In this document: in pieces, positions 1 through 64,000 of the stretch
Numbering within the stretch: the stretch's first letter is position 1
Layout of the letters: each line of letters begins with the position of its first letter
NCBI RefSeq assembly: GCF_020511155.1
Contig: NZ_CP041216.1
Coordinates: 3,286,001 to 3,350,000 of the forward strand
Length of the DNA: 64,000 nucleotides
Source: Shewanella glacialimarina
GTDB taxonomy: Bacteria; Pseudomonadota; Gammaproteobacteria; Enterobacterales; Shewanellaceae
Direction: 5' to 3'
Notes under the pieces: generated by a model
The model's database searches: none
Seen by the model: only the letters and a program-made list of their open reading frames with translations
Told to the model about the DNA's origin: nothing
Program-made: the position numbers and the translations under genes

Positions 1-99
1 AAGCATTTCATTAGACACAGCGAAGCTAGGCATCAATAACTGCCCTACTAGTGATAATATAATCGCTATATTTAACAAAACTCTTAGCATACATCTCAT
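1..99 (-). CDS. N-terminus of an exported protein, cut by the window edge
   Basis: Reading the minus strand from an ATG at 99 (or the in-frame ATG at 90, which has a GGATGAG-type ribosome site at a better distance) gives about 33 codons that run off the left edge without a stop. The peptide starts with basic residues, then a long hydrophobic stretch, then PSFAVSNE, which looks like a Sec signal peptide with cleavage near the AVS. Nothing past the signal is visible, so no family can be named. It follows the TauE gene on the same strand after a gap of about 165 bases in which I see no clear terminator. Confidence 0.45.
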   Translation of the reverse strand, partial: MRCMLRVLLNIAIILSLVGQLLMPSFAVSNEML

Positions 100-263
100 C
101 CACTAAAGCCAACATAACGACACAGTAGCAAAGTTATGCTCAACAAATAGCTACTTACCTCACAGTTAATTAAAAGTATAGAGATCCCTTTAATTAAAAC
201 TCTGTGCATTGGCGCTATAAAGTGACATTTGATTAATATATTAATATCTGTTGGCTAATATCA

Positions 264-1064
264 TTAACTAAAAATCAATTTCAAACCTACTACCAACAAA
301 AGACCTGCAAAGGCCTTTTTTAGTATTGGCGTAGGTAAGGTGCTCGCAGCTTTGACGCCAAAAGGGGCAAAAATCATTGAGCTAATGATAATACCGAATA
401 ATGCCGGTAAATAAATGTAACCTAAGGTACCAGAGGGCAAATCAGGCGCATCAAAACCTGCAATGACATATCCCGTCGTTCCAGCGATAGCAATTAAAAA
501 ACCGGTTGCCGAGGAGAAACCTACCGCTTGTTTCATTTGTAAACCGCAAACGGTTAAAAAGGGGACTAATAATACCCCGCCACCAATTCCCATCATACCT
601 GCGACTAATGCGATTAAAATAGACACAATAAACAACACCCATGAAGGAGGTAGCTTACCTTCGCCTTTTGACTTAAAGGGAAATGCCATTTGAATGGCCA
701 TCAATACCACAAAAATCGCAAAAGCTTGCTGTAGCTGATCCGATGGGATCATTTCTGACACAAAACCCGCTGACAATGCCCCTAGAACAATACCAGGGAA
801 TATTGGTTTAAATAACGCCCAAGGAATGTTACCTCGTTTATGGTGCGCGGTTGCTGAAGATAAAGAGGTTAAAATAATGGTGCTCAATGACGTTGCAATA
901 GCGACATGAGTTAATAGAGAAGAGTTAATGCCTACCCAAGGCAGAATATACAATAATGCGGGCACGATAATCAGCCCACCGCCAATACCTAATAATCCAG
1001 CCAAAAAACCTACAATTGCCCCTAATCCAAGACATATTGAAAAAACCAGTAACAAATTTTCCAA
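264..1064 (-). CDS. TauE/SafE (YfcA-like) family sulfite/anion exporter
   Basis: A 266-residue polytopic inner-membrane protein with about eight hydrophobic segments. The two half-repeats each carry the glycine-rich motif of the TauE/SafE family: LGIGGGLIIVP near residue 25 and MGIGGGVLLVP near residue 158. Members are proposed to export sulfite, sulfoacetate or other sulfur-containing anions; the substrate here cannot be read from sequence. The start is a TTG at 1064, preceded by AAGGGA at suitable spacing; no upstream ATG is available before the ptsP end. It lies 29 bases downstream of ptsP on the same strand and may be co-transcribed with rppH-ptsP. Confidence 0.85.
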   Translation of the reverse strand: MENLLLVFSICLGLGAIVGFLAGLLGIGGGLIIVPALLYILPWVGINSSLLTHVAIATSLSTIILTSLSSATAHHKRGNIPWALFKPIFPGIVLGALSAGFVSEMIPSDQLQQAFAIFVVLMAIQMAFPFKSKGEGKLPPSWVLFIVSILIALVAGMMGIGGGVLLVPFLTVCGLQMKQAVGFSSATGFLIAIAGTTGYVIAGFDAPDLPSGTLGYIYLPALFGIIISSMIFAPFGVKAASTLPTPILKKAFAGLLLVVGLKLIFS

Positions 1065-1093
1065 GGTATTCCCTTAACATTGATAAATATAAA

Positions 1094-3328
1094 CTAGTGT
1101 AAAATATCTTCTAATTGATGTTGTTGAGTAAATTCAAACAGCACTTGTTTCACTTGGGTGGCATTAGAAACAGATAAACAAATTGTCAGTACTTGGTTTA
1201 ATTGGGAATGCGATACTCGTCGAAGAAGATAATTGATTCGCGCTAAACTCGCCTGGTTCATACTGAGCTTGGTGTATCCCATCGCCACTAATAAAAGCGC
1301 ACCATAGGGTTCACCTGCAAGCTCACCACAAACACTGACATCTAAATCATGCTGTAGGCACTCATCCAATGCGCGCTTTAGCGCCCTTAAAATACTGGGA
1401 TGATAGCTATCAAACAGTGAACTTACATTAGGATTATTACGATCTACAGCCAACAAGTATTGAGTTAAATCATTACTACCTACAGAGACAAAATCAACTC
1501 GCTTAGCCACATCATCTAACTGATACAGCAAAGCAGGAACCTCAAGCATCACACCAATTTTTGGTCGAGTCAGCATACTATTCAATTCAATATTCAACTC
1601 ATTATAAGCCTGATCAAGATATTCTATAGTTTGATCTATTTCATCTAGGTTACTGACCATAGGCAATAGAATTTGTAACTGTTTACCTTTACCACCCGCT
1701 TGTAACATCGCTCTTAATTGCATTAAAAACAACTCAGGATGATCAAGCGACAGCCTAATTCCTCGCCAGCCTAAAAAGGGATTGTCTTCTTTAATGGGGA
1801 AATACGGCAAGGGTTTATCTCCACCAACATCAAGTGTACGCATGACAACAGGGCGATCACCCGCTGCATTTAATACCCTTTGATAGACTTTAATCTGCTC
1901 TGCTTCGCTAGGGAATCGTTGATGCAACATAAAGGGAATTTCGGTGCGGTATAAGCCTATGCCATCGGCTCCATCAGCAATATCAGACTCAATCCCACTC
2001 AATAGACCCGCATTCAAATATAAATGAATACGTTTGCCATCAAGTGTCTTTGCAGGCAAAGACAGCTCGGCAGAGAAGCGTTTTTGTTTTTCAGCATCGA
2101 CTCTAATAAGTGCTTGATATTCGGCCACCACTGCGGGTGATGGCGACACCAGTAACTGGCCTCGGTTGGCGTTTAGGACCAATAGCTTATTATCTATATT
2201 GGTCTCTAATACCTGCTCAACACCAACCAATGCAGGCACACCTAGAGCTCTTGCAAGGATTGCTGCGTGGGCATTAACACCACCGAGTTTAGTCACAATA
2301 CCGGCTAACTTATGGCGCGGAAATTCTGCCAACATAGTCGCATCGACTTCTTTAGCAACCAGAATTACCGGTGTTTCAGGTTCAAACTCTAACCTATCGG
2401 GCTCAATTAACTGACGCAGCACCTTTTGACCGAGCTCGCGAATATCACTAGCTCGTTCTTTAAGGTAGGGATCATCCATTGCCAAGAATTGATCAATATA
2501 TCGAATAGATACTCGACTTACTGCAGATTCAGCTCGCCAACCTGCGGCAACTTCTCGAACATATTCCCCCCCCAGACTACTGTCATCGAGCAACAGTTTA
2601 AAAGCGGAAAAAATAGAGGCCACATCTTCTGCTTTATCACGTTCAAATCGCTGTGAAATAGCACTTAACATATCTTTGCTGCGACTAATGGCTAATTTAA
2701 CCCGAGTGGTTTCATGCTCTATGCTTTCACATGCTAAATCAGCTTGTTCTAGGGAAATAACCCCCCCGAGTACCAATCCCTTAGCGATTGCAATGCCACT
2801 TGATGCTGTGGTGCCATTAAAGACCACTTGGTCTTGCACATTAGTAATAGCCGCTTTATTTTTTAAACTGCGGATCACCACGGCTAATTGCGCCGCTAAT
2901 GTCATTAAAAAGGCTTCTTCACCCTCGCTAAACTGGCGAGGATTGGGTTGCTGAACCACAATGACACCTACCACCATTTTTTGATAAATGATCGGCACAG
3001 CAAGAAAAGCGCGATACTCTTCTTCTTCAACTTCAGGGAATAATTTAAAACGCGGGTGAATTCTTGCATCAGCTAAATTAACCGCTTCTTCGCGTTCAGC
3101 AGCTAATCCGACTAACCCTTCTGTTAATGGCATTCGAACATGGCCAACAGCAGATTGATGCAGTCCTTCTGTAGCAGAAAGCACCAGCTGCTGTTGCTCA
3201 AGAAGATAAATAGAACAACACTGAGTGGCCATAGCATGCTTAGTTTGCACAACCAATAGCGATAATGCCGCTGTTAATGTGTTAGCAGCGGCAACGGCCT
3301 GTGTAATATCCCTAAGTGTATTTAACAC
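1094..3328 (-). CDS. ptsP: Phosphoenolpyruvate-protein phosphotransferase PtsP (EI-Ntr)
   Basis: First enzyme of the nitrogen phosphotransferase system: it autophosphorylates from phosphoenolpyruvate and passes phosphate to NPr. The 744 residues match the family length (748 in E. coli). An N-terminal GAF sensor domain (about 1-155) is followed by the EI N-terminal domain, the phosphohistidine swivel domain with His354 in GGVNAHAAILAR, and the PEP-binding barrel with LYRTE, GGDKPLPY and the C-terminal VCGELAGEPYG cysteine motif. The start is GTG at 3328 with AAGGAT upstream. It sits 25 bases after rppH on the same strand, the usual gammaproteobacterial order. The GAF domain is known to sense nitrogen status in relatives; that is family knowledge. 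Confidence 0.96.
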   Translation of the reverse strand: MLNTLRDITQAVAAANTLTAALSLLVVQTKHAMATQCCSIYLLEQQQLVLSATEGLHQSAVGHVRMPLTEGLVGLAAEREEAVNLADARIHPRFKLFPEVEEEEYRAFLAVPIIYQKMVVGVIVVQQPNPRQFSEGEEAFLMTLAAQLAVVIRSLKNKAAITNVQDQVVFNGTTASSGIAIAKGLVLGGVISLEQADLACESIEHETTRVKLAISRSKDMLSAISQRFERDKAEDVASIFSAFKLLLDDSSLGGEYVREVAAGWRAESAVSRVSIRYIDQFLAMDDPYLKERASDIRELGQKVLRQLIEPDRLEFEPETPVILVAKEVDATMLAEFPRHKLAGIVTKLGGVNAHAAILARALGVPALVGVEQVLETNIDNKLLVLNANRGQLLVSPSPAVVAEYQALIRVDAEKQKRFSAELSLPAKTLDGKRIHLYLNAGLLSGIESDIADGADGIGLYRTEIPFMLHQRFPSEAEQIKVYQRVLNAAGDRPVVMRTLDVGGDKPLPYFPIKEDNPFLGWRGIRLSLDHPELFLMQLRAMLQAGGKGKQLQILLPMVSNLDEIDQTIEYLDQAYNELNIELNSMLTRPKIGVMLEVPALLYQLDDVAKRVDFVSVGSNDLTQYLLAVDRNNPNVSSLFDSYHPSILRALKRALDECLQHDLDVSVCGELAGEPYGALLLVAMGYTKLSMNQASLARINYLLRRVSHSQLNQVLTICLSVSNATQVKQVLFEFTQQHQLEDILH

Positions 3329-3353
3329 TTTATTTATCCTTTAATGATGGCCC

Positions 3354-3878
3354 TTAATTTCGGTTGCGGCCTCTTCGCCTATTGTGATGAATCTCTCTGG
3401 TTTGCAAAGCTAGCGTGATTATTGCAAATTCCTTCATCACTTTCCGGTATACGTCTCGCTTAAAAGACACCACTTGCCTAACAGGATACCAATAACTCAC
3501 CCAGCGCCAATCATCAAATTCAGGATGGCCAGAAGAATTTAAGTTAATGGTATTGTCATGACCTTTTAATTGTAGCAAAAACCATTTCTGTTTTTGTCCG
3601 ATACACACAGGTTTACTATCTTGTCGAATTAGCCGCTTTGGTAAACGATAACGTAACCAAGAGCGAGAAGTTGTCAAAATTTGAACATGTTCAGGTAATA
3701 AACCCACTTCTTCATATAATTCGCGATACATGGCTTGTTCGGCTGTTTCGCCTTCATCAAGCCCACCCTGTGGAAATTGCCAAGAATGCTGACCAAATCG
3801 TCGCGCCCACATAACTTGACCAGACTGATTACAGATAATGATGCCCACATTTGCGCGAAAGCCGTCGCTATCAATCAC
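3354..3878 (-). CDS. rppH: RNA pyrophosphohydrolase RppH
   Basis: Nudix hydrolase that converts the 5' triphosphate of mRNA to monophosphate and so triggers RNase E-dependent decay. The 174 residues match E. coli RppH (176). The N-terminal [17 protein letters not shown] and the WQFPQGG segment are characteristic. The Nudix box is complete, starting at GGLDEGE and ending REL-EEVGL, so the metal-binding glutamates are present. It is the first gene of the minus-strand rppH-ptsP-TauE run and is divergent from mutH, as in many Gammaproteobacteria, but with an unusually long 821-base gap. Confidence 0.96.
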
Positions 3879-4699
3879 ATGGACTCCAATTTCACAAAAT
3901 TTTCATTGATGTGATTGTTTCACAAAGCTTGCTTATCAGCAAACCTCTATTTTCAGCATTCTGTGGGATAATTATATCTTTTAAGCATTCTTATCAACAG
4001 TCAACTACACCAAACATACCCGTTATCCACAAAATCTGTGGATATGTCTGTTTGAAACTTCCGTAAACTTAAGTATTTGATTAAAAAACTACTCATTACA
4101 AAGTACTATCAAACTTAGAGTTAAACACATAAATACTTTAAAAACAGTCATATAAAAAGCAATACTGAATTTTTAGCATTGAACAAATAAAGATAGAGCG
4201 CTTTTTGACCAGTAATAAAGTTATCCCGCAACATCAAGGTTGCACTAAAACTTATTCACAAATGACAACTGAAATTTTGAAATAAAATGCCTTTTATGGC
4301 CATAAAAGTCATTGACTCACACTTTTACTTCGGTTAAAGACGACAACTTTAGCATGTTATGCAACAAATCTGTGGATAACTATGTGGGAAAGACTAGGGA
4401 TAAAAGCGTGTAACTTTTTTAAAGTCATTTTATTCCATAAATTAAAATGCGTTAAATGGCTTTATTTCATCAACTTAAAGAACTCTCTGGCGGATAAATA
4501 ACATCACCCCAAATAAGCGACTATTATTTAACCAATCCGTTATTATTCCCCAAAAGCCTGCAATAACATCACTATATTCTCCAGACTGACTTCACCAAAC
4601 TGTTGAAGGGTATTTTTCATTTGCTTAACACAAACGGTTGCACTAGAGGCTAATATTGATAACCTACTGCCATCACTCAACATCATCAGCTTAAATTTC
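3879..4699. other. Gene-free divergent region between rppH and mutH
   Basis: About 820 AT-rich bases without a convincing gene. It must contain the promoters for rppH (minus) and mutH (plus). The notable content is a group of DnaA-box-like 9-mers, listed separately. Two short open frames cross it but neither has a family signature. Confidence 0.6.
4023..4379. promoter_or_regulatory. Cluster of DnaA-box-like 9-mers
   Basis: Seen directly: TTATCCACA at 4023-4031, the near-match TGTGGATAT (inverted, one base off) at 4037-4045, TTATTCACA at 4252-4260 and TGTGGATAA (inverted) at 4371-4379. Three fit the TTATNCACA consensus exactly within 357 bases. The first two form a face-to-face pair five bases apart. 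Such clustering is typical of origins, DnaA-titration sites or DnaA-regulated promoters. No DUE-like repeat array or dnaA/dnaN gene is present, so this is not the main origin. Confidence 0.5.
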
Positions 4700-5368
4700 A
4701 TGCCAAAACCATCACCACAAAGCCTGACAGAACTGATGCAGCGCGCCCATGACATGGCGGGCGTATCTCTAGCCGACATTGCATTCGAAAATGGTATTAC
4801 CGTGCCTCAAGACTTAAAAAGGGATAAAGGTTGGGTAGGACAATTAATAGAAATGGAACTTGGTGCCATGGCCGGTTCAAAACCTGAACCTGACTTTATC
4901 CACTTAGGGGTGGAACTGAAAACCATTCCAATTGATCATAAAGGTAAGCCACTGGAAACCACCTATGTCACTGTTGCACCACTGACTGATATGCATGGTC
5001 TCACTTGGGAGCAAAGCGTGGTGTTTCACAAGCTTCAATCTGTCCTTTGGGTTCCTATCGAAGGAGAACGTCATATTCCAGTAGGGCAAAGACGGGTTGG
5101 TACTCCGCTACTTTGGTCGCCATCAGCAATAGAAATGGCCTTACTAAAGCAAGATTGGGAAGAAATCATGGAAAAAATTGCTCTGGGAAAAGTAGACAAA
5201 ATTACTGCTCGCCATGGTGAAGTGTTGCAATTACGACCTAAGGCAGCAAACAGTCAAACATTAACGGAAAGTATTGGCCCAGATGGGGCTATTCAATTAT
5301 CCAATCCACGAGGATTTTATTTGAAAATCCCCTTCACCCAGCAAATCCTTAAGAATGCATTTCTGTAA
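4700..5368 (+). CDS. mutH: DNA mismatch repair endonuclease MutH
   Basis: Methyl-directed mismatch repair nuclease that nicks the unmethylated strand at hemimethylated GATC after activation by MutS-MutL. The 222-residue length fits the family. The catalytic set has the E. coli spacing: Asp65 in EPDF, then Glu72 and Lys74 in GVELKTIP. Other family signatures are [32 protein letters not shown] and ITARHGE. The start ATG is inside a CATG palindrome and lacks a strong Shine-Dalgarno sequence, but the N-terminus aligns with E. coli MutH. Its presence implies Dam methylation in this organism. Confidence 0.96.
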
Positions 5369-5533
5369 AGCGTACCTATTAGTTTGAATAAACCTTATTA
5401 AATGGTTATTAAGATAAAAAGAACCTTTTCTGAACTTCTATTGATCTAAATCACAATTACCACTAACACAAATAGGGGTTTTTCGTTAAACTGCCGCTCT
5501 ATTTAATGCTCATCTCGGATCTGATTTTTACTC

Positions 5534-6613
5534 TTGAAAGCCAAAAAGCAACTTAAAAAACTCATCTTCGCCATTTTAGCTTGGTGCTTTGCCATGGCTG
5601 CCTTCGTGTTCTTCCGATATGCACAAACGCCTGAATTACCGCAATGGGCTATTGGTAATGGTGATCTTGCGACTCTAGCGATCTTTATGGGCTGTGTTTT
5701 TGGATGCTTACATTGGATGTCAAATCTGATTGCCGACTTCAGTGCAATTAGTCGTTTACCTTATATTTTCTCGGTTATTTTTAAGGGATTATTTCTATTA
5801 TTAGGTGCAACCACTATTGCCTATATCACCCAATACTTGAACATGTGGGCTATTGAAAATCATATGGTCACCTTAAGACAAATGCTCACCGCACATGTTC
5901 TTTATAGCCCTTCTTTTCAAGCATTAGTGATTTATTTGGTCGTTGTTAGGGTTGGGTTAGCCTTTATAGAACAAATGGCCTTACTGGTTGGTCCTAGGGT
6001 GTTATTGAATATTGGTCTTGGTAAATATCACAAACCCCGCTATGAACAACGCCTATTTCTATTTCTTGATATGGCTTCGTCGACCTCACATGCTGAATCA
6101 TTGGGAGACTATCGATTCTCACGCTTGATCCAGGATAGTTTTAGTTTATTAGCTGATACTGTGATCAAAAATGATGCAGAAATCTACCGATACATGGGAG
6201 ATGCTGTGCTTATTTACTGGCCACTTGAAGAAGGCATAAAGGAAGATCGTTGTTTAAATATCTACTTTGAATTTTGTAGTGAACTGCAATGGCAAAGAAA
6301 GTATTTTGAGGAACAATATGGTTTTGTGCCTAAATTCAAAGCTGCAGCCCATTGCGGTCAAGTCGTCGCTGCGGTTGTCGGCGTACACAAACAAGAGATT
6401 AGTTTCTTTAGTGATGTGTTAAACACACTGGCTAGACTGCAAGATCAATGTAACCCATTAGGACAAAGAATGCTGCTGTCAGGAGACGTTGCTCACCGCT
6501 TAGAGCAACAGGACAGCCTCTATCAACTTAAAGATTTAGGTTTAGTCCCACTCAAAGGCAAACAACACCCTATTGAAGTCTATGCAGTCAGTACCAAACA
6601 AAAATCTATATGA
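5534..6613 (+). CDS. Membrane-anchored class III adenylate/guanylate cyclase
   Basis: A 359-residue protein with about four to five N-terminal membrane segments (residues 10-165) and a C-terminal class III nucleotidyl cyclase domain (about 170-355). The metal-binding aspartates are visible in LFLDMASSTSHAE and YMGDAVLIYWP, so the domain looks catalytically competent; whether it makes cAMP or cGMP cannot be settled by eye. The first possible start is TTG at 5534, directly after an in-frame TGA at 5522, and has no clear ribosome site, so the true start may lie later (for example the ATG in MAAFVFF). It stands alone between mutH and oxyR. Confidence 0.85.
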   Translation: MKAKKQLKKLIFAILAWCFAMAAFVFFRYAQTPELPQWAIGNGDLATLAIFMGCVFGCLHWMSNLIADFSAISRLPYIFSVIFKGLFLLLGATTIAYITQYLNMWAIENHMVTLRQMLTAHVLYSPSFQALVIYLVVVRVGLAFIEQMALLVGPRVLLNIGLGKYHKPRYEQRLFLFLDMASSTSHAESLGDYRFSRLIQDSFSLLADTVIKNDAEIYRYMGDAVLIYWPLEEGIKEDRCLNIYFEFCSELQWQRKYFEEQYGFVPKFKAAAHCGQVVAAVVGVHKQEISFFSDVLNTLARLQDQCNPLGQRMLLSGDVAHRLEQQDSLYQLKDLGLVPLKGKQHPIEVYAVSTKQKSI

Positions 6614-6716
6614 CTTTAGCTGTGCACAAAGTTATAGTAAATGGCTGCATAACCTATAACAGCATAGCCAACGGATATTTACATCACCTATGCACATCAC
6701 CGCATTCATTAACAAA

Positions 6717-7637
6717 TTAAGATTTGTTCATCGCTTGAGGCATTAATTTTTGCTGCATTGCCAAACCTAGGGTTCTAAAGGTACTTATCCGACTGGTTGT
6801 TTGACGCCATACTAAACCAATTTCACGATATGGGGCTTCACCAGGTGGGTCAATCACTTTAAGTTCGGTGTCATTTAAGATCCCCGCATCAATTGCCATT
6901 TGAGGTAAAAAGGTAGTCCCCAGCTTACTGTCCACCATCTGCACTAGAGTATGAAGGCTAGTCGCAGCGAAAGGATTGATTTTTGCACTATTACCTAACT
7001 GACATGCGGTAATAGCATGACCCGTAATACAGTGTTCAGCTTGCAGTAAAAAAATACTTTCATCAGGCATCAATTGATAATCAATTGGCTGCACCACATC
7101 ATATGAGAGCTCTCGATGCATCACCATTTTAAATGGATCGATACCCACTTTCATACTATGAAATCCACTCGTATCCACTGGTAATGCTAGAATCAATAAA
7201 TCCAATTCTCCCTTGGCTAGCGCGTCTAATAAACGCTCTGTGGTATCTTCTTTCAATAATAATGACAGCTGTGGATAGTCTTTTTGACAGAGTTTAACAA
7301 CTCTGCTCAACAGAAATGGCGCAATGGTCGGAATACAGCCTAAGCGTATTTCCCCTGTCATCGGGGCGCCTTGGTTTTTAACCAATTCAACCAGATCATC
7401 TACGTCGGTCAGAATATTGCGAGCTCGCTCAACGACTTCTTCACCAATAGCGGTGAACATAAAAGATTTGTGATCACGTTCAATCAATTGATAACCAAGC
7501 TGTTCTTCTAAGTTCTGAATACCACTAGAGAGTGTCGACTGACTGACAAAACACATTTTAGCTGCACGATTAAAATTTTGCTCTTGATGTAAGTTAGTCA
7601 GGTAATAAAGATTTTTTAAACTCGGAAGACTTTTCAT
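6717..7637 (-). CDS. oxyR: Hydrogen peroxide-responsive LysR regulator OxyR
   Basis: LysR-type regulator of 306 residues with an N-terminal winged helix-turn-helix (FNRAAKMCFVSQSTLSSGIQ) and a C-terminal effector domain. The redox cysteine pair is present: Cys203 and Cys212 in HCITGHAITAC, the same nine-residue spacing as Cys199/Cys208 of E. coli OxyR, whose disulfide converts the protein to its active form. Family knowledge says it controls catalase and peroxidase genes; none is in this window. It follows hptA on the minus strand but a terminator separates the two. Confidence 0.93.
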   Translation of the reverse strand: MKSLPSLKNLYYLTNLHQEQNFNRAAKMCFVSQSTLSSGIQNLEEQLGYQLIERDHKSFMFTAIGEEVVERARNILTDVDDLVELVKNQGAPMTGEIRLGCIPTIAPFLLSRVVKLCQKDYPQLSLLLKEDTTERLLDALAKGELDLLILALPVDTSGFHSMKVGIDPFKMVMHRELSYDVVQPIDYQLMPDESIFLLQAEHCITGHAITACQLGNSAKINPFAATSLHTLVQMVDSKLGTTFLPQMAIDAGILNDTELKVIDPPGEAPYREIGLVWRQTTSRISTFRTLGLAMQQKLMPQAMNKS

Positions 7638-7740
7638 ATAATCGATTATATCAAAGGATAGTAATTTGAATAATGAATTAACAACGGCAGAAAAACAAGA
7701 TGAACATGATAAACTTGGTCACAAAATTTAAAAAAATATA

Positions 7741-7764
7741 AAAAAAAACCCCTAAAATAAGGGG
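7741..7764 (-). terminator. Rho-independent terminator of hptA
   Basis: On the minus strand ACCCCTTATTTTAGGGGT forms a short GC stem and is followed by a run of T. It lies 42 bases beyond the hptA stop and before the oxyR start. Confidence 0.8.
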
Positions 7765-7805
7765 TATTTATATCAGTAACATTACACAAAAAAACTGGAA
7801 TACGA

Positions 7806-8171
7806 TTATGCTTTAGCTTGTAAAAATAACTTAAGTTGCTGTAAATCACTTTCAGCATGCTCAACTATTTCAGCTAACCACGTTTTGTGTTCATCTGCCC
7901 ACTTAGCTTCTTCGCCATGCTGTAGCAGCTGAGCAAACTGTTGAATACGCTTTAAACCAACAGAACCTGCAGCACCTTTAAACTTATGCGCTTCAGAACA
8001 TAAGGCCTCTTTATCACCGTCATCGTTAGCTTTAATCAAACAACCAAGATACTCAGGCATCAATTGTTCGAACAACACAACACTTTTCAATAATGTACCA
8101 GCACCGATTGCACTGATGTATTGCTCAAGCGTGTTCAAATCCAAAATTGCATCTAACGGCGTTACGGACAT
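7806..8171 (-). CDS. hptA: Stand-alone histidine phosphotransfer protein HptA
   Basis: A 121-residue all-helical Hpt domain with the phospho-accepting His62 in SEAHKFKGAAGSVGL. It has no kinase or receiver domain. In Shewanella oneidensis the gene at this position, between oxyR and gltB, encodes HptA, which relays phosphate to ArcA because the sensor there lacks the Hpt domain built into E. coli ArcB; the identity here is inferred from the motif plus this synteny. It forms a single-gene unit, with its own terminator downstream and a long gene-free stretch upstream. Confidence 0.88.
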   Translation of the reverse strand: MSVTPLDAILDLNTLEQYISAIGAGTLLKSVVLFEQLMPEYLGCLIKANDDGDKEALCSEAHKFKGAAGSVGLKRIQQFAQLLQHGEEAKWADEHKTWLAEIVEHAESDLQQLKLFLQAKA

Positions 8172-8867
8172 TTAGGGCACCTCTAATTAATTTAAAATTC
8201 TAAGTCTAAGCCTATAAAATTAGCTTTATAATACCCCGTCTTTGCCCCTATGCAAGCTTTGCTAGTTGTAAGCCTCTCAAACCTGTCAGCTACAACACTC
8301 TGATAACAATTAAATAAACAACCTTATCCCATGCTTAAAAAAACATCTTAACAATTCGCACCATAATCTAGGTTTTAGATGAAGAAAATAGAACAACACA
8401 CCAGCAGCTAAACAAACATAATAAAGCCTGACAAAAGCATTCACGCCTTTATTCCTACGTTATACGGTCCATTTTATCTCATTAACTAGCGGCATTAACT
8501 CGACCTTCAAATAACATCGCGCTAAGCATCTAATTAAGCTATTTTAGACACAAAACAGCTCGAGGTATTAAAGTAAATCAAACGGTTGTTTTAGACTTGA
8601 ATCAAAGAAAACCAACTCAACCACTGATAACATCGAGGTTATATTGCCTTTGGGTTAATGTTTTAAACATAAACAGTATATTTTAAATTACTAAAAGTGA
8701 ATATTTAGTCACAACAGAGTCCAAGAACCATTTCAACTGTGTTTGAAATAAAATTCACTATTTTTATTTCAAAAACAATTCAAGGCGATTGTTACCAAAA
8801 AGTTACCAAATATAGAGTGGCATTCTAAAATTCTTTTTATTCATAAGGTTATACAGAAAACAACACA

Positions 8868-8885
8868 GTTTACGTTAACGTAAAC
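8868..8885. promoter_or_regulatory. Perfect 18-bp palindrome, candidate LiuR-type operator
   Basis: GTTTACGTTAACGTAAAC is a perfect inverted repeat 170 bases before the gltB start. It resembles the TTTACG...CGTAAA palindromes I recall for LiuR-type MerR regulators of branched-chain amino acid catabolism in Alteromonadales. A link between LiuR and glutamate synthesis is plausible, but the regulator assignment is inference. Confidence 0.5.
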
Positions 8886-8943
8886 CTGATGCAATATTAC
8901 AGTTATTTAGTAATAAAATTTCACAACCATGCAATAATTGCGT

Positions 8944-8972
8944 TTGACCTTTGTACAAACTCAGTTTAATTT
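8944..8972 (+). promoter_or_regulatory. Candidate gltB promoter
   Basis: TTGACC, a 17-base spacer and TAATTT precede gltB by about 80 bases. The -35 is good and the -10 is weak (three of six). The palindrome lies about 60 bases upstream of the -35. Confidence 0.35.
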
Positions 8973-9054
8973 GAGAGGTTCGGGTGCATATCTATGGAAT
9001 TTCTTCACATTTACCCCGAGTCGTATATAGTTAGAGGTTTTAGGGGGTTTTTGT

Positions 9055-14915
<5,861 letters not shown>

Positions 14916-14939
14916 ACAAAAGAGTTTGCTTGTGAATTT

Positions 14940-14965
14940 GCACACCTTCTGGTGTGCTTTTTTTT
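14940..14965 (+). terminator. Rho-independent terminator of gltBD
   Basis: GCACACC-TTCT-GGTGTGC hairpin followed by eight T, 25 bases after the gltD stop. Confidence 0.92.
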
Positions 14966-15131
14966 GTCTATTGATAACTCACCTCCTTTTTGTGGAAATC
15001 ATAAAATCGACAAACCCTGTTACAAACTCACCTACCAACCCGCTACTTATTGATAACAACCCTTCTTAAACATAGCGTATGATAAATTCCAATCCTTTGA
15101 ATCTCATATAACAGTAAAGGAGCCATACCTA

Positions 15132-16430
15132 ATGGCCTTACTAAAATCGACTTCACTTAAATCAACCATAAATAACGCCCTACTTCTCGCTTTAGGTTTA
15201 TCTGTTTCAAGTGCCGTTTTAGCACAGGATACGCTTATTATTGCCGATGCCTATGTTGATGTAGCCAAAGGTAAAACTGTTAAAGATGTGGCGATTATTG
15301 TCACTGACAATCAAATCAGTAAAGTCACTAAACAAGCTGATATCACCAATCAGCAGGATTACACCGTCATTGATTTAAGCGGTAAAACCTTATTGCCAGG
15401 GGTAATGGACATGCATGTGCATTTATCTGGTGATGCTGATGATAACTTTCTCGAAGCTCAAAATGATTCCGTGCCTCGCCAAACAGTAAAAGCAGTTAAA
15501 AATGCCCAAAAAACCTTGATGGCAGGCTTTACCACTGTGCGAGACTTAGGTGCCTCGGGTTACTCAGTCATTGCTACACGTGACGGCATTAACGCCGGCG
15601 ATATTATCGGACCGCGCATTTGGGCGGTAGGTCACGCCATTAGCGTGACCGGAGGCCATTGCGACGACAACTTTTCTGCCCCAGAAAAACAGTCAAAAGC
15701 ACAGGGCGTAGCCGATGGCCCATGGGCCGTACGTGCAAAAGTGCGTGAAAATATCAAGTACGGCGCTAACGCAATAAAAATATGCGCCACTGGCGGCGTA
15801 TTCTCAAAAGGGACTCAAGTTGGTATTCAACAATTAAGCGATGAAGAAATTAAAGCCGCTGTGGATGAAGCCCATATGCAAGGCATGGTCATTGCGGCAC
15901 ACGCCCATGGAACGAGTGGCATTAAAGCGTCAATCAAAGCGGGAATTGATAGTATTGAGCATTGCAGCTTTATGGATGCTGAAGCGATTAAGATGGCTAT
16001 TGATGCTGGCACTTACTTGTCCTGCGATATTTACAATACCGAGTATACCTTAGCATTTGGTGAGGCTAATGGTGTACCAGAAGCGAATATCAATAAAGAA
16101 AAGCAGGTTTCACAAGCGCAGCGTGATAGTTTCAGAAAAGCCGTCAAAGCCGGCGCTAAAATGGTATTTGGCTCTGATGCAGCGATTTATCCCCATGGTG
16201 ATAATGGCAAACAGTTTTCTCGTATGGTGACGTTTGGTATGACGCCCATCCAAGCATTGCAAGCCGCGACCATCAATAGTGCCGCGTTATTAAAACAACA
16301 GAACTTGGGTCAAATTAAAGCAGGCTTTTTAGCCGATATTATTGCGGTTGATGGTGATCCCCTTGAAAACATAAGCCTGATGGAAAACGTCAGCTTTGTG
16401 ATGAAAGACGGTATTGTTTATAAAAAATAG
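15132..16430 (+). CDS. Exported amidohydrolase-family metallohydrolase
   Basis: A 432-residue member of the amidohydrolase superfamily with an N-terminal signal peptide ending SSAVLAQD. Metal-ligand motifs are in order: MDMHVH near residue 95, a lysine in AIKICATGG, HAHG, SIEHCSF and the final aspartate in FGSDAA. The closest described relatives by pattern are Xaa-Pro/Xaa-Arg dipeptidase-like and imidazolonepropionase-like enzymes, so a periplasmic dipeptidase is likely but the substrate is not proven. AGGAG lies ten bases before the ATG. It is a single-gene unit with a hairpin downstream. Confidence 0.85.
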   Translation: MALLKSTSLKSTINNALLLALGLSVSSAVLAQDTLIIADAYVDVAKGKTVKDVAIIVTDNQISKVTKQADITNQQDYTVIDLSGKTLLPGVMDMHVHLSGDADDNFLEAQNDSVPRQTVKAVKNAQKTLMAGFTTVRDLGASGYSVIATRDGINAGDIIGPRIWAVGHAISVTGGHCDDNFSAPEKQSKAQGVADGPWAVRAKVRENIKYGANAIKICATGGVFSKGTQVGIQQLSDEEIKAAVDEAHMQGMVIAAHAHGTSGIKASIKAGIDSIEHCSFMDAEAIKMAIDAGTYLSCDIYNTEYTLAFGEANGVPEANINKEKQVSQAQRDSFRKAVKAGAKMVFGSDAAIYPHGDNGKQFSRMVTFGMTPIQALQAATINSAALLKQQNLGQIKAGFLADIIAVDGDPLENISLMENVSFVMKDGIVYKK

Positions 16431-16463
16431 TCCGGGCACAGCAGGCTTTATCAACAACCAGAA

Positions 16464-16487
16464 AAACTGCGGCTAAAGCCGCAGTTT
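16464..16487 (+). terminator. Hairpin after the amidohydrolase gene
   Basis: AAACTGCGGC-TAAA-GCCGCAGTTT is a perfect ten-pair stem. The following sequence is T-rich but interrupted, so termination is likely rather than certain. Confidence 0.7.
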
Positions 16488-16591
16488 ATCTTGTTGTCGT
16501 TTTATATTGGATTGAGTTTTTCACAAAGCACACTTCTGCATGGTATATTATTGGCCTAATAAATTTGCATAAAACTGTTTAAGGTCACCCC

Positions 16592-17284
16592 ATGAAAATC
16601 GGTATTATCGGCGCTATGGAGCCCGAAGTTGTTCATCTTGTTCAAGCTATTCATTCTCCTGTTCATACCACCATTGCCGGTATTGAGTTTATAAGCGGTA
16701 AAATTGCAGATAAAGACGTGGTTGTTACCCGCTCAGGTATTGGCAAAGTAGCCGCAAGTATTGCGACAACGTTACTGATTGAAAAATTTTCAGTCAGTCA
16801 TGTGGTTAACACCGGCTCTGCGGGCGGATTTGTTGATGACTTAGCCATTGGTGATATTGTTATATCATCTGAAGTGCGTCACCACGATGTTGATGTCACT
16901 GCATTTGGTTATGAAATTGGCCAAATGGCTCAACAACCTGCGGCATTCATTCCAAATGCTGAATTAGTCAAAGCGGCACAACAAGCGGTATCATCTCTCG
17001 GTGAAGTTAAGGCTATTGAAGGGTTAATTTGTACTGGCGACAGCTTTATTTGCGATCCAGAGCGCACTAAAATCATGCGAGCTAACTTCCCAACAATGGC
17101 AGCATGTGAAATGGAAGGCGCAGCTATTGCACAGGTTTGTCACCAATTTAACACCCCGTTTGTGATCATTCGCTCACTGTCTGACAATGCTAATAATGAC
17201 TCACCTGTCGATTTTGACTCGTACATCATTAAAGCAGGCCATCATTCGGCTATGATGGTCATGGCATTGCTGCAACAATTGTAA
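16592..17284 (+). CDS. mtnN: 5'-methylthioadenosine/S-adenosylhomocysteine nucleosidase
   Basis: Cleaves the glycosidic bond of MTA, SAH and 5'-deoxyadenosine, recycling products of methylation and feeding the autoinducer-2 pathway. The 230-residue length matches the family. Catalytic residues are present: Glu12 in GAMEPE, the ribose-binding Glu in [11 protein letters not shown] and the acid Asp in [10 protein letters not shown]. The start ATG has AAGGTCA upstream. It is followed 52 bases later by a CobD/CbiB-family membrane protein on the same strand. Confidence 0.97.
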
Positions 17285-17336
17285 TGTCACAGCAAGGTTA
17301 ACCCCTTAACGGTATGAGTTTGCGAAGGATACCATT

Positions 17337-18359
17337 ATGAACAATCTACTTTTGCAAAATGAGCTCATACAAGGCTGCTTAGTGCTTATAGCGGCCATTG
17401 CAGCGGCGCAACTTGCGCCACTGCCCAAACAATGGCAACCCTTATTATGGTTTAGGTTATTAGCGAGCCAATTAGCGGCAAAGGTGAATCACCCAAAACG
17501 CTCGGCATCGCAGCAAATGACGGCGGGAATATTAGCGACTTTATTGCTGGTCATTCCCATCACAACGATCGCAGCCTTTTTTCTTGAACTTGCCGCCTAT
17601 GGGTGGTTTTTTGATTTTCTGATATTGTATGTTTGCATCAGCGATTACCAATTTACTCATCAAGCAAAGCGCATTCAAACAGCGCTTGAAAAAAATAACA
17701 ATGCCTCCGCCAAAGTCATACTAGCGCCATGGGTCAGTCAAAGTACCCAACGGCTATCCAGCATGGGGTTATGTAAAACCACTATTGAAAAAACACTGAG
17801 TGCGCCTATTTATGGCAGTATCGCCAGTGTGATATTTTTTGCTTTAGGTGGCTCAACTATGGTTATCGCTGCACATTTACTTAAACAATTAGAGCTGTGC
17901 TGGCCACCCTACCAACCTAAGTTTGTTAACTTTTCTAGTTTTGTCGGCCAATTTAATCGGCTATTGTTTTTTATCCCTAGATTATTATGGCAATTTTCAT
18001 TATCAATACAGTTTGGTCAGCTCGGAGTTAAAAGCATTGCAGTTACCGACAAGGTCACTCAAGGGCTAAATAATGATTTCAGTGTCATACATCTAGGCGC
18101 TAATTTGCTGAAAGTTGAGCTTGGCGGACCACAACAATTTATAATACTGCCATCGGCTTCTAAAACACTCAGTTATACAAAAGGGGTTGCTGTTGAAAAC
18201 GCTTTTGAAAAAGTGAATTTAACCAAAGTCTTAGCAGGTTCTTTACCCCAATATCAGCATATTCACATTACGATAAAAGCGGCTCAAAATGGTAAGTTTT
18301 TCTTTTTAGCATTAGCTATTTTATTGCCTTTATTGTGGGCATTACTGCAAAATATGTAA
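17337..18359 (+). CDS. CobD/CbiB-family membrane protein
   Basis: A 340-residue multi-pass membrane protein of the CobD/CbiB family (which also includes AmpE-like proteins). CbiB attaches aminopropanol phosphate to cobyric acid, but no other cobalamin gene is nearby, so a true adenosylcobinamide-phosphate synthase role is uncertain. Hydrophobic segments are visible at about residues 13-28, 60-100, 157-180 and 315-335. AAGGAT precedes the ATG. The next genes on the strand are a DUF2721 protein and a TRIC-type channel. Confidence 0.7.
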   Translation: MNNLLLQNELIQGCLVLIAAIAAAQLAPLPKQWQPLLWFRLLASQLAAKVNHPKRSASQQMTAGILATLLLVIPITTIAAFFLELAAYGWFFDFLILYVCISDYQFTHQAKRIQTALEKNNNASAKVILAPWVSQSTQRLSSMGLCKTTIEKTLSAPIYGSIASVIFFALGGSTMVIAAHLLKQLELCWPPYQPKFVNFSSFVGQFNRLLFFIPRLLWQFSLSIQFGQLGVKSIAVTDKVTQGLNNDFSVIHLGANLLKVELGGPQQFIILPSASKTLSYTKGVAVENAFEKVNLTKVLAGSLPQYQHIHITIKAAQNGKFFFLALAILLPLLWALLQNM

Positions 18360-18422
18360 ATCTTTAGCCAAAAGCGGTATTATCCGCGGCTGCTTGTTTT
18401 ATATATCCTCGTTTATAGGAAA

Positions 18423-18818
18423 GTGACCTTGTTCGATAATTTACATGTTTCATTAACGACTCCGGCCTTATTGTTTCCGGCAATTTCGTTACTTTTGCTG
18501 GCATATACCAATCGTTTTTTTGCACTAGCGGCGCTTATCCGTCAGCTAAGCGAACGAGGTAAACCCGTCAATGACGACCAAATCAAAAACCTCAAACAAC
18601 GTATTAATCTGATCCGTAAAATGCAAGAAGCGGGTGTCAGCAGTTTTGCTTTGTGCGTTTTATGCATGATTTTTTTGTATACCGGATTTAATCAAATCGG
18701 CTCAGTTATTTTCGGATTAAGTCTACTCTTGTTACTTTACTCGTTGATTTTATCAGTGATTGAAATTCGTATTTCGGTTGATGCACTTAACATTCACTTA
18801 AAAGAGTTAAGTCAATGA
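18423..18818 (+). CDS. DUF2721 family membrane protein
   Basis: A 131-residue protein with three hydrophobic segments (about 15-32, 75-92, 97-118) and a basic cytoplasmic loop between the first two, the pattern of the uncharacterised DUF2721 family. Two starts are possible: GTG at 18423 or TTG at 18429. AGGA lies only two bases from the GTG but eight from the TTG, so the TTG may be the real start. The stop overlaps the next gene's ATG in ATGA, indicating translational coupling with the TRIC-family channel. Confidence 0.75.
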
Positions 18819-19441
18819 TCCAGTGGATTTACTTTTTTGACCTCTGCGGTACCGCAGTATTTGCCCTATCAGGGGCATTAGCCGCGGGTAAACATCGTAT
18901 GGATCCTTTTGGCGTAACGGTATTAGCCTCTGTTACAGCTATTGGCGGCGGCAGTATACGTGACGCATTATTGGGTTCTACACCAGTTTTTTGGATTACC
19001 GACCCCAATTACATCATAGTGATTTTAGCCACTGTGGTTGCTTGTTTGATTTTGGTCCGCAAACCCCATAAGTTACCCAACATTACGCTACCTGTTGCTG
19101 ACGCCCTAGGTTTAGCGCTTTTTACGGTTATTGGTGCTCAAAAAGCCCTATTACTCGGTCACTCTGGCATGATTGCAGTAGTAATGGGATTAATAACTGG
19201 CGTTGGCGGAGGCATTATTCGTGATGTATTATGTCGACAAGTTCCTATGGTGTTACGAACTGAAATCTATGCTACAGCCTCTATTATTGGCGGTATCTGT
19301 TATACCTTGAGCTTACTGTCAGGAATAGATAGTATGACATCGATGTTTTTAGCCATGGCTAGCACGCTTATTATTAGATTGAGTGCAATCCGCTGGCATC
19401 TTTCCTTACCGGCATTCGATTTAAAAACAAAGAGACCTTGA
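18815..19441 (+). CDS. Trimeric intracellular cation channel (TRIC/UPF0126) family protein
   Basis: A 208-residue protein of two tandem UPF0126 repeats, each with the glycine-rich signature: [11 protein letters not shown] near residue 47 and [12 protein letters not shown] near residue 130. Each repeat supplies three membrane helices, plus one C-terminal helix, as in the structurally known bacterial TRIC channels that conduct K+/Na+. Substrate here is inferred from the family. It overlaps the DUF2721 stop by four bases, and the following exported NTF2-like gene begins one base after its stop, so the three form a tight operon. Confidence 0.88.
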
Positions 19442-19442
19442 T

Positions 19443-19919
19443 GTGCGTTTAATTAGCCTACTATTTTGCTTGTTATTGAGTGTTCAAACTCATGCGAATA
19501 TTGGTGATATGCCAGCTGAGCAACAGCTTGCAATTCAATATATTGAAGCCTATACCGACCACGATTTTAGAACGTTAAAACAGTTTTATACCCGTGAGAG
19601 CGTATTTTTTGATAAAACCGCTGGGGTAGAATATAAAGGCGAGCGCCAGATTATTGCTTTTCTAACCCGCGCCCATGAAGGTGTGCTTGAATACCGACTT
19701 AATATCGAGCATATGTTTAACAATGGTGCCATTGTGGTCATCATCGGCAGCTATAGCTTGCGTGGTCCAGGGGATCAGTATGGCAAACCAGATAAAATTA
19801 TTGATATAGCGGTTCCGGGGGTTACTACCCTAAAGTTTGATATGAAAACCCAACGCTTAATAGAACATATGGATCTGATGGATTACCAAACAATGGCCGA
19901 TCAGCTGGAATCTCAATAA
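19443..19919 (+). CDS. Exported NTF2-like (SnoaL-type) protein of unknown function
   Basis: A 158-residue protein with a signal peptide (MRLISLLFCLLLSVQTHA) and an NTF2-like fold region (about 28-150), recognisable by IQYIEAYTDHDFRTLKQFY and the aromatic strand pattern of SnoaL-like proteins. These bind small ligands or act as enzymes; no catalytic pair can be assigned. The start is GTG at 19443, two bases past the upstream stop, so expression depends on the TRIC operon. A bidirectional terminator follows. Confidence 0.75.
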   Translation: MRLISLLFCLLLSVQTHANIGDMPAEQQLAIQYIEAYTDHDFRTLKQFYTRESVFFDKTAGVEYKGERQIIAFLTRAHEGVLEYRLNIEHMFNNGAIVVIIGSYSLRGPGDQYGKPDKIIDIAVPGVTTLKFDMKTQRLIEHMDLMDYQTMADQLESQ

Positions 19920-19951
19920 ACGATTCACCTTAACCTTAAATTCAGACAATA

Positions 19952-19975
19952 AAAAAGGCTCCAAAGAGCCTTTTT
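19952..19975. terminator. Bidirectional terminator between the NTF2-like gene and tyrS
   Basis: AAAAAGGCTC-CAAA-GAGCCTTTTT gives a ten-pair stem with A and T tracts on both sides, placed between convergent genes. Confidence 0.9.
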
Positions 19976-20009
19976 GTTGTCTACACTGTGGTATTTAATA
20001 CAGTGGCGT

Positions 20010-21206
20010 TTAATTAAGCACTACTTTAGCAAACTTGCGTTTACCGACCTGAACTACGGCTTCAAAACCTGCGTTAAACACTTGACGACTATCTTCTACT
20101 TTCTCACCATCAAATTTCACCGCACCTTGTTTTATCATCCGCATACCATCAGAGGTTGACCCAACTAGACCTGCATCTTTAAGTAAGTTAGCAATCGCTA
20201 ACCCCTCACCAGCAGCAAGTGTTACTGTTTCAATATCTTCAGGAATCGCGCCTTTTTGGAAGCGATTAATAAACTCTTGGTGGGCAGCTTCTGCTGCTGC
20301 TTCATCATGAAAACGTGCAATGATTTCTTTGGCTAAGGTAATTTTAATATCACGCGGATTAGTGCCATTTTCCATATCGAGCTTGAAGCCTGCGATCTCT
20401 TCTAGCGGGCGGAAAGACAGTAACTCAAAATAACGCCACATCAAGTCATCTGAAATAGACATAATTTTGCCAAACATTTCGTTTGCAGGCTCACTGACGC
20501 CGATATAGTTGTGGGCTGATTTAGACATTTTCTTTACACCGTCTAAACCTTCAAGCAGAGGCATCATAATCACAGTTTGTGGTTTTTGACCTTCTGCTTT
20601 TTGTAATTCACGTCCCATAAGTAGGTTAAACTTTTGGTCAGTGCCACCTAGCTCAACATCGGCTTGCAATGCTACTGAATCGTAACCTTGCAATAGTGGG
20701 TACATAAATTCGTGGATCGCAATAGACTGTCCTGACGCATAACGTTTTTTAAAGTCATCACGTTCCATCATACGCGCTACCGTTTGCTGTGAAGCTAAAC
20801 GGATCATTCCAGCAGCGCCTAATGGTTCTAACCAACTAGAATTGAACTCAATACGTGTTTTAGCCGGATCCAAAATCTTATAAACTTGCTCTTTATAGGT
20901 TTCAGCATTAGCAAGCACTTGCTCACGTGTTAGCGGCGGACGAGTGCTATTTTTACCACTAGGGTCACCAACCATGCCGGTAAAGTCACCAATTAAGAAA
21001 ATGACTTCATGACCAAGCTCTTGGAAGGTACGCATTTTATTTAAAATGACAGTATGCCCTAGATGGATATCTGGCGCGGTAGGATCTGCGCCTAACTTAA
21101 TCCTAAGTGGTCGTCCTTCTTTAAGTTTTTCAATGAGATCAGCCTCAAGTAAAATTTCATCCGTACCACGTTTGATCTCTGCCAACACTTGATCTAATTC
21201 AGCCAT
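20010..21206 (-). CDS. tyrS: Tyrosyl-tRNA synthetase (TyrZ-type)
   Basis: Charges tRNA-Tyr. The 398 residues are typical of the shorter TyrZ-like class rather than the 424-residue E. coli TyrS. Class I signatures are the HIGH-like DIHLGHT near residue 45 and the KMSKS loop KKMSKSA near residue 230. A C-terminal S4-like RNA-binding domain covers about 335-398. It is divergent from the M23 peptidase gene. The order tyrZ, M23 peptidase, anmK, erpA is also known from Pseudomonas, so the association is old. Confidence 0.96.
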
Positions 21207-21325
21207 CTCTACTGCAACTCCTAGAGCGTAATCATTAACAAATAAAAATAAAGAGGACTATGTTACTTGTTAGCCACAGCAAATGAAAGAGTGTACACTT
21301 AGCCAATAACAACAAGAGTGAGAAA

Positions 21326-22813
21326 TTGGTAACTGAGTCAATGGCAAAGCTGATTACATTATTTAAGTTGCTGCCTAAAGCACACCAAATAGCCTTAGCT
21401 ACATTAGCTATATTTACTTCTATGATTTTGGTATTTCCATCAGAGGATGCACAAGCTTCTAAGCAGACATCATCAGATGAATTATCATTGCTAACAACCG
21501 ACTCAAGTTCATCGGTGCCATTAGCTTTTAGAAGCCCTAGCGCCCCAAAAGTAGCAGATAAAAATACCCTACCATTATCGGCCCCCACAGCAGATGATGA
21601 GATTTTTGCTGCACATTTAAATACCTTGTCACCAGACTCAGAAACAGACCAGGTCATTGACAATATAGCTAATGAGTTAGAAACTCAAAAGCAGGCAATT
21701 CAACAAGCCAGTGAAGTTGCTGATCCTAATGCTCTGTATGCTGAATATTATGAAGTGGCAAAAGGCGATACATTAGGTGGCTTATTTAACCGTGCAGGCC
21801 TGACGGCTAAAGATGTTTACGACATCACCAGTTTACCTATTGCGAAAAAGAATTTACTTAAAATTATTCCAGGCGAAGAAATTGCTATTAGCAAAAATGC
21901 CCAGGGTGAATTAGCCGAGCTAAGTTATCGCATGGATAAAATTTCAACTTTGGTAATCTCTAAAGCCAACGATAAATACCAAGAAATCGTTAATAAAAAA
22001 CAATTAGAAACCCGCCAATCATTTATTACTGCCAGTATTAGAAGTAACTTTTGGAATGCTGCAGCTGATGCTGGGCTATCCGCTAATCACATCATGCAGC
22101 TGGCTAATATTTTGGGTTGGGACATAGACTTTGCGTTAGATATTCGTAAAAACGATCACTTTTCGCTAATTTTTGAACAAGAATATGCCGATGGCCAGTT
22201 TATTCGTACCGGTAATATTCTTGCGGTAGAGTTTGTTAACCAGGGTGAGCGCTATACCGCTATTCGCTATAAAGATGGCCAATATTACTCGGAAAACGGC
22301 AACAGTATGCGTAAACCATTTTTACGCTCACCCGTTGATTTTAAATACGTTAGCTCTAACTTTAATCCAAGACGTCTGCATCCTGTAACAGGTCAAATAA
22401 AGGCTCATCGTGGTGTAGATTATGTTGCGGCTATTGGCACCCCGATTAAAGCTGCAGGGCGCGGTAAAGTGGTTGAGGCGGGTTATAATCAATTTAATGG
22501 TAACTATGTTTTCATTAAACACAATGATACCTATACCACTAAGTATCTGCATTTAAATGCTCGTAAAGTTAAACGTGGTGATATGGTAAAACAAAGCCAA
22601 GTTATTGGTACTCTAGGACGCACAGGCCGCGTGACTGGCGCACATTTACACTATGAGTTTATAGTCAACGGTGTACATAGAAACCCAAGAACAATTAATC
22701 TGCCTAAGTCTGAACCCATTGAACGTAGCGAAAGAGGCAAGTTTGCAAATGTTAGCAAGCTATTAATGGCTCAACTAAAATCACACCAAGCGCAAATGGT
22801 TGCCAGTAACTAA
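21326..22813 (+). CDS. M23-family murein DD-endopeptidase (MepM-like)
   Basis: A 495-residue envelope protein with one N-terminal membrane segment (about 20-36), an acidic/serine-rich linker, a LysM-like/OapA-type region (about 133-200) and a C-terminal LytM/M23 zinc peptidase (about 350-450). Zinc ligands are seen in HRGVDYVA and in the HLHYEF motif. Members cut stem-peptide cross-links during wall growth. The open frame starts at TTG 21326; the ATG at 21341 is the other candidate and neither has a strong ribosome site. anmK, a wall recycling gene, follows. Confidence 0.9.
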   Translation: MVTESMAKLITLFKLLPKAHQIALATLAIFTSMILVFPSEDAQASKQTSSDELSLLTTDSSSSVPLAFRSPSAPKVADKNTLPLSAPTADDEIFAAHLNTLSPDSETDQVIDNIANELETQKQAIQQASEVADPNALYAEYYEVAKGDTLGGLFNRAGLTAKDVYDITSLPIAKKNLLKIIPGEEIAISKNAQGELAELSYRMDKISTLVISKANDKYQEIVNKKQLETRQSFITASIRSNFWNAAADAGLSANHIMQLANILGWDIDFALDIRKNDHFSLIFEQEYADGQFIRTGNILAVEFVNQGERYTAIRYKDGQYYSENGNSMRKPFLRSPVDFKYVSSNFNPRRLHPVTGQIKAHRGVDYVAAIGTPIKAAGRGKVVEAGYNQFNGNYVFIKHNDTYTTKYLHLNARKVKRGDMVKQSQVIGTLGRTGRVTGAHLHYEFIVNGVHRNPRTINLPKSEPIERSERGKFANVSKLLMAQLKSHQAQMVASN

Positions 22814-22842
22814 CGTACTCAATAATAAGCATTCAATTGATT

Positions 22843-22880
22843 AACCAATATAAGCCTTTACGATTTGTCTTATATTGGTT
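22843..22880 (+). other. Perfect 12-bp stem hairpin upstream of anmK
   Basis: AACCAATATAAG and CTTATATTGGTT are exact inverted repeats with a 14-base loop. There is no T run, and the element ends 35 bases before the anmK ATG. It may be a terminator of the M23 gene, an mRNA-stability hairpin or a protein-binding site. Confidence 0.5.
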
Positions 22881-22915
22881 CACCATCACTTTTACCCTAA
22901 TTAAGGAAGTCTTCC

Positions 22916-24028
22916 ATGTCTGAGCCAGAATATTATATTGGTCTTATGTCCGGCACGAGCATGGATGGTGTTGATGCGGTATTAGTTGATTTTAGTCACG
23001 GTTATCCGAAACTGATTAGTGCTCATACTGAAGAAATTCCGGGACATTTACTCAGAGGTCTACAACGTCTTTGCCAACCCTCAACCGATGAAATTAACCG
23101 TTTAGGTCGAATAGATCGCAGTATGGGTTTGTTATTCGCAAAAGCCGTTAATCAGCTACTGACCCATGCCAGTGTCAGCCCAAGCCAGGTTATTGCTATC
23201 GGTTCCCATGGCCAAACAGTCAGGCACATGCCTAATTTAGAAATGGGCTTTACCCTACAAATTGGTGATCCCAATACTATCGCAGTAGAGACGGGTATTG
23301 ATGTTATTGCTGACTTTCGCCGCAAAGATATCGCATTAGGCGGTCAAGGCGCACCACTGGTTCCGGCTTTTCATCAACAAATTTTTGCCCAACCTGATAC
23401 CCGACGAGTCATTTTAAATATTGGCGGTATTGCCAATATCACCTACCTTCCAGGTGATTCTAATAAAGTTATCGGTTTTGACACAGGTCCTGGTAATAAT
23501 CTGATTGATGCTTTTATCCAGCAAGTCCAAGAACTCCCTTTTGATAAAGATGGCGATTGGGCCGATTCAGGAAACTCAAACCCTGACCTATTAAAACAGC
23601 TTTTGTCTCATTCTTATTTTTCGTTAGATTACCCAAAAAGTACTGGACGAGAACTTTTCAACCAAGCTTGGCTTGAACAGCAGTTATCTGAATTTAGTCA
23701 TTTAGATCAAGAAGACATTCAATCTACATTACTTGATTTAACTTGCCACAGCATAGCAAATGACGTTAACAAGCTCAGCCCAACTGGTGAACTATATGTT
23801 TGCGGCGGCGGCGCACTTAACAAAGCACTAATGCGTCGACTCGCCTTATTAGTACCTGGCTATAAGGTGGCTACGACAACAGACATAGGTATTGACCCTA
23901 AATGGGTTGAAGGATTTGCCTTTGCCTGGCTTGCGATGCGCCATCACCGTCAATTACCGGCCAATCTACCAGCTGTTACTGGTGCAAGAAGAGAAGCTGT
24001 ATTAGGCGGACGATACTCGTCAAAATAA
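22916..24028 (+). CDS. anmK: Anhydro-N-acetylmuramic acid kinase
   Basis: Phosphorylates and opens 1,6-anhydro-MurNAc during peptidoglycan recycling, feeding MurQ. The 370-residue length matches the family (369 in E. coli). Signatures are the phosphate-binding [13 protein letters not shown] at the N-terminus, [31 protein letters not shown] and CGGGALN. TTAAGGAAG precedes the ATG. The upstream M23 peptidase and this kinase act at two ends of cell-wall turnover. Confidence 0.97.
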
Positions 24029-24177
24029 TTACAGTAGTACTGATTGTATAACTCAATAACCTATACTCAATTCCGGTTATTCGAAATGATATCTAGTTAA
24101 CGCCATTTTAATAGATCTGGTTTTGGGCAGTTTTAATCTATCTCCTCTATCATTTTTGTATTCAAGATCCAATTCAT

Positions 24178-24209
24178 AAAAGTCCACTTAACTGCGGACT
24201 TTTCTTTTT
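24178..24209 (+). terminator. Rho-independent terminator of anmK
   Basis: AAAAGTCC paired with GGACTTTT over a ten-base loop, followed by CTTTTTC. It lies about 150 bases after the anmK stop. Confidence 0.75.
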
Positions 24210-24303
24210 CAAATAATCCTGTCGGTGGTATCATGCGCCAATATTTAGTTTTAAATCGGCGTACTCATAACAGTATTGCTGATTGCAGCCATATGAGAAT
24301 CGC

Positions 24304-24690
24304 ATGAGTATTAAACAAAAAAGTGTTGCCGAATTACTACAACTAACGCCTGAAGGCCGTTATGACTATATGATTGAGCAGGTTAAAAATCACAAAATGA
24401 TTTGGTCTTTGCAAGACAGCGATGGTTGCGTCATGCTAACGACTGAAGATGAAGATTGTATTCCTATGTGGCCATCAGAAGAAACGGCTGCACTGTGGGC
24501 TGTTGATGACTGGAAAGACTGCGAGCCATTAGCAATTCCCCTTGATGAATTTCAAGAGCGCTGGGTTAGCGGTATGGAAGATGATGATTTATTTATTGCT
24601 GTATTTCCTGTGCAAGAAGATTTAGGTGTCGTTGTGCCACCTTTTGAAGTAGATCAGCGCTTAACCTCTAAAGACACCACAAAGCACTAA
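24304..24690 (+). CDS. DUF2750 domain protein
   Basis: A 128-residue soluble acidic protein matching the pattern of the uncharacterised DUF2750 family: RYDYMIEQVKNHKMIWSL, then acidic and tryptophan-rich segments MWPSEETAALWAVDDW and DEFQERWV. The open frame extends upstream to a TTG at 24283, but the ATG at 24304 with GAGAA upstream is the more likely start. The following membrane-protein gene begins four bases after the stop, so the two are probably one operon. Function unknown. Confidence 0.8.
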   Translation: MSIKQKSVAELLQLTPEGRYDYMIEQVKNHKMIWSLQDSDGCVMLTTEDEDCIPMWPSEETAALWAVDDWKDCEPLAIPLDEFQERWVSGMEDDDLFIAVFPVQEDLGVVVPPFEVDQRLTSKDTTKH

Positions 24691-24694
24691 CCTT

Positions 24695-25201
24695 ATGAAT
24701 AATCCAATGGATGCTAAAGTGATGGTTGATACAGCGGGTGAAATCTCACCAAAGGCAGATACTAAAGAGATCGAGCCTGGCATAGTCAAGCCTAAATTAC
24801 CCAAGCGCTTAGCAGTATTAATGTTGGTTTACACTGTGGCATCTATCAGCGGTTTAATGGCCGCGGGTTCTGTTTCAGAGTTAAGTGCCATGCTATGCCT
24901 GTTAACGTTACTTATGGTTGTTGCGGTATTTGGCCGTCAAAAAGCAGCCCTATATATGTTAAGAGGTTATAGCGTTTTACAATTAGCGTTTTACAGTTTT
25001 TTACCTGTGATCATGTATGACCCTGATAATTTAGTAGCCGGGCCAACAACAATGGACTTTGGGTTATTCCAAGCTGTAGTATCTGATTGGGTCATTTTTA
25101 GTGCATTGATTATTATAGGTGTAATACAGGTTTGGATTAGCTTTAATGCTAAGGTTAAGGCGTGGTTTAAACCACGACAAAATATGAACATCATGAGTTA
25201 G
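24695..25201 (+). CDS. Small four-helix membrane protein, unknown
   Basis: A 168-residue protein with a charged N-terminal tail (about 1-38) and four hydrophobic helices at about 41-60, 63-80, 92-108 and 127-150. I recognise no named family. It is coupled to the DUF2750 gene by a four-base gap, and a bidirectional terminator separates it from erpA. The short basic C-terminus ends NIMS. Confidence 0.65.
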   Translation: MNNPMDAKVMVDTAGEISPKADTKEIEPGIVKPKLPKRLAVLMLVYTVASISGLMAAGSVSELSAMLCLLTLLMVVAVFGRQKAALYMLRGYSVLQLAFYSFLPVIMYDPDNLVAGPTTMDFGLFQAVVSDWVIFSALIIIGVIQVWISFNAKVKAWFKPRQNMNIMS

Positions 25202-25227
25202 TTCCAATAAGCAAACCCTAATCACAA

Positions 25228-25253
25228 AAAAAGCCGTCTGATGACGGCTTTTT
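25228..25253. terminator. Bidirectional terminator before erpA
   Basis: AAAAAGCCGTC-TGAT-GACGGCTTTTT lies between convergent genes and has A and T tracts on both sides. Confidence 0.92.
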
Positions 25254-25287
25254 GTTTTCTTGCTAAGTATCAATCAATAAGTTTGGC

Positions 25288-25638
25288 TTATACCGAGAAG
25301 CTTGCGCCACAACCACAGGTTGTTGTGGCATTTGGATTCTTAACAAAGAAGCGTGAACCTTCTAAACCTGATGTGTAATCCACTTCACCACCCATAAGAT
25401 ACTGTAAGCTCATTGGATCAACCACTAGCTGTACGCCTTGCTTTTCAATAGTGAAGTCACCTTCGTTTACTTTTTCATCAAAAGTAAATCCATACTGAAA
25501 ACCTGAACAACCACCGCCGGTAACATAAACTCGCAGTTTTAATTCAGGGTTCTGTTCTTCTTCTAACAGCCCTTTTACCTTGCTCGCCGCCGCATCGGTA
25601 AATTGTATCGGCATTGCTGCATCAGTTTGTTCAGTCAT
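25288..25638 (-). CDS. erpA: Iron-sulfur cluster insertion protein ErpA
   Basis: A-type carrier that delivers Fe-S clusters to apoproteins, including the isoprenoid enzyme IspG. The 116 residues carry the three conserved cysteines: Cys44 in [10 protein letters not shown] and Cys108/Cys110 in the C-terminal TTCGCG, matching E. coli Cys42/106/108. It is downstream of the coiled-coil membrane gene on the minus strand, with about 95 bases between them. Confidence 0.97.
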
Positions 25639-25732
25639 TATTACCTCTTACTTCAATTTTCTGCTGCGAATTATCTAATACCTGACTGTTTTGTTCAAGT
25701 ATTACCCGCGCTTCTTTTTTACAGCCTGTGAC

Positions 25733-26455
25733 TTAAGTACCTGTTGAAACGATATCTTCAATATTATACACCTGCTCAACCACACCGCCTTTAATACCTC
25801 GGGCGGGTTTAACCTTCACTTTTATCCTAACACGCTGTAGGGTAAAGCTGTCCGGCAAAGTAACATCGACTTCCATTATATGGAAATATTTAAAATCGAT
25901 ATTATATTTTTTATCTGTCAATTTAGTTAAATTCAACTCAGATACTTGATTATTTTGCACACCTATAAAATCAGCATCAATTGACACGGTTAAGTTAGCT
26001 TGGCGTTTTTGTTGTTGAGTTAGGATAACTCTAAGCTGCTGTTGCTCTGGTAATATACCGCGGTTAAGCTCTACTCCGTGAATTAATACACCTTCAACCT
26101 CTGCGTCAGGAATCATTAAACTACGATAAAACGACAGCTCTTTTTCAAGATTTTTTTGATGAATTAATTGATCGCTAAACATTTGCTGCAAGTTTTTATT
26201 GGCTTCTTGTTCTATAGTTAGCGCAAGGTTGCGACTTGCGAGTGCTTTGGCTTGTAGATCAAGTTCGAGTATAAGCTTACGTTTACCACTTTCACTATTA
26301 GGTGCGGCTTCTGGTGCAAATGACAGCCAAATTTGATGACATAATGCGCCAGTGATAAATGCAATGAGCACTAATGTAATTAAATAAGTGCCTGAAGCGC
26401 GTTTTTGACGCTCAATTACTTTTAACTTATCCAGTAAACGATGATAATTTAGCAT
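25733..26455 (-). CDS. Single-pass membrane protein with coiled coil (DUF6776-like)
   Basis: A 240-residue protein with a short cytoplasmic N-terminus, one membrane helix (about 23-44), a coiled-coil-prone segment rich in E, L and Q (about 60-110) and a C-terminal beta-rich domain (about 118-235). Topology suggests the bulk is periplasmic. A related uncharacterised gene next to erpA occurs in Pseudomonas, and I think the family is DUF6776, though this is from memory. Its start is only 27 bases from the divergent CLC gene, leaving little room for two separate promoters. Confidence 0.65.
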   Translation of the reverse strand: MLNYHRLLDKLKVIERQKRASGTYLITLVLIAFITGALCHQIWLSFAPEAAPNSESGKRKLILELDLQAKALASRNLALTIEQEANKNLQQMFSDQLIHQKNLEKELSFYRSLMIPDAEVEGVLIHGVELNRGILPEQQQLRVILTQQQKRQANLTVSIDADFIGVQNNQVSELNLTKLTDKKYNIDFKYFHIMEVDVTLPDSFTLQRVRIKVKVKPARGIKGGVVEQVYNIEDIVSTGT

Positions 26456-26482
26456 TAGGTAACAAGCCCTTAATAAAATACA

Positions 26483-28243
26483 ATGTCCAAGTTAACACAG
26501 GGAAGCAAGAGCATCACAGTGCAACTTAAACTCAACAAAGCTGCCATTATTCACGCCAAGAGGGCAACACGCAAATATCTAAACAATGAATTTCGCGATA
26601 AATTATCACAGGCGAAGATCAGTGTTCAGTTATGTGCGTTAGCATTACTGTTTGCGATTATTGCATCCAGTGTGATTATTCTATTCCGTTTATTGCTGGT
26701 TTGGGCAGATATTTACAACCATACCGATGCAACCAACTTAAATAATATCCTATTAGATTGGCGTTCTTATCTACCTTTAATAGGTGCGCTACTGATTTGG
26801 TTATTATCGCTATTGGGATCTAAGCGCTATCGCCGTATGGGCATAGCTTATGTGTTACATAGATTCAAAATGCATTACGGTAAAGTGCCTCTTCAATCTG
26901 CTGCGGGACAATTTTTTCAAGCATTAATTGCACTAGTCACTAATTTTTCAGTCGGTCGTGAAGGCCCTGCGATTCATTTAGGTGCTGTGAGTGCTAGTGT
27001 AATGGCCGAGAAATTTAAATTACCTGACAACAGTGTCCGTATTATGTGTGCAAGTGGTATTGCAGCAGGAATAGCTGCAACCTTCAATGCCCCATTAGCC
27101 GCAGTACTTTTCGTATTTGAAGTGATTGTCAGAGAATATAAAATACATTACTTCTTCCCTATTATGTTGTCAGCCATTTGCGGTGCAGTATCAAGCCAAA
27201 TTGTATTTGGTAATGTGCACGAATATGACCTCATTAACGTTATTCGTATTCCACTAGACCATTACCCTATTTTATTACTGGGCGGTTTGGGCCTGGGTTG
27301 CACCGCCGCGCTGTTCAACCACACTTTATTAAAAGTTACTGCCACGGGCCAACATTGGCCATTAATATATCGGTTACTCATTGCGGGAACGGTTACCACC
27401 ATCATTGGCATATTATTGCCCCAAGCACTAGGTTCAGGCGATTTAGCCATACACGAAGCCATTAGCGAATCCCCTAACTTATGGTTTTTAATCGCCTTGT
27501 TGTTAGGCAAAATGTTGGCGACAATTGCGGCCATTGGATTAGGTGTACCTGGAGGATTAATTGGCCCCTTGTATGGTATAGGGGCTTTAGTTGGCGCTAT
27601 TTTAGCCTTAATCAGCAGTGCTTTATTTCCATCTATTGCGCCCTATGTAGGTCTTTATACCGTAATAGGCATGACAGCAATGATGGGAGTGTGTTTAAGT
27701 GCGCCACTTGCGGCCTTGGTCGCGTTACTTGAATTAACCAATGACGCCTCCATTATTTTACCGGCAATGTTTGTCACAATCCCCGCTTTTTTAGTTGCTT
27801 ATCAAGGATTCAATACTAGCTCTATTTTTATTAAACAACTTGAAATAATGGGATTAGATTATAAAGTCGCGCCGATGAATCAGGGGCTGCAGAAAAAAGG
27901 TGTACGGGTACTGATGAATAGGCGTTTCGTTGTAGTCAATGACGATAACGAATTATTACTTGAAGTATTGAAACGCGCCGAAGGTCGACCTGTGTTAGTC
28001 CGCAATGCAGAAGGCCAAATTGAAATGTTGCGCTTAGAAATTCAGTCATTTGAGGACGAAACCACCCTATCCCGCCACCCAATGGTTGGCTTACCTGACT
28101 CAGCTACACTTAATGAAGCTTATGAAGCATTAGCGGCTAAACGCACTGGAGAAGTGTATATTTACCGTAACAGCCCTAATAATGTCATTGGCGTGATCAG
28201 CTGGGCAAACTTACTCCAAGAAATACGCTCTGGACAAGAATAG
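26483..28243 (+). CDS. CLC-family chloride channel/transporter with CBS domains
   Basis: A 586-residue CLC protein with ten or more membrane helices (about 45-445) and a C-terminal pair of CBS domains (about 460-580). The selectivity motif GREGPAIHLG is present, with gating glutamate Glu160, and GVPGGLIGP forms the second ion-binding loop. By eye, the position of the E. coli internal proton glutamate (Glu203) is Val214, next to Glu213, as in channel-type CLCs. There is no obvious Shine-Dalgarno sequence before the ATG. The Bax-like gene follows after nine bases. Confidence 0.9.
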   Translation: MSKLTQGSKSITVQLKLNKAAIIHAKRATRKYLNNEFRDKLSQAKISVQLCALALLFAIIASSVIILFRLLLVWADIYNHTDATNLNNILLDWRSYLPLIGALLIWLLSLLGSKRYRRMGIAYVLHRFKMHYGKVPLQSAAGQFFQALIALVTNFSVGREGPAIHLGAVSASVMAEKFKLPDNSVRIMCASGIAAGIAATFNAPLAAVLFVFEVIVREYKIHYFFPIMLSAICGAVSSQIVFGNVHEYDLINVIRIPLDHYPILLLGGLGLGCTAALFNHTLLKVTATGQHWPLIYRLLIAGTVTTIIGILLPQALGSGDLAIHEAISESPNLWFLIALLLGKMLATIAAIGLGVPGGLIGPLYGIGALVGAILALISSALFPSIAPYVGLYTVIGMTAMMGVCLSAPLAALVALLELTNDASIILPAMFVTIPAFLVAYQGFNTSSIFIKQLEIMGLDYKVAPMNQGLQKKGVRVLMNRRFVVVNDDNELLLEVLKRAEGRPVLVRNAEGQIEMLRLEIQSFEDETTLSRHPMVGLPDSATLNEAYEALAAKRTGEVYIYRNSPNNVIGVISWANLLQEIRSGQE

Positions 28244-28252
28244 GCAAAATAT

Positions 28253-29362
28253 ATGAAGATAATAAGCAAAAGAGTATTGGCATTTGTGTGCTTATTGGCC
28301 CTATTTATAATAATTTATGTCGCCATAATATCAGCACAAAATACCACATCAAAAAACGATGAGCGCGACTCAGCTAAGCATATAGCAACCGTGGCGACAA
28401 AAATTGAAGCTAGCAATAATGATCAAACTTCCTCATTAGACATTCAGGTTGCACCTTTAACTGAGTTTGCTGATAACTTACCCGATCAATTGCAAAATAG
28501 TTTTGCTTTAATCTCAGATAATCGCCCTACAAAAAAACCTAAAAAAGTGCTGGTGTATTCTCTAGACAATATCAAAAACTTATTTGATTCAATTAACTAT
28601 AACTCGAAAAGTTGGCAGCAAGGTAATCGCGAAGTTCCTCGTTTGACCTTTGAAACCGTCACTGAAAAATGGCAGCAAAACGCCCATAACATTCCGGTTG
28701 ATGAAAAGAAAATGATTTTCTTTCGCTTAATGGCGCCACTCATTTTACTCAGTAATGAAAAAATGTTGCTAGAACGGCGATATATTGAAATTAGCGCTAA
28801 CGACGACGACACAGTATTGAAGTTAGCTCAAAAATATAAAGTAATTGACTCGACCGTATTAGATAGCAAGACAACTCTAACCGATGAACAAAAAGCGACT
28901 CTACTTAATAGAGTTGATATTGTGCCTCCTTCGTTAGTATTAGCACAGGCTGCAGAAGAAAGCGGCTGGGCAACATCACGTTTTACCGTTGAAGGTAACG
29001 CTTTTTTTGGTCAATGGGACTTTAGCGGTAATGGTATGATGCCTAAGCAGCAACGCACAGAATTAGGTAATTACGGTATCGCGCGTTTTGATTCGCCACT
29101 TGAGTCCGTTATAGGTTATTTAATCAATATCAACACCCATGATGCCTATCAAGAACTGCGTAATTTACGCGCTAAATTTAGGCGAAACAATCAGCCCATT
29201 ACCGGTCTTGAACTTGCTGGTACATTAGATAAGTATTCTGAACGTGGTCAGGCTTATATTGACGGTCTGCGCAACATGATTAGCTACAACCAATTAGAAC
29301 AAGTTGATGAGGCTTATTTATCTGACGATGATCCCATTCATTTGATGACAGGTAATCCGTAA
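28253..29362 (+). CDS. Bax-like membrane-anchored N-acetylglucosaminidase
   Basis: A 369-residue protein with an N-terminal membrane anchor (about 8-30), a variable linker and a C-terminal glucosaminidase-type (FlgJ/Bax-like, GH73-related) domain (about 205-350). The likely catalytic glutamate is in LAQAAEESGWATSRF, followed by EGNAFFGQW. Such enzymes cut the glycan strands of peptidoglycan. It begins nine bases after the CLC gene and is probably co-transcribed with it. Confidence 0.85.
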   Translation: MKIISKRVLAFVCLLALFIIIYVAIISAQNTTSKNDERDSAKHIATVATKIEASNNDQTSSLDIQVAPLTEFADNLPDQLQNSFALISDNRPTKKPKKVLVYSLDNIKNLFDSINYNSKSWQQGNREVPRLTFETVTEKWQQNAHNIPVDEKKMIFFRLMAPLILLSNEKMLLERRYIEISANDDDTVLKLAQKYKVIDSTVLDSKTTLTDEQKATLLNRVDIVPPSLVLAQAAEESGWATSRFTVEGNAFFGQWDFSGNGMMPKQQRTELGNYGIARFDSPLESVIGYLININTHDAYQELRNLRAKFRRNNQPITGLELAGTLDKYSERGQAYIDGLRNMISYNQLEQVDEAYLSDDDPIHLMTGNP

Positions 29363-29483
29363 GCTAGTTTATCTGTACAAAATAGTCTGCTACAATTTCG
29401 TCTCAGCCCCCCTACATAACTTGGGTAGATTAACTGCTTCTAAAAGTCAGTGATTTACCCCCTAAACATTGGAAATCAGGCTG

Positions 29484-30503
29484 ATGACTCAGTTCGAAGG
29501 TTCGCATATCCTTTCCGTAAACCAGTTAAATCTGGATTCAATTGCCACTATTTTTGATGTTGCTAACAAAATGACTCCCTATGCTTTGCGTGAAAAACGC
29601 ACTAAAGTATTAGAAGGTGCGATTTTGGGTAACTTATTTTTTGAACCCAGCACTCGAACCCGTGTCAGCTTTGGCTGTGCATTTAATCTATTAGGTGGAC
29701 ATGTACGTGAAACAACAGGAATGGCGTCTTCCTCGCTATCTAAAGGTGAATCGTTATATGACACCGCTCGCGTGTTATCGACATATTCTGATGTGATCGC
29801 CATGCGCCACCCAGATGCCTACTCAGTAAAAGAGTTTGCTGAAGGCAGTCGAGTACCGGTAATTAACGGTGGTGACGGTCCAAATGAGCATCCGACACAG
29901 GCATTACTGGATTTATTTACCATTAAAAAAGAACTCAGTCATTCAGGCATGGGCATTGATGGTATGCATATTGCGATGGTCGGCGATTTAAAATACGGCA
30001 GAACAGTGCATTCGCTGTCACGTTTACTTTGCATGTATAAAAACATTCAGTTCACATTAATCTCACCAACTGAATTAGCAATGCCTGACTATGTGATCAC
30101 TGACATTGAAAATGCTGGCCATAAGATCAAAATAACCGAACAACTTGAAGGTAATTTACATCAGGCGGATATTCTTTATTTAACCCGAATTCAAGAAGAG
30201 CGCTTCCCTTCACAGGAAGAAGCCAACAAGTATCGGGGTAAATTCCGTTTAAATCACAATATTTACACCCAACATTGCAAGTCAAACACAGTGATCATGC
30301 ATCCTTTGCCACGGGACTCTCGTGAACAGGCAAATGAACTGGACAATGATTTAAATAGTCACCCAAGTTTGGCGATTTTTCGTCAAGCCGACAATGGTTT
30401 ATTGATCCGCATGGCACTGTTTGCATTAACTTTAGGTGTTGAAAATCAACTCGAAAAATATGAGTGCCCAGTTAACTGGTATTCACGTAAAGCTGATCGT
30501 TAA
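29484..30503 (+). CDS. pyrB: Aspartate carbamoyltransferase catalytic chain
   Basis: Condenses carbamoyl phosphate with aspartate in pyrimidine synthesis. From the ATG at 29484 the protein has 339 residues; the frame extends to TTG 29469, but CAGG eight bases before the ATG favours the shorter form. Signatures are the carbamoyl phosphate-binding FFEPSTRTRVSFG, NGGDGPNEHPTQALLDL and MHPLPRDSREQ. It is longer than the E. coli chain (311) and has no pyrI regulatory gene next to it; hemL follows after 27 bases. Confidence 0.95.
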   Translation: MTQFEGSHILSVNQLNLDSIATIFDVANKMTPYALREKRTKVLEGAILGNLFFEPSTRTRVSFGCAFNLLGGHVRETTGMASSSLSKGESLYDTARVLSTYSDVIAMRHPDAYSVKEFAEGSRVPVINGGDGPNEHPTQALLDLFTIKKELSHSGMGIDGMHIAMVGDLKYGRTVHSLSRLLCMYKNIQFTLISPTELAMPDYVITDIENAGHKIKITEQLEGNLHQADILYLTRIQEERFPSQEEANKYRGKFRLNHNIYTQHCKSNTVIMHPLPRDSREQANELDNDLNSHPSLAIFRQADNGLLIRMALFALTLGVENQLEKYECPVNWYSRKADR

Positions 30504-30530
30504 TCAGCAGCAATAAATTAAGGATTAAAG

Positions 30531-31817
30531 ATGACCCGTTCCGAAACACTATTTGAACAGGCTAAAAAAACCATTCCAGGCGGCGTAAACTCGCCAGTTC
30601 GCGCATTTAACGGCGTTGGTGGTTCACCATTATTTATCGAAAAAGCCGACGGTGCTTATATCTATGATGCCGATGGTAAAAAATATATCGATTATGTCGG
30701 GTCATGGGGACCGATGATTTTAGGCCATAATCATCCTAAAATTCGCCAAGCGGTACTAGATGCTGTTGAAAATGGTTTATCTTTTGGTGCACCGACAGAG
30801 CTTGAAGTCAAAATGGCTGAAAAAGTCATTTCAATGGTGCCATCAATAGAACAAGTTCGTATGGTCAGTTCTGGTACTGAAGCCACCATGAGTGCAATCC
30901 GTTTAGCACGTGGTTTTACTAACCGTGACAATATTTTAAAATTTGAAGGCTGTTACCACGGTCATGCTGATTGCTTATTAGTGAAGGCGGGGTCTGGCGC
31001 ATTAACTCTAGGGCAACCAAGCTCTCCTGGTATTCCAGAAGATTTTGCTAAGCACACCTTAACCGCAACCTATAACGACCTTGATTCTGTGCGCGCTATA
31101 TTTGAGCAGAACCCAGAAAGTATCGCTTGTATCATCCTTGAGCCCGTTGCTGGCAACATGAACTGTATTCCACCGATTGAAGGTTTCTTGCAAGGCTTGC
31201 GTGCTATTTGTGATGAATTTGGTGCCTTGCTGATCATTGATGAAGTTATGACAGGTTTTCGAGTCTCTATGAGCGGTGCACAGGGGTACTACGGCGTAAC
31301 GCCAGACTTAACCACACTTGGTAAAGTAATTGGTGGTGGCATGCCTGTAGGCGCATTTGGTGGCCGTAAAGATATCATGCAGTTCATTGCTCCAACCGGC
31401 CCTGTCTATCAAGCTGGTACCTTGTCTGGTAACCCTATTGCAATGTCAGCAGGTTTAGCCCAAATGGATGCATTATGTGAGCCTGGTTTATACCAAGCGC
31501 TTGCAGATAAAACTAAACGCGTGGCTGAGGGCTTCAAAGCTGCAGCAGACAAGCATGGTATACCATTAAATATTACTTATGTAGGCGGCATGTTTGGTTT
31601 CTTCTTCACTGAAGATAAAACGCCAATGACTTCGTTTGCTCAAGTGACTAAATGCAACATGGAGCACTTCCGTCATTTTTATCATGCTATGTTAGATGAA
31701 GGTATTTATTTGGCGCCGAGTGCTTATGAAGCAGGCTTCATGTCAATGGCCCATGGTGATGCTGAAATTGAATATACTCTAGCCGCTGTTGACCGTATTT
31801 TTGCGGCAATGAAATAA
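30531..31817 (+). CDS. hemL: Glutamate-1-semialdehyde 2,1-aminomutase
   Basis: Makes 5-aminolevulinate, the first committed tetrapyrrole precursor in the C5 pathway. The 428 residues are the normal length. PLP enzyme signatures are [17 protein letters not shown], the cofactor-binding [12 protein letters not shown] and the Schiff-base lysine in [26 protein letters not shown] precedes the ATG. It lies 27 bases after pyrB and is closed by a hairpin terminator. Confidence 0.97.
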
Positions 31818-32139
31818 ATCAGTCTCATCGTTTAAGTCTATTTTAGCTTAGACAGACTGCTGATAACAAAAATAGGATAAATAACTAAGTTGTTTATCCT
31901 ATTTTTTATTTGTATTAACAAATTCCTACTTATCTTCACTGTAATCATTTTTTATCCACTACTTTGGTCGATTATTGACAAAATAACTGTGATCTCAGTT
32001 GCGAAACTCCCTGTTGTGTGATTTGATCGCACCGCCCTACCGGAAGCTTAATTTAACCTTAAAACAGGCCTAAATTAAGTTAGCAAAAATTCACGGTAAT
32101 GATGTTAATTACCTACAACATAGAGTTGGAATTGCAGTC
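31818..32139. other. Gene-free region between hemL and nhaD
   Basis: About 320 bases. It holds the hemL terminator at 31868-31907 and presumably the nhaD promoter and leader in the remaining 230 AT-rich bases. No clear promoter pair or operator stands out. Confidence 0.5.
31868..31907 (+). terminator. Terminator of hemL
   Basis: AAAATAGGATAAA paired with TTTATCCTATTTT over an 11-base loop, continuing into a T-rich tail. Confidence 0.8.
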
Positions 32140-33387
32140 ATGCTACATACCTTTCTTATCTCACTTGCAATACTTGCGCTGTTAAGTATTGTGCTTGAAG
32201 AAGTTACTCACATTAATAAAGCCAAAACTACCTTATTTTTAGGCTGTATTTCCTGGATAACCTTATTTATTGCCGCTCAGTCTCCTGAACAAACGGCCAT
32301 TATCTCAGAAGAGTTAAATGAAAACTTATTAGAAATTGCCACATTATGGCTATTTTTAATGTCCACAATGACCTTTGTTGCCTATCTGAATGCCAAAGGT
32401 ATGATCCAAATGATAGTGCAAAAAATCTTTCCACAGCAGGTTTCTGTGCGAGTGCTGATGGTGCAAGTAGGATTTTTTTCATTAATCCTTTCGACATTTT
32501 GTGACAACGTCACCGCAACCTTAGTATCACTAGGCTTATTAACAACCTTTAACTTAGACAGCCAAATGCGTCGTCGTATGGCTGTGCTAATTATATTTGC
32601 GGTTAACTCAGGTGGTGTAGCGCTCATTACCGGTGATGTGACCACTTTGATGATTTTCCTTGCAGGAAAAGTGCATATTTCTGAACTGCTAGTACTGTTT
32701 ATCCCAGCTTCTGTTAGCGTACTGCTATTAGCGGTATTGTTTTCATTAAAGGCCGAAGGCTCTGTTAACACTACCCCCGTAACACAAATTTACCAGACCA
32801 CTGATATCATCATTGGGTTAATATTTTTAACCACAATCGTGTTAACTATGGTGTTAAACGTGCTGTTTGGTATTCCGCCAGTACTGACCTTCTTAGCAGG
32901 CTTATCAGTGATGTTTTTAGTCGGTCGCAGCAGTAAATCTAAAGATGAAGAGGTACAGATTTTAGAATACATCCGTCAGGTCGAATTCGATACTCTGTTG
33001 TTCTTCCTTGGTATTTTATTATTGGTCGGCATGCTTAAAGAAATCGGCACATTACATTTATTGACCGAAGTCTATACAATGTATGACCCAAGTATTTCTA
33101 ACTTTTTTGCTGGCGTAGGTTCAGCTGTGCTAGATAACGTGCCACTAACGGCTGCTTTACTAAAAGCGGATCCAGTATTAACAACCTCACAGTGGCTAGG
33201 ACTAACTTACTCTGTGGGCGTGGGTGGATCGTTATTAGTGATAGGTTCAGCGGCGGGTATCATTGCGATGAGTAAGGTACAAGAACTGACTTTTGTGAGC
33301 TACTTGAAATACGTTCCCGCGTTATTACTGTGTTATTGCGTCGGATATTCACTGACGTTATTTTTAGCTAATCATCTACATGGCTAA
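32140..33387 (+). CDS. nhaD: Na+/H+ antiporter NhaD
   Basis: A 415-residue inner-membrane antiporter of the ion transporter superfamily with about twelve hydrophobic segments. It begins directly with a membrane helix and the EEVTHINKAKTTLFLG segment typical of NhaD. Two matching half-repeat motifs are visible: FCDNVTATLVSLGLL near residue 123 and AVLDNVPLTAALL near residue 330, each with the conserved Asp-Asn of the ion site. NhaD exchanges Na+ or Li+ for protons, fitting a marine organism. It is a single-gene unit. Confidence 0.92.
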   Translation: MLHTFLISLAILALLSIVLEEVTHINKAKTTLFLGCISWITLFIAAQSPEQTAIISEELNENLLEIATLWLFLMSTMTFVAYLNAKGMIQMIVQKIFPQQVSVRVLMVQVGFFSLILSTFCDNVTATLVSLGLLTTFNLDSQMRRRMAVLIIFAVNSGGVALITGDVTTLMIFLAGKVHISELLVLFIPASVSVLLLAVLFSLKAEGSVNTTPVTQIYQTTDIIIGLIFLTTIVLTMVLNVLFGIPPVLTFLAGLSVMFLVGRSSKSKDEEVQILEYIRQVEFDTLLFFLGILLLVGMLKEIGTLHLLTEVYTMYDPSISNFFAGVGSAVLDNVPLTAALLKADPVLTTSQWLGLTYSVGVGGSLLVIGSAAGIIAMSKVQELTFVSYLKYVPALLLCYCVGYSLTLFLANHLHG

Positions 33388-33440
33388 TCACAACATAAAT
33401 AACTCCGCTATGCTTCAGTAAAATCAGCTGAGTTAAGATC

Positions 33441-33467
33441 AAAAAAGGCGCTAGTTGCGCCTTTTTT
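33441..33467. terminator. Bidirectional terminator between nhaD and gspB
   Basis: AAAAAAGGCGC-TAGTT-GCGCCTTTTTT between convergent genes. Confidence 0.93.
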
Positions 33468-33483
33468 CTTACCACATTCATAC

Positions 33484-34566
33484 CTATATCGCCGGCACTT
33501 TAAACTCTTGGCCATTAATGTCTAAAATAATATCTCTTGGGCGAATTTCTATAATAGTTAATTTACCCTGGATCATATCGCCCTGTTGTAACTCTTTACC
33601 ATCAACATTTAGCCAGCGATTATTGGGGTCGCTTGAATACACATGAGCAACAATATTAAACTCAGGCACGCTAAGCTGAATACTGGCAGGCAGATCACCG
33701 TATTTCGGAATACCTTGTGGCTTTGGGTGAGGAATTGGGTCTAATTTGGCTTCAGTAACATCTTTGTTTGCTGATTGCTCATACTCAACATCTTTCAATG
33801 CCGCCGCAAAAGCACTTGCTAGATTACTATCACGGTTGGCATCGCGATTACTCTCCGGTTGACGCACAGATTTAAAATCCACTTCATTGGCAGCCATATT
33901 AACTTGTAACTTCAACGCTTCTAATTCTTTTAATCCACGTTGATTCGCGTTAGCACCTAGAATAATTGGCTCAATCTCTTCAACATCATTGTTTTGAATC
34001 ACATTAGAATGCTGATATGCCTGCTGTAATTGTTGATCGTATTGCTGACTAAGTTGTTGTAATTGAGTTAACGACAACTGCTTATCATCCATATTAGTCC
34101 CTTGCTGGGAGCTATCATTAAATGAGTTAGTTGATGCTTGATACATCAAGCTAGGTTGCGAGTCGTTCATTGCTATGGCTGCCAATAGAGGCTTAGCCAT
34201 AGGTAATGCGACCTTACCCGCTAAACTAAACTCCTCACTAACATTGGCCTCAGGCATCACTTCCAAAGCTTGTGAAGCAACAACTTGCGGAGCGGATTTT
34301 TGTTGCGCAGTAGCAGGCACGATAGCGGCTTGTTGAGTGTTATCGCTAACTATTTGAGGCCGCTTATGAGATGCATCCAACAAAGTATCTAAAGCCCACG
34401 CCCCCATAATGGCCGCCGACACTGCAACGCTAAGTAGCGTTAGCTTCATAATCATTGGTCGCTTGGGTTTAACCGGTGGTAAAACCGGACGCGGCGTCAT
34501 TATAGCGTCATGCACACCCGTTGATTGTTGTTTTTGCTTGCTTACCGCATCCAATAGTATCGACAT
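33484..34566 (-). CDS. gspB: General secretion pathway protein B
   Basis: A 360-residue GspB/ExeB-type protein: MSILLDAVSKQKQQ, a single membrane helix (about 39-60), a long Gln-rich low-complexity periplasmic linker (about 70-290) and the C-terminal GspB beta domain (about 295-360, with IVAHVYSSDPNNRW). ExeB works with ExeA to insert the type II secretion secretin through peptidoglycan. Its start overlaps the gspA stop by one base, so the two are translationally coupled. No other gsp gene lies in the window. Confidence 0.9.
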   Translation of the reverse strand: MSILLDAVSKQKQQSTGVHDAIMTPRPVLPPVKPKRPMIMKLTLLSVAVSAAIMGAWALDTLLDASHKRPQIVSDNTQQAAIVPATAQQKSAPQVVASQALEVMPEANVSEEFSLAGKVALPMAKPLLAAIAMNDSQPSLMYQASTNSFNDSSQQGTNMDDKQLSLTQLQQLSQQYDQQLQQAYQHSNVIQNNDVEEIEPIILGANANQRGLKELEALKLQVNMAANEVDFKSVRQPESNRDANRDSNLASAFAAALKDVEYEQSANKDVTEAKLDPIPHPKPQGIPKYGDLPASIQLSVPEFNIVAHVYSSDPNNRWLNVDGKELQQGDMIQGKLTIIEIRPRDIILDINGQEFKVPAI

Positions 34567-36236
34567 TATCGGCGCTCCGCCGCGGTCAATCTTGGTCCAG
34601 TTTGGCTTAAATATAAGTTGATTTGGACTAATGTTTGGCTACCTGCTATGCCATCGGACTTTAAACCATGCAAACGTTGAAACGACATTAAGTGCTGCTC
34701 AAGCTGACTATCAAACTGATTGATTAAACGTGCAGGGCGCTGTTCAATCATCGCCAAGCTATTTTCTAACCACTGCACTTGCGCTAGTGGTGAGCTTTGA
34801 CCTATTTCTCTTGGCATGGCTTGCTCCGACTGCCATAGTATTTCAAACGTGCCACTAAAATGGCGATCAAACCAATCCTTACCTACCCAAAACTGTTGCT
34901 CGCCCAATTGCAGTAAAATTTGCTCATATTGGCGCTCAACAATAACGCCATAAAAAGGCGTGATTTTTGAATCTTGCAAATAAACGACCACAGGATAATT
35001 AAGACGCATAATGCTATTCCAATTACCTTGCTGTTGATAACATGTTAGTCCTTGCTGCAGCGCAGCCTGGCATGGCGATAGCTCACTGATAGGCTGCATA
35101 TCCCATAAACCAAATAATGCCGCAAAGGCAACATCAATATTTTGGCTTTGCATCATAGCTTGCTGCATCACCCGTTGCTCTGCATTCAATGCACTGGTAT
35201 TGGCTGGCACAGCTGGAGGAGATACTTGTGTTGTCTCTGAAGTCGGTAATTCAGCCAATGCCTGCTGAGCTTGGTTTTGAAGATCTGGTGTTTTAGCCGT
35301 TGAGATTGTAGCCACTGAGGCAACACTTATATCTTGGCTACTTTGATTAAATAGATAAAAAGCCCCCGCAAAAGTGACTAATGCTGCGGCAGCAATCACG
35401 CCATACCAAAACTTATTATTGCTTTCTTCTATATCGCCTAAAACTTCCTTAGCGGCTTGATCAATCATTTTATGATCAATCGGCACTTTTGATTGGCCGT
35501 AACCCGCCATTAATGCCCTTTCACACAACAGGTTAGTTAAGCGTGGAATACCACCACTATAGTGATGTAATCTTCGGATAGATTTAGCGGTAAACAAAGG
35601 CTCATGTCGTCCAGCCACTTGCAAACGATGCTGAATATATAGAGCTAACTCAGCCCCATCTAAGGGCAAAAGATGATAGCGCGCAGTGATCCGCTGTGCC
35701 AGTTGGCGTAAGTCTTGGCGTTTCAGTAATTGCTGTAATTCAGGCTGACCAATTAAAATCACTTGTAATAATTTTTTAGTATCGGTTTCAAGGTTAGTCA
35801 GTAATCTGAGCTGCTCTAATACCTCAGAACGTAAATGCTGTGCTTCATCAATAATCAATACTGTATTGCGGCCATTTTTATGATTATTCAATAAATACTG
35901 ACTTAATAGATCAGTCAGTTTTTTTATACTCGGATTATCTGCATAGGTAATTCCCAGCTCATCACACAAAGTCGCTAATAACTCTTGCTCAGTCAAAGAG
36001 GGATTAAGAATAAAAGCCGTATCGGTATTTTCAGGTATTTGTTGCAATAAACACCTTGATACCGTGGTTTTTCCGGTGCCGACCTCACCTGTTAGCAACA
36101 CAAAACCACCGGTTTCGCCTAAGCCATAAGTTAAGTGAACCAAAGCCTCTCGATGACGATCACTTAAGAACATGTAATGCGGATTAGGAGCAATGGAAAA
36201 TGGATTATCATTTAATCCATAAAAAGCTTTATACAT
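34566..36236 (-). CDS. gspA: General secretion pathway ATPase GspA (ExeA)
   Basis: From the ATG at 36236 (MYKAFYGLNDNPFSIAPNP, the family N-terminus) the protein has 556 residues; the open frame runs further to a TTG at 36299 that I reject. An AAA domain (about 1-260) has Walker A TGEVGTGKTT and Walker B VLIIDEAQHL. A membrane helix follows at about 285-305, then a C39-like region and a C-terminal peptidoglycan-binding domain (about 490-545). ExeA hydrolyses ATP to help secretin assembly with ExeB. It is divergent from cca. Confidence 0.92.
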   Translation of the reverse strand: MYKAFYGLNDNPFSIAPNPHYMFLSDRHREALVHLTYGLGETGGFVLLTGEVGTGKTTVSRCLLQQIPENTDTAFILNPSLTEQELLATLCDELGITYADNPSIKKLTDLLSQYLLNNHKNGRNTVLIIDEAQHLRSEVLEQLRLLTNLETDTKKLLQVILIGQPELQQLLKRQDLRQLAQRITARYHLLPLDGAELALYIQHRLQVAGRHEPLFTAKSIRRLHHYSGGIPRLTNLLCERALMAGYGQSKVPIDHKMIDQAAKEVLGDIEESNNKFWYGVIAAAALVTFAGAFYLFNQSSQDISVASVATISTAKTPDLQNQAQQALAELPTSETTQVSPPAVPANTSALNAEQRVMQQAMMQSQNIDVAFAALFGLWDMQPISELSPCQAALQQGLTCYQQQGNWNSIMRLNYPVVVYLQDSKITPFYGVIVERQYEQILLQLGEQQFWVGKDWFDRHFSGTFEILWQSEQAMPREIGQSSPLAQVQWLENSLAMIEQRPARLINQFDSQLEQHLMSFQRLHGLKSDGIAGSQTLVQINLYLSQTGPRLTAAERR

Positions 36237-36364
36237 ACTACTTAGCACCCTTAACAAAAACTGACGGCTCAAGTTAATGCTTGCGAGGGAGCTTGTCAAA
36301 AGTTAGCCGCAAAAATCTAACTCTGGTAAGCTTTAAAGCATCAATTAGTTAAAAGTGATGTCAA

Positions 36365-37591
36365 ATGAAGATCTTTTTAGTCGGTGGTGCTGTGCGCGAC
36401 AAATTACTTGGCCTTGCCATCAAAGATAAGGACTTTGTGGTGGTTGGCAGTAATGTTGACGAAATGCGGACCCAAGGTTATCAACAAGTGGGTAAAGACT
36501 TCCCCGTTTTTCTGCACCCTAAAACCCAACAAGAATATGCCCTTGCCAGAACAGAACGCAAAACGGGTAACGGTTATCAAGGTTTTAGCTGCGATGCTTC
36601 TAACGATGTCACATTAGAACAGGATTTACTTCGTCGAGATTTAACCATTAATGCCATTGCAGAAGATACATCAGGCCAATTGTTTGACCCTTATGGCGGA
36701 GTCAATGATATTGAGAATAGAGTACTGCGTCATGTGTCGGATGCCTTTGTTGAAGACCCGTTAAGAGTATTGCGAGTAGCACGTTTTGCAGCGCGCTTTC
36801 ATCAACTAGGCTTTACTATCGCCCCAGAAACTCAGATCTTAATGCAGCATATATCAGCTTCAGGCGAACTAGCACATTTAACACCTGAGCGCGTATGGCA
36901 AGAAATAGATAAAGTACTTAGTGGCGATAACCCAGAAATTTTTTTCAACACATTACGCGACTGCGGCGCCCTAAAAGTCATTTTACCTGAAATTGACATT
37001 TTGTTTGGCATCCCACAACCTGAAAAGTGGCACCCTGAAATTGATACTGGTATTCACACTTTAATGGTACTGGAGCAAGCCAGCTTACTAACAACCGACA
37101 AAGCAGTTCGATTTGCGGCATTAACCCATGATGTAGGTAAAGCGGTTAGCCCAAAAGAAACTTTGCCCAAACACCATGGTCATGGTCAAAAAGGTGTGCC
37201 TATTATCAAACGACTATGTCAACGCTTGCGTGTGCCAAATGAGCATTGTGATTTAGCCATGCTAGTCAGCGACCAGCATCAAAATATTCACAATGCAGCA
37301 GAATTGCGCGTCGAAACCATTATCAAAATATTCGATAAAGCTGACTTCTGGCGTAAACCACATAGATTAAAGCAGCTTTTGCTTTGCTGTCACGCAGATA
37401 TGCGCGGCAGAACCGGCTTTGAAAATGCAGATTACCCTCAACAACACTATCTAAACGCATGTTTTAAAGTAGCCAGTAATATTGATGTACAACACATTAT
37501 ATCCGCAGGATTTACAGGTGCAGGAATTAAACAACAGTTACAACTTAAGCGGATTGAGCAGGTCAGCGAGTTTAAGCAAGCTCAAACCTGA
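36365..37591 (+). CDS. cca: CCA-adding tRNA nucleotidyltransferase
   Basis: Adds or repairs the 3' CCA end of tRNAs. The 408 residues carry the nucleotidyltransferase signature GGAVRDKLLG, the catalytic aspartates in IKDKDFVVVG, the template motif RRDLTINAIAED and a C-terminal HD phosphohydrolase domain (THDVGKA near residue 257, then HHGHG), as in E. coli Cca (412). It is divergent from gspA, 129 bases away. Confidence 0.96.
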   Translation: MKIFLVGGAVRDKLLGLAIKDKDFVVVGSNVDEMRTQGYQQVGKDFPVFLHPKTQQEYALARTERKTGNGYQGFSCDASNDVTLEQDLLRRDLTINAIAEDTSGQLFDPYGGVNDIENRVLRHVSDAFVEDPLRVLRVARFAARFHQLGFTIAPETQILMQHISASGELAHLTPERVWQEIDKVLSGDNPEIFFNTLRDCGALKVILPEIDILFGIPQPEKWHPEIDTGIHTLMVLEQASLLTTDKAVRFAALTHDVGKAVSPKETLPKHHGHGQKGVPIIKRLCQRLRVPNEHCDLAMLVSDQHQNIHNAAELRVETIIKIFDKADFWRKPHRLKQLLLCCHADMRGRTGFENADYPQQHYLNACFKVASNIDVQHIISAGFTGAGIKQQLQLKRIEQVSEFKQAQT

Positions 37592-37796
37592 AAAATCGAT
37601 ATAAAATGCTTATAAAAAACAATAACAAAAATAGGATAAAGCTGTTTTTATTGCAACGTTTTTAGGATATTTCACTATTGACATCGATATTGTGCACGAA
37701 AAGACCTAATAAATGCCTAAATACTTGCATTTTTCATTTATTTAGCTACTTTAGAGGAACATTTTTCTTTTTGCCTATAGCATAAAAAAAAATGTG

Positions 37797-37805
37797 TGAC
37801 ATAAT
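37797..37805 (+). promoter_or_regulatory. Candidate extended -10 promoter of lpp
   Basis: TGACATAAT is an extended -10 pattern (TG, one base, CATAAT) about 60 bases before the lpp start. No good -35 is spaced correctly, so the call is tentative. Confidence 0.35.
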
Positions 37806-37870
37806 TACGCCGCTGCAAAGGCATAGGCTTTTGCGCCCAAACTACAACCTATATTTTAAAGGATTTACCC

Positions 37871-38137
37871 ATGAACAAGAAAGTACTGATGATTGCTGGT
37901 GTTGCTATGACTGCTTTACTAGGTGGCTGTGCTAACACTACTGCTTTAGAAGAAAGCGTTGCAAACTTAGGTAACAAAGTTGATCAACTATCTGCAGAAG
38001 TTGGTTCTTTAAAGTCTGAGCAAAGCAAACTATCTGCTGATGTTAAAGGCGCTAAAGCTGCTTCAATGGACGCTCAAGCAGAAGCTAAACGTGCTAATGA
38101 CCGTCTAGACAACATGGCTTCTTCTTACAAAAAGTAA
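37871..38137 (+). CDS. lpp: Lpp-type murein lipoprotein
   Basis: An 88-residue lipoprotein with signal peptide and lipobox LGGC (lipidated Cys20), then a heptad-repeat alpha helix of Ala, Lys, Asp and Leu (about 28-82) and a C-terminal YKK. E. coli Lpp ends YRK, and that last lysine is linked to diaminopimelate of peptidoglycan; the same link is inferred here. AAAGGAT precedes the ATG. It is a single-gene unit with a large hairpin downstream, as expected of a very abundant mRNA. Confidence 0.9.
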   Translation: MNKKVLMIAGVAMTALLGGCANTTALEESVANLGNKVDQLSAEVGSLKSEQSKLSADVKGAKAASMDAQAEAKRANDRLDNMASSYKK

Positions 38138-38536
38138 GAATTGCTATACAGAATTAGCTTATATCCATAGGTTGATTATTAGGGCTTGAATGTAGTTCAA
38201 CTGGTATCCAGTTTGAACCAACTTCAAGCCTTAATTGTTTCTGCTATTAAAGTTTTTATACGAGTATATTAGATAGTAAGTGACTTAGAATTCAGAAGAC
38301 TTAGATTTTAGGTGAAATTGTCAGCTCACACTAAACAAGGATCTATCAGCGATAGTAGCTTTACCTATAGCCACAACTCTCTCCTTATTTGCTCTTACGT
38401 CATTTGTAACACAATACCCATTAACGCCGAACGCTCATTTAATAACGAACTAGCAGAACAATGTTCACTTTTTTATCAATAGCAAAATATTTAAGAAAAG
38501 TCCCGTTACGGCCAGCCCGAAAACATGATTAGTATC
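38138..38536. other. Gene-free region between lpp and rlmA
   Basis: About 400 bases between convergent genes. The first 90 hold the lpp hairpin. I see no gene, repeat or strong structure in 38231-38536. Confidence 0.5.
38183..38230 (+). terminator. Long compound hairpin after lpp
   Basis: Outer arms GGCTTGAA/TTCAAGCC enclose inner arms GTTCAACTGG/CCAGTTTGAAC with a short loop. The sequence after it is only moderately T-rich (TTAATTGTTT). It probably acts as terminator and 3' stabiliser. Confidence 0.65.
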
Positions 38537-39379
38537 CTAGATCTTTTTTAGCACTATCATATCAAACTCACATTTTAAGCCACTGATTGGTGATGACTTA
38601 ATTTGGTGACGAATTTCATCATTAGCGCGCCAAGCAAACAACGAGCTATCTAATAAATTAACCGCTTGATCACCTGTAACATCAATTTCAAAAGAGACTT
38701 GTTGCTGCGACTCAATGAGTAAACGTTTAGGGATATTAAGTTGTGATGGCTTCTCGACTAAATCTGGATAAACATGCTGTTTAATTTGCCATAAATGCTG
38801 GTTACTGGGCTGTACTAACACTATACGCCCCGCATCTTTTAAGACTCGAAGGCATTCTTGCCCTTTGATAGGTGCATCAAATAAGGTCACCACGTCCATA
38901 CTTTGATTGGCAAATGGCAGCACCTTAGTAGAGCAGAAAATCAAGCTTGCTGGCGTGTTACCTTTGGACGCTGCAAATAAGGCATTCTCGGCGTCTGACA
39001 CGCCCCAAACCGCCATAGGTTGGGTTATCCCATGTGTCATTAAATATTGATGTATTTGCGTTAAATAAAACCCATCACCGCATTGGTAATCAAGCCAATT
39101 GAGCTCATTTTCAGCAGTTGCTGTTAATGCCAACATTTTTTGTTGCAACGCATCTACTAAAGGCTGAAAAACCCCACTTTGTAATAAAAATTGGCGCGCG
39201 CGCATTTGTTGGCGTGAAATAGAAGATTGCGGCGTTTTCGCCTTCACTTTTACTAAAGGGTAATAGCCTTGCTCAAGGCGGTCAAAATGATGTTTAGCTT
39301 CGCAATAAAAGCCTTTAGAAGCTTCATGTTGATGCAATGGTTGAGAACAGGTCGGGCAAACTAAAGGTAGGGTCATCAT
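38537..39379 (-). CDS. rlmA: 23S rRNA (guanine-N1-)-methyltransferase RlmA
   Basis: SAM-dependent methyltransferase family that modifies G745 of 23S rRNA in E. coli. The 280 residues begin with a zinc-binding module (CPTCSQPLHQHE ... FYCEAKHHFD) followed by the YYPLVKVK segment and a Rossmann-type domain. The usual glycine-rich SAM motif I is altered here (LDYQCGDGFYL), still with acidic and glycine residues. A short palindromic terminator separates it from uppP upstream. Assignment to RlmA rather than a paralogue rests on the zinc module and length. Confidence 0.85.
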   Translation of the reverse strand: MMTLPLVCPTCSQPLHQHEASKGFYCEAKHHFDRLEQGYYPLVKVKAKTPQSSISRQQMRARQFLLQSGVFQPLVDALQQKMLALTATAENELNWLDYQCGDGFYLTQIHQYLMTHGITQPMAVWGVSDAENALFAASKGNTPASLIFCSTKVLPFANQSMDVVTLFDAPIKGQECLRVLKDAGRIVLVQPSNQHLWQIKQHVYPDLVEKPSQLNIPKRLLIESQQQVSFEIDVTGDQAVNLLDSSLFAWRANDEIRHQIKSSPISGLKCEFDMIVLKKI

Positions 39380-39421
39380 ATTTTAAATAAACTTTTAATG
39401 GGGAAGATAAAAACTAGCAAT

Positions 39422-39446
39422 AAAAAACGGGTAAATTTACCCGTTT
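39422..39446 (-). terminator. Terminator of uppP
   Basis: AAACGGGTAAATTTACCCGTTT is a 22-base perfect palindrome; on the minus strand it is followed by TTT. It lies 26 bases after the uppP stop. Confidence 0.85.
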
Positions 39447-39472
39447 AGTTCATTATTCACTAACATAATCGG

Positions 39473-40273
39473 CTATAGGTACAATAGACCAAGCAGTATG
39501 CTACCTAATATTAGTCGGTAAATCACAAAAGGGGTCATACCGATTTGACTAATATACTTTAAAAAGTAGTGAATACAGACATAAGCTGCAGCAAATGATA
39601 CCACCAGGCCTAAAGTTAGTGCTTGATAGTCAATTGGTAGCGGGCTTTGGGCAAGATCTTTAATGACTAAAATAGCTGCGCCGCAGCTAACCGGTATCGA
39701 CATTAAAAATGAAAAACGCGCCGCGGCTTCACGGGTGAGCCCTAGCATTAGCGCCGCTGTCATCGTCGCACCCGAACGAGATGTACCAGGTATTAATGCC
39801 ATCGCTTGCGCAATACCAATTAATAGCGCTTTTTTCCAACCCATTTGAAATTCATTCAATTGTGCCTTTGACATGCGATCAGCAACCCATAACAACAGCC
39901 CAAAAAAGATGGTCGTTATCGCAATAACGAGCGTATTGCGTAAGTGTGTTTCAATAAAATCTTTTGCTAAAAAACCCACTATGACCGCAGGTATTGTGGC
40001 TAACACAATCCACCAGGATAATTTACTTTCCTGGGTTTGAGTCTTTGTCACCAAACTCTTGGTCCACGCCTGTGTAAGCGACACAATTTCAAGGCGAAAG
40101 TAAATAATTACAGCAAAGAGTGAACCGGTGTTAACAGCCACATCAAAAGAGAGACCTTGATCTTCCCATCCAAATAATTGAGCAGGAAGAATTAAATGCC
40201 CCGAACTTGATATAGGTAAAAACTCAGTTAACCCTTGAATTAAAGCTAAAAATATAACTTGTAGCGATTCCAT
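39473..40273 (-). CDS. uppP: Undecaprenyl-diphosphatase (BacA family)
   Basis: Integral membrane phosphatase that recycles undecaprenyl pyrophosphate to the monophosphate carrier for wall synthesis; extra copies give bacitracin resistance. The 266 residues contain the family motifs [13 protein letters not shown] near residue 17-30 and [10 protein letters not shown] near residue 160-170, with about eight membrane segments. It is downstream of folB-folK on the minus strand. Confidence 0.97.
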
Positions 40274-40374
40274 ACTTGTCCTTGTTTAGATTGCATTTTG
40301 GTATTTTTACTAAATTTACATACACTTAAATTACGGCAGTATTAATTAACCATCACGTGCACAGAGACTCAGGC

Positions 40375-40887
40375 TCAAGCAATTGTATGCCGTAATTGGG
40401 CTGGAAAAGCAAAATTAACAGGCCATAACTGTTGTTGCTGTTTGTCATACTGCTGCCAAAGCGTTTCATACGAAAGACCCACAGTAGGATGTAAAACATG
40501 AGGTGCTAACTCCGCCAACGGCCAAAGTACAAAAGCATTAAATAAAATTTCACCACGAGGTAACTCAACGGGCTGAACAGTCACTTTGTCGTCATAAAGT
40601 AACAAATCAATGTCTAAACTACGCGGGCTAAACTTTTTCTCACTTCGAATACGACCATTGGTTTGCTCAATCATCTTAAACACAGCCACAACCTCTGCAA
40701 TAGACATATCAGTGTCAGTACTGGCGACCATATTTAAAAAGTTAGTCCCTTTAAAACCCACAGACTCACTTTCATACACTCGTGATAAAGATAGTTGGCC
40801 AAAATGCTGTTGTAAATCTAACAGGCCAGCTTTAAGGTGTTGTTCAGGTTCAATATTTGTTCCTAAACTGATATAAATCTTTGCCAT
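40375..40887 (-). CDS. folK: 6-hydroxymethyl-7,8-dihydropterin pyrophosphokinase
   Basis: Transfers pyrophosphate from ATP to hydroxymethyldihydropterin in folate synthesis. The 170 residues include ISLGTNIEPEQHLK, the pterin-binding segment VGFKGTNFLNMV and the signature RSLDIDLLLYDD. It is 51 bases downstream of folB on the same strand, so the two consecutive folate steps are encoded together. Confidence 0.96.
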   Translation of the reverse strand: MAKIYISLGTNIEPEQHLKAGLLDLQQHFGQLSLSRVYESESVGFKGTNFLNMVASTDTDMSIAEVVAVFKMIEQTNGRIRSEKKFSPRSLDIDLLLYDDKVTVQPVELPRGEILFNAFVLWPLAELAPHVLHPTVGLSYETLWQQYDKQQQQLWPVNFAFPAQLRHTIA

Positions 40888-40938
40888 TAAGTTTATTCGT
40901 CCACGCTATTTTAAGAAGTGACTCGTCATGAGCTAAAA

Positions 40939-41292
40939 TTAAATGCTGCCACGCTCAATGACAACACCAACAGAATCGGCATGTTGCACTGCGCCAGGCT
41001 TCATAACCACAACCTTGACCCAAGGTACGTTAAATTCACTCAGTAAACACTGGGCAATCATCTCCGCAACGGTTTCAATTAACTCAATAGGTTTTTCAAT
41101 GATCAGCGCAGTTAAACGATTTGAAACGGTTTCATAACACAAGGCGTGTTGATAATTGTCACTGGCCGCAGCTAAACGATTGTCCCAAGCCATATCTAAG
41201 TCAATCAATAGAGTTTGATGGATCTTTTTTTCCCATTCATAAATCCCTATCACAGTATCAATTTTTAACTGCCGAATAAGCACTTTATCCAT
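40939..41292 (-). CDS. folB: Dihydroneopterin aldolase
   Basis: Converts dihydroneopterin to hydroxymethyldihydropterin, the step before FolK. From the ATG at 41292 it has 117 residues (MDKVLIRQLKIDTVIGIYEWEK); the frame extends to a GTG at 41304, but GGAG lies inside that extension at the right distance from the ATG. Family features are the conserved IGIYEWE with its active-site glutamate and the C-terminal KPGAVQHADSVGV with the catalytic lysine. It is divergent from plsY. Confidence 0.95.
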   Translation of the reverse strand: MDKVLIRQLKIDTVIGIYEWEKKIHQTLLIDLDMAWDNRLAAASDNYQHALCYETVSNRLTALIIEKPIELIETVAEMIAQCLLSEFNVPWVKVVVMKPGAVQHADSVGVVIERGSI

Positions 41293-41534
41293 CTGAAGCT
41301 CCACAAAATAGCCTTAAGAGACCTTGTTCAAAATTAATTCCAGATAAACAGTGATATTCTCACCATCTGGTCTTTTGCCAGCACGCTTAAAGCAGTAGGA
41401 TAAGCAAATACAAAAACAAAGGTAACGAATTTAATTCATACCAAGGAACCGTTTTTGATTTTTGCAAAATGATTTGCAACAGCGCATTAAAAAATTATGC
41501 GCGATAATACCCTAAGACGAGTAAGGAAACCAAT

Positions 41535-42146
41535 TTGAACACCATAGCTTTGACCATTTTGATGATAATAATCGCTTATTTAGCGGGTTCTATCTCGAGT
41601 GCGATACTGGTTTGTAAAATGAGAGGTTTACCTGATCCAAGAGAGCAAGGTTCTGGCAACCCTGGCGCTACAAATGTGTTACGCATTGGTGGGGCAAGTT
41701 CTGCAATATTAGTGTTATTTTTCGATATGCTTAAAGGCGCTATCCCATCGTATTTAAGTTACCTAATGGGATTAGATGCTGCCTCTCTAGGCTTTATTGC
41801 AGTAGCAGCATGCTTAGGTCATATCTACCCTATCTTCTTTCAATTTAAAGGCGGTAAAGGTGTCGCTACTGCCTTTGGTGCAATGGCTCCCATTGGTCAT
41901 GATCTTGCTCTGTGTTTAGTCGCGACATGGATAGTATTGGTTATTATTACCCGTTATTCATCTGTATCAGCCATGGCAGCTGCTTTACTGGCACCGGTCT
42001 ACACTTGGCTATTAGACGAGCGTTTTGTGCTTCCTGTGGCAATGTTATCAACACTGATATTAATTCGACATAAAGATAATATTGAGCGTTTACGAATTGG
42101 TGAAGAAAGTAAGCTCACCCGTAAAAGAAGCAATAAAAAAGCTTAA
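41535..42146 (+). CDS. plsY: Acyl-phosphate:glycerol-3-phosphate acyltransferase
   Basis: Inner-membrane enzyme that makes lysophosphatidate from acyl phosphate, with PlsX. The 203 residues contain the conserved loops [32 protein letters not shown], and [11 protein letters not shown]. The start is TTG at 41535 with AAGGA seven bases upstream, which supports this unusual codon. It is divergent from folB and convergent with tsaD, the arrangement common in Gammaproteobacteria. Confidence 0.96.
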
Positions 42147-42204
42147 CGGTTTAAAACACGCTAAGCTTTTCTGATAATATAAACAATACAAGATTACCCG
42201 TAGA

Positions 42205-43218
42205 TTACACAGCCGGTAAGGTATCAAGCGGCCAACGAGGTACACCTTTAACCGCTAAATCTTCAATTTGGCCCGCTTTTAAGCGCTGCATACCGGCGTA
42301 GGCAATCATGGCACCATTATCAGTACAAAACTCGCCACGAGGGTAATATACCTTTCCGCCCATATCCTGCATCATTTTAGCTAATGACTCTCTTAGGCGT
42401 GTATTAGCGCTTACACCGCCAGCAATCACTAATCGTTTATAACCAGTGAGTTTCAATGCACGTTTACATTTAATAGCCAGCGTATCAACCACAGCCTCTT
42501 CAAACGCTCTAGCGATATTAGCATGTGTTTGTTCATCACTTGGCTCAGCAGCAATGGTATTAGCCGCAAAAGTTTTTAGGCCAGAAAAACTGAAATCAAG
42601 CCCGGGACGATCGGTCATTGGACGCGGAAAACGATACCCCACATCAAGCCCTTTAGCGGCTAATTTAGCCAAACGCGGCCCACCTGGGTAATCCAAGCCT
42701 AATAACTTTGCTGTTTTATCAAATGCTTCACCAGCTGCATCATCAACAGACTCACCCAACACTTGGTATTGGCCAATTCCTTCAACCTGCACCAGCATTG
42801 AATGCCCCCCCGACACTAGCAAAGCCACAAACGGAAACTCGGGAGCATCATCCTCTAGCATAGGGGCAAGTAAATGCCCTTCCATATGATGAACACCAAC
42901 CGCGGGTTTGTCCCAGGCATAAGCCAGCGAACGCCCAACACAAGCACCCACTAACAAAGCACCAATTAGGCCTGGTCCTTTAGTAAAAGCAACCCCATCA
43001 ATATCATTAACAGACGAGTTAGCCTCAGCTAAAGCTTGCTTAATTAACGGAACGATTTTACGCACATGGTCACGAGAAGCTAATTCGGGTACTACGCCAC
43101 CATAGTCTGCATGAAGCTTTACTTGGCTATACAATACGTGAGAAAGTAACCCTTGCTGATCATCATAAATCGCGATGCCAGTCTCATCACATGATGTTTC
43201 AATACCAATAATGCGCAT
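42205..43218 (-). CDS. tsaD: tRNA threonylcarbamoyladenosine transferase subunit TsaD
   Basis: Catalytic subunit for t6A37 formation on tRNAs that read ANN codons; acts with TsaB and TsaE. The 337 residues match E. coli TsaD. Metal ligands His111 and His115 are in HHMEGH, and the ASKHA-fold nucleotide motifs [11 protein letters not shown] and VSGGHSML are present. It is divergent from rpsU, the classic arrangement around the macromolecular synthesis operon. Confidence 0.98.
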
Positions 43219-43529
43219 AATGTCTCGTTTTCAATAAATAAGGCGGCCAATTCTAGCGCTTGAAGCGATTTTTCTCCAGATAAAATCTGTATCGTCTTTA
43301 GTGGTATACGCGCCGATCATTTTTGATCGCCGATCTAATCACAAAAACAACTAGTTATTGTCATTAGGCCCGATGATGTGCAGACAATCAGAACAAGGGG
43401 TTTACAAAGACCCTTGCCTCGGTGTAAAATTCCGCACCATTTTAATTAGCCTTTGGCTATTTAAAAGTTTAAGTTAAAAAACTAAAACATTTAATATCCA
43501 ACTCAACTACACCTAAGGGGTGATGGCGT
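43219..43529. other. Divergent regulatory region between tsaD and rpsU
   Basis: About 310 bases without a gene. It contains the rpsU promoter at 43401-43430 and a roughly 90-base rpsU leader. No LexA-type CTG-N10-CAG operator was noticed by eye. Confidence 0.5.
43401..43430 (+). promoter_or_regulatory. Promoter of the rpsU-dnaG-rpoD operon
   Basis: TTTACA, an 18-base spacer and TAAAAT, placed about 100 bases before rpsU. Confidence 0.55.
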
Positions 43530-43745
43530 ATGCCAATTATTAAAGTACGTGAAAACGAACCATTCGACGTAGCTCTACGTCGTTTCAAGCGCTCTTGTGA
43601 AAAAGCTGGTATCTTAGCGGATGTGCGTGCTCGTGAATTCTACGAGAAGCCAACTACTGCTCGTAAGCGTGCAAAAGCTGCTGCAGTTAAACGTCTAGCT
43701 AAAAAGCTTTCTCGCGAAAACGCACGTCGCGTACGTTTATATTAA
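43530..43745 (+). CDS. rpsU: 30S ribosomal protein S21
   Basis: A 71-residue, strongly basic protein identical in pattern to bS21: [20 protein letters not shown], then the Arg/Lys-rich C-terminus. It is needed for initiation on mRNAs. AAGGGGTGATGGCGT precedes the ATG. It is the first gene of the macromolecular synthesis operon; yqeY follows after seven bases. Confidence 0.99.
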
Positions 43746-43752
43746 TCTCATT

Positions 43753-44196
43753 ATGAGCCTAATCGATCAGCTAAAAGAGCAGATGAAAGATGCTATGCGT
43801 GCCAAAGAAAAGGTGCGCTTAGGTACTATTCGTATGGCACTCGCTGCCATCAAACAAGTTGAAGTGGATACCCGCGAAACCTTGAATGATGAACAGGTGA
43901 TAGCTATCTTAACCAAAATGGTCAAGCAACGCCGTGATTCAATGTCTCAATATGAAGCAGCGAATCGCCCAGAGCTTGCACAAGTAGAAGCGGATGAAAT
44001 TCAAGTAATTGAAACTTTCTTACCAACACCATTAACTGAAACGGAAATTGCGGCGATTATCGACGCAACAATCGTAAAAGTAGGTGCTACTAACATGGCG
44101 GATATGGGCAAAGTAATGGGAGCATTAAAATCTGAAGTTCAGGGCCGTGCTGATATGAGTGCCATAGGTGCTTTAATCCGTACAAAATTGAAGTAA
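43753..44196 (+). CDS. yqeY: GatB/YqeY domain protein
   Basis: A 147-residue helical protein of the YqeY family, related to the tRNA-binding tail of the amidotransferase subunit GatB (LIDQLKEQMKDAMRAKEK ... GKVMGALKSEVQGRADMS). Its role is not firmly established; it may interact with tRNA. It sits between rpsU and dnaG, a common position in Shewanella, Vibrio and Pseudomonas relatives, and a hairpin after it may limit dnaG expression. Confidence 0.92.
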   Translation: MSLIDQLKEQMKDAMRAKEKVRLGTIRMALAAIKQVEVDTRETLNDEQVIAILTKMVKQRRDSMSQYEAANRPELAQVEADEIQVIETFLPTPLTETEIAAIIDATIVKVGATNMADMGKVMGALKSEVQGRADMSAIGALIRTKLK

Positions 44197-44215
44197 TCAG
44201 GCGTTAATGTTGAAT

Positions 44216-44237
44216 AAGCCGTGCACCTGCACGGCTT
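44216..44237 (+). terminator. Internal attenuating terminator between yqeY and dnaG
   Basis: AAGCCGTGC-ACCT-GCACGGCTT followed by GTTTGTTT. E. coli has a known partial terminator between rpsU and dnaG that keeps primase low; this hairpin sits in the equivalent place. Confidence 0.75.
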
Positions 44238-44286
44238 GTTTGTTTACATCAATTGATAAAGTGACTTCGAGAATATATAGCAATCA

Positions 44287-46014
44287 ATGGCGATCCCCCG
44301 TGATTTTATCAATGAACTTATTGCTCGAACAGATATTGTCGATCTGATCGACCGAAAAGTACCATTGAAAAAAGCTGGTAAAAACCATTCAGCTTGTTGT
44401 CCTTTTCATAGTGAGAAATCACCGTCTTTTACTGTCAGCAGAGATAAACAGTTTTACCATTGTTTTGGTTGCGGTGCCCATGGCAATGCGATTGATTTTA
44501 TAATGGAATATGACCGCTTAGAATTTGTTGATGCTATTGAAGAACTAGCGGGTCAACTCGGATTAGATGTTCCACAAGAAAATGGCAATGCAAAACGCCA
44601 GGATCATGGACTCAGTCGAGATTTATATCAGTTAATGGAAGAAGCAAGCTTGTTCTACCAAAGCCAACTGAGACAGCATCAAGACAAACAAAAAGTATTA
44701 GACTACCTTGATTTTAGAGGGCTTTCTGAAGATGTTATTAAACACTTCGGCATTGGCTTTGCCCCTGACGGCTGGGACGGATTATTAAGCCGCTACCGTC
44801 AAAATCAAACATCACTGGATAAACTACTTACTGCTGGCATGTTAATAGAAAATGACAGCGGTAAACGATATGACCGTTTTCGCGACAGATTAATGTTCCC
44901 CATTCGCGATAGACGTGGCCGAGTTATCGGCTTTGGTGGAAGAGTTTTAGGTGAAGGTACCCCTAAATACTTGAATTCTCCAGAAACGCCCATATTTCAT
45001 AAGGGTAATGAACTTTACGGTTTATACGAATTAAAGCAACGTCACCGCGATCCACAACAAATATTAATTGTTGAAGGTTACATGGACGTAGTGGCGCTAG
45101 CACAATTTGAAGTTGATTATGCCGTCGCCTCACTTGGCACCTCAACTACAGCTGAACAATTTCAGCTTTTGGTCCGTAGTGCTAAAGAGGTCATTTGCTG
45201 CTATGACGGTGATAGAGCTGGTCGCGAAGCGGCATGGCGAGCATTAGAAACAGCGCTGCCATTATTGAAACCGGGCGATTTGGTAAAATTTATGTTTTTA
45301 CCGCAGGGTGAAGACCCTGACACCATGGTGCGAAAAATAGGTAAAAATGCGTTTGAAGCCTTAATGCAACAAGCCATGCAGTTACCTGACTTTCTATTTG
45401 AAACATTAAGTCATGCACACGGCACAGATAAAGGCGCATTGGCTAAACAAGCCCTAGCCTTAATTGAAAAAGTACAAGACAGCGTATTACAAAATTTATT
45501 GCTGGAAAGTTTGTCCCATAAACTGGGGATGAACAGCAGCGATGACTTAAAGAAAAAATTAGGTTTTGCGGTTAAAAAACCGCAGCCGCTTAATGCAAAA
45601 GGGTTACAAGGCCGAGGCACACCACTGAGGTTAGCTATAGCACTGTTAATACAAAAACCCAGTTTAGGTTTTGGGCTTGCCCCGCAGCCTGCATTAAACA
45701 AAATTCAAATGGCTGGCATTGAATTGCTTAACCATTTGCTTGAAATAACTCGAACTCAGCAATTTAATAGCGCACAACTACTTGAAATACATAGAGAGCA
45801 TCAACATAAGAGCACTCTAATTAAGTTAGCCCAATGGGATCATCAAGTGGCGGATGAAAATGTGCTGACCGAGTTTAAACAAACCCTGATATGGTTGACT
45901 AACCAATATATAGAACAACGCTATCAGGAACTTAGTCTAAAACAAACTTTAACAAAAGCTGAGAAAGTACAGCTAAGTAAGCTGATTTCAATAATGAAAG
46001 GTGTTGAGAAGTAA
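44287..46014 (+). CDS. dnaG: DNA primase
   Basis: Synthesises RNA primers at the replication fork. The 575 residues contain the N-terminal zinc finger (CCPFHSEKSPSF ... FYHCFGCG, about 38-64), the RNA-polymerase/TOPRIM core (IVEGYMDVVALAQF and CYDGDRAGR, about 258-345) and a C-terminal helicase-binding region. Length fits the E. coli enzyme (581). The ATG follows the internal hairpin by about 50 bases. Confidence 0.98.
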   Translation: MAIPRDFINELIARTDIVDLIDRKVPLKKAGKNHSACCPFHSEKSPSFTVSRDKQFYHCFGCGAHGNAIDFIMEYDRLEFVDAIEELAGQLGLDVPQENGNAKRQDHGLSRDLYQLMEEASLFYQSQLRQHQDKQKVLDYLDFRGLSEDVIKHFGIGFAPDGWDGLLSRYRQNQTSLDKLLTAGMLIENDSGKRYDRFRDRLMFPIRDRRGRVIGFGGRVLGEGTPKYLNSPETPIFHKGNELYGLYELKQRHRDPQQILIVEGYMDVVALAQFEVDYAVASLGTSTTAEQFQLLVRSAKEVICCYDGDRAGREAAWRALETALPLLKPGDLVKFMFLPQGEDPDTMVRKIGKNAFEALMQQAMQLPDFLFETLSHAHGTDKGALAKQALALIEKVQDSVLQNLLLESLSHKLGMNSSDDLKKKLGFAVKKPQPLNAKGLQGRGTPLRLAIALLIQKPSLGFGLAPQPALNKIQMAGIELLNHLLEITRTQQFNSAQLLEIHREHQHKSTLIKLAQWDHQVADENVLTEFKQTLIWLTNQYIEQRYQELSLKQTLTKAEKVQLSKLISIMKGVEK

Positions 46015-46086
46015 CCCTGAAGTATACAAACTTTAGCGGTTAAAACAACGCCATGGACTAGCTAAGATGAGTCCACACAGCTATAA

Positions 46087-46116
46087 TTGACGATTTGCGC
46101 GACACTAAGCTAGGCT
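46087..46116 (+). promoter_or_regulatory. Candidate internal promoter of rpoD
   Basis: TTGACG, an 18-base spacer and TAGGCT in the 147 bases between dnaG and rpoD. The -35 is good, the -10 weak. Internal promoters for rpoD are known in E. coli. Confidence 0.3.
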
Positions 46117-46161
46117 AAGTGTCCCGTCGTTATTTCAGTTCCCCAAACTTGGATGATATCT

Positions 46162-48000
46162 ATGGATCACACTCCGCAGTCGCAACTTAAACTGTTGCTC
46201 GCTAAAGGTAAAGAGCAAGGTTATTTAACCTATGCAGAAGTGAACGACCACTTACCTGCAGACATGGTCGATTCCGATCAGATTGAAGATATTATCCAGA
46301 TGATAAATGACATGGGTATTCGAGTGTTTGAAGAAGCACCGGACGCCGATGACATGATGATGTCGGAAGACAACACAGACGAAGATGCAGCGGAAGAAGC
46401 TGCGGCCGCTTTAGCCACAGTTGAAAGTGAATTAGGACGTACAACCGACCCTGTGCGCATGTACATGCGCGAAATGGGGACTGTTGAGCTTTTAACTCGC
46501 GAAGGCGAAATTGTAATTGCTAAGCGTATTGAAGAAGGTATTAATACCGTTCAATGCTCTGTGAGTGAATACCCACAAGCCATTGCAATGATCTTAGAGC
46601 AATTCGACCAGTATGAAGCTGACGAAATTCGCTTGTCTGATATTATCTCTGGATTTGTAAACCCTGACGATGACGACGTCGCCCCTACCGCCACTAACAT
46701 TGGTTCTGAAGTCCCTGATAGTGATGATAGTGATGATGACGATGATGACGATAGCGACGACGATGAAGATGAAGAAGAAGGTCCAAAAGGTCCGGATCCT
46801 GAAGAAGCTAAAGAAAAATTCACACAATTACGCGAAGCCTATGAGAAAAGCCTAGCCATTATTGCTGAAAAAGGACGTGACCACCCTGAAGCAATTGGTT
46901 CACTCTTCGTCATTGGTGAGTTATTTAAAGAATTCCGCCTAGTACCTAAGCAGTTTGATCGCTTAGTAAAAAGCATGCGCACCATGATGGATCGCGTACG
47001 TATTCAAGAGCGTCTAATTCTTAAACTTGTTGTTGAACAAGCTAAGATGCCGAAAAAGAACTTTGTTAAAGCCTTTACAGGTAAAGAAACCAATCTTGAT
47101 TGGTTTATCAAAGAAGTCGGTAGCAGCAAGCCATACGCCGAAGGTTTACGTATGGTAGAAGATGACGTTAATCGTTGTGTTCATAAACTTGACGTCATTG
47201 AAAAAGAAACAGACTTAACTATTGCTGGTATTAAAGACATCAACCGTCGTATGTCAATCGGTGAAGCGAAAGCCCGCCGAGCGAAAAAAGAAATGGTTGA
47301 AGCTAACTTACGTCTAGTTATCTCTATTGCGAAAAAGTATACCAACCGTGGTTTACAATTCTTGGACTTAATCCAAGAAGGTAATATCGGCTTGATGAAA
47401 GCAGTTGATAAGTTTGAATATCGCCGTGGTTATAAGTTCTCAACTTATGCAACCTGGTGGATCCGTCAGGCAATCACTCGTTCAATCGCTGACCAAGCGC
47501 GTACTATTCGTATTCCAGTACACATGATTGAAACGATCAACAAGTTGAACCGTATTTCACGTCAAATGCTTCAAGAAATGGGCCGCGAGCCGTCACCTGA
47601 AGAATTAGCTGAACGTATGATGATGCCTGAAGATAAGATCCGTAAGGTACTGAAAATCGCTAAAGAGCCAATCTCAATGGAAACACCAATCGGTGACGAT
47701 GAAGATTCGCATTTAGGTGATTTTATCGAGGATACTACCCTCGAGCTACCATTAGACTCTGCGACTAGCGAAAGTCTGAAAAATGCGACCCACGAAGTGT
47801 TAGCAGGCTTAACAGCCCGTGAAGCGAAAGTACTGCGTATGCGTTTTGGTATCGACATGAATACCGACCACACATTAGAAGAAGTGGGTAAGCAGTTTGA
47901 TGTAACGCGTGAGCGAATTCGTCAAATTGAAGCAAAAGCGTTACGTAAATTACGCCACCCTTCTCGCTCAGAAATCTTAAAATCATTCCTAGACGATTAA
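46162..48000 (+). CDS. rpoD: Primary sigma factor RpoD (sigma-70)
   Basis: Housekeeping sigma factor. The start chosen is the ATG at 46162 ([20 protein letters not shown], aligning with the E. coli N-terminus; GGA eight bases upstream); the frame also has an ATG at 46153. The 612 residues show region 1.1, region 1.2 ([11 protein letters not shown]), a non-conserved region, regions 2.1-2.4 ([29 protein letters not shown]), 3 and 4 ([18 protein letters not shown]). A run of Asp and Glu at about residues 185-207 sits in the non-conserved region. Confidence 0.98.
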
Positions 48001-48020
48001 TCGTTAACAATGAATGAATA

Positions 48021-48046
48021 AAAAACCTGCTTCGGCAGGTTTTTTT
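48021..48046 (+). terminator. Terminator of rpoD operon
   Basis: AAAAACCTGC-TTCG-GCAGGTTTTTTT: stable UUCG tetraloop hairpin with T run, 20 bases after the rpoD stop. Confidence 0.95.
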
Positions 48047-48120
48047 ATCTGTAAAATCAGACATATTGATTAACAGATAACCAATTAGAACAAGATATTA
48101 TAATTCAATGCAGATCACGG

Positions 48121-48149
48121 GTGACAAGCAAGAATAAACTTCGTATAAT
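48121..48149 (+). promoter_or_regulatory. Promoter of tRNA-Ile2
   Basis: GTGACA, a 17-base spacer and a perfect TATAAT, then a GC-rich discriminator (CCCCCCGC), the pattern of stringently controlled stable-RNA promoters. Confidence 0.75.
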
Positions 48150-48185
48150 TCCCCCCGCTTTCGGTAGTGACGACTATCTTAAGTC

Positions 48186-48262
48186 GGCCCCTTAGCTCAG
48201 TTGGTTAGAGCATACGACTCATAATCGTCAGGTCCCCAGTTCAAGTCTGGGAGGGGCCACCA
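48186..48262 (+). tRNA. ileX: tRNA-Ile2 (anticodon CAT, lysidine type)
   Basis: A 77-base cloverleaf with encoded CCA. The acceptor arm GGCCCCT/AGGGGCC is identical to that of E. coli ileX and unlike elongator tRNA-Met, so the CAT anticodon (48220-48222) is expected to be converted to lysidine-AU by TilS and to read AUA. The T arm CCCAG-TTCAAGT-CTGGG is regular. Position 27-43 of the anticodon stem is a T-C mismatch where E. coli has a G-T wobble. Location after rpoD matches E. coli. Confidence 0.93.
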
Positions 48263-48274
48263 ATTCTGATAAGG

Positions 48275-48301
48275 CCCATGAAGAAATTCATGGGTCTTTT
48301 T
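48275..48301 (+). terminator. Terminator of tRNA-Ile2
   Basis: CCCATGAA-GAAA-TTCATGGG followed by TCTTTTTC, directly after the tRNA. Confidence 0.88.
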
Positions 48302-48877
48302 CGTTTAAGGACCGGTCCATTTCCGGTAATACTTCTAGCTGATTAATCTCAGAAAAGTATCAGCAAGAATTAACCCACAAAATTGCCATATGAATTATTG
48401 ACAGAACATTACTACTCATACCCATCTATGAAGTAATCAAAAATATCAAGTTCACTTACATTTACAAAAAACTAAATGAAATCATATAAAACCATCTCGT
48501 TAGTCATTACACTTGCCAGCAAACGCGAGCTCGAATAAGACGAACAAACCCAGACTGATATTCATACTCATATCGTGAACTCTACTGCTATAGCGCATAT
48601 CAGAGGCAATTTGATAGTGATTAGGAGATGACGTCGAGTGAATCAAATCGCACCAACCCCAAAAAAAAGAAATCAGACTTCAAATTACAAAATTGAATAC
48701 ATCTGTTGTCGTTGTCGTCGAAAATAGCTTAGATTGAAAAGCGAAGACAGAAAGTGACAGGAGTATCGACGAAGACAAGATATTAGCGGCGAGAATTTAC
48801 GCGAGAAGCCAGTGGGTGTAAATCATGGGAGTTTAAGCGTGGGCCTGACTAATGTGACAGACCCAGCGATCTAGGAT
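48302..48877. other. Gene-free region downstream of tRNA-Ile2
   Basis: About 575 bases with no supported gene on either strand. It lies between a tRNA 3' end and an accessory endonuclease gene, a typical island border, but I see no integrase and no repeat of the tRNA 3' end. A GTGGGCCTG...CAGACCC inverted motif near 48840 might terminate the HNH gene on the minus strand. Confidence 0.45.
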
Positions 48878-49840
48878 TTAGGTGTTAGAAGTATCGATTG
48901 ATTCTTTTTCAGCAAAAAGACGATTATGATGTTGCATGTATATTTGGAATCGTTCTGAGGCTTTAAAGTCTAAATGGGATACTTCTAGCTCTATCCCTTT
49001 TTCGATACCAAGTCCTTTTAACTGAGAAATATTTACAGAATTTGATATATTTAAATAATAGCGATTATTTTTACATTTAAATGTGATTAGATGATTATCA
49101 AATAATTTATCTACATGAGCACATAGCAGTATACCGTTAGCGCCATCAAGCCTTTCGCCAGTATTTTCGCAATCTTTCCAAGCTTTAATATGCGATGCAA
49201 TTAGCATTTCTTTAATGCTCACTAAAGTGACTGCACACTTCTCACCTTGCCATGTTTTGATAACATCACTTTTGAATTTTCCTTGCCCAACTCTAGCCTT
49301 TGTTAAAATTTCTTTTTCTGAGTCAGACAGGTCACTATTTTCGATAACTTTTAAGTCACCAACAAGGTCACCTTGCGCTATTGAGAATGATGTAGGGCCT
49401 TTCGCACTCTTAGATCCACTAGACAAATAGTGTTCGATAACAGAAATCACCTCGTGCGAAAGCGGAGATTGCAGAGTCGCACCAGTAAAGCAGAAATGTT
49501 TTTTAAAATTTGTTTTCTGGTCTTTTCGCTCACTGTTCGGAAGACGATTACTCCAATCATCCTCATCAATATTTAAAAATGAAGATAATTTACTAGCATC
49601 AGACAATCGAACTCGATGTTCTCTTCCTATAAAATTCTCATCATAGTATTTCTCTATTACCTTATATTTTCCACATAGTTTAAAGCAGTGCTTTCCCTTA
49701 ATTTTTAAACCCTGCACAATATATACTTCATCACCAATTTCTAATTTTTTTAATTTTGTTTCTTTTTCAAAACCATATCCATTAGTGTAATCAAAATCTG
49801 TTTTATTATCAGGTCCATGGTATGCGTAATAACTGTTCAC
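48878..49840 (-). CDS. HNH endonuclease with putative N-terminal reader domain
   Basis: A 320-residue protein. The C-terminal part (about 185-300) is an HNH_2-type nuclease: KCAVTLVSIKEMLIASHIKAW, then His217, Asn235 and His242 in RLDGANGILLCAHVDKLFD, so the catalytic triad is complete. The N-terminal 85 residues (GDEVYIVQG, FKLCGKYKVI) look like a small beta-barrel of the PUA/EVE-like kind, which in other proteins binds modified bases; this is inference. The start is GTG at 49840 with AAGGA five bases upstream. It stands alone in AT-rich DNA beside a tRNA, suggesting recent acquisition and a restriction-like role. Confidence 0.75.
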   Translation of the reverse strand: MNSYYAYHGPDNKTDFDYTNGYGFEKETKLKKLEIGDEVYIVQGLKIKGKHCFKLCGKYKVIEKYYDENFIGREHRVRLSDASKLSSFLNIDEDDWSNRLPNSERKDQKTNFKKHFCFTGATLQSPLSHEVISVIEHYLSSGSKSAKGPTSFSIAQGDLVGDLKVIENSDLSDSEKEILTKARVGQGKFKSDVIKTWQGEKCAVTLVSIKEMLIASHIKAWKDCENTGERLDGANGILLCAHVDKLFDNHLITFKCKNNRYYLNISNSVNISQLKGLGIEKGIELEVSHLDFKASERFQIYMQHHNRLFAEKESIDTSNT

Positions 49841-50462
49841 TCGAAATCCTTCTTAAATCGTCCGTAATACATCATATATCAAACACATATTAACGTCATG
49901 ATATCAATCTCATGAAGTTAATCATGCTAAAAATAACAACTGGAAATATCTATTAATTAAGTGATGGCGCAGGTAAATTAGAGCTTTAACTTACTTTATC
50001 TATCATTGCAGACGGTGAAGCAAAGGAAGTAATCGGGGCAAAATCAGAAAAATAGTTATTCCTATGTTATCGAGCACTTAATGATAATTTTCTCGACATT
50101 AATCTGACTCTTGCATCCGTTACCAAGCATTAAAGGCTACTCAAAGTTGCTTTAATACCTGTCTAATCCAATGTCTGAATGTGATCACCTCATTAGATGA
50201 AACAATAACCAGGTCAACAGAGCCCGCCCTAAGTCCCACTATAGTGTTCAGTAATAATCGATTAAATTTGACCATTCCGCCTGAGAACCAGCTTGTTGCT
50301 TTCCTATTGTGAGGGTCTATCGAGCGAAAAGGTTATTGCAAAATTTAAAAAGCAAAAAACCACCTTATTGGATCTTAATTAGCGATTAAGAGTATGATTT
50401 AACGATAAATAAATACTATTATTTAATTGTTAATTGTTGGAACTAGATCCTATACTGGTTGA
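49841..50462. other. Gene-poor region with a possible gene remnant
   Basis: About 620 AT-rich bases. Between 49963 and 50055 one plus-strand frame reads DGAGKLEL, a TAA, then LTLSIIADGEAKEVIGAKS before a TAG, which looks like the decayed end of a coding sequence. The remainder shows no gene; the last part must hold the promoter of the GGDEF/EAL gene. Confidence 0.35.
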
Positions 50463-53354
50463 ATGATGAAAATACATACGAATTATCAACGACCAATAAA
50501 GTCTGCCTTGTGGGTAGTGCTTTGCTTTGCCTTTATTCTGGCCATTAATTGGTTATTGGCCCCTATTGCAATATTGGAAAGTATTGCCAATTACATACCA
50601 CTGCACACTTTTTTGGAATTATTATCTATCATAGTGTCTGCAATGATTTTTGGTATTTTTTGGGCAAATATAACTAACAATAAAAACAGTCGAAATCATC
50701 TTATCCTAGCCTGCTCCTTCCTCGGTGTAGCGGTTCTGGATTTATTACATGTACTCTCTTTTCCTGGAATGCCAGACCTCATTACCCCAAGCAGTCCAGA
50801 GAAAACGATAAACTTTTGGTTAATGGCCCGCTACCTATCGGCCTTGAGCTTAATTGTAGTTTCCGTGTCTTCTTGGCGTACCCTTGCCACACGACTAATG
50901 CACTGGATAATATTGATTATTATTTTGCTGTTGGTCAGCATACTCATCACCATTGGCCTATTTTACCCTTCATTACTCCCAAGTACCTTTGTTGAAGGCC
51001 AAGGATTAACTTCATTTAAAATTATCAGCGAATATTTTTCAGCAGCTATTTATTTACTTGTTTCAATTAAACTTTTTCATTCAATACACAAGGAACAGTC
51101 CTATGATGTAGTGAATTTATTAATAGCCGTCTGCTTAATGTCAATGAGCCAAATTTACTTTACGCTATATTCCGAAATGAATGACAGCAATGCTTTGTTA
51201 GGGCATATCTATAAAGTTCTTGCCTATGGCATGGTTTATAAAAGCTTCTTCATCAGTAACATAGTAAAGCCCTACGAAGAGCTGTCTGAGTCGCGTAATT
51301 TACTCAGTACCATAATTGAAGCCATTCCTATGAGTATCTGTTGGAAAGACTCTCAATCACGTTATTTAGGCTGTAATACGCAATTTGCGATAAATGCCGG
51401 AGTGAAAAGCCCTGATGAAATAATAGATAAATTTGACAGTGAACTTGCCTGGGGAGAACAAGCAGCCAAATACCAATTAAATGATCAACAGGTCATAAGC
51501 TCTGGCGTGCCAAAATTGAGCTACGAAGAAAGTTATATCAGTCCTACCGGTGAGTTTTTTTGGATAAACAAGTCTAAAGCACCCATTCACGATAAAAATA
51601 ATGCTGTTATCGGCATGGTAGGTGTCTATGAAGATATTACAGCTAGGCGCAACTCACAGGAAAAGCTTCAACTAGCAGCCAGCGTCTTTACATACGCCAA
51701 AGAGTCAATCTCCATCACAGATACCGATGGACTTATTCTTGACGTCAATAAGGCTTTTACACGGATGACGGGCTATAGCCGTGAAGAAGCAATAGGTCAA
51801 AACCCTCGCATTCTCCACTCTGGTCGACAATCTGCCAGTTTTTATGCTGATATGTGGAAAGCAATATTAAATGAAGGTTACTGGTCAGGTGAACTTTGGA
51901 ACAAACGTAAAAATGGTGACATCTATATTGAAAGTAAAACAATTAGCGCCGTACGTGATAAAGACGATAATACGACCCATTATCTTGCTTTAGGTAACGA
52001 CATTACCCCAATGAAACAATATCAAGACCAATTGGAACATATTGCCCACTATGATTTACTAACTGACTTACCCAACCGGGTATTACTGGCAGATCGCTTA
52101 GGTCAAGCTATGTTGCATTGTAAGCGTGATGGGAAGTCACTTGCGGTAGTATTTCTTGATTTAGATGGTTTTAAAGCCGTCAATGATGCCTATGGGCATG
52201 ATGTGGGTGATGAGTTACTCATTGCACTATCTTTGCGGATGAAAGATGCATTACGCGAAAGTGATAGCTTAGCCCGCATTGGTGGGGATGAATTTGTTGC
52301 TGTATTAACAGATTTAGCGATAGTTGAAGATTGCAAGCCAGTATTAGATCGACTGTTATTAGCGGCCTCTGAGCCTGCCACCATTGGTGATGTTATTTTC
52401 AATGTCTCAGCCAGTATCGGCGTCACCCTGTACCCACAAGATAATACTGATGCTGATTTACTAATGCGTCATGCTGATCATGCCATGTACGCGGCTAAAG
52501 AGTCAGGGCGTAATCGTTACCATTTCTTTGATACAGCCCAAGACGATGCGATTAAATTGCAAAAAATAAACCTTGATGCTATTCGTTATGCTTTAGATAA
52601 TCATCAATTTATACTTTATTATCAGCCTAAAGTGAATATGAAAACTGGTACTGTGATTGGCGTTGAGGCACTTATTCGCTGGCGTCATCCTGAACGAGGA
52701 TTATTAAGCCCAAATGAGTTCTTACCCGCCATAGAAAATAATCCTATGAGTATCGAAATGGGCGAATGGGTTATAGATAGTGCGTTAACACAAATAGGCC
52801 AATGGCAAAAAATGAATCTTAATCTCACTGTTAGTACCAGCGTAAACATTGCTGCGGTTCAATTACAGCAAAAAGACTTCACCCAGAGACTCGCTGCGCT
52901 GTTAGCTGGCCATCCAGATGTTGAGCCCCGTTATTTAGAGCTAGAAGTGCTGGAAACGAGCGCCCTAGATGATGTTAATCATGTATCCTCAACCATGCAA
53001 GCATGTATAGCACTAGGGGTAAACTTTGCCCTAGATGATTTTGGAACAGGCTATTCATCCCTCACTTATCTTAGACGATTACCCGCTAAGTTAATTAAAA
53101 TAGACCAAAGCTTTATACGGGACATGTTACATGATGCGGATGATTTGGCTATTGTGGAAGGGGTGATAACCTTAGCTAAATCGTTCAAACGTGAAGTCAT
53201 TGCAGAAGGAGTTGAGTCGATAGAACATGGCACTGCCCTGTTAAAGCTAGGTTGTGATTTAGCCCAAGGTTATGGTATTGCAAGGCCTATGCCTGCTGAA
53301 GATATTCCCGCATGGATAAATGAATGGAAACCTGATAATGCTTGGAAGATTTAA
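50463..53354 (+). CDS. Membrane MASE3-like/PAS/PAS/GGDEF/EAL cyclic-di-GMP enzyme
   Basis: A 963-residue cyclic-di-GMP protein. Order: a seven- to eight-helix membrane sensor of the MASE3 type (about 15-270), two PAS domains (about 280-395 and 400-525), GGDEF (about 530-695) and EAL (about 710-955). The GGDEF motif is intact at residues 607-611 with an inhibitory RESD I-site five residues before it. The phosphodiesterase motif is EAL at 735-737, with DDFGTGYSS and AEGVES, so both activities look possible. The ATG at 50463 is followed by a second ATG and lacks a clear ribosome site. It has its own terminator. Confidence 0.92.
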   Translation: MMKIHTNYQRPIKSALWVVLCFAFILAINWLLAPIAILESIANYIPLHTFLELLSIIVSAMIFGIFWANITNNKNSRNHLILACSFLGVAVLDLLHVLSFPGMPDLITPSSPEKTINFWLMARYLSALSLIVVSVSSWRTLATRLMHWIILIIILLLVSILITIGLFYPSLLPSTFVEGQGLTSFKIISEYFSAAIYLLVSIKLFHSIHKEQSYDVVNLLIAVCLMSMSQIYFTLYSEMNDSNALLGHIYKVLAYGMVYKSFFISNIVKPYEELSESRNLLSTIIEAIPMSICWKDSQSRYLGCNTQFAINAGVKSPDEIIDKFDSELAWGEQAAKYQLNDQQVISSGVPKLSYEESYISPTGEFFWINKSKAPIHDKNNAVIGMVGVYEDITARRNSQEKLQLAASVFTYAKESISITDTDGLILDVNKAFTRMTGYSREEAIGQNPRILHSGRQSASFYADMWKAILNEGYWSGELWNKRKNGDIYIESKTISAVRDKDDNTTHYLALGNDITPMKQYQDQLEHIAHYDLLTDLPNRVLLADRLGQAMLHCKRDGKSLAVVFLDLDGFKAVNDAYGHDVGDELLIALSLRMKDALRESDSLARIGGDEFVAVLTDLAIVEDCKPVLDRLLLAASEPATIGDVIFNVSASIGVTLYPQDNTDADLLMRHADHAMYAAKESGRNRYHFFDTAQDDAIKLQKINLDAIRYALDNHQFILYYQPKVNMKTGTVIGVEALIRWRHPERGLLSPNEFLPAIENNPMSIEMGEWVIDSALTQIGQWQKMNLNLTVSTSVNIAAVQLQQKDFTQRLAALLAGHPDVEPRYLELEVLETSALDDVNHVSSTMQACIALGVNFALDDFGTGYSSLTYLRRLPAKLIKIDQSFIRDMLHDADDLAIVEGVITLAKSFKREVIAEGVESIEHGTALLKLGCDLAQGYGIARPMPAEDIPAWINEWKPDNAWKI

Positions 53355-53395
53355 TCTTAAACTCAATACCTGTTTAATTACCATCAATAGAATAT

Positions 53396-53421
53396 AAAAA
53401 GCCCATTTGAAATGGGCTTTT
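53396..53421. terminator. Bidirectional terminator
   Basis: AAAAAGCCCATTT-GA-AATGGGCTTTT between the GGDEF/EAL gene and the convergent DUF599 gene. Confidence 0.88.
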
Positions 53422-53448
53422 GTGTGTTAAAAGGGTTATCACTTAGCT

Positions 53449-54171
53449 TTATTCATTCATTCTATATGCAGGGTCTTTTTCTAAATGTGCTTGAGCAAGG
53501 GTAATAGCTTGAACCGCGCGGGAATTAAACTCACGTTGATAAAGGGTATAAACCACAAATAAATTAGCAAAAATAAACGCTAACGGGTGCAGGAACCAAC
53601 ACAAAGCCGCCATAGCGAAATAGTAAGACCGTAGGCCGTAGTTGTACGAATGGGCCGCTTGATCTTGTACCACTGCCATTTGCCTTGCATAACCGAGCAT
53701 ATTGATATCAGTCCCCGTTTTATCCAATGGTGCTGCGCCAATCATTACATTAACAAAACCATACTGGCGCATCGACCAGGTAAACTGGAAAAATGCCAAC
53801 ACGAAAATACCCGCAAGTAAGGCCAGCTTAACTTGCACCAATGCATGATTAGGCGAAACAGAAAAAGGAATAGAACCAATTACCATTTCAAGCTTTTCAA
53901 CTTGCGAAAATAGCGTTAATACACCGGCAAGAATAAGCAATGTCGTCGAAGCGAAAAAGGCTATGTTGCGCTCAAGGTTAGCTAATAACGATGCTTCCCC
54001 CACCCGAATCTCCTTTGCAATGACTTGCGTCATCCAATGAATACGCTGTTGATGCATCACTCTGGCGATACAATTGGCGGTTTTAGCTTTATGTTTTGAA
54101 AATCGAGTATAACCAATCCAGCTAATCAAAAAAGTGAATAACGCTACATAATCCAGTGGCGAACCAATCAT
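53449..54171 (-). CDS. DUF599 family membrane protein
   Basis: A 240-residue protein with about four to five membrane helices (4-20, 70-90, 110-130, 185-212). It matches the DUF599 pattern: FLISWIGYTRFSKHK at the start, a central RNIAFFASTTLLIL, and the conserved YGLRSYYFAMAALCWFLHP. The family has no established function. It is a single gene convergent with the GGDEF/EAL gene. Confidence 0.82.
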   Translation of the reverse strand: MIGSPLDYVALFTFLISWIGYTRFSKHKAKTANCIARVMHQQRIHWMTQVIAKEIRVGEASLLANLERNIAFFASTTLLILAGVLTLFSQVEKLEMVIGSIPFSVSPNHALVQVKLALLAGIFVLAFFQFTWSMRQYGFVNVMIGAAPLDKTGTDINMLGYARQMAVVQDQAAHSYNYGLRSYYFAMAALCWFLHPLAFIFANLFVVYTLYQREFNSRAVQAITLAQAHLEKDPAYRMNE

Positions 54172-54331
54172 ATACTTTCCCTATGCAACTCAGAATCAAA
54201 CATTTTTTATTTGAGCGTTTATTATGCACCAGTTTTATTTCTGCTTGAATAATTATTTAGTACCAAGATGCAGTAGAAGACCCCTTGAATCAGTAATAAA
54301 ACGGGAGTTGAGTTCAATTAAAGCAAAAGGG

Positions 54332-54994
54332 TTAAAAAGGGCTAATACATTGAGTATTCATTCGCTCGCCACTGACTGGGTGGATGAATGAAAGCGAAGT
54401 GGCATGTAGCATTAACCTATTCGCCATAGATTGTGATTGACCAATAGGGTAGAGATCGCAGCCAATAATTGGATGCCCTATTTGCTGGCTGTGTATGCGC
54501 AGTTGATGGGTTCGACCCGTTATTGGTGTAAAAGTCACTTTTGTCACTTGCTGACCACCAGTTATGTGTTCAGAGTCAATAACTTGATAGTGACTATGAG
54601 CCGCTTTTCCACTTATATGGCAAATTTTCATTAATGGAAAATCATCTTTGGCGATCGGCAGCTTAATATCCCCTTGATGACTTGGCATCTCACCCAATAA
54701 TATCGCTGTATAGGTTTTATCGACTAAACCGTTTTGAAATTGCTGAGTTAACAGTCCATTAATCTGTTTATTTAATGCCACCAGCATGATACCTGAGGTA
54801 CCAAAATCCAAACGATGCACCAAAGTACAACCTGGATAGTCTTTCACTAAACGATAGTGAACCGAGTCGATATTAAGCGGATTTTTACCAGACAAACTTA
54901 ATAAACCTGAAGGTTTATTAATTAATAATAGGTGTTCATCTTGAAACAGTATTTCAATGTTTTCAAGACAAGGTGGGGCAATAAATTCAGTCAT
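54332..54994 (-). CDS. RluA-family RNA pseudouridine synthase
   Basis: From the ATG at 54994 the protein has 220 residues; the open frame extends to 55099 with a hydrophobic stretch that is unlikely to belong to this soluble enzyme. The family core is clear: ILFQDEHLLLINKPSGLLS, the catalytic motif VHRLDFGTSGIM with Asp63, and the C-terminal TGRTHQLRIHSQQIGHPIIG. Length is like E. coli RluA (219), which modifies 23S rRNA U746 and tRNA U32; target is not proven here. No strong ribosome site precedes the ATG. Confidence 0.85.
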   Translation of the reverse strand: MTEFIAPPCLENIEILFQDEHLLLINKPSGLLSLSGKNPLNIDSVHYRLVKDYPGCTLVHRLDFGTSGIMLVALNKQINGLLTQQFQNGLVDKTYTAILLGEMPSHQGDIKLPIAKDDFPLMKICHISGKAAHSHYQVIDSEHITGGQQVTKVTFTPITGRTHQLRIHSQQIGHPIIGCDLYPIGQSQSMANRLMLHATSLSFIHPVSGERMNTQCISPF

Positions 54995-55535
54995 AACAAG
55001 CAAAGCATGAGGCAAAAAAGGAGCATAAACAAATGCTGACCATAAGGCTAATTTAATTATCATGATAGCAATTAAATTAGGATTGTCTCCACAGCCCAAA
55101 GAGGCACTTTAGGCGTCAGTTAACTCATTTTGAAACAGAAATGGCTAGGCGGCTAGGTTTTAGCTCTCTGTACTCATATTTTGCTAACTATAGTGACAAG
55201 ATAAGCGTCAATAGAAGCAGACAAGCATAGTGGGTTAAGTGTGTAGCAAAGTCGAGTTTAACCAACTGCTCTTGTTACGTTTGAGTTTTTTGATGGACAT
55301 TATGGCTCGAACTACAACAAATAAGCAGATGAAATAAAAACTATTTGAATAAAAATAGCGACATAGAATAGTACAGTCCGAGCATAGTTCATTATGGTTT
55401 TTGGCAAAATAACATTTAAGTATTTGTGCGATGCACTGCTTGCTGGGCTTGGCAAGTGCCGAGCCCAGATTAAATGACATGCTTTATGCTATAGGAATAG
55501 GCTTTTTTACGGCTTAAAAATATACATTTTATATA
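54995..55535. other. Gene-free region between the barrel gene and the RluA-type gene
   Basis: About 540 bases. An 81-codon frame on the minus strand (55235-55480) has no family signature and I do not call it. The main feature is the strong hairpin at 55443-55468. Confidence 0.45.
55443..55468. repeat. Strong 12-bp stem palindrome
   Basis: CTGGGCTTGGCA and TGCCGAGCCCAG pair over 12 bases with one G-T wobble and a two-base gap. No T run follows on either strand. It lies about 70 bases beyond the barrel gene's stop. Confidence 0.6.
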
Positions 55536-56348
55536 CTACTTTGGAAATAGCAGCGTTAATTGTAGGCGAAACCCTAAGTCATGCGGGCCGTTATCTGGCG
55601 ACGCCGTCCAGTAACGAAAACCACCACCTACCTGTAATAGCTGATCGCCCACTTTAAATAACTGGTTAGCTGTCAAGTTCACCAGCGTGGTGGGCTCTTC
55701 AGCTTCCCAGTCATAGGTGTGCTCAATATTGAATCCATAGGTCGTTTTGCTCTGCGTAATAAAACTAACAAAGGGATTCACATAGGTTGCATTTATATCA
55801 CTACGACTATCTTCTCCAGCAAAGGAGGTTACATGGTTAGCCAACACCCCATAAGTCCAAGCTCCATCCTGCTTAAGTACCACACCAGTTGGCCCAGCGC
55901 CCCACTTTTCGCCGCCTAATGCTGCGTCAGACGCGGTATCTAACAGCAGTACCGGTCCAACACCCCAGATTAAACCACTGGCAGATGGCTGTTTGGGTGA
56001 GAAGAAAACGCTTTGCAATACATCGCCCAGACCGGATTCCCCCGCCCCTGCAACAGGAATATCGCTCTGTTTAATGACCGGCAAAATAGTACGAGAGATA
56101 AGATTCCAGTCATCACTTATTGATACCGGGATCACAGGTTGAATGTTGATGCGCAACACTGAGCCCTGTTCATTGGCGCCAATATTTTCATCAAAATTGG
56201 CTTGGATCGGTACACTGATTAATGCCGCCACTGGATTGGCGAGTTTTTTAGCTAAATCATCAGCCTCATCGGCAAAAGCCGTTAAGCATAGAGTTTGCGT
56301 AACACTAAACGTAGCAAATGCAAAAATAGCTTTATTTTTCATTTTCAT
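55536..56348 (-). CDS. Outer-membrane beta-barrel protein (transporter-like)
   Basis: A 270-residue exported protein with a signal peptide ending CLTAFADEADD. The rest has alternating strands and short turns and ends LQLTLLFPK, an outer-membrane barrel C-terminus. Phrases such as LISVPIQANFDENIG, LLDTASDAALGGEKWGAGPTGVVLKQ and TYGVLANHVTSFAG match proteins often annotated as transporter or, misleadingly, neuromedin U, related to the phenol MetA-like group. Substrate unknown. It follows a DUF1254 gene on the same strand after 99 bases that contain the attC-like element. Confidence 0.75.
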   Translation of the reverse strand: MKMKNKAIFAFATFSVTQTLCLTAFADEADDLAKKLANPVAALISVPIQANFDENIGANEQGSVLRINIQPVIPVSISDDWNLISRTILPVIKQSDIPVAGAGESGLGDVLQSVFFSPKQPSASGLIWGVGPVLLLDTASDAALGGEKWGAGPTGVVLKQDGAWTYGVLANHVTSFAGEDSRSDINATYVNPFVSFITQSKTTYGFNIEHTYDWEAEEPTTLVNLTANQLFKVGDQLLQVGGGFRYWTASPDNGPHDLGFRLQLTLLFPK

Positions 56349-56377
56349 GACTTTACTTCTTCAGTTGTTGGCTGTAG

Positions 56378-56436
56378 GCCTAACGATCCGGTTCAGTGGC
56401 GGGGCATTAACCCCGTCCGCTGCAACTGGTTGCTAA
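56378..56436 (-). repeat. Integron attC-like imperfect hairpin
   Basis: On the minus strand the element runs from TAGCAACC through GCAGCGGAC, GGGGTTAATGCCCC and CCACTGAACC to GTTAGGC. The inner stem CGGGG/CCCCG continues through GG/CC, CAG/CTG and GTT/AAC with single bulged bases on one side, as in attC sites. The 3' GTTAGGC fits the R' consensus GTTRRRY exactly; the 5' box (TAGCAAC) fits RYYYAAC poorly. It starts 12 bases after the DUF1254 stop and ends 30 bases before the barrel gene, as a cassette boundary would. Confidence 0.35.
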
Positions 56437-56447
56437 TCGCAATATAC

Positions 56448-57893
56448 TTATTTTACCCTTTCTACATCTGATAACTTCCATGAACCGTCAAAGAGACCTT
56501 CGGTCGGATGATAAGCACGGAGCCAGACAAAGAACCCTTTTTTAGGTAGTGTTTCAATCCAGTTGCTTTCAAAACCTTTTGGCGCCTTGGGGGCAAAGTA
56601 CAAGTCAACTGAACCGTCTGCATTGACCTTCAGTTTGTCATAAGATGAAACCGCTGGTTGTGTGCTCTTGTTTTGCACCAGCGAGCGAGTTTCAGAATCG
56701 TACAACGTAATCGACCAAAAATCTTTGGCTGGTACATTCGCAGGAATAGTCAGCTTGTAGCTATTCGCACCATCCAACCAGTTGTGTTTACTATCAACAA
56801 AGGTCTGGATGTATTGCGAGCCAGGGCCTGGTCCACGCAAAGCCATCGCTGGCGTCATGTAGATTGCGCCATAGAACCAATGCAAACGCTCATCAATCTG
56901 TTCGTAGTTTTCACCACGCTGATCAGGTTTGAGCAGCACCGCCCATTTCCATGAACGACCTTCCCAAACTTGAGCCCCTTCAATACGAGGTGCAAACAGG
57001 GTGGCACGTGCCATAGCATCGCCAAGTTGAGCACCTTCCAGCAAGATTTTCTTCTGTCTCGCATCGGGGTTGAAAGGTTTACCCTTTTCAATACCGAGAA
57101 ATTTCAGTGATGCCATGAAGAAACGATCGCGCTCTTCAACAGGGTTGTCATTGATGAAGTTCGACAGACGTTGCCAATACTCAAGGCCGACATGCGGGAG
57201 CGTATCGATTTTTGCATCGGTTAGCGAGACGAAACTATTGGGCTTTGGACTTGCGCGTTCAGCATAAGGATAAACTTTTGTTTTTTTCATCGACGCTACA
57301 GCAGCACCAACATCACCATTATCCACCAGACCACGAATCATGAAATTGTGACTGTTTTGAGTTGCCTGGATAACGATGTAACCTTCACTCGGAATTTCAC
57401 CGGTATAAGCTGGCGGCACAAAAAAATATTTCGCCCCCTTGCCTTTGTCCGGTCCAGCCAAACCAATATCGGTCAATGACCGTTGCCAGTAGTCATCAAC
57501 CATCCCTACGAAGCGTGCGTTGGGTACATCAATAACAACAGGACCATCCTTCAGCGTGAAGTTGGACTGCGCGTAAATGGTGGTGGTATTAGCGGTAAGA
57601 AACAGGCTGTTGGAGTTGGCATAATCATCGGCGATGATCATATCGCCGTAATTGAGACCTTCCGCTTTAGAACCCTCATACATAGACTGGAAGGAGACAG
57701 CAGGGAATGACCACATATAAGCCTGTGTTGCTCGCTGCATGTCCATTTCGTCATAGAGGTTCTGAACTGATTTAGTGTTTGCAGGATAACCTTGATGAAA
57801 ATCCTGTCCATAAACACTTGAAGCCATAATGGCTGCAAATAGCCCAGAAAATATCGTGGTGGCCAGCTTACTTTTTGTCTTTGTAGTTTTCAT
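56448..57893 (-). CDS. Exported DUF1254/DUF1214 protein
   Basis: A 481-residue periplasmic protein with a signal peptide (about 1-29, ending SSVYGQD). The N-terminal DUF1254 domain (about 45-175) includes SNSLFLTANTTTIYA and DVPNARFVGMVDDYW; the C-terminal DUF1214 domain (about 350-475) includes DFWSITLYDSETRSLVQN and a closing FFVWLRAYHPTEGLFDGSWK. The family has no firmly known biochemical role. AAAGGG precedes the ATG. By eye it is richer in GC than the flanking DNA. It lies between a broken DUF1254 paralogue and a barrel gene on one strand. Confidence 0.85.
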   Translation of the reverse strand: MKTTKTKSKLATTIFSGLFAAIMASSVYGQDFHQGYPANTKSVQNLYDEMDMQRATQAYMWSFPAVSFQSMYEGSKAEGLNYGDMIIADDYANSNSLFLTANTTTIYAQSNFTLKDGPVVIDVPNARFVGMVDDYWQRSLTDIGLAGPDKGKGAKYFFVPPAYTGEIPSEGYIVIQATQNSHNFMIRGLVDNGDVGAAVASMKKTKVYPYAERASPKPNSFVSLTDAKIDTLPHVGLEYWQRLSNFINDNPVEERDRFFMASLKFLGIEKGKPFNPDARQKKILLEGAQLGDAMARATLFAPRIEGAQVWEGRSWKWAVLLKPDQRGENYEQIDERLHWFYGAIYMTPAMALRGPGPGSQYIQTFVDSKHNWLDGANSYKLTIPANVPAKDFWSITLYDSETRSLVQNKSTQPAVSSYDKLKVNADGSVDLYFAPKAPKGFESNWIETLPKKGFFVWLRAYHPTEGLFDGSWKLSDVERVK

Positions 57894-57966
57894 CGTCGTA
57901 CCCTTTAGTATGCGTTGGGCTTGTAAATTTGCTTATTGCTTTTTAATACATAACTCAAAAATAAAA

Positions 57967-57991
57967 CAGGCCGCCTATCCTAGGCGGCCTG
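57967..57991 (-). terminator. Terminator of the broken DUF1254 gene
   Basis: CAGGCCGCCTA-TCC-TAGGCGGCCTG, 11 pairs, followed on the minus strand by TTTTATTTTT. It lies directly after the stop at 57994. Confidence 0.88.
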
Positions 57992-57993
57992 CA

Positions 57994-59187
57994 TCAAATT
58001 GTTTGTTTCTTACACAAATCGTTGTGTTTTAACAGGGTGTCAGCATCAACGGTTGGGTGGTAGTAACGGCTAACAAAGTAGTAAGGCTCACCCGCATTAA
58101 CGTACATCCAGTAATGGCCCACGGGTAAGTTTTTAGGCTCTTTAGGTGAGAACGTGATGGTGATGTTGCCATTGCCATCAGGCTTAGTGTTATAAGCGTT
58201 GAAGATGTCGTTGTGATCGGCAATCGTGTTGCGCGTCAAACCGCTATATCGGGTGACTGACCAGAATTCGCTCACTTCAGGTGTGTAGTTCATGGTGATG
58301 GTGAAGTCTTTATCGCCATTAAGTGGCGTGTTCTCACAATCAACAAAGCTAGCGCCGTACACAGCTATTTTGATTGGTAATCCAAGGTGCCCGATAATAC
58401 CCGAAGCACGAACCTTTGGATCATTTGAACCATCAGGGTCGTCAATTGCCTCAAACATGCCTGCGCTACTTTTCACGGACGCAGAATAATCAGAGATATA
58501 TTTGAACATTTTGGCATGTGTTTCAGCGTTATAGGTCAATTGGTCATCCATCACGCCCTTGTTCTGTGGGTATACATCATGCGTCGCCAAAGTCCACTTG
58601 ATTGCATTGTCGTAGTCAACTTTACCAACAGGGCCGGTAAGTTTTATTTGGTCTTGAATGGCGTGATTAGTTGGCAAATCGGCGGTATCAAACAATTGGG
58701 TGCGAATAAATAGGTGTGGGTAATGACCGCGATTTCTGATGACAGTGACATCAGCTGGGAATTCTGTTGTGTCTTTGTAATAAGCGAACACAAATTTACC
58801 GGATGGACGCAACTTGTAGAATGTGGCGTAGTGTTCCTGATCATGAATTTCCATCGAGAAGTAACGCCCTTCAACAACTGGCATGTCTAAGTACACAGGG
58901 CCCTTAGTTGTATCGATAACTGCTTTGGTGTAAAGGTGGTCTAAGCTGGGCGTAACCACGGGATCTGCGCCTTCAGTAGGCAATTGGCGAGTGTGCTACA
59001 AGGTGTTCGTGCCACCCGCTTGCTTAGCGGTTGCTTTCAAGTATTCTGCATGGTGGTAAGCTTTGTAGGCGTGAAGTTGGCCAACAGATGGTTCAAATGC
59101 AGCTGGTTCGACAGCAAAAACATTGAATGCGAGCAGTGCTGACAATATCGTAGCTGTGAGTTTTCCCTTTATCTTTAAGATAATCAT
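57994..59187 (-). pseudogene. DUF1254/DUF1214 gene interrupted by an in-frame TAG
   Basis: One frame runs from the ATG at 59187 to the stop at 57994 except for a single TAG at 58996-58998. The first part encodes a signal peptide (ALLAFNVFAVEPAAFE) and the segment AKQAGGTNTL; after the TAG the reading continues HTRQLPTEGADPVVTPSLD, a normal DUF1254 core, and then the DUF1214 domain to residue 397. Both halves are otherwise undamaged, so the break is a point change, possibly TGG to TAG, a sequencing error, or suppression. The downstream part alone would lack an export signal. A terminator follows, separating it from the intact paralogue. Confidence 0.8.
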
Positions 59188-59826
59188 AGTCTTGTATTTC
59201 CGTAATTGTAGTTAAAATATTACTGTGTTCTTTCTCAACGGGTATAAGGTGTTCATTTAACCAACCAATTGTTATAAGTAGATGTTTTTTTATAAATTTA
59301 TTTATAAATTTATTAGCTGACTTTGTTAAATAATTCAATTAAAACCTCTGTTTTTATTAACAATCCCTTTCGCGATGAATTTTTGTAAGTATGACGACCT
59401 TTAAAAATAGTTGCAGAGGAAAATCCAGCCATGAATGACTCCTAATAGTCTATTAACTCGAGTTTTATTTTAACTTTTCAATGTCATGCATTAGACAATA
59501 CATTTATCACTGACTATTTACTTTTTCTTGACCGGGAACATTTTCATCTTCCCCACACAATGAGTTGCATTAGAGCGAGTCTTGAGTATTGGTGTGTTAA
59601 AATCATCAGCAGGTAATAGATTGTATTGAATTAATTATTGAGTGCTTTTAAGTATAAGAATAATTTAGATTTTACTTAGAAAAAAAGCCCCAAAGCTAAC
59701 AAGCTTTGGGCTTAAATGAGTGAAATATTCAGGCTAATGTCATTTATAGGAAAATCAGATATTTGCGCTCAATCTTCTATCCATTATGACAACATAAAAC
59801 TTATAACCGACAATAGGTGTCATCGT
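59188..59826. other. Gene-free region between the chemoreceptor and DUF1254 genes
   Basis: About 640 AT-rich bases. It holds the chemoreceptor terminator at 59680-59712 and the promoter region of the DUF1254 locus. A minus-strand frame at 59093-59338 overlaps the DUF1254 start and has no family signature. Confidence 0.5.
59680..59712 (-). terminator. Terminator of the chemoreceptor gene
   Basis: On the minus strand GCCCAAAGCT-TGTT-AGCTTTGGGGC is followed by seven T. It lies about 115 bases after the stop at 59827. Confidence 0.85.
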
Positions 59827-61944
59827 TTACGTTTTCAATCGACCAAGTTCGGTGTGCTGTTGTTGTACTAACTCAGCAAGCGAATGACTGCTTTGCTGCG
59901 CTTGATCAGCAAGCTGTGATAATTCTGCTGCGGAATCAGATATGCCAGTAATATTGCGGCTCACTTCTTCTGTTACCATGCTTTGCTCTTCTGCTGCAGC
60001 AGCGATATGGGTCACCTGTGATGACACCTCATTAATTTGCACCACAATAGCATTAAGCGATGATAATGCCATTTCAGTTTGCTCTACAGCCAACTGAGCC
60101 CCTTTAGCGCCTTTATCAATAATATTGGATGCATTTCTTACTTCTGATTGCAGCGAATCAATCAGTTTAGTGATTTGATCAGTGGAGTTTTGTGTTTTTG
60201 ACGCTAATGCACGAACCTCATCAGCCACCACTGCAAAACCACGTCCTTGCTCGCCCGCTCTTGCCGCCTCAATTGCCGCATTTAACGCTAACAAGTTAGT
60301 TTGCCCAGCAATGGAACTAATCACCTCTAGAATGCCACTAATATTGCCGCTACTTTGAGAAACCAATTCAACCGCTTTTTGCGCTTGAGCAGATTCAACA
60401 GACATGTCATTCACATAACTCATGGCTTGAGTTAGACGCTGTTCGCCTTCTTTAACATTCTTAGTCATAGATTCGGTTTCATGCGCAGTTTGCTCTGATG
60501 CTTTAGCCACTTCTAAGGCTGCTGCACTCATTTGATTAACGGCGGTGACAACACTATCAATTTCAGCATATTGGCGATTCACACTTTCACGGGTCAACTG
60601 AGCAATTTTGGCTGACTTTTGACTTTCAGATTGTGAACGATCGGCCAAACCTTTAAGGCCGATAATCAAGTCCCTCAATTTGGTAATAAATAAGTTAAAA
60701 CCTTTTGCTAATGCAATCAGTTCGGCATGGGAATCTACATGAATGGATTGGGTTAAATCCCCTTCTGCACTGCCTAAATTCTCTACCCTTTGCTGGATCA
60801 TATTCAGTGGTGAAATAATGCTGCGGATAACTATACTAATCACACCGATTGCGACTACAGACACAATTACGCCTAAAACTAACAATAAACTGCCTAATGA
60901 AGTCGCCATGTCATCCATCGCAGTATCCATTTTAGTGATAGCAGCAAAGGCTTGTTCTTTTGGCACTTCAATAACCAATGACCAGGTCGCATTAGCGAGT
61001 GGAATTAAAATAGGAAATGCCACTGCTATCATGTCATCATCACTATAAACTTTATTATTTTTATGCAGCTCCATTAATTCAGACGCTTTTTGAGGAGAGA
61101 CTGATTCAGCAAAAGGCCGAGCCATTTTGTTATAATGACTTGCTGCAACCACAAGCCCTCGCTCACTTAATAAGGTTACTTTTGCCGCCCCTTGATAAAG
61201 ACTTTGAGATAATTTATCAATAAGCTTTTGAAATATAGGTAAATTAACATCAACTCCGACCATGCCTTTAAATTGATTATTCACTACAACAGGAACGGTC
61301 AGTGAAGTCATTAGGGCATTATTGCCTGGAGATATCTCATATAAATAAGGCTCCATTAAACAGGGACTTTTACTGTCTTTAACACACAGATACCATTCAG
61401 CTTCCCTGATCCCAAATTCATTTAATGTCGCGACATACTTTTCGGCAGCATCATCCACCTGTTGGTGCTCAACAGTGCCATCATCATTGCGAGTGTAATA
61501 AAGTTCTAAGCCACCATTGCCAGGAACGCTATGACTAAAGCCATTTAAATATTCACTATCGCGTCCATCATAACCATTGGATTCAAATTGAGCATACATT
61601 GATGATATTTGAGCATTTTTACGTAAATTAGCTATCAGCAAGTCTGCTAACTTTGAACGGGCAAGGGGATCCTGAACAGACGTATATTCAACCATTCCTG
61701 AAAAAGAATAAGGGATACGGTAAGCCTCATTAATAAACCCCGCAATTTGTTGACCATACTCAGCAGCCCTAGCGGACAGTTTTTGGCTAATTTCTTGTTG
61801 TAACGTGGTGTTCATTTCTTGCGCTAGAATTTTATTTTTGTCGCTTAATCCCCACCATAAGCTAAGTGATAATGTCAGCACGATAAGTAAAAACAACCCT
61901 GATGTGATCCAAAGTAATTTCGTTTTGACAGGCAATGCCTTCAT
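59827..61944 (-). CDS. Methyl-accepting chemotaxis protein with dCache-type sensor
   Basis: A 705-residue chemoreceptor: membrane helix (about 10-31), a large periplasmic double-Cache sensor (about 45-330, including YTRNDDGT and GMVGVDVNLPIFQKL), a second helix (about 345-372), HAMP (about 373-425) and the signalling domain. The CheA/CheW-binding hairpin tip, AGQTNLLALNAAIEAARAGE, is intact. There is no C-terminal NWETF-like tether; the protein ends LGRLKT. dCache domains commonly bind amino acids or other small carboxylates; the ligand here is unknown. The neighbouring gab genes may hint at amino-acid related ligands, as inference only. Confidence 0.93.
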   Translation of the reverse strand: MKALPVKTKLLWITSGLFLLIVLTLSLSLWWGLSDKNKILAQEMNTTLQQEISQKLSARAAEYGQQIAGFINEAYRIPYSFSGMVEYTSVQDPLARSKLADLLIANLRKNAQISSMYAQFESNGYDGRDSEYLNGFSHSVPGNGGLELYYTRNDDGTVEHQQVDDAAEKYVATLNEFGIREAEWYLCVKDSKSPCLMEPYLYEISPGNNALMTSLTVPVVVNNQFKGMVGVDVNLPIFQKLIDKLSQSLYQGAAKVTLLSERGLVVAASHYNKMARPFAESVSPQKASELMELHKNNKVYSDDDMIAVAFPILIPLANATWSLVIEVPKEQAFAAITKMDTAMDDMATSLGSLLLVLGVIVSVVAIGVISIVIRSIISPLNMIQQRVENLGSAEGDLTQSIHVDSHAELIALAKGFNLFITKLRDLIIGLKGLADRSQSESQKSAKIAQLTRESVNRQYAEIDSVVTAVNQMSAAALEVAKASEQTAHETESMTKNVKEGEQRLTQAMSYVNDMSVESAQAQKAVELVSQSSGNISGILEVISSIAGQTNLLALNAAIEAARAGEQGRGFAVVADEVRALASKTQNSTDQITKLIDSLQSEVRNASNIIDKGAKGAQLAVEQTEMALSSLNAIVVQINEVSSQVTHIAAAAEEQSMVTEEVSRNITGISDSAAELSQLADQAQQSSHSLAELVQQQHTELGRLKT

Positions 61945-62068
61945 ATTGTTACTCCACTTTCTTATTATGTCTTTATAGGTACGCTAAACATTGCGCATAC
62001 GACTTTAAGTCTAGTCAAGATTCTAATAATAGGATGAAAAAACAATAAAAAGAGCGATAAAAACTGAC

Positions 62069-62096
62069 AAAAAAGCCCTATTTCTCAATAGGGCTT
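62069..62096 (-). terminator. Terminator of gabT
   Basis: On the minus strand AAGCCCTATT-GAGA-AATAGGGCTT is followed by TTTTGTC, 36 bases after the gabT stop. Confidence 0.9.
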
Positions 62097-62131
62097 ACTT
62101 TGTACTTAACGTATTGGGACGTTAATTGTAT

Positions 62132-63409
62132 TTAGCCATTAAAAACAACATTAAAGACTTCATCCATAATCGCTAAACCGGCATCAACTTGTGCATCAGG
62201 CGCCGTTAAAGGCACTAATACTCGCAGGACATTTCCGTAGGTGCCGCAAGATAGTAAAATTAATCCGCGGTTACGGGCCTCCACTAATACTTTTGGACAA
62301 TATTGTGGCGCAGGCTGACCATTTTCCATTAACTCAATGGCAATCATTGCACCTAAGCCACGCACTTCAGCAATTTGGCTATACTTACTTTGCATAGTGG
62401 TTATTGAGGCTTTAATGCGTGTGCCTAAAGTGTTGGCTCGCTCAAGTAGCTTTTCTTGCTCAAAGACTTCAATCACCGCCAAAGCTGCTGCACAAGCCAG
62501 TGGACTGCCACCATAAGTACCGCCTAAGCCACCGGCAGTAATAGCGTCCATCACTTCAGCGCGGCCAGTGATACCTGATAGCGGAAAGCCACCCGCTATC
62601 GATTTAGCAAAAGTGGTAATGTCAGCGGCTACGCCCATTTGCTCCATGGCAAAAAAGGTTCCGGTACGGCCAGCACCAGTTTGCACTTCATCAGCAATAA
62701 GCATTATGCCGTGGGTATCGCACAATTCACGTAAACGTTTCATAAAGCTTGGCGTGGCGGCATAAAAGCCACCCTCACCTTGTACGGGCTCTAAAATAAT
62801 GGCGGCAATGTCACTCGGCTCAGCATCATTTTTAAAAATACGCTCAATTGAAGCCATTGCGGCATCTTCAGACACACCATGTAACTCACACGGAAACTCA
62901 GCCCTAAAAACGTTAGCAGACATCAGTCCCATGCCTTTGCTGTAAGGGGCTACTTTACCGGTCAATGCCAATGCCGCGATAGTACGGCCATGATAACCTG
63001 AGGTAAAAGCAATAACACCAGCACGCTTTGTATAAGCGCGGGCAACTTTAACCGCGTTCTCTACCGCTTCAGAGCCGCTAGTAAACAACGCTGTTTTTTT
63101 AGCAAAGTCACCTGGCACTAACTGATTTAATTTTTCACACACTTCGACGTAGCTTTCATACGCTAGCACCATAAAACAAGTATGGGAAAAATCATCTAAT
63201 TGCGCTTGTACCGCAGCTTTTACTTTTGGGTGTAAGTGGCCAGTGTTAAGCACCGCAATACCACCAGCAAAATCGATATATTCACGACCTTCGACATCCC
63301 ATACGGTAGCATTTTCAGCCCGCTCTATGAAAAGCGGATGAATTTGACTTACGCCTTGCGCAACAGCTGCTTGGCGACGAGCCATTAATTGTTCATTTGT
63401 TTTATTCAT
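62132..63409 (-). CDS. gabT: 4-aminobutyrate aminotransferase
   Basis: Transfers the amino group of 4-aminobutyrate to 2-oxoglutarate, giving succinate semialdehyde. The 425 residues match the family (426 in E. coli). Class III aminotransferase signatures: FTSGSEAVENAVKVAR, SGYHGRT, LIADEVQTGAGRTG and the PLP lysine in TTFAKSIAGGFPLSG. The gene begins 11 bases after the end of gabD, so the product of one enzyme is the substrate of the other. Confidence 0.95.
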   Translation of the reverse strand: MNKTNEQLMARRQAAVAQGVSQIHPLFIERAENATVWDVEGREYIDFAGGIAVLNTGHLHPKVKAAVQAQLDDFSHTCFMVLAYESYVEVCEKLNQLVPGDFAKKTALFTSGSEAVENAVKVARAYTKRAGVIAFTSGYHGRTIAALALTGKVAPYSKGMGLMSANVFRAEFPCELHGVSEDAAMASIERIFKNDAEPSDIAAIILEPVQGEGGFYAATPSFMKRLRELCDTHGIMLIADEVQTGAGRTGTFFAMEQMGVAADITTFAKSIAGGFPLSGITGRAEVMDAITAGGLGGTYGGSPLACAAALAVIEVFEQEKLLERANTLGTRIKASITTMQSKYSQIAEVRGLGAMIAIELMENGQPAPQYCPKVLVEARNRGLILLSCGTYGNVLRVLVPLTAPDAQVDAGLAIMDEVFNVVFNG

Positions 63410-63420
63410 TGCCTATACCC

Positions 63421-64000
63421 TTAAACAGACATACAGATATATTTCATTTCGAGGTATTCCTCGATGCCAAATTTTGACCCTTCACGGCCTAAACCTGAAG
63501 ATTTTATTCCGCCAAATGGCGCAACTTCTGTCGAAATAAGCCCAGTGTTAACACCAACCATGCCGTACTCTAGTGCTTCAGCCACTTTATAAACTAATGA
63601 AATATCACGGCCATAAAAATAGGCTGCTAAACCAAACTCTGTATCGTTGGCTTGGTTAATTACATCATCTACACTATCAAACTTGAAGATTGGCGCTAAA
63701 GGACCAAAGGTTTCTTCGCGGGCAACTAACATGGTTTTATTGACATCACGCACTATGGTCGGCTCAAAAAAGAAACCGCCTAATGCGTGGGGGTTGCCAC
63801 CGGTAACCACACTGGCACCTTTTGCTAACGCATCATCTAAATGACTTTGCACTTTTGCTACAGCATTGGCATTTATCAGTGGTCCAATGGTGACACCTTG
63901 TTCAGTGCCATGTCCTACTTTCAACTTGGCGACAGCATCGGCAAATTTTTGGATGAAAGTGTCATATACTCCTGCTTGCACATAGATACGGTTAGCACAC
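63421..64000 (-). CDS. gabD: Succinate-semialdehyde dehydrogenase, C-terminal part
   Basis: The reading continues to the window edge, so the 5' part of the gene is missing. About 192 residues are visible, starting CANRIYVQAGVYD; in E. coli GabD this follows the catalytic cysteine by two residues, so the catalytic residue itself is just outside. The C-terminal features FGPLAPIFKFD, GLAAYFYGRDI, GMVGVNTGLIS and PFGGIKSSGLGREGS are typical of GabD. It oxidises succinate semialdehyde to succinate with NAD(P)+. It is the upstream gene of the gabDT operon. Confidence 0.92.
   Translation of the reverse strand, partial: CANRIYVQAGVYDTFIQKFADAVAKLKVGHGTEQGVTIGPLINANAVAKVQSHLDDALAKGASVVTGGNPHALGGFFFEPTIVRDVNKTMLVAREETFGPLAPIFKFDSVDDVINQANDTEFGLAAYFYGRDISLVYKVAEALEYGMVGVNTGLISTEVAPFGGIKSSGLGREGSKFGIEEYLEMKYICMSV

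Follow-up and report, generated by a model that had tools for sequence, protein, structure and literature searches.

In Shewanella glacialimarina, two genes on the minus strand are separated by a 99-base gap (56349-56447) that contains a hairpin resembling attC, the recombination site of integron gene cassettes. We asked whether this hairpin is an attC site and, if so, how it came to lie at this locus. Coordinates refer to the window, that is, the whole stretch of 64,000 nucleotides that was analyzed (positions 3,286,001 to 3,350,000 of NZ_CP041216.1), unless a contig is named. The gene before the gap, DUF1254a (56448-57893), encodes an intact exported DUF1254/DUF1214 protein of 481 aa (Pfam PF06863 and PF06742). 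The gene after it, barrel (55536-56348, minus strand), encodes an exported protein of 270 aa, in which no Pfam or NCBIfam match was found. A preliminary description of this DNA had proposed an attC-like site directly behind the DUF1254 gene, had noticed neither an integrase nor a second attC, and had considered a relic, a lone cassette and chance as explanations.

We scanned GTDB genomes for CAGCGGAC-N-CGCTGAAC-N-GTTAGG, a pattern absent from the candidate itself, and obtained more than 80 sites in many phyla. An R'' box near RYYYAAC was present at the right distance in nearly all of them. Because R'' was conserved although it was absent from the search pattern, we regard these sites as real attC. 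A covariance model, R1, was constructed from 56 of the pattern-scan attC sites, all from other bacteria, and the candidate was left out. R1, which favours a candidate-like subfamily because the pattern was picked with the candidate in view, scored the candidate at 49.1 bits (E 8.2e-10 for the window and 5.7e-8 for the 4.46-Mb genome). No second R1 match was detected in the genome up to E 10. Across 128 congeneric genomes the candidate was the top R1 match; 22 genomes contained at least one match at E 1e-3, and most of the listed matches from congeners possessed full R', R'' and L boxes. The Rfam scan of the window detected one tRNA only and no match to an attC family, and a similarity search of the hairpin in plasmids returned chance matches only. 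When the own genome was searched for a perfect R''...R' pattern, the one match was an unrelated palindrome.

The attC site comprises 61 bases (56378-56438), and the minus strand is the cassette orientation. On this strand it reads, 5'-3', GATTAGC-AACCA-GTT[G]CAGCGG[A]CGGGG-TTAATG-CCCCGCCACTGAAC-CGGATC-GTTAGGC, where brackets denote bases bulged from one arm. R', L', L'', the spacing and both extrahelical bases conform to the attC norm, and R'' alone departs from it. As the preliminary description stated, the R' box GTTAGGC (56378-56384) is perfect (GTTRRRY) and the R'' box GATTAGC (56432-56438) is degenerate, and the sequence and the R1 alignment agree on both. Cleavage would be expected in R' between G (56384) and TT. 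R'' differs from GCCTAAC at three of seven bases and fits RYYYAAC at five of seven positions. Four of the seven R''/R' pairs are standard and three are not, and the distance between the boxes is right in the R1 alignment. The L'' arm (GTT[G]CAGCGG[A]CGGGG), a 6-base loop and the L' arm (CCCCGCCACTGAAC) occupy 56391-56426 according to the sequence, the fold and the R1 alignment. The extrahelical bases, G at 56423 and A at 56416, are at the same bulge positions as in the consensus of the 56 training sites. Since some training sites and the attC of a homologue in genome G757 are also degenerate at R'', this box alone does not exclude membership among attC sites. It does render the activity of the site uncertain.

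In folding predictions, the plus strand of the window, that is, the bottom strand of the site, folded at -17.2 kcal/mol (z -3.4) with two single-base bulges on one arm, and none of 200 shuffled sequences folded as well. The top strand folded at -13.0 kcal/mol (z -1.55). The bottom strand is the recombining strand of attC sites, and a folding bias toward it is expected of attC. The plus strand is the one expected to fold and recombine at 56378-56438. No T tract follows the hairpin. DUF1254a and the site have the same orientation and lie close together, as in a gene cassette: the stop codon of DUF1254a is 9 bases from R'', and R' is 29 bases from the ATG of barrel. The layout of a cassette junction noted previously thus holds, whereas the distances of 12 and 30 bases given for it do not. 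Judged by its sequence, the site at 56378-56438 is a genuine attC, far beyond chance, and DUF1254a is its cassette gene.

Although no integrase had been noticed, the genome does encode one, outside the view of the preliminary description. An intact IntI was found at C1:852603-853541 (TIGR02249, 391 bits versus a cut-off of 265), about 2.5 Mb from the locus, and it was the only match in the genome above the cut-off of the IntI family. No intI lies within the window, so the locus is not a complete integron. The array behind intI contains four long attC sites (about 100 bases), which scored 73.7-98.1 bits with a second covariance model, R2, that was partly built from these same four sites. This resident integron (G000:C1:850000-869999; L006:2601-8291) carries at least five cassettes, mostly of unknown function, and one of its attC sites has GCTAGGC in place of GTTAGGC as R'. 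Among congeners, the attC most like the candidate in a DNA search (L269, G041:C43, 4475-5855 and 7511-8590) has as neighbours an IS110-family transposase (PF01548 and PF02371) and a truncated intI. Another attC on the same contig adjoins a further, near-identical copy of the transposase. IS110-family transposases of this kind are known to target attC.

We then compared the locus with that of relatives. In four of them (G105, G041, G120 and G003), an RluA-like gene and a chemotaxis gene are adjacent, with a short spacer that carries a shared terminator and without an insert. In S. glacialimarina, about 4.7 kb (55090-59810, minus strand, ends uncertain by about 30 bases) part the RluA-like gene from the chemotaxis-receptor gene and contain barrel, DUF1254a and a second DUF1254/DUF1214 gene, DUF1254b. 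DUF1254b (57994-59187, minus strand) is interrupted at codon 64 by an in-frame TAG (58996-58998). This single TAG lies after an intact signal-peptide-like start, and homologues in other genera are open. The third-position GC content of the three insert genes was 0.43-0.49 versus 0.32-0.40 for the flanking genes. The best full-length matches of DUF1254a in 130 congeners were about 40% identical, the closest congeneric homologue of barrel was at 54%, and a protein scan of the genome contigs for relatives of DUF1254a detected none. The three genes were not found together elsewhere, and barrel adjoined no DUF1254 gene in the other loci examined.

The boundaries of the cassettes are less distinct. 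The hairpin in the gap between DUF1254b and DUF1254a, considered as a third attC, is better read as an intrinsic terminator (57966-57992, minus strand), as a T tract is present. GTTATGT at 57948-57954 (minus strand), an R' variant found in other attC sites of the genus, is the only candidate for the 5' boundary of the DUF1254a cassette; the R2 match there (57948-58015) was weak (12.9 bits). GCCCAAC just upstream of DUF1254a was rejected as an R'' box, as it is accompanied by no matching L or R' boxes. Because no sound attC or attI lies upstream, the 5' boundary of the DUF1254a cassette is undefined. Likewise, no clean G/TT junction was found at the ends of the insert, where the junctions can be resolved to about 30 bases. 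The insertion could not be pinned to one G/TT triplet, as both ends align weakly, over about 30 bases, to the same short ancestral spacer.

A second attC, not recognized in the preliminary description, lies behind barrel in decayed form. The repeat that bears it (55396-55508, minus strand) is 82% identical over 74 nt to C1:857069-857142, inside the resident array (E 2.5e-14); this is its only other strong match in the genome, and the next best has E 0.003. Related copies in other congeners end in attC (GTCCAAC...GTTAGGN), with pairing between the R and L arms in 91.7% of cells versus 29-44% when slid. The copy in the window aligns along its length, but an 18-base deletion has removed L'' and R' reads GTTATTT. 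Barrel is probably the next cassette gene. A stretch at 55200-55298 (minus strand) that may be one more remnant of a long attC of the Shewanella type scored weakly with R2 (17.8 bits; E 0.13 over 119 kb and 0.0053 over the 5-kb insert). Elsewhere, a Shewanella-type repeat of about 115 bases consists of a TTCCTATAGCAT-hairpin segment and an attC (L020:2982-3097, L206:733-850, L221:585-703 and L006:7070-7188), and this extra 5' segment is conserved across the copies.

A DUF1254 gene joined to an attC, which the preliminary description had thought worth seeking in other genomes, was found in five. DUF1254/DUF1214 genes with attC directly behind them occur in four other proteobacterial genomes (G757, G506, G003 and G088) and in one planctomycete. 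G757 encodes the closest homologue found (46.7% over 289 aa), and its attC (43.4 bits), within about 20 bases of the stop codon, has two features in common with the candidate, namely the TAATG loop and an R'' that unusually ends in AGC. In G506, a 47.0-bit attC lies between two DUF1254 genes. In the planctomycete, a Pirellulales genome, the DUF1254 gene is 40% identical over 454 aa and is followed after about 16 bases by an attC that the pattern scan had collected independently of DUF1254. In G003, a DUF1254 gene is followed by a Shewanella-type attC ending in GTTAGGC. In G088, a DUF1254/DUF1214 gene precedes a short attC-like site (R1 14.3 bits, R2 20.0), after which come a thioredoxin-like gene and then a long attC of 66.7 bits. 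About 1.7 kb before the G003 gene is a retron-type reverse transcriptase (L268, G003:C1, 6117-8020; PADLOC RT_I-A/RT_II-A) with an NDT_II-A effector upstream. Two fragmented gammaproteobacterial genomes, both from one genus, each contain several paralogues of DUF1254/DUF1214, some of them in tandem (G647: L288 and L289; G757: L286, L287 and L284).

When 58 attC sites were ranked by similarity to the candidate, the three linked to DUF1254 ranked 1, 3 and 11 (P 0.0017), and two of the three sites most like the candidate belong to DUF1254 genes. R1 sites occurred at about one per 22 Mb in the genus, whereas the 44 kb surrounding class-level DUF1254 homologues contained two; these figures serve as a lead and not as a rate. 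On the DUF1254 tree the attC label was scattered, with no single clade and at least four changes, which suggests that attC captures were repeated or frequently lost. DUF1254a grouped weakly with the attC-linked G757 protein (81/65). DUF1254/DUF1214 exported proteins may be recurring integron-cassette cargo that crossed phyla with one attC subfamily, gene and site having travelled as a unit between Planctomycetota and Gammaproteobacteria, a proposal to which we give even chances. The literature search, as far as it was taken, returned no paper tying DUF1254 or DUF1214 to integrons.

The locus is, in our judgment, probably a relic cluster of gene cassettes stranded outside an integron (CALIN) and shrinking towards a single attC, since the genome possesses a resident IntI and array, the insert is absent from four relatives, and the second, decayed attC is kin to the array. 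Among the explanations considered earlier, the relic fits best, extended to a decayed cluster of at least two cassettes. The cluster contains one sound and one decayed attC, and intI is about 2.5 Mb away; because the neighbouring attC has decayed, a two-site rule would not count it. Counted by R1, there is one intact attC with no neighbouring integrase, which is the description of a SALIN, and an integrase might have put a single cassette, DUF1254a with its attC, at a secondary chromosomal site, while the neighbours came separately. The good preservation of one attC alone, the frequency of SALINs in Shewanella (PMC9229058) and GTTATGT at 57954-57948, which might mark the 5' end of a lone cassette, would suit such an event. 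We nevertheless consider it improbable, given that the next gene also ends in a decayed attC akin to those of the integron array and begins 29 bases after a perfect R' GTTAGGC, as at a junction between cassettes.

It is also conceivable, if rather doubtful, that all 4.7 kb arrived together, either as a genomic island or through homologous recombination with the array of another genome, without any integron integrase having acted here. The ends of the insert are consistent with this, as they lack clean G/TT junctions and both have weak similarity of about 30 bases to the same ancestral spacer; on the other hand, no island integrase, transposase or tRNA was seen there. Such a transfer would contradict only the last step of the relic-cluster history and not the cassette origin. 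That the hairpin is a terminator or a product of chance, similar to attC in appearance only, is hardly credible. Hairpins do occur behind other DUF1254 homologues, for example in G087 (L055), but that hairpin, tried as an attC, had no R1 score. The candidate stands alone genome-wide up to E 10, lacks the T tract of a terminator, and matches attC in the register of R', spacer and L' and at both extrahelical positions. The covariance score was high, and the hairpin is not conserved at this locus; a low score together with conservation of the hairpin in many genomes without integrons was the outcome that the preliminary description had foreseen as counting against an attC.

If the locus is a relic cassette cluster, cassette DNA of about 4.7 kb would have entered the genome of an ancestor where the RluA-like gene and the chemotaxis-receptor gene adjoin. 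In this cluster, a DUF1254 gene with a short attC at its end would have been followed by the barrel gene with an attC of the Shewanella type, and the second DUF1254 gene, now broken, would probably have belonged to it as well. We infer that an integron integrase, resident or former, brought in the cassettes, whether in a single block or by successive insertions at a non-att site. The first attC has kept all that the integrase needs except a good R'', and the second has lost its L'' arm. Today the attC is most likely a low-efficiency target for incoming cassettes or inert DNA. Because it retains a perfect R' and correct extrahelical bases and the genome encodes IntI, it may still take up cassettes at a low rate; DUF1254a should not be released cleanly, since no sound second attC lies upstream. 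This history would give an uncharacterized envelope locus a mobile origin. The case also shows that a decayed partner site, together with relatives in which the site is empty, allows a degenerate cluster to be recognized even when only one of its attC sites is sound. Should DUF1254/DUF1214 genes prove to be recurrent cassette cargo, cassette arrays would offer a way to study their distribution and envelope role.

The site resembles a short attC subfamily (AACCGGTTGCAGCGGACGG...CCGCCGCTGAACCGGAGC-GTTAGGC) of many phyla, whose members have almost the same L boxes, spacers, extrahelical bases and R' as the candidate (best pairwise identity, 80%). It differs in its degenerate R'' and in having CACTGAAC for CGCTGAAC in L', which results in a G-T pair on the bottom strand. 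The resident Shewanella-type integron supplies an integrase, and the repeat downstream of barrel has its only other copy in the array of that integron; in contrast to the candidate, the attC sites of the integron are about 100 bases long, have no R1 score and lie about 2.5 Mb away. Integration of cassettes at non-att sites mediated by attG (Loot et al., 2024, as cited in PMC12901181) would account for the presence of cassettes at a chromosomal site that has no attI, although the junctions here are too poorly resolvable to show an attG event. In its default mode IntegronFinder 2.0 skips single attC sites, although its authors concede that such sites may be genuine (PMC9024848). CALINs occur in most Shewanella strains, and 115 single-attC cassettes were reported in 41 genomes (PMC9229058). 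The present locus is similar to these SALINs and CALINs in that an attC lies directly behind an ORF, far from an intI that is present elsewhere in the genome, and differs in its cargo, a DUF1254/DUF1214 exported protein. Stray attC sites and clusters without an integrase are thus already known in Shewanella, and the recurring DUF1254 cassette is the fresher point.
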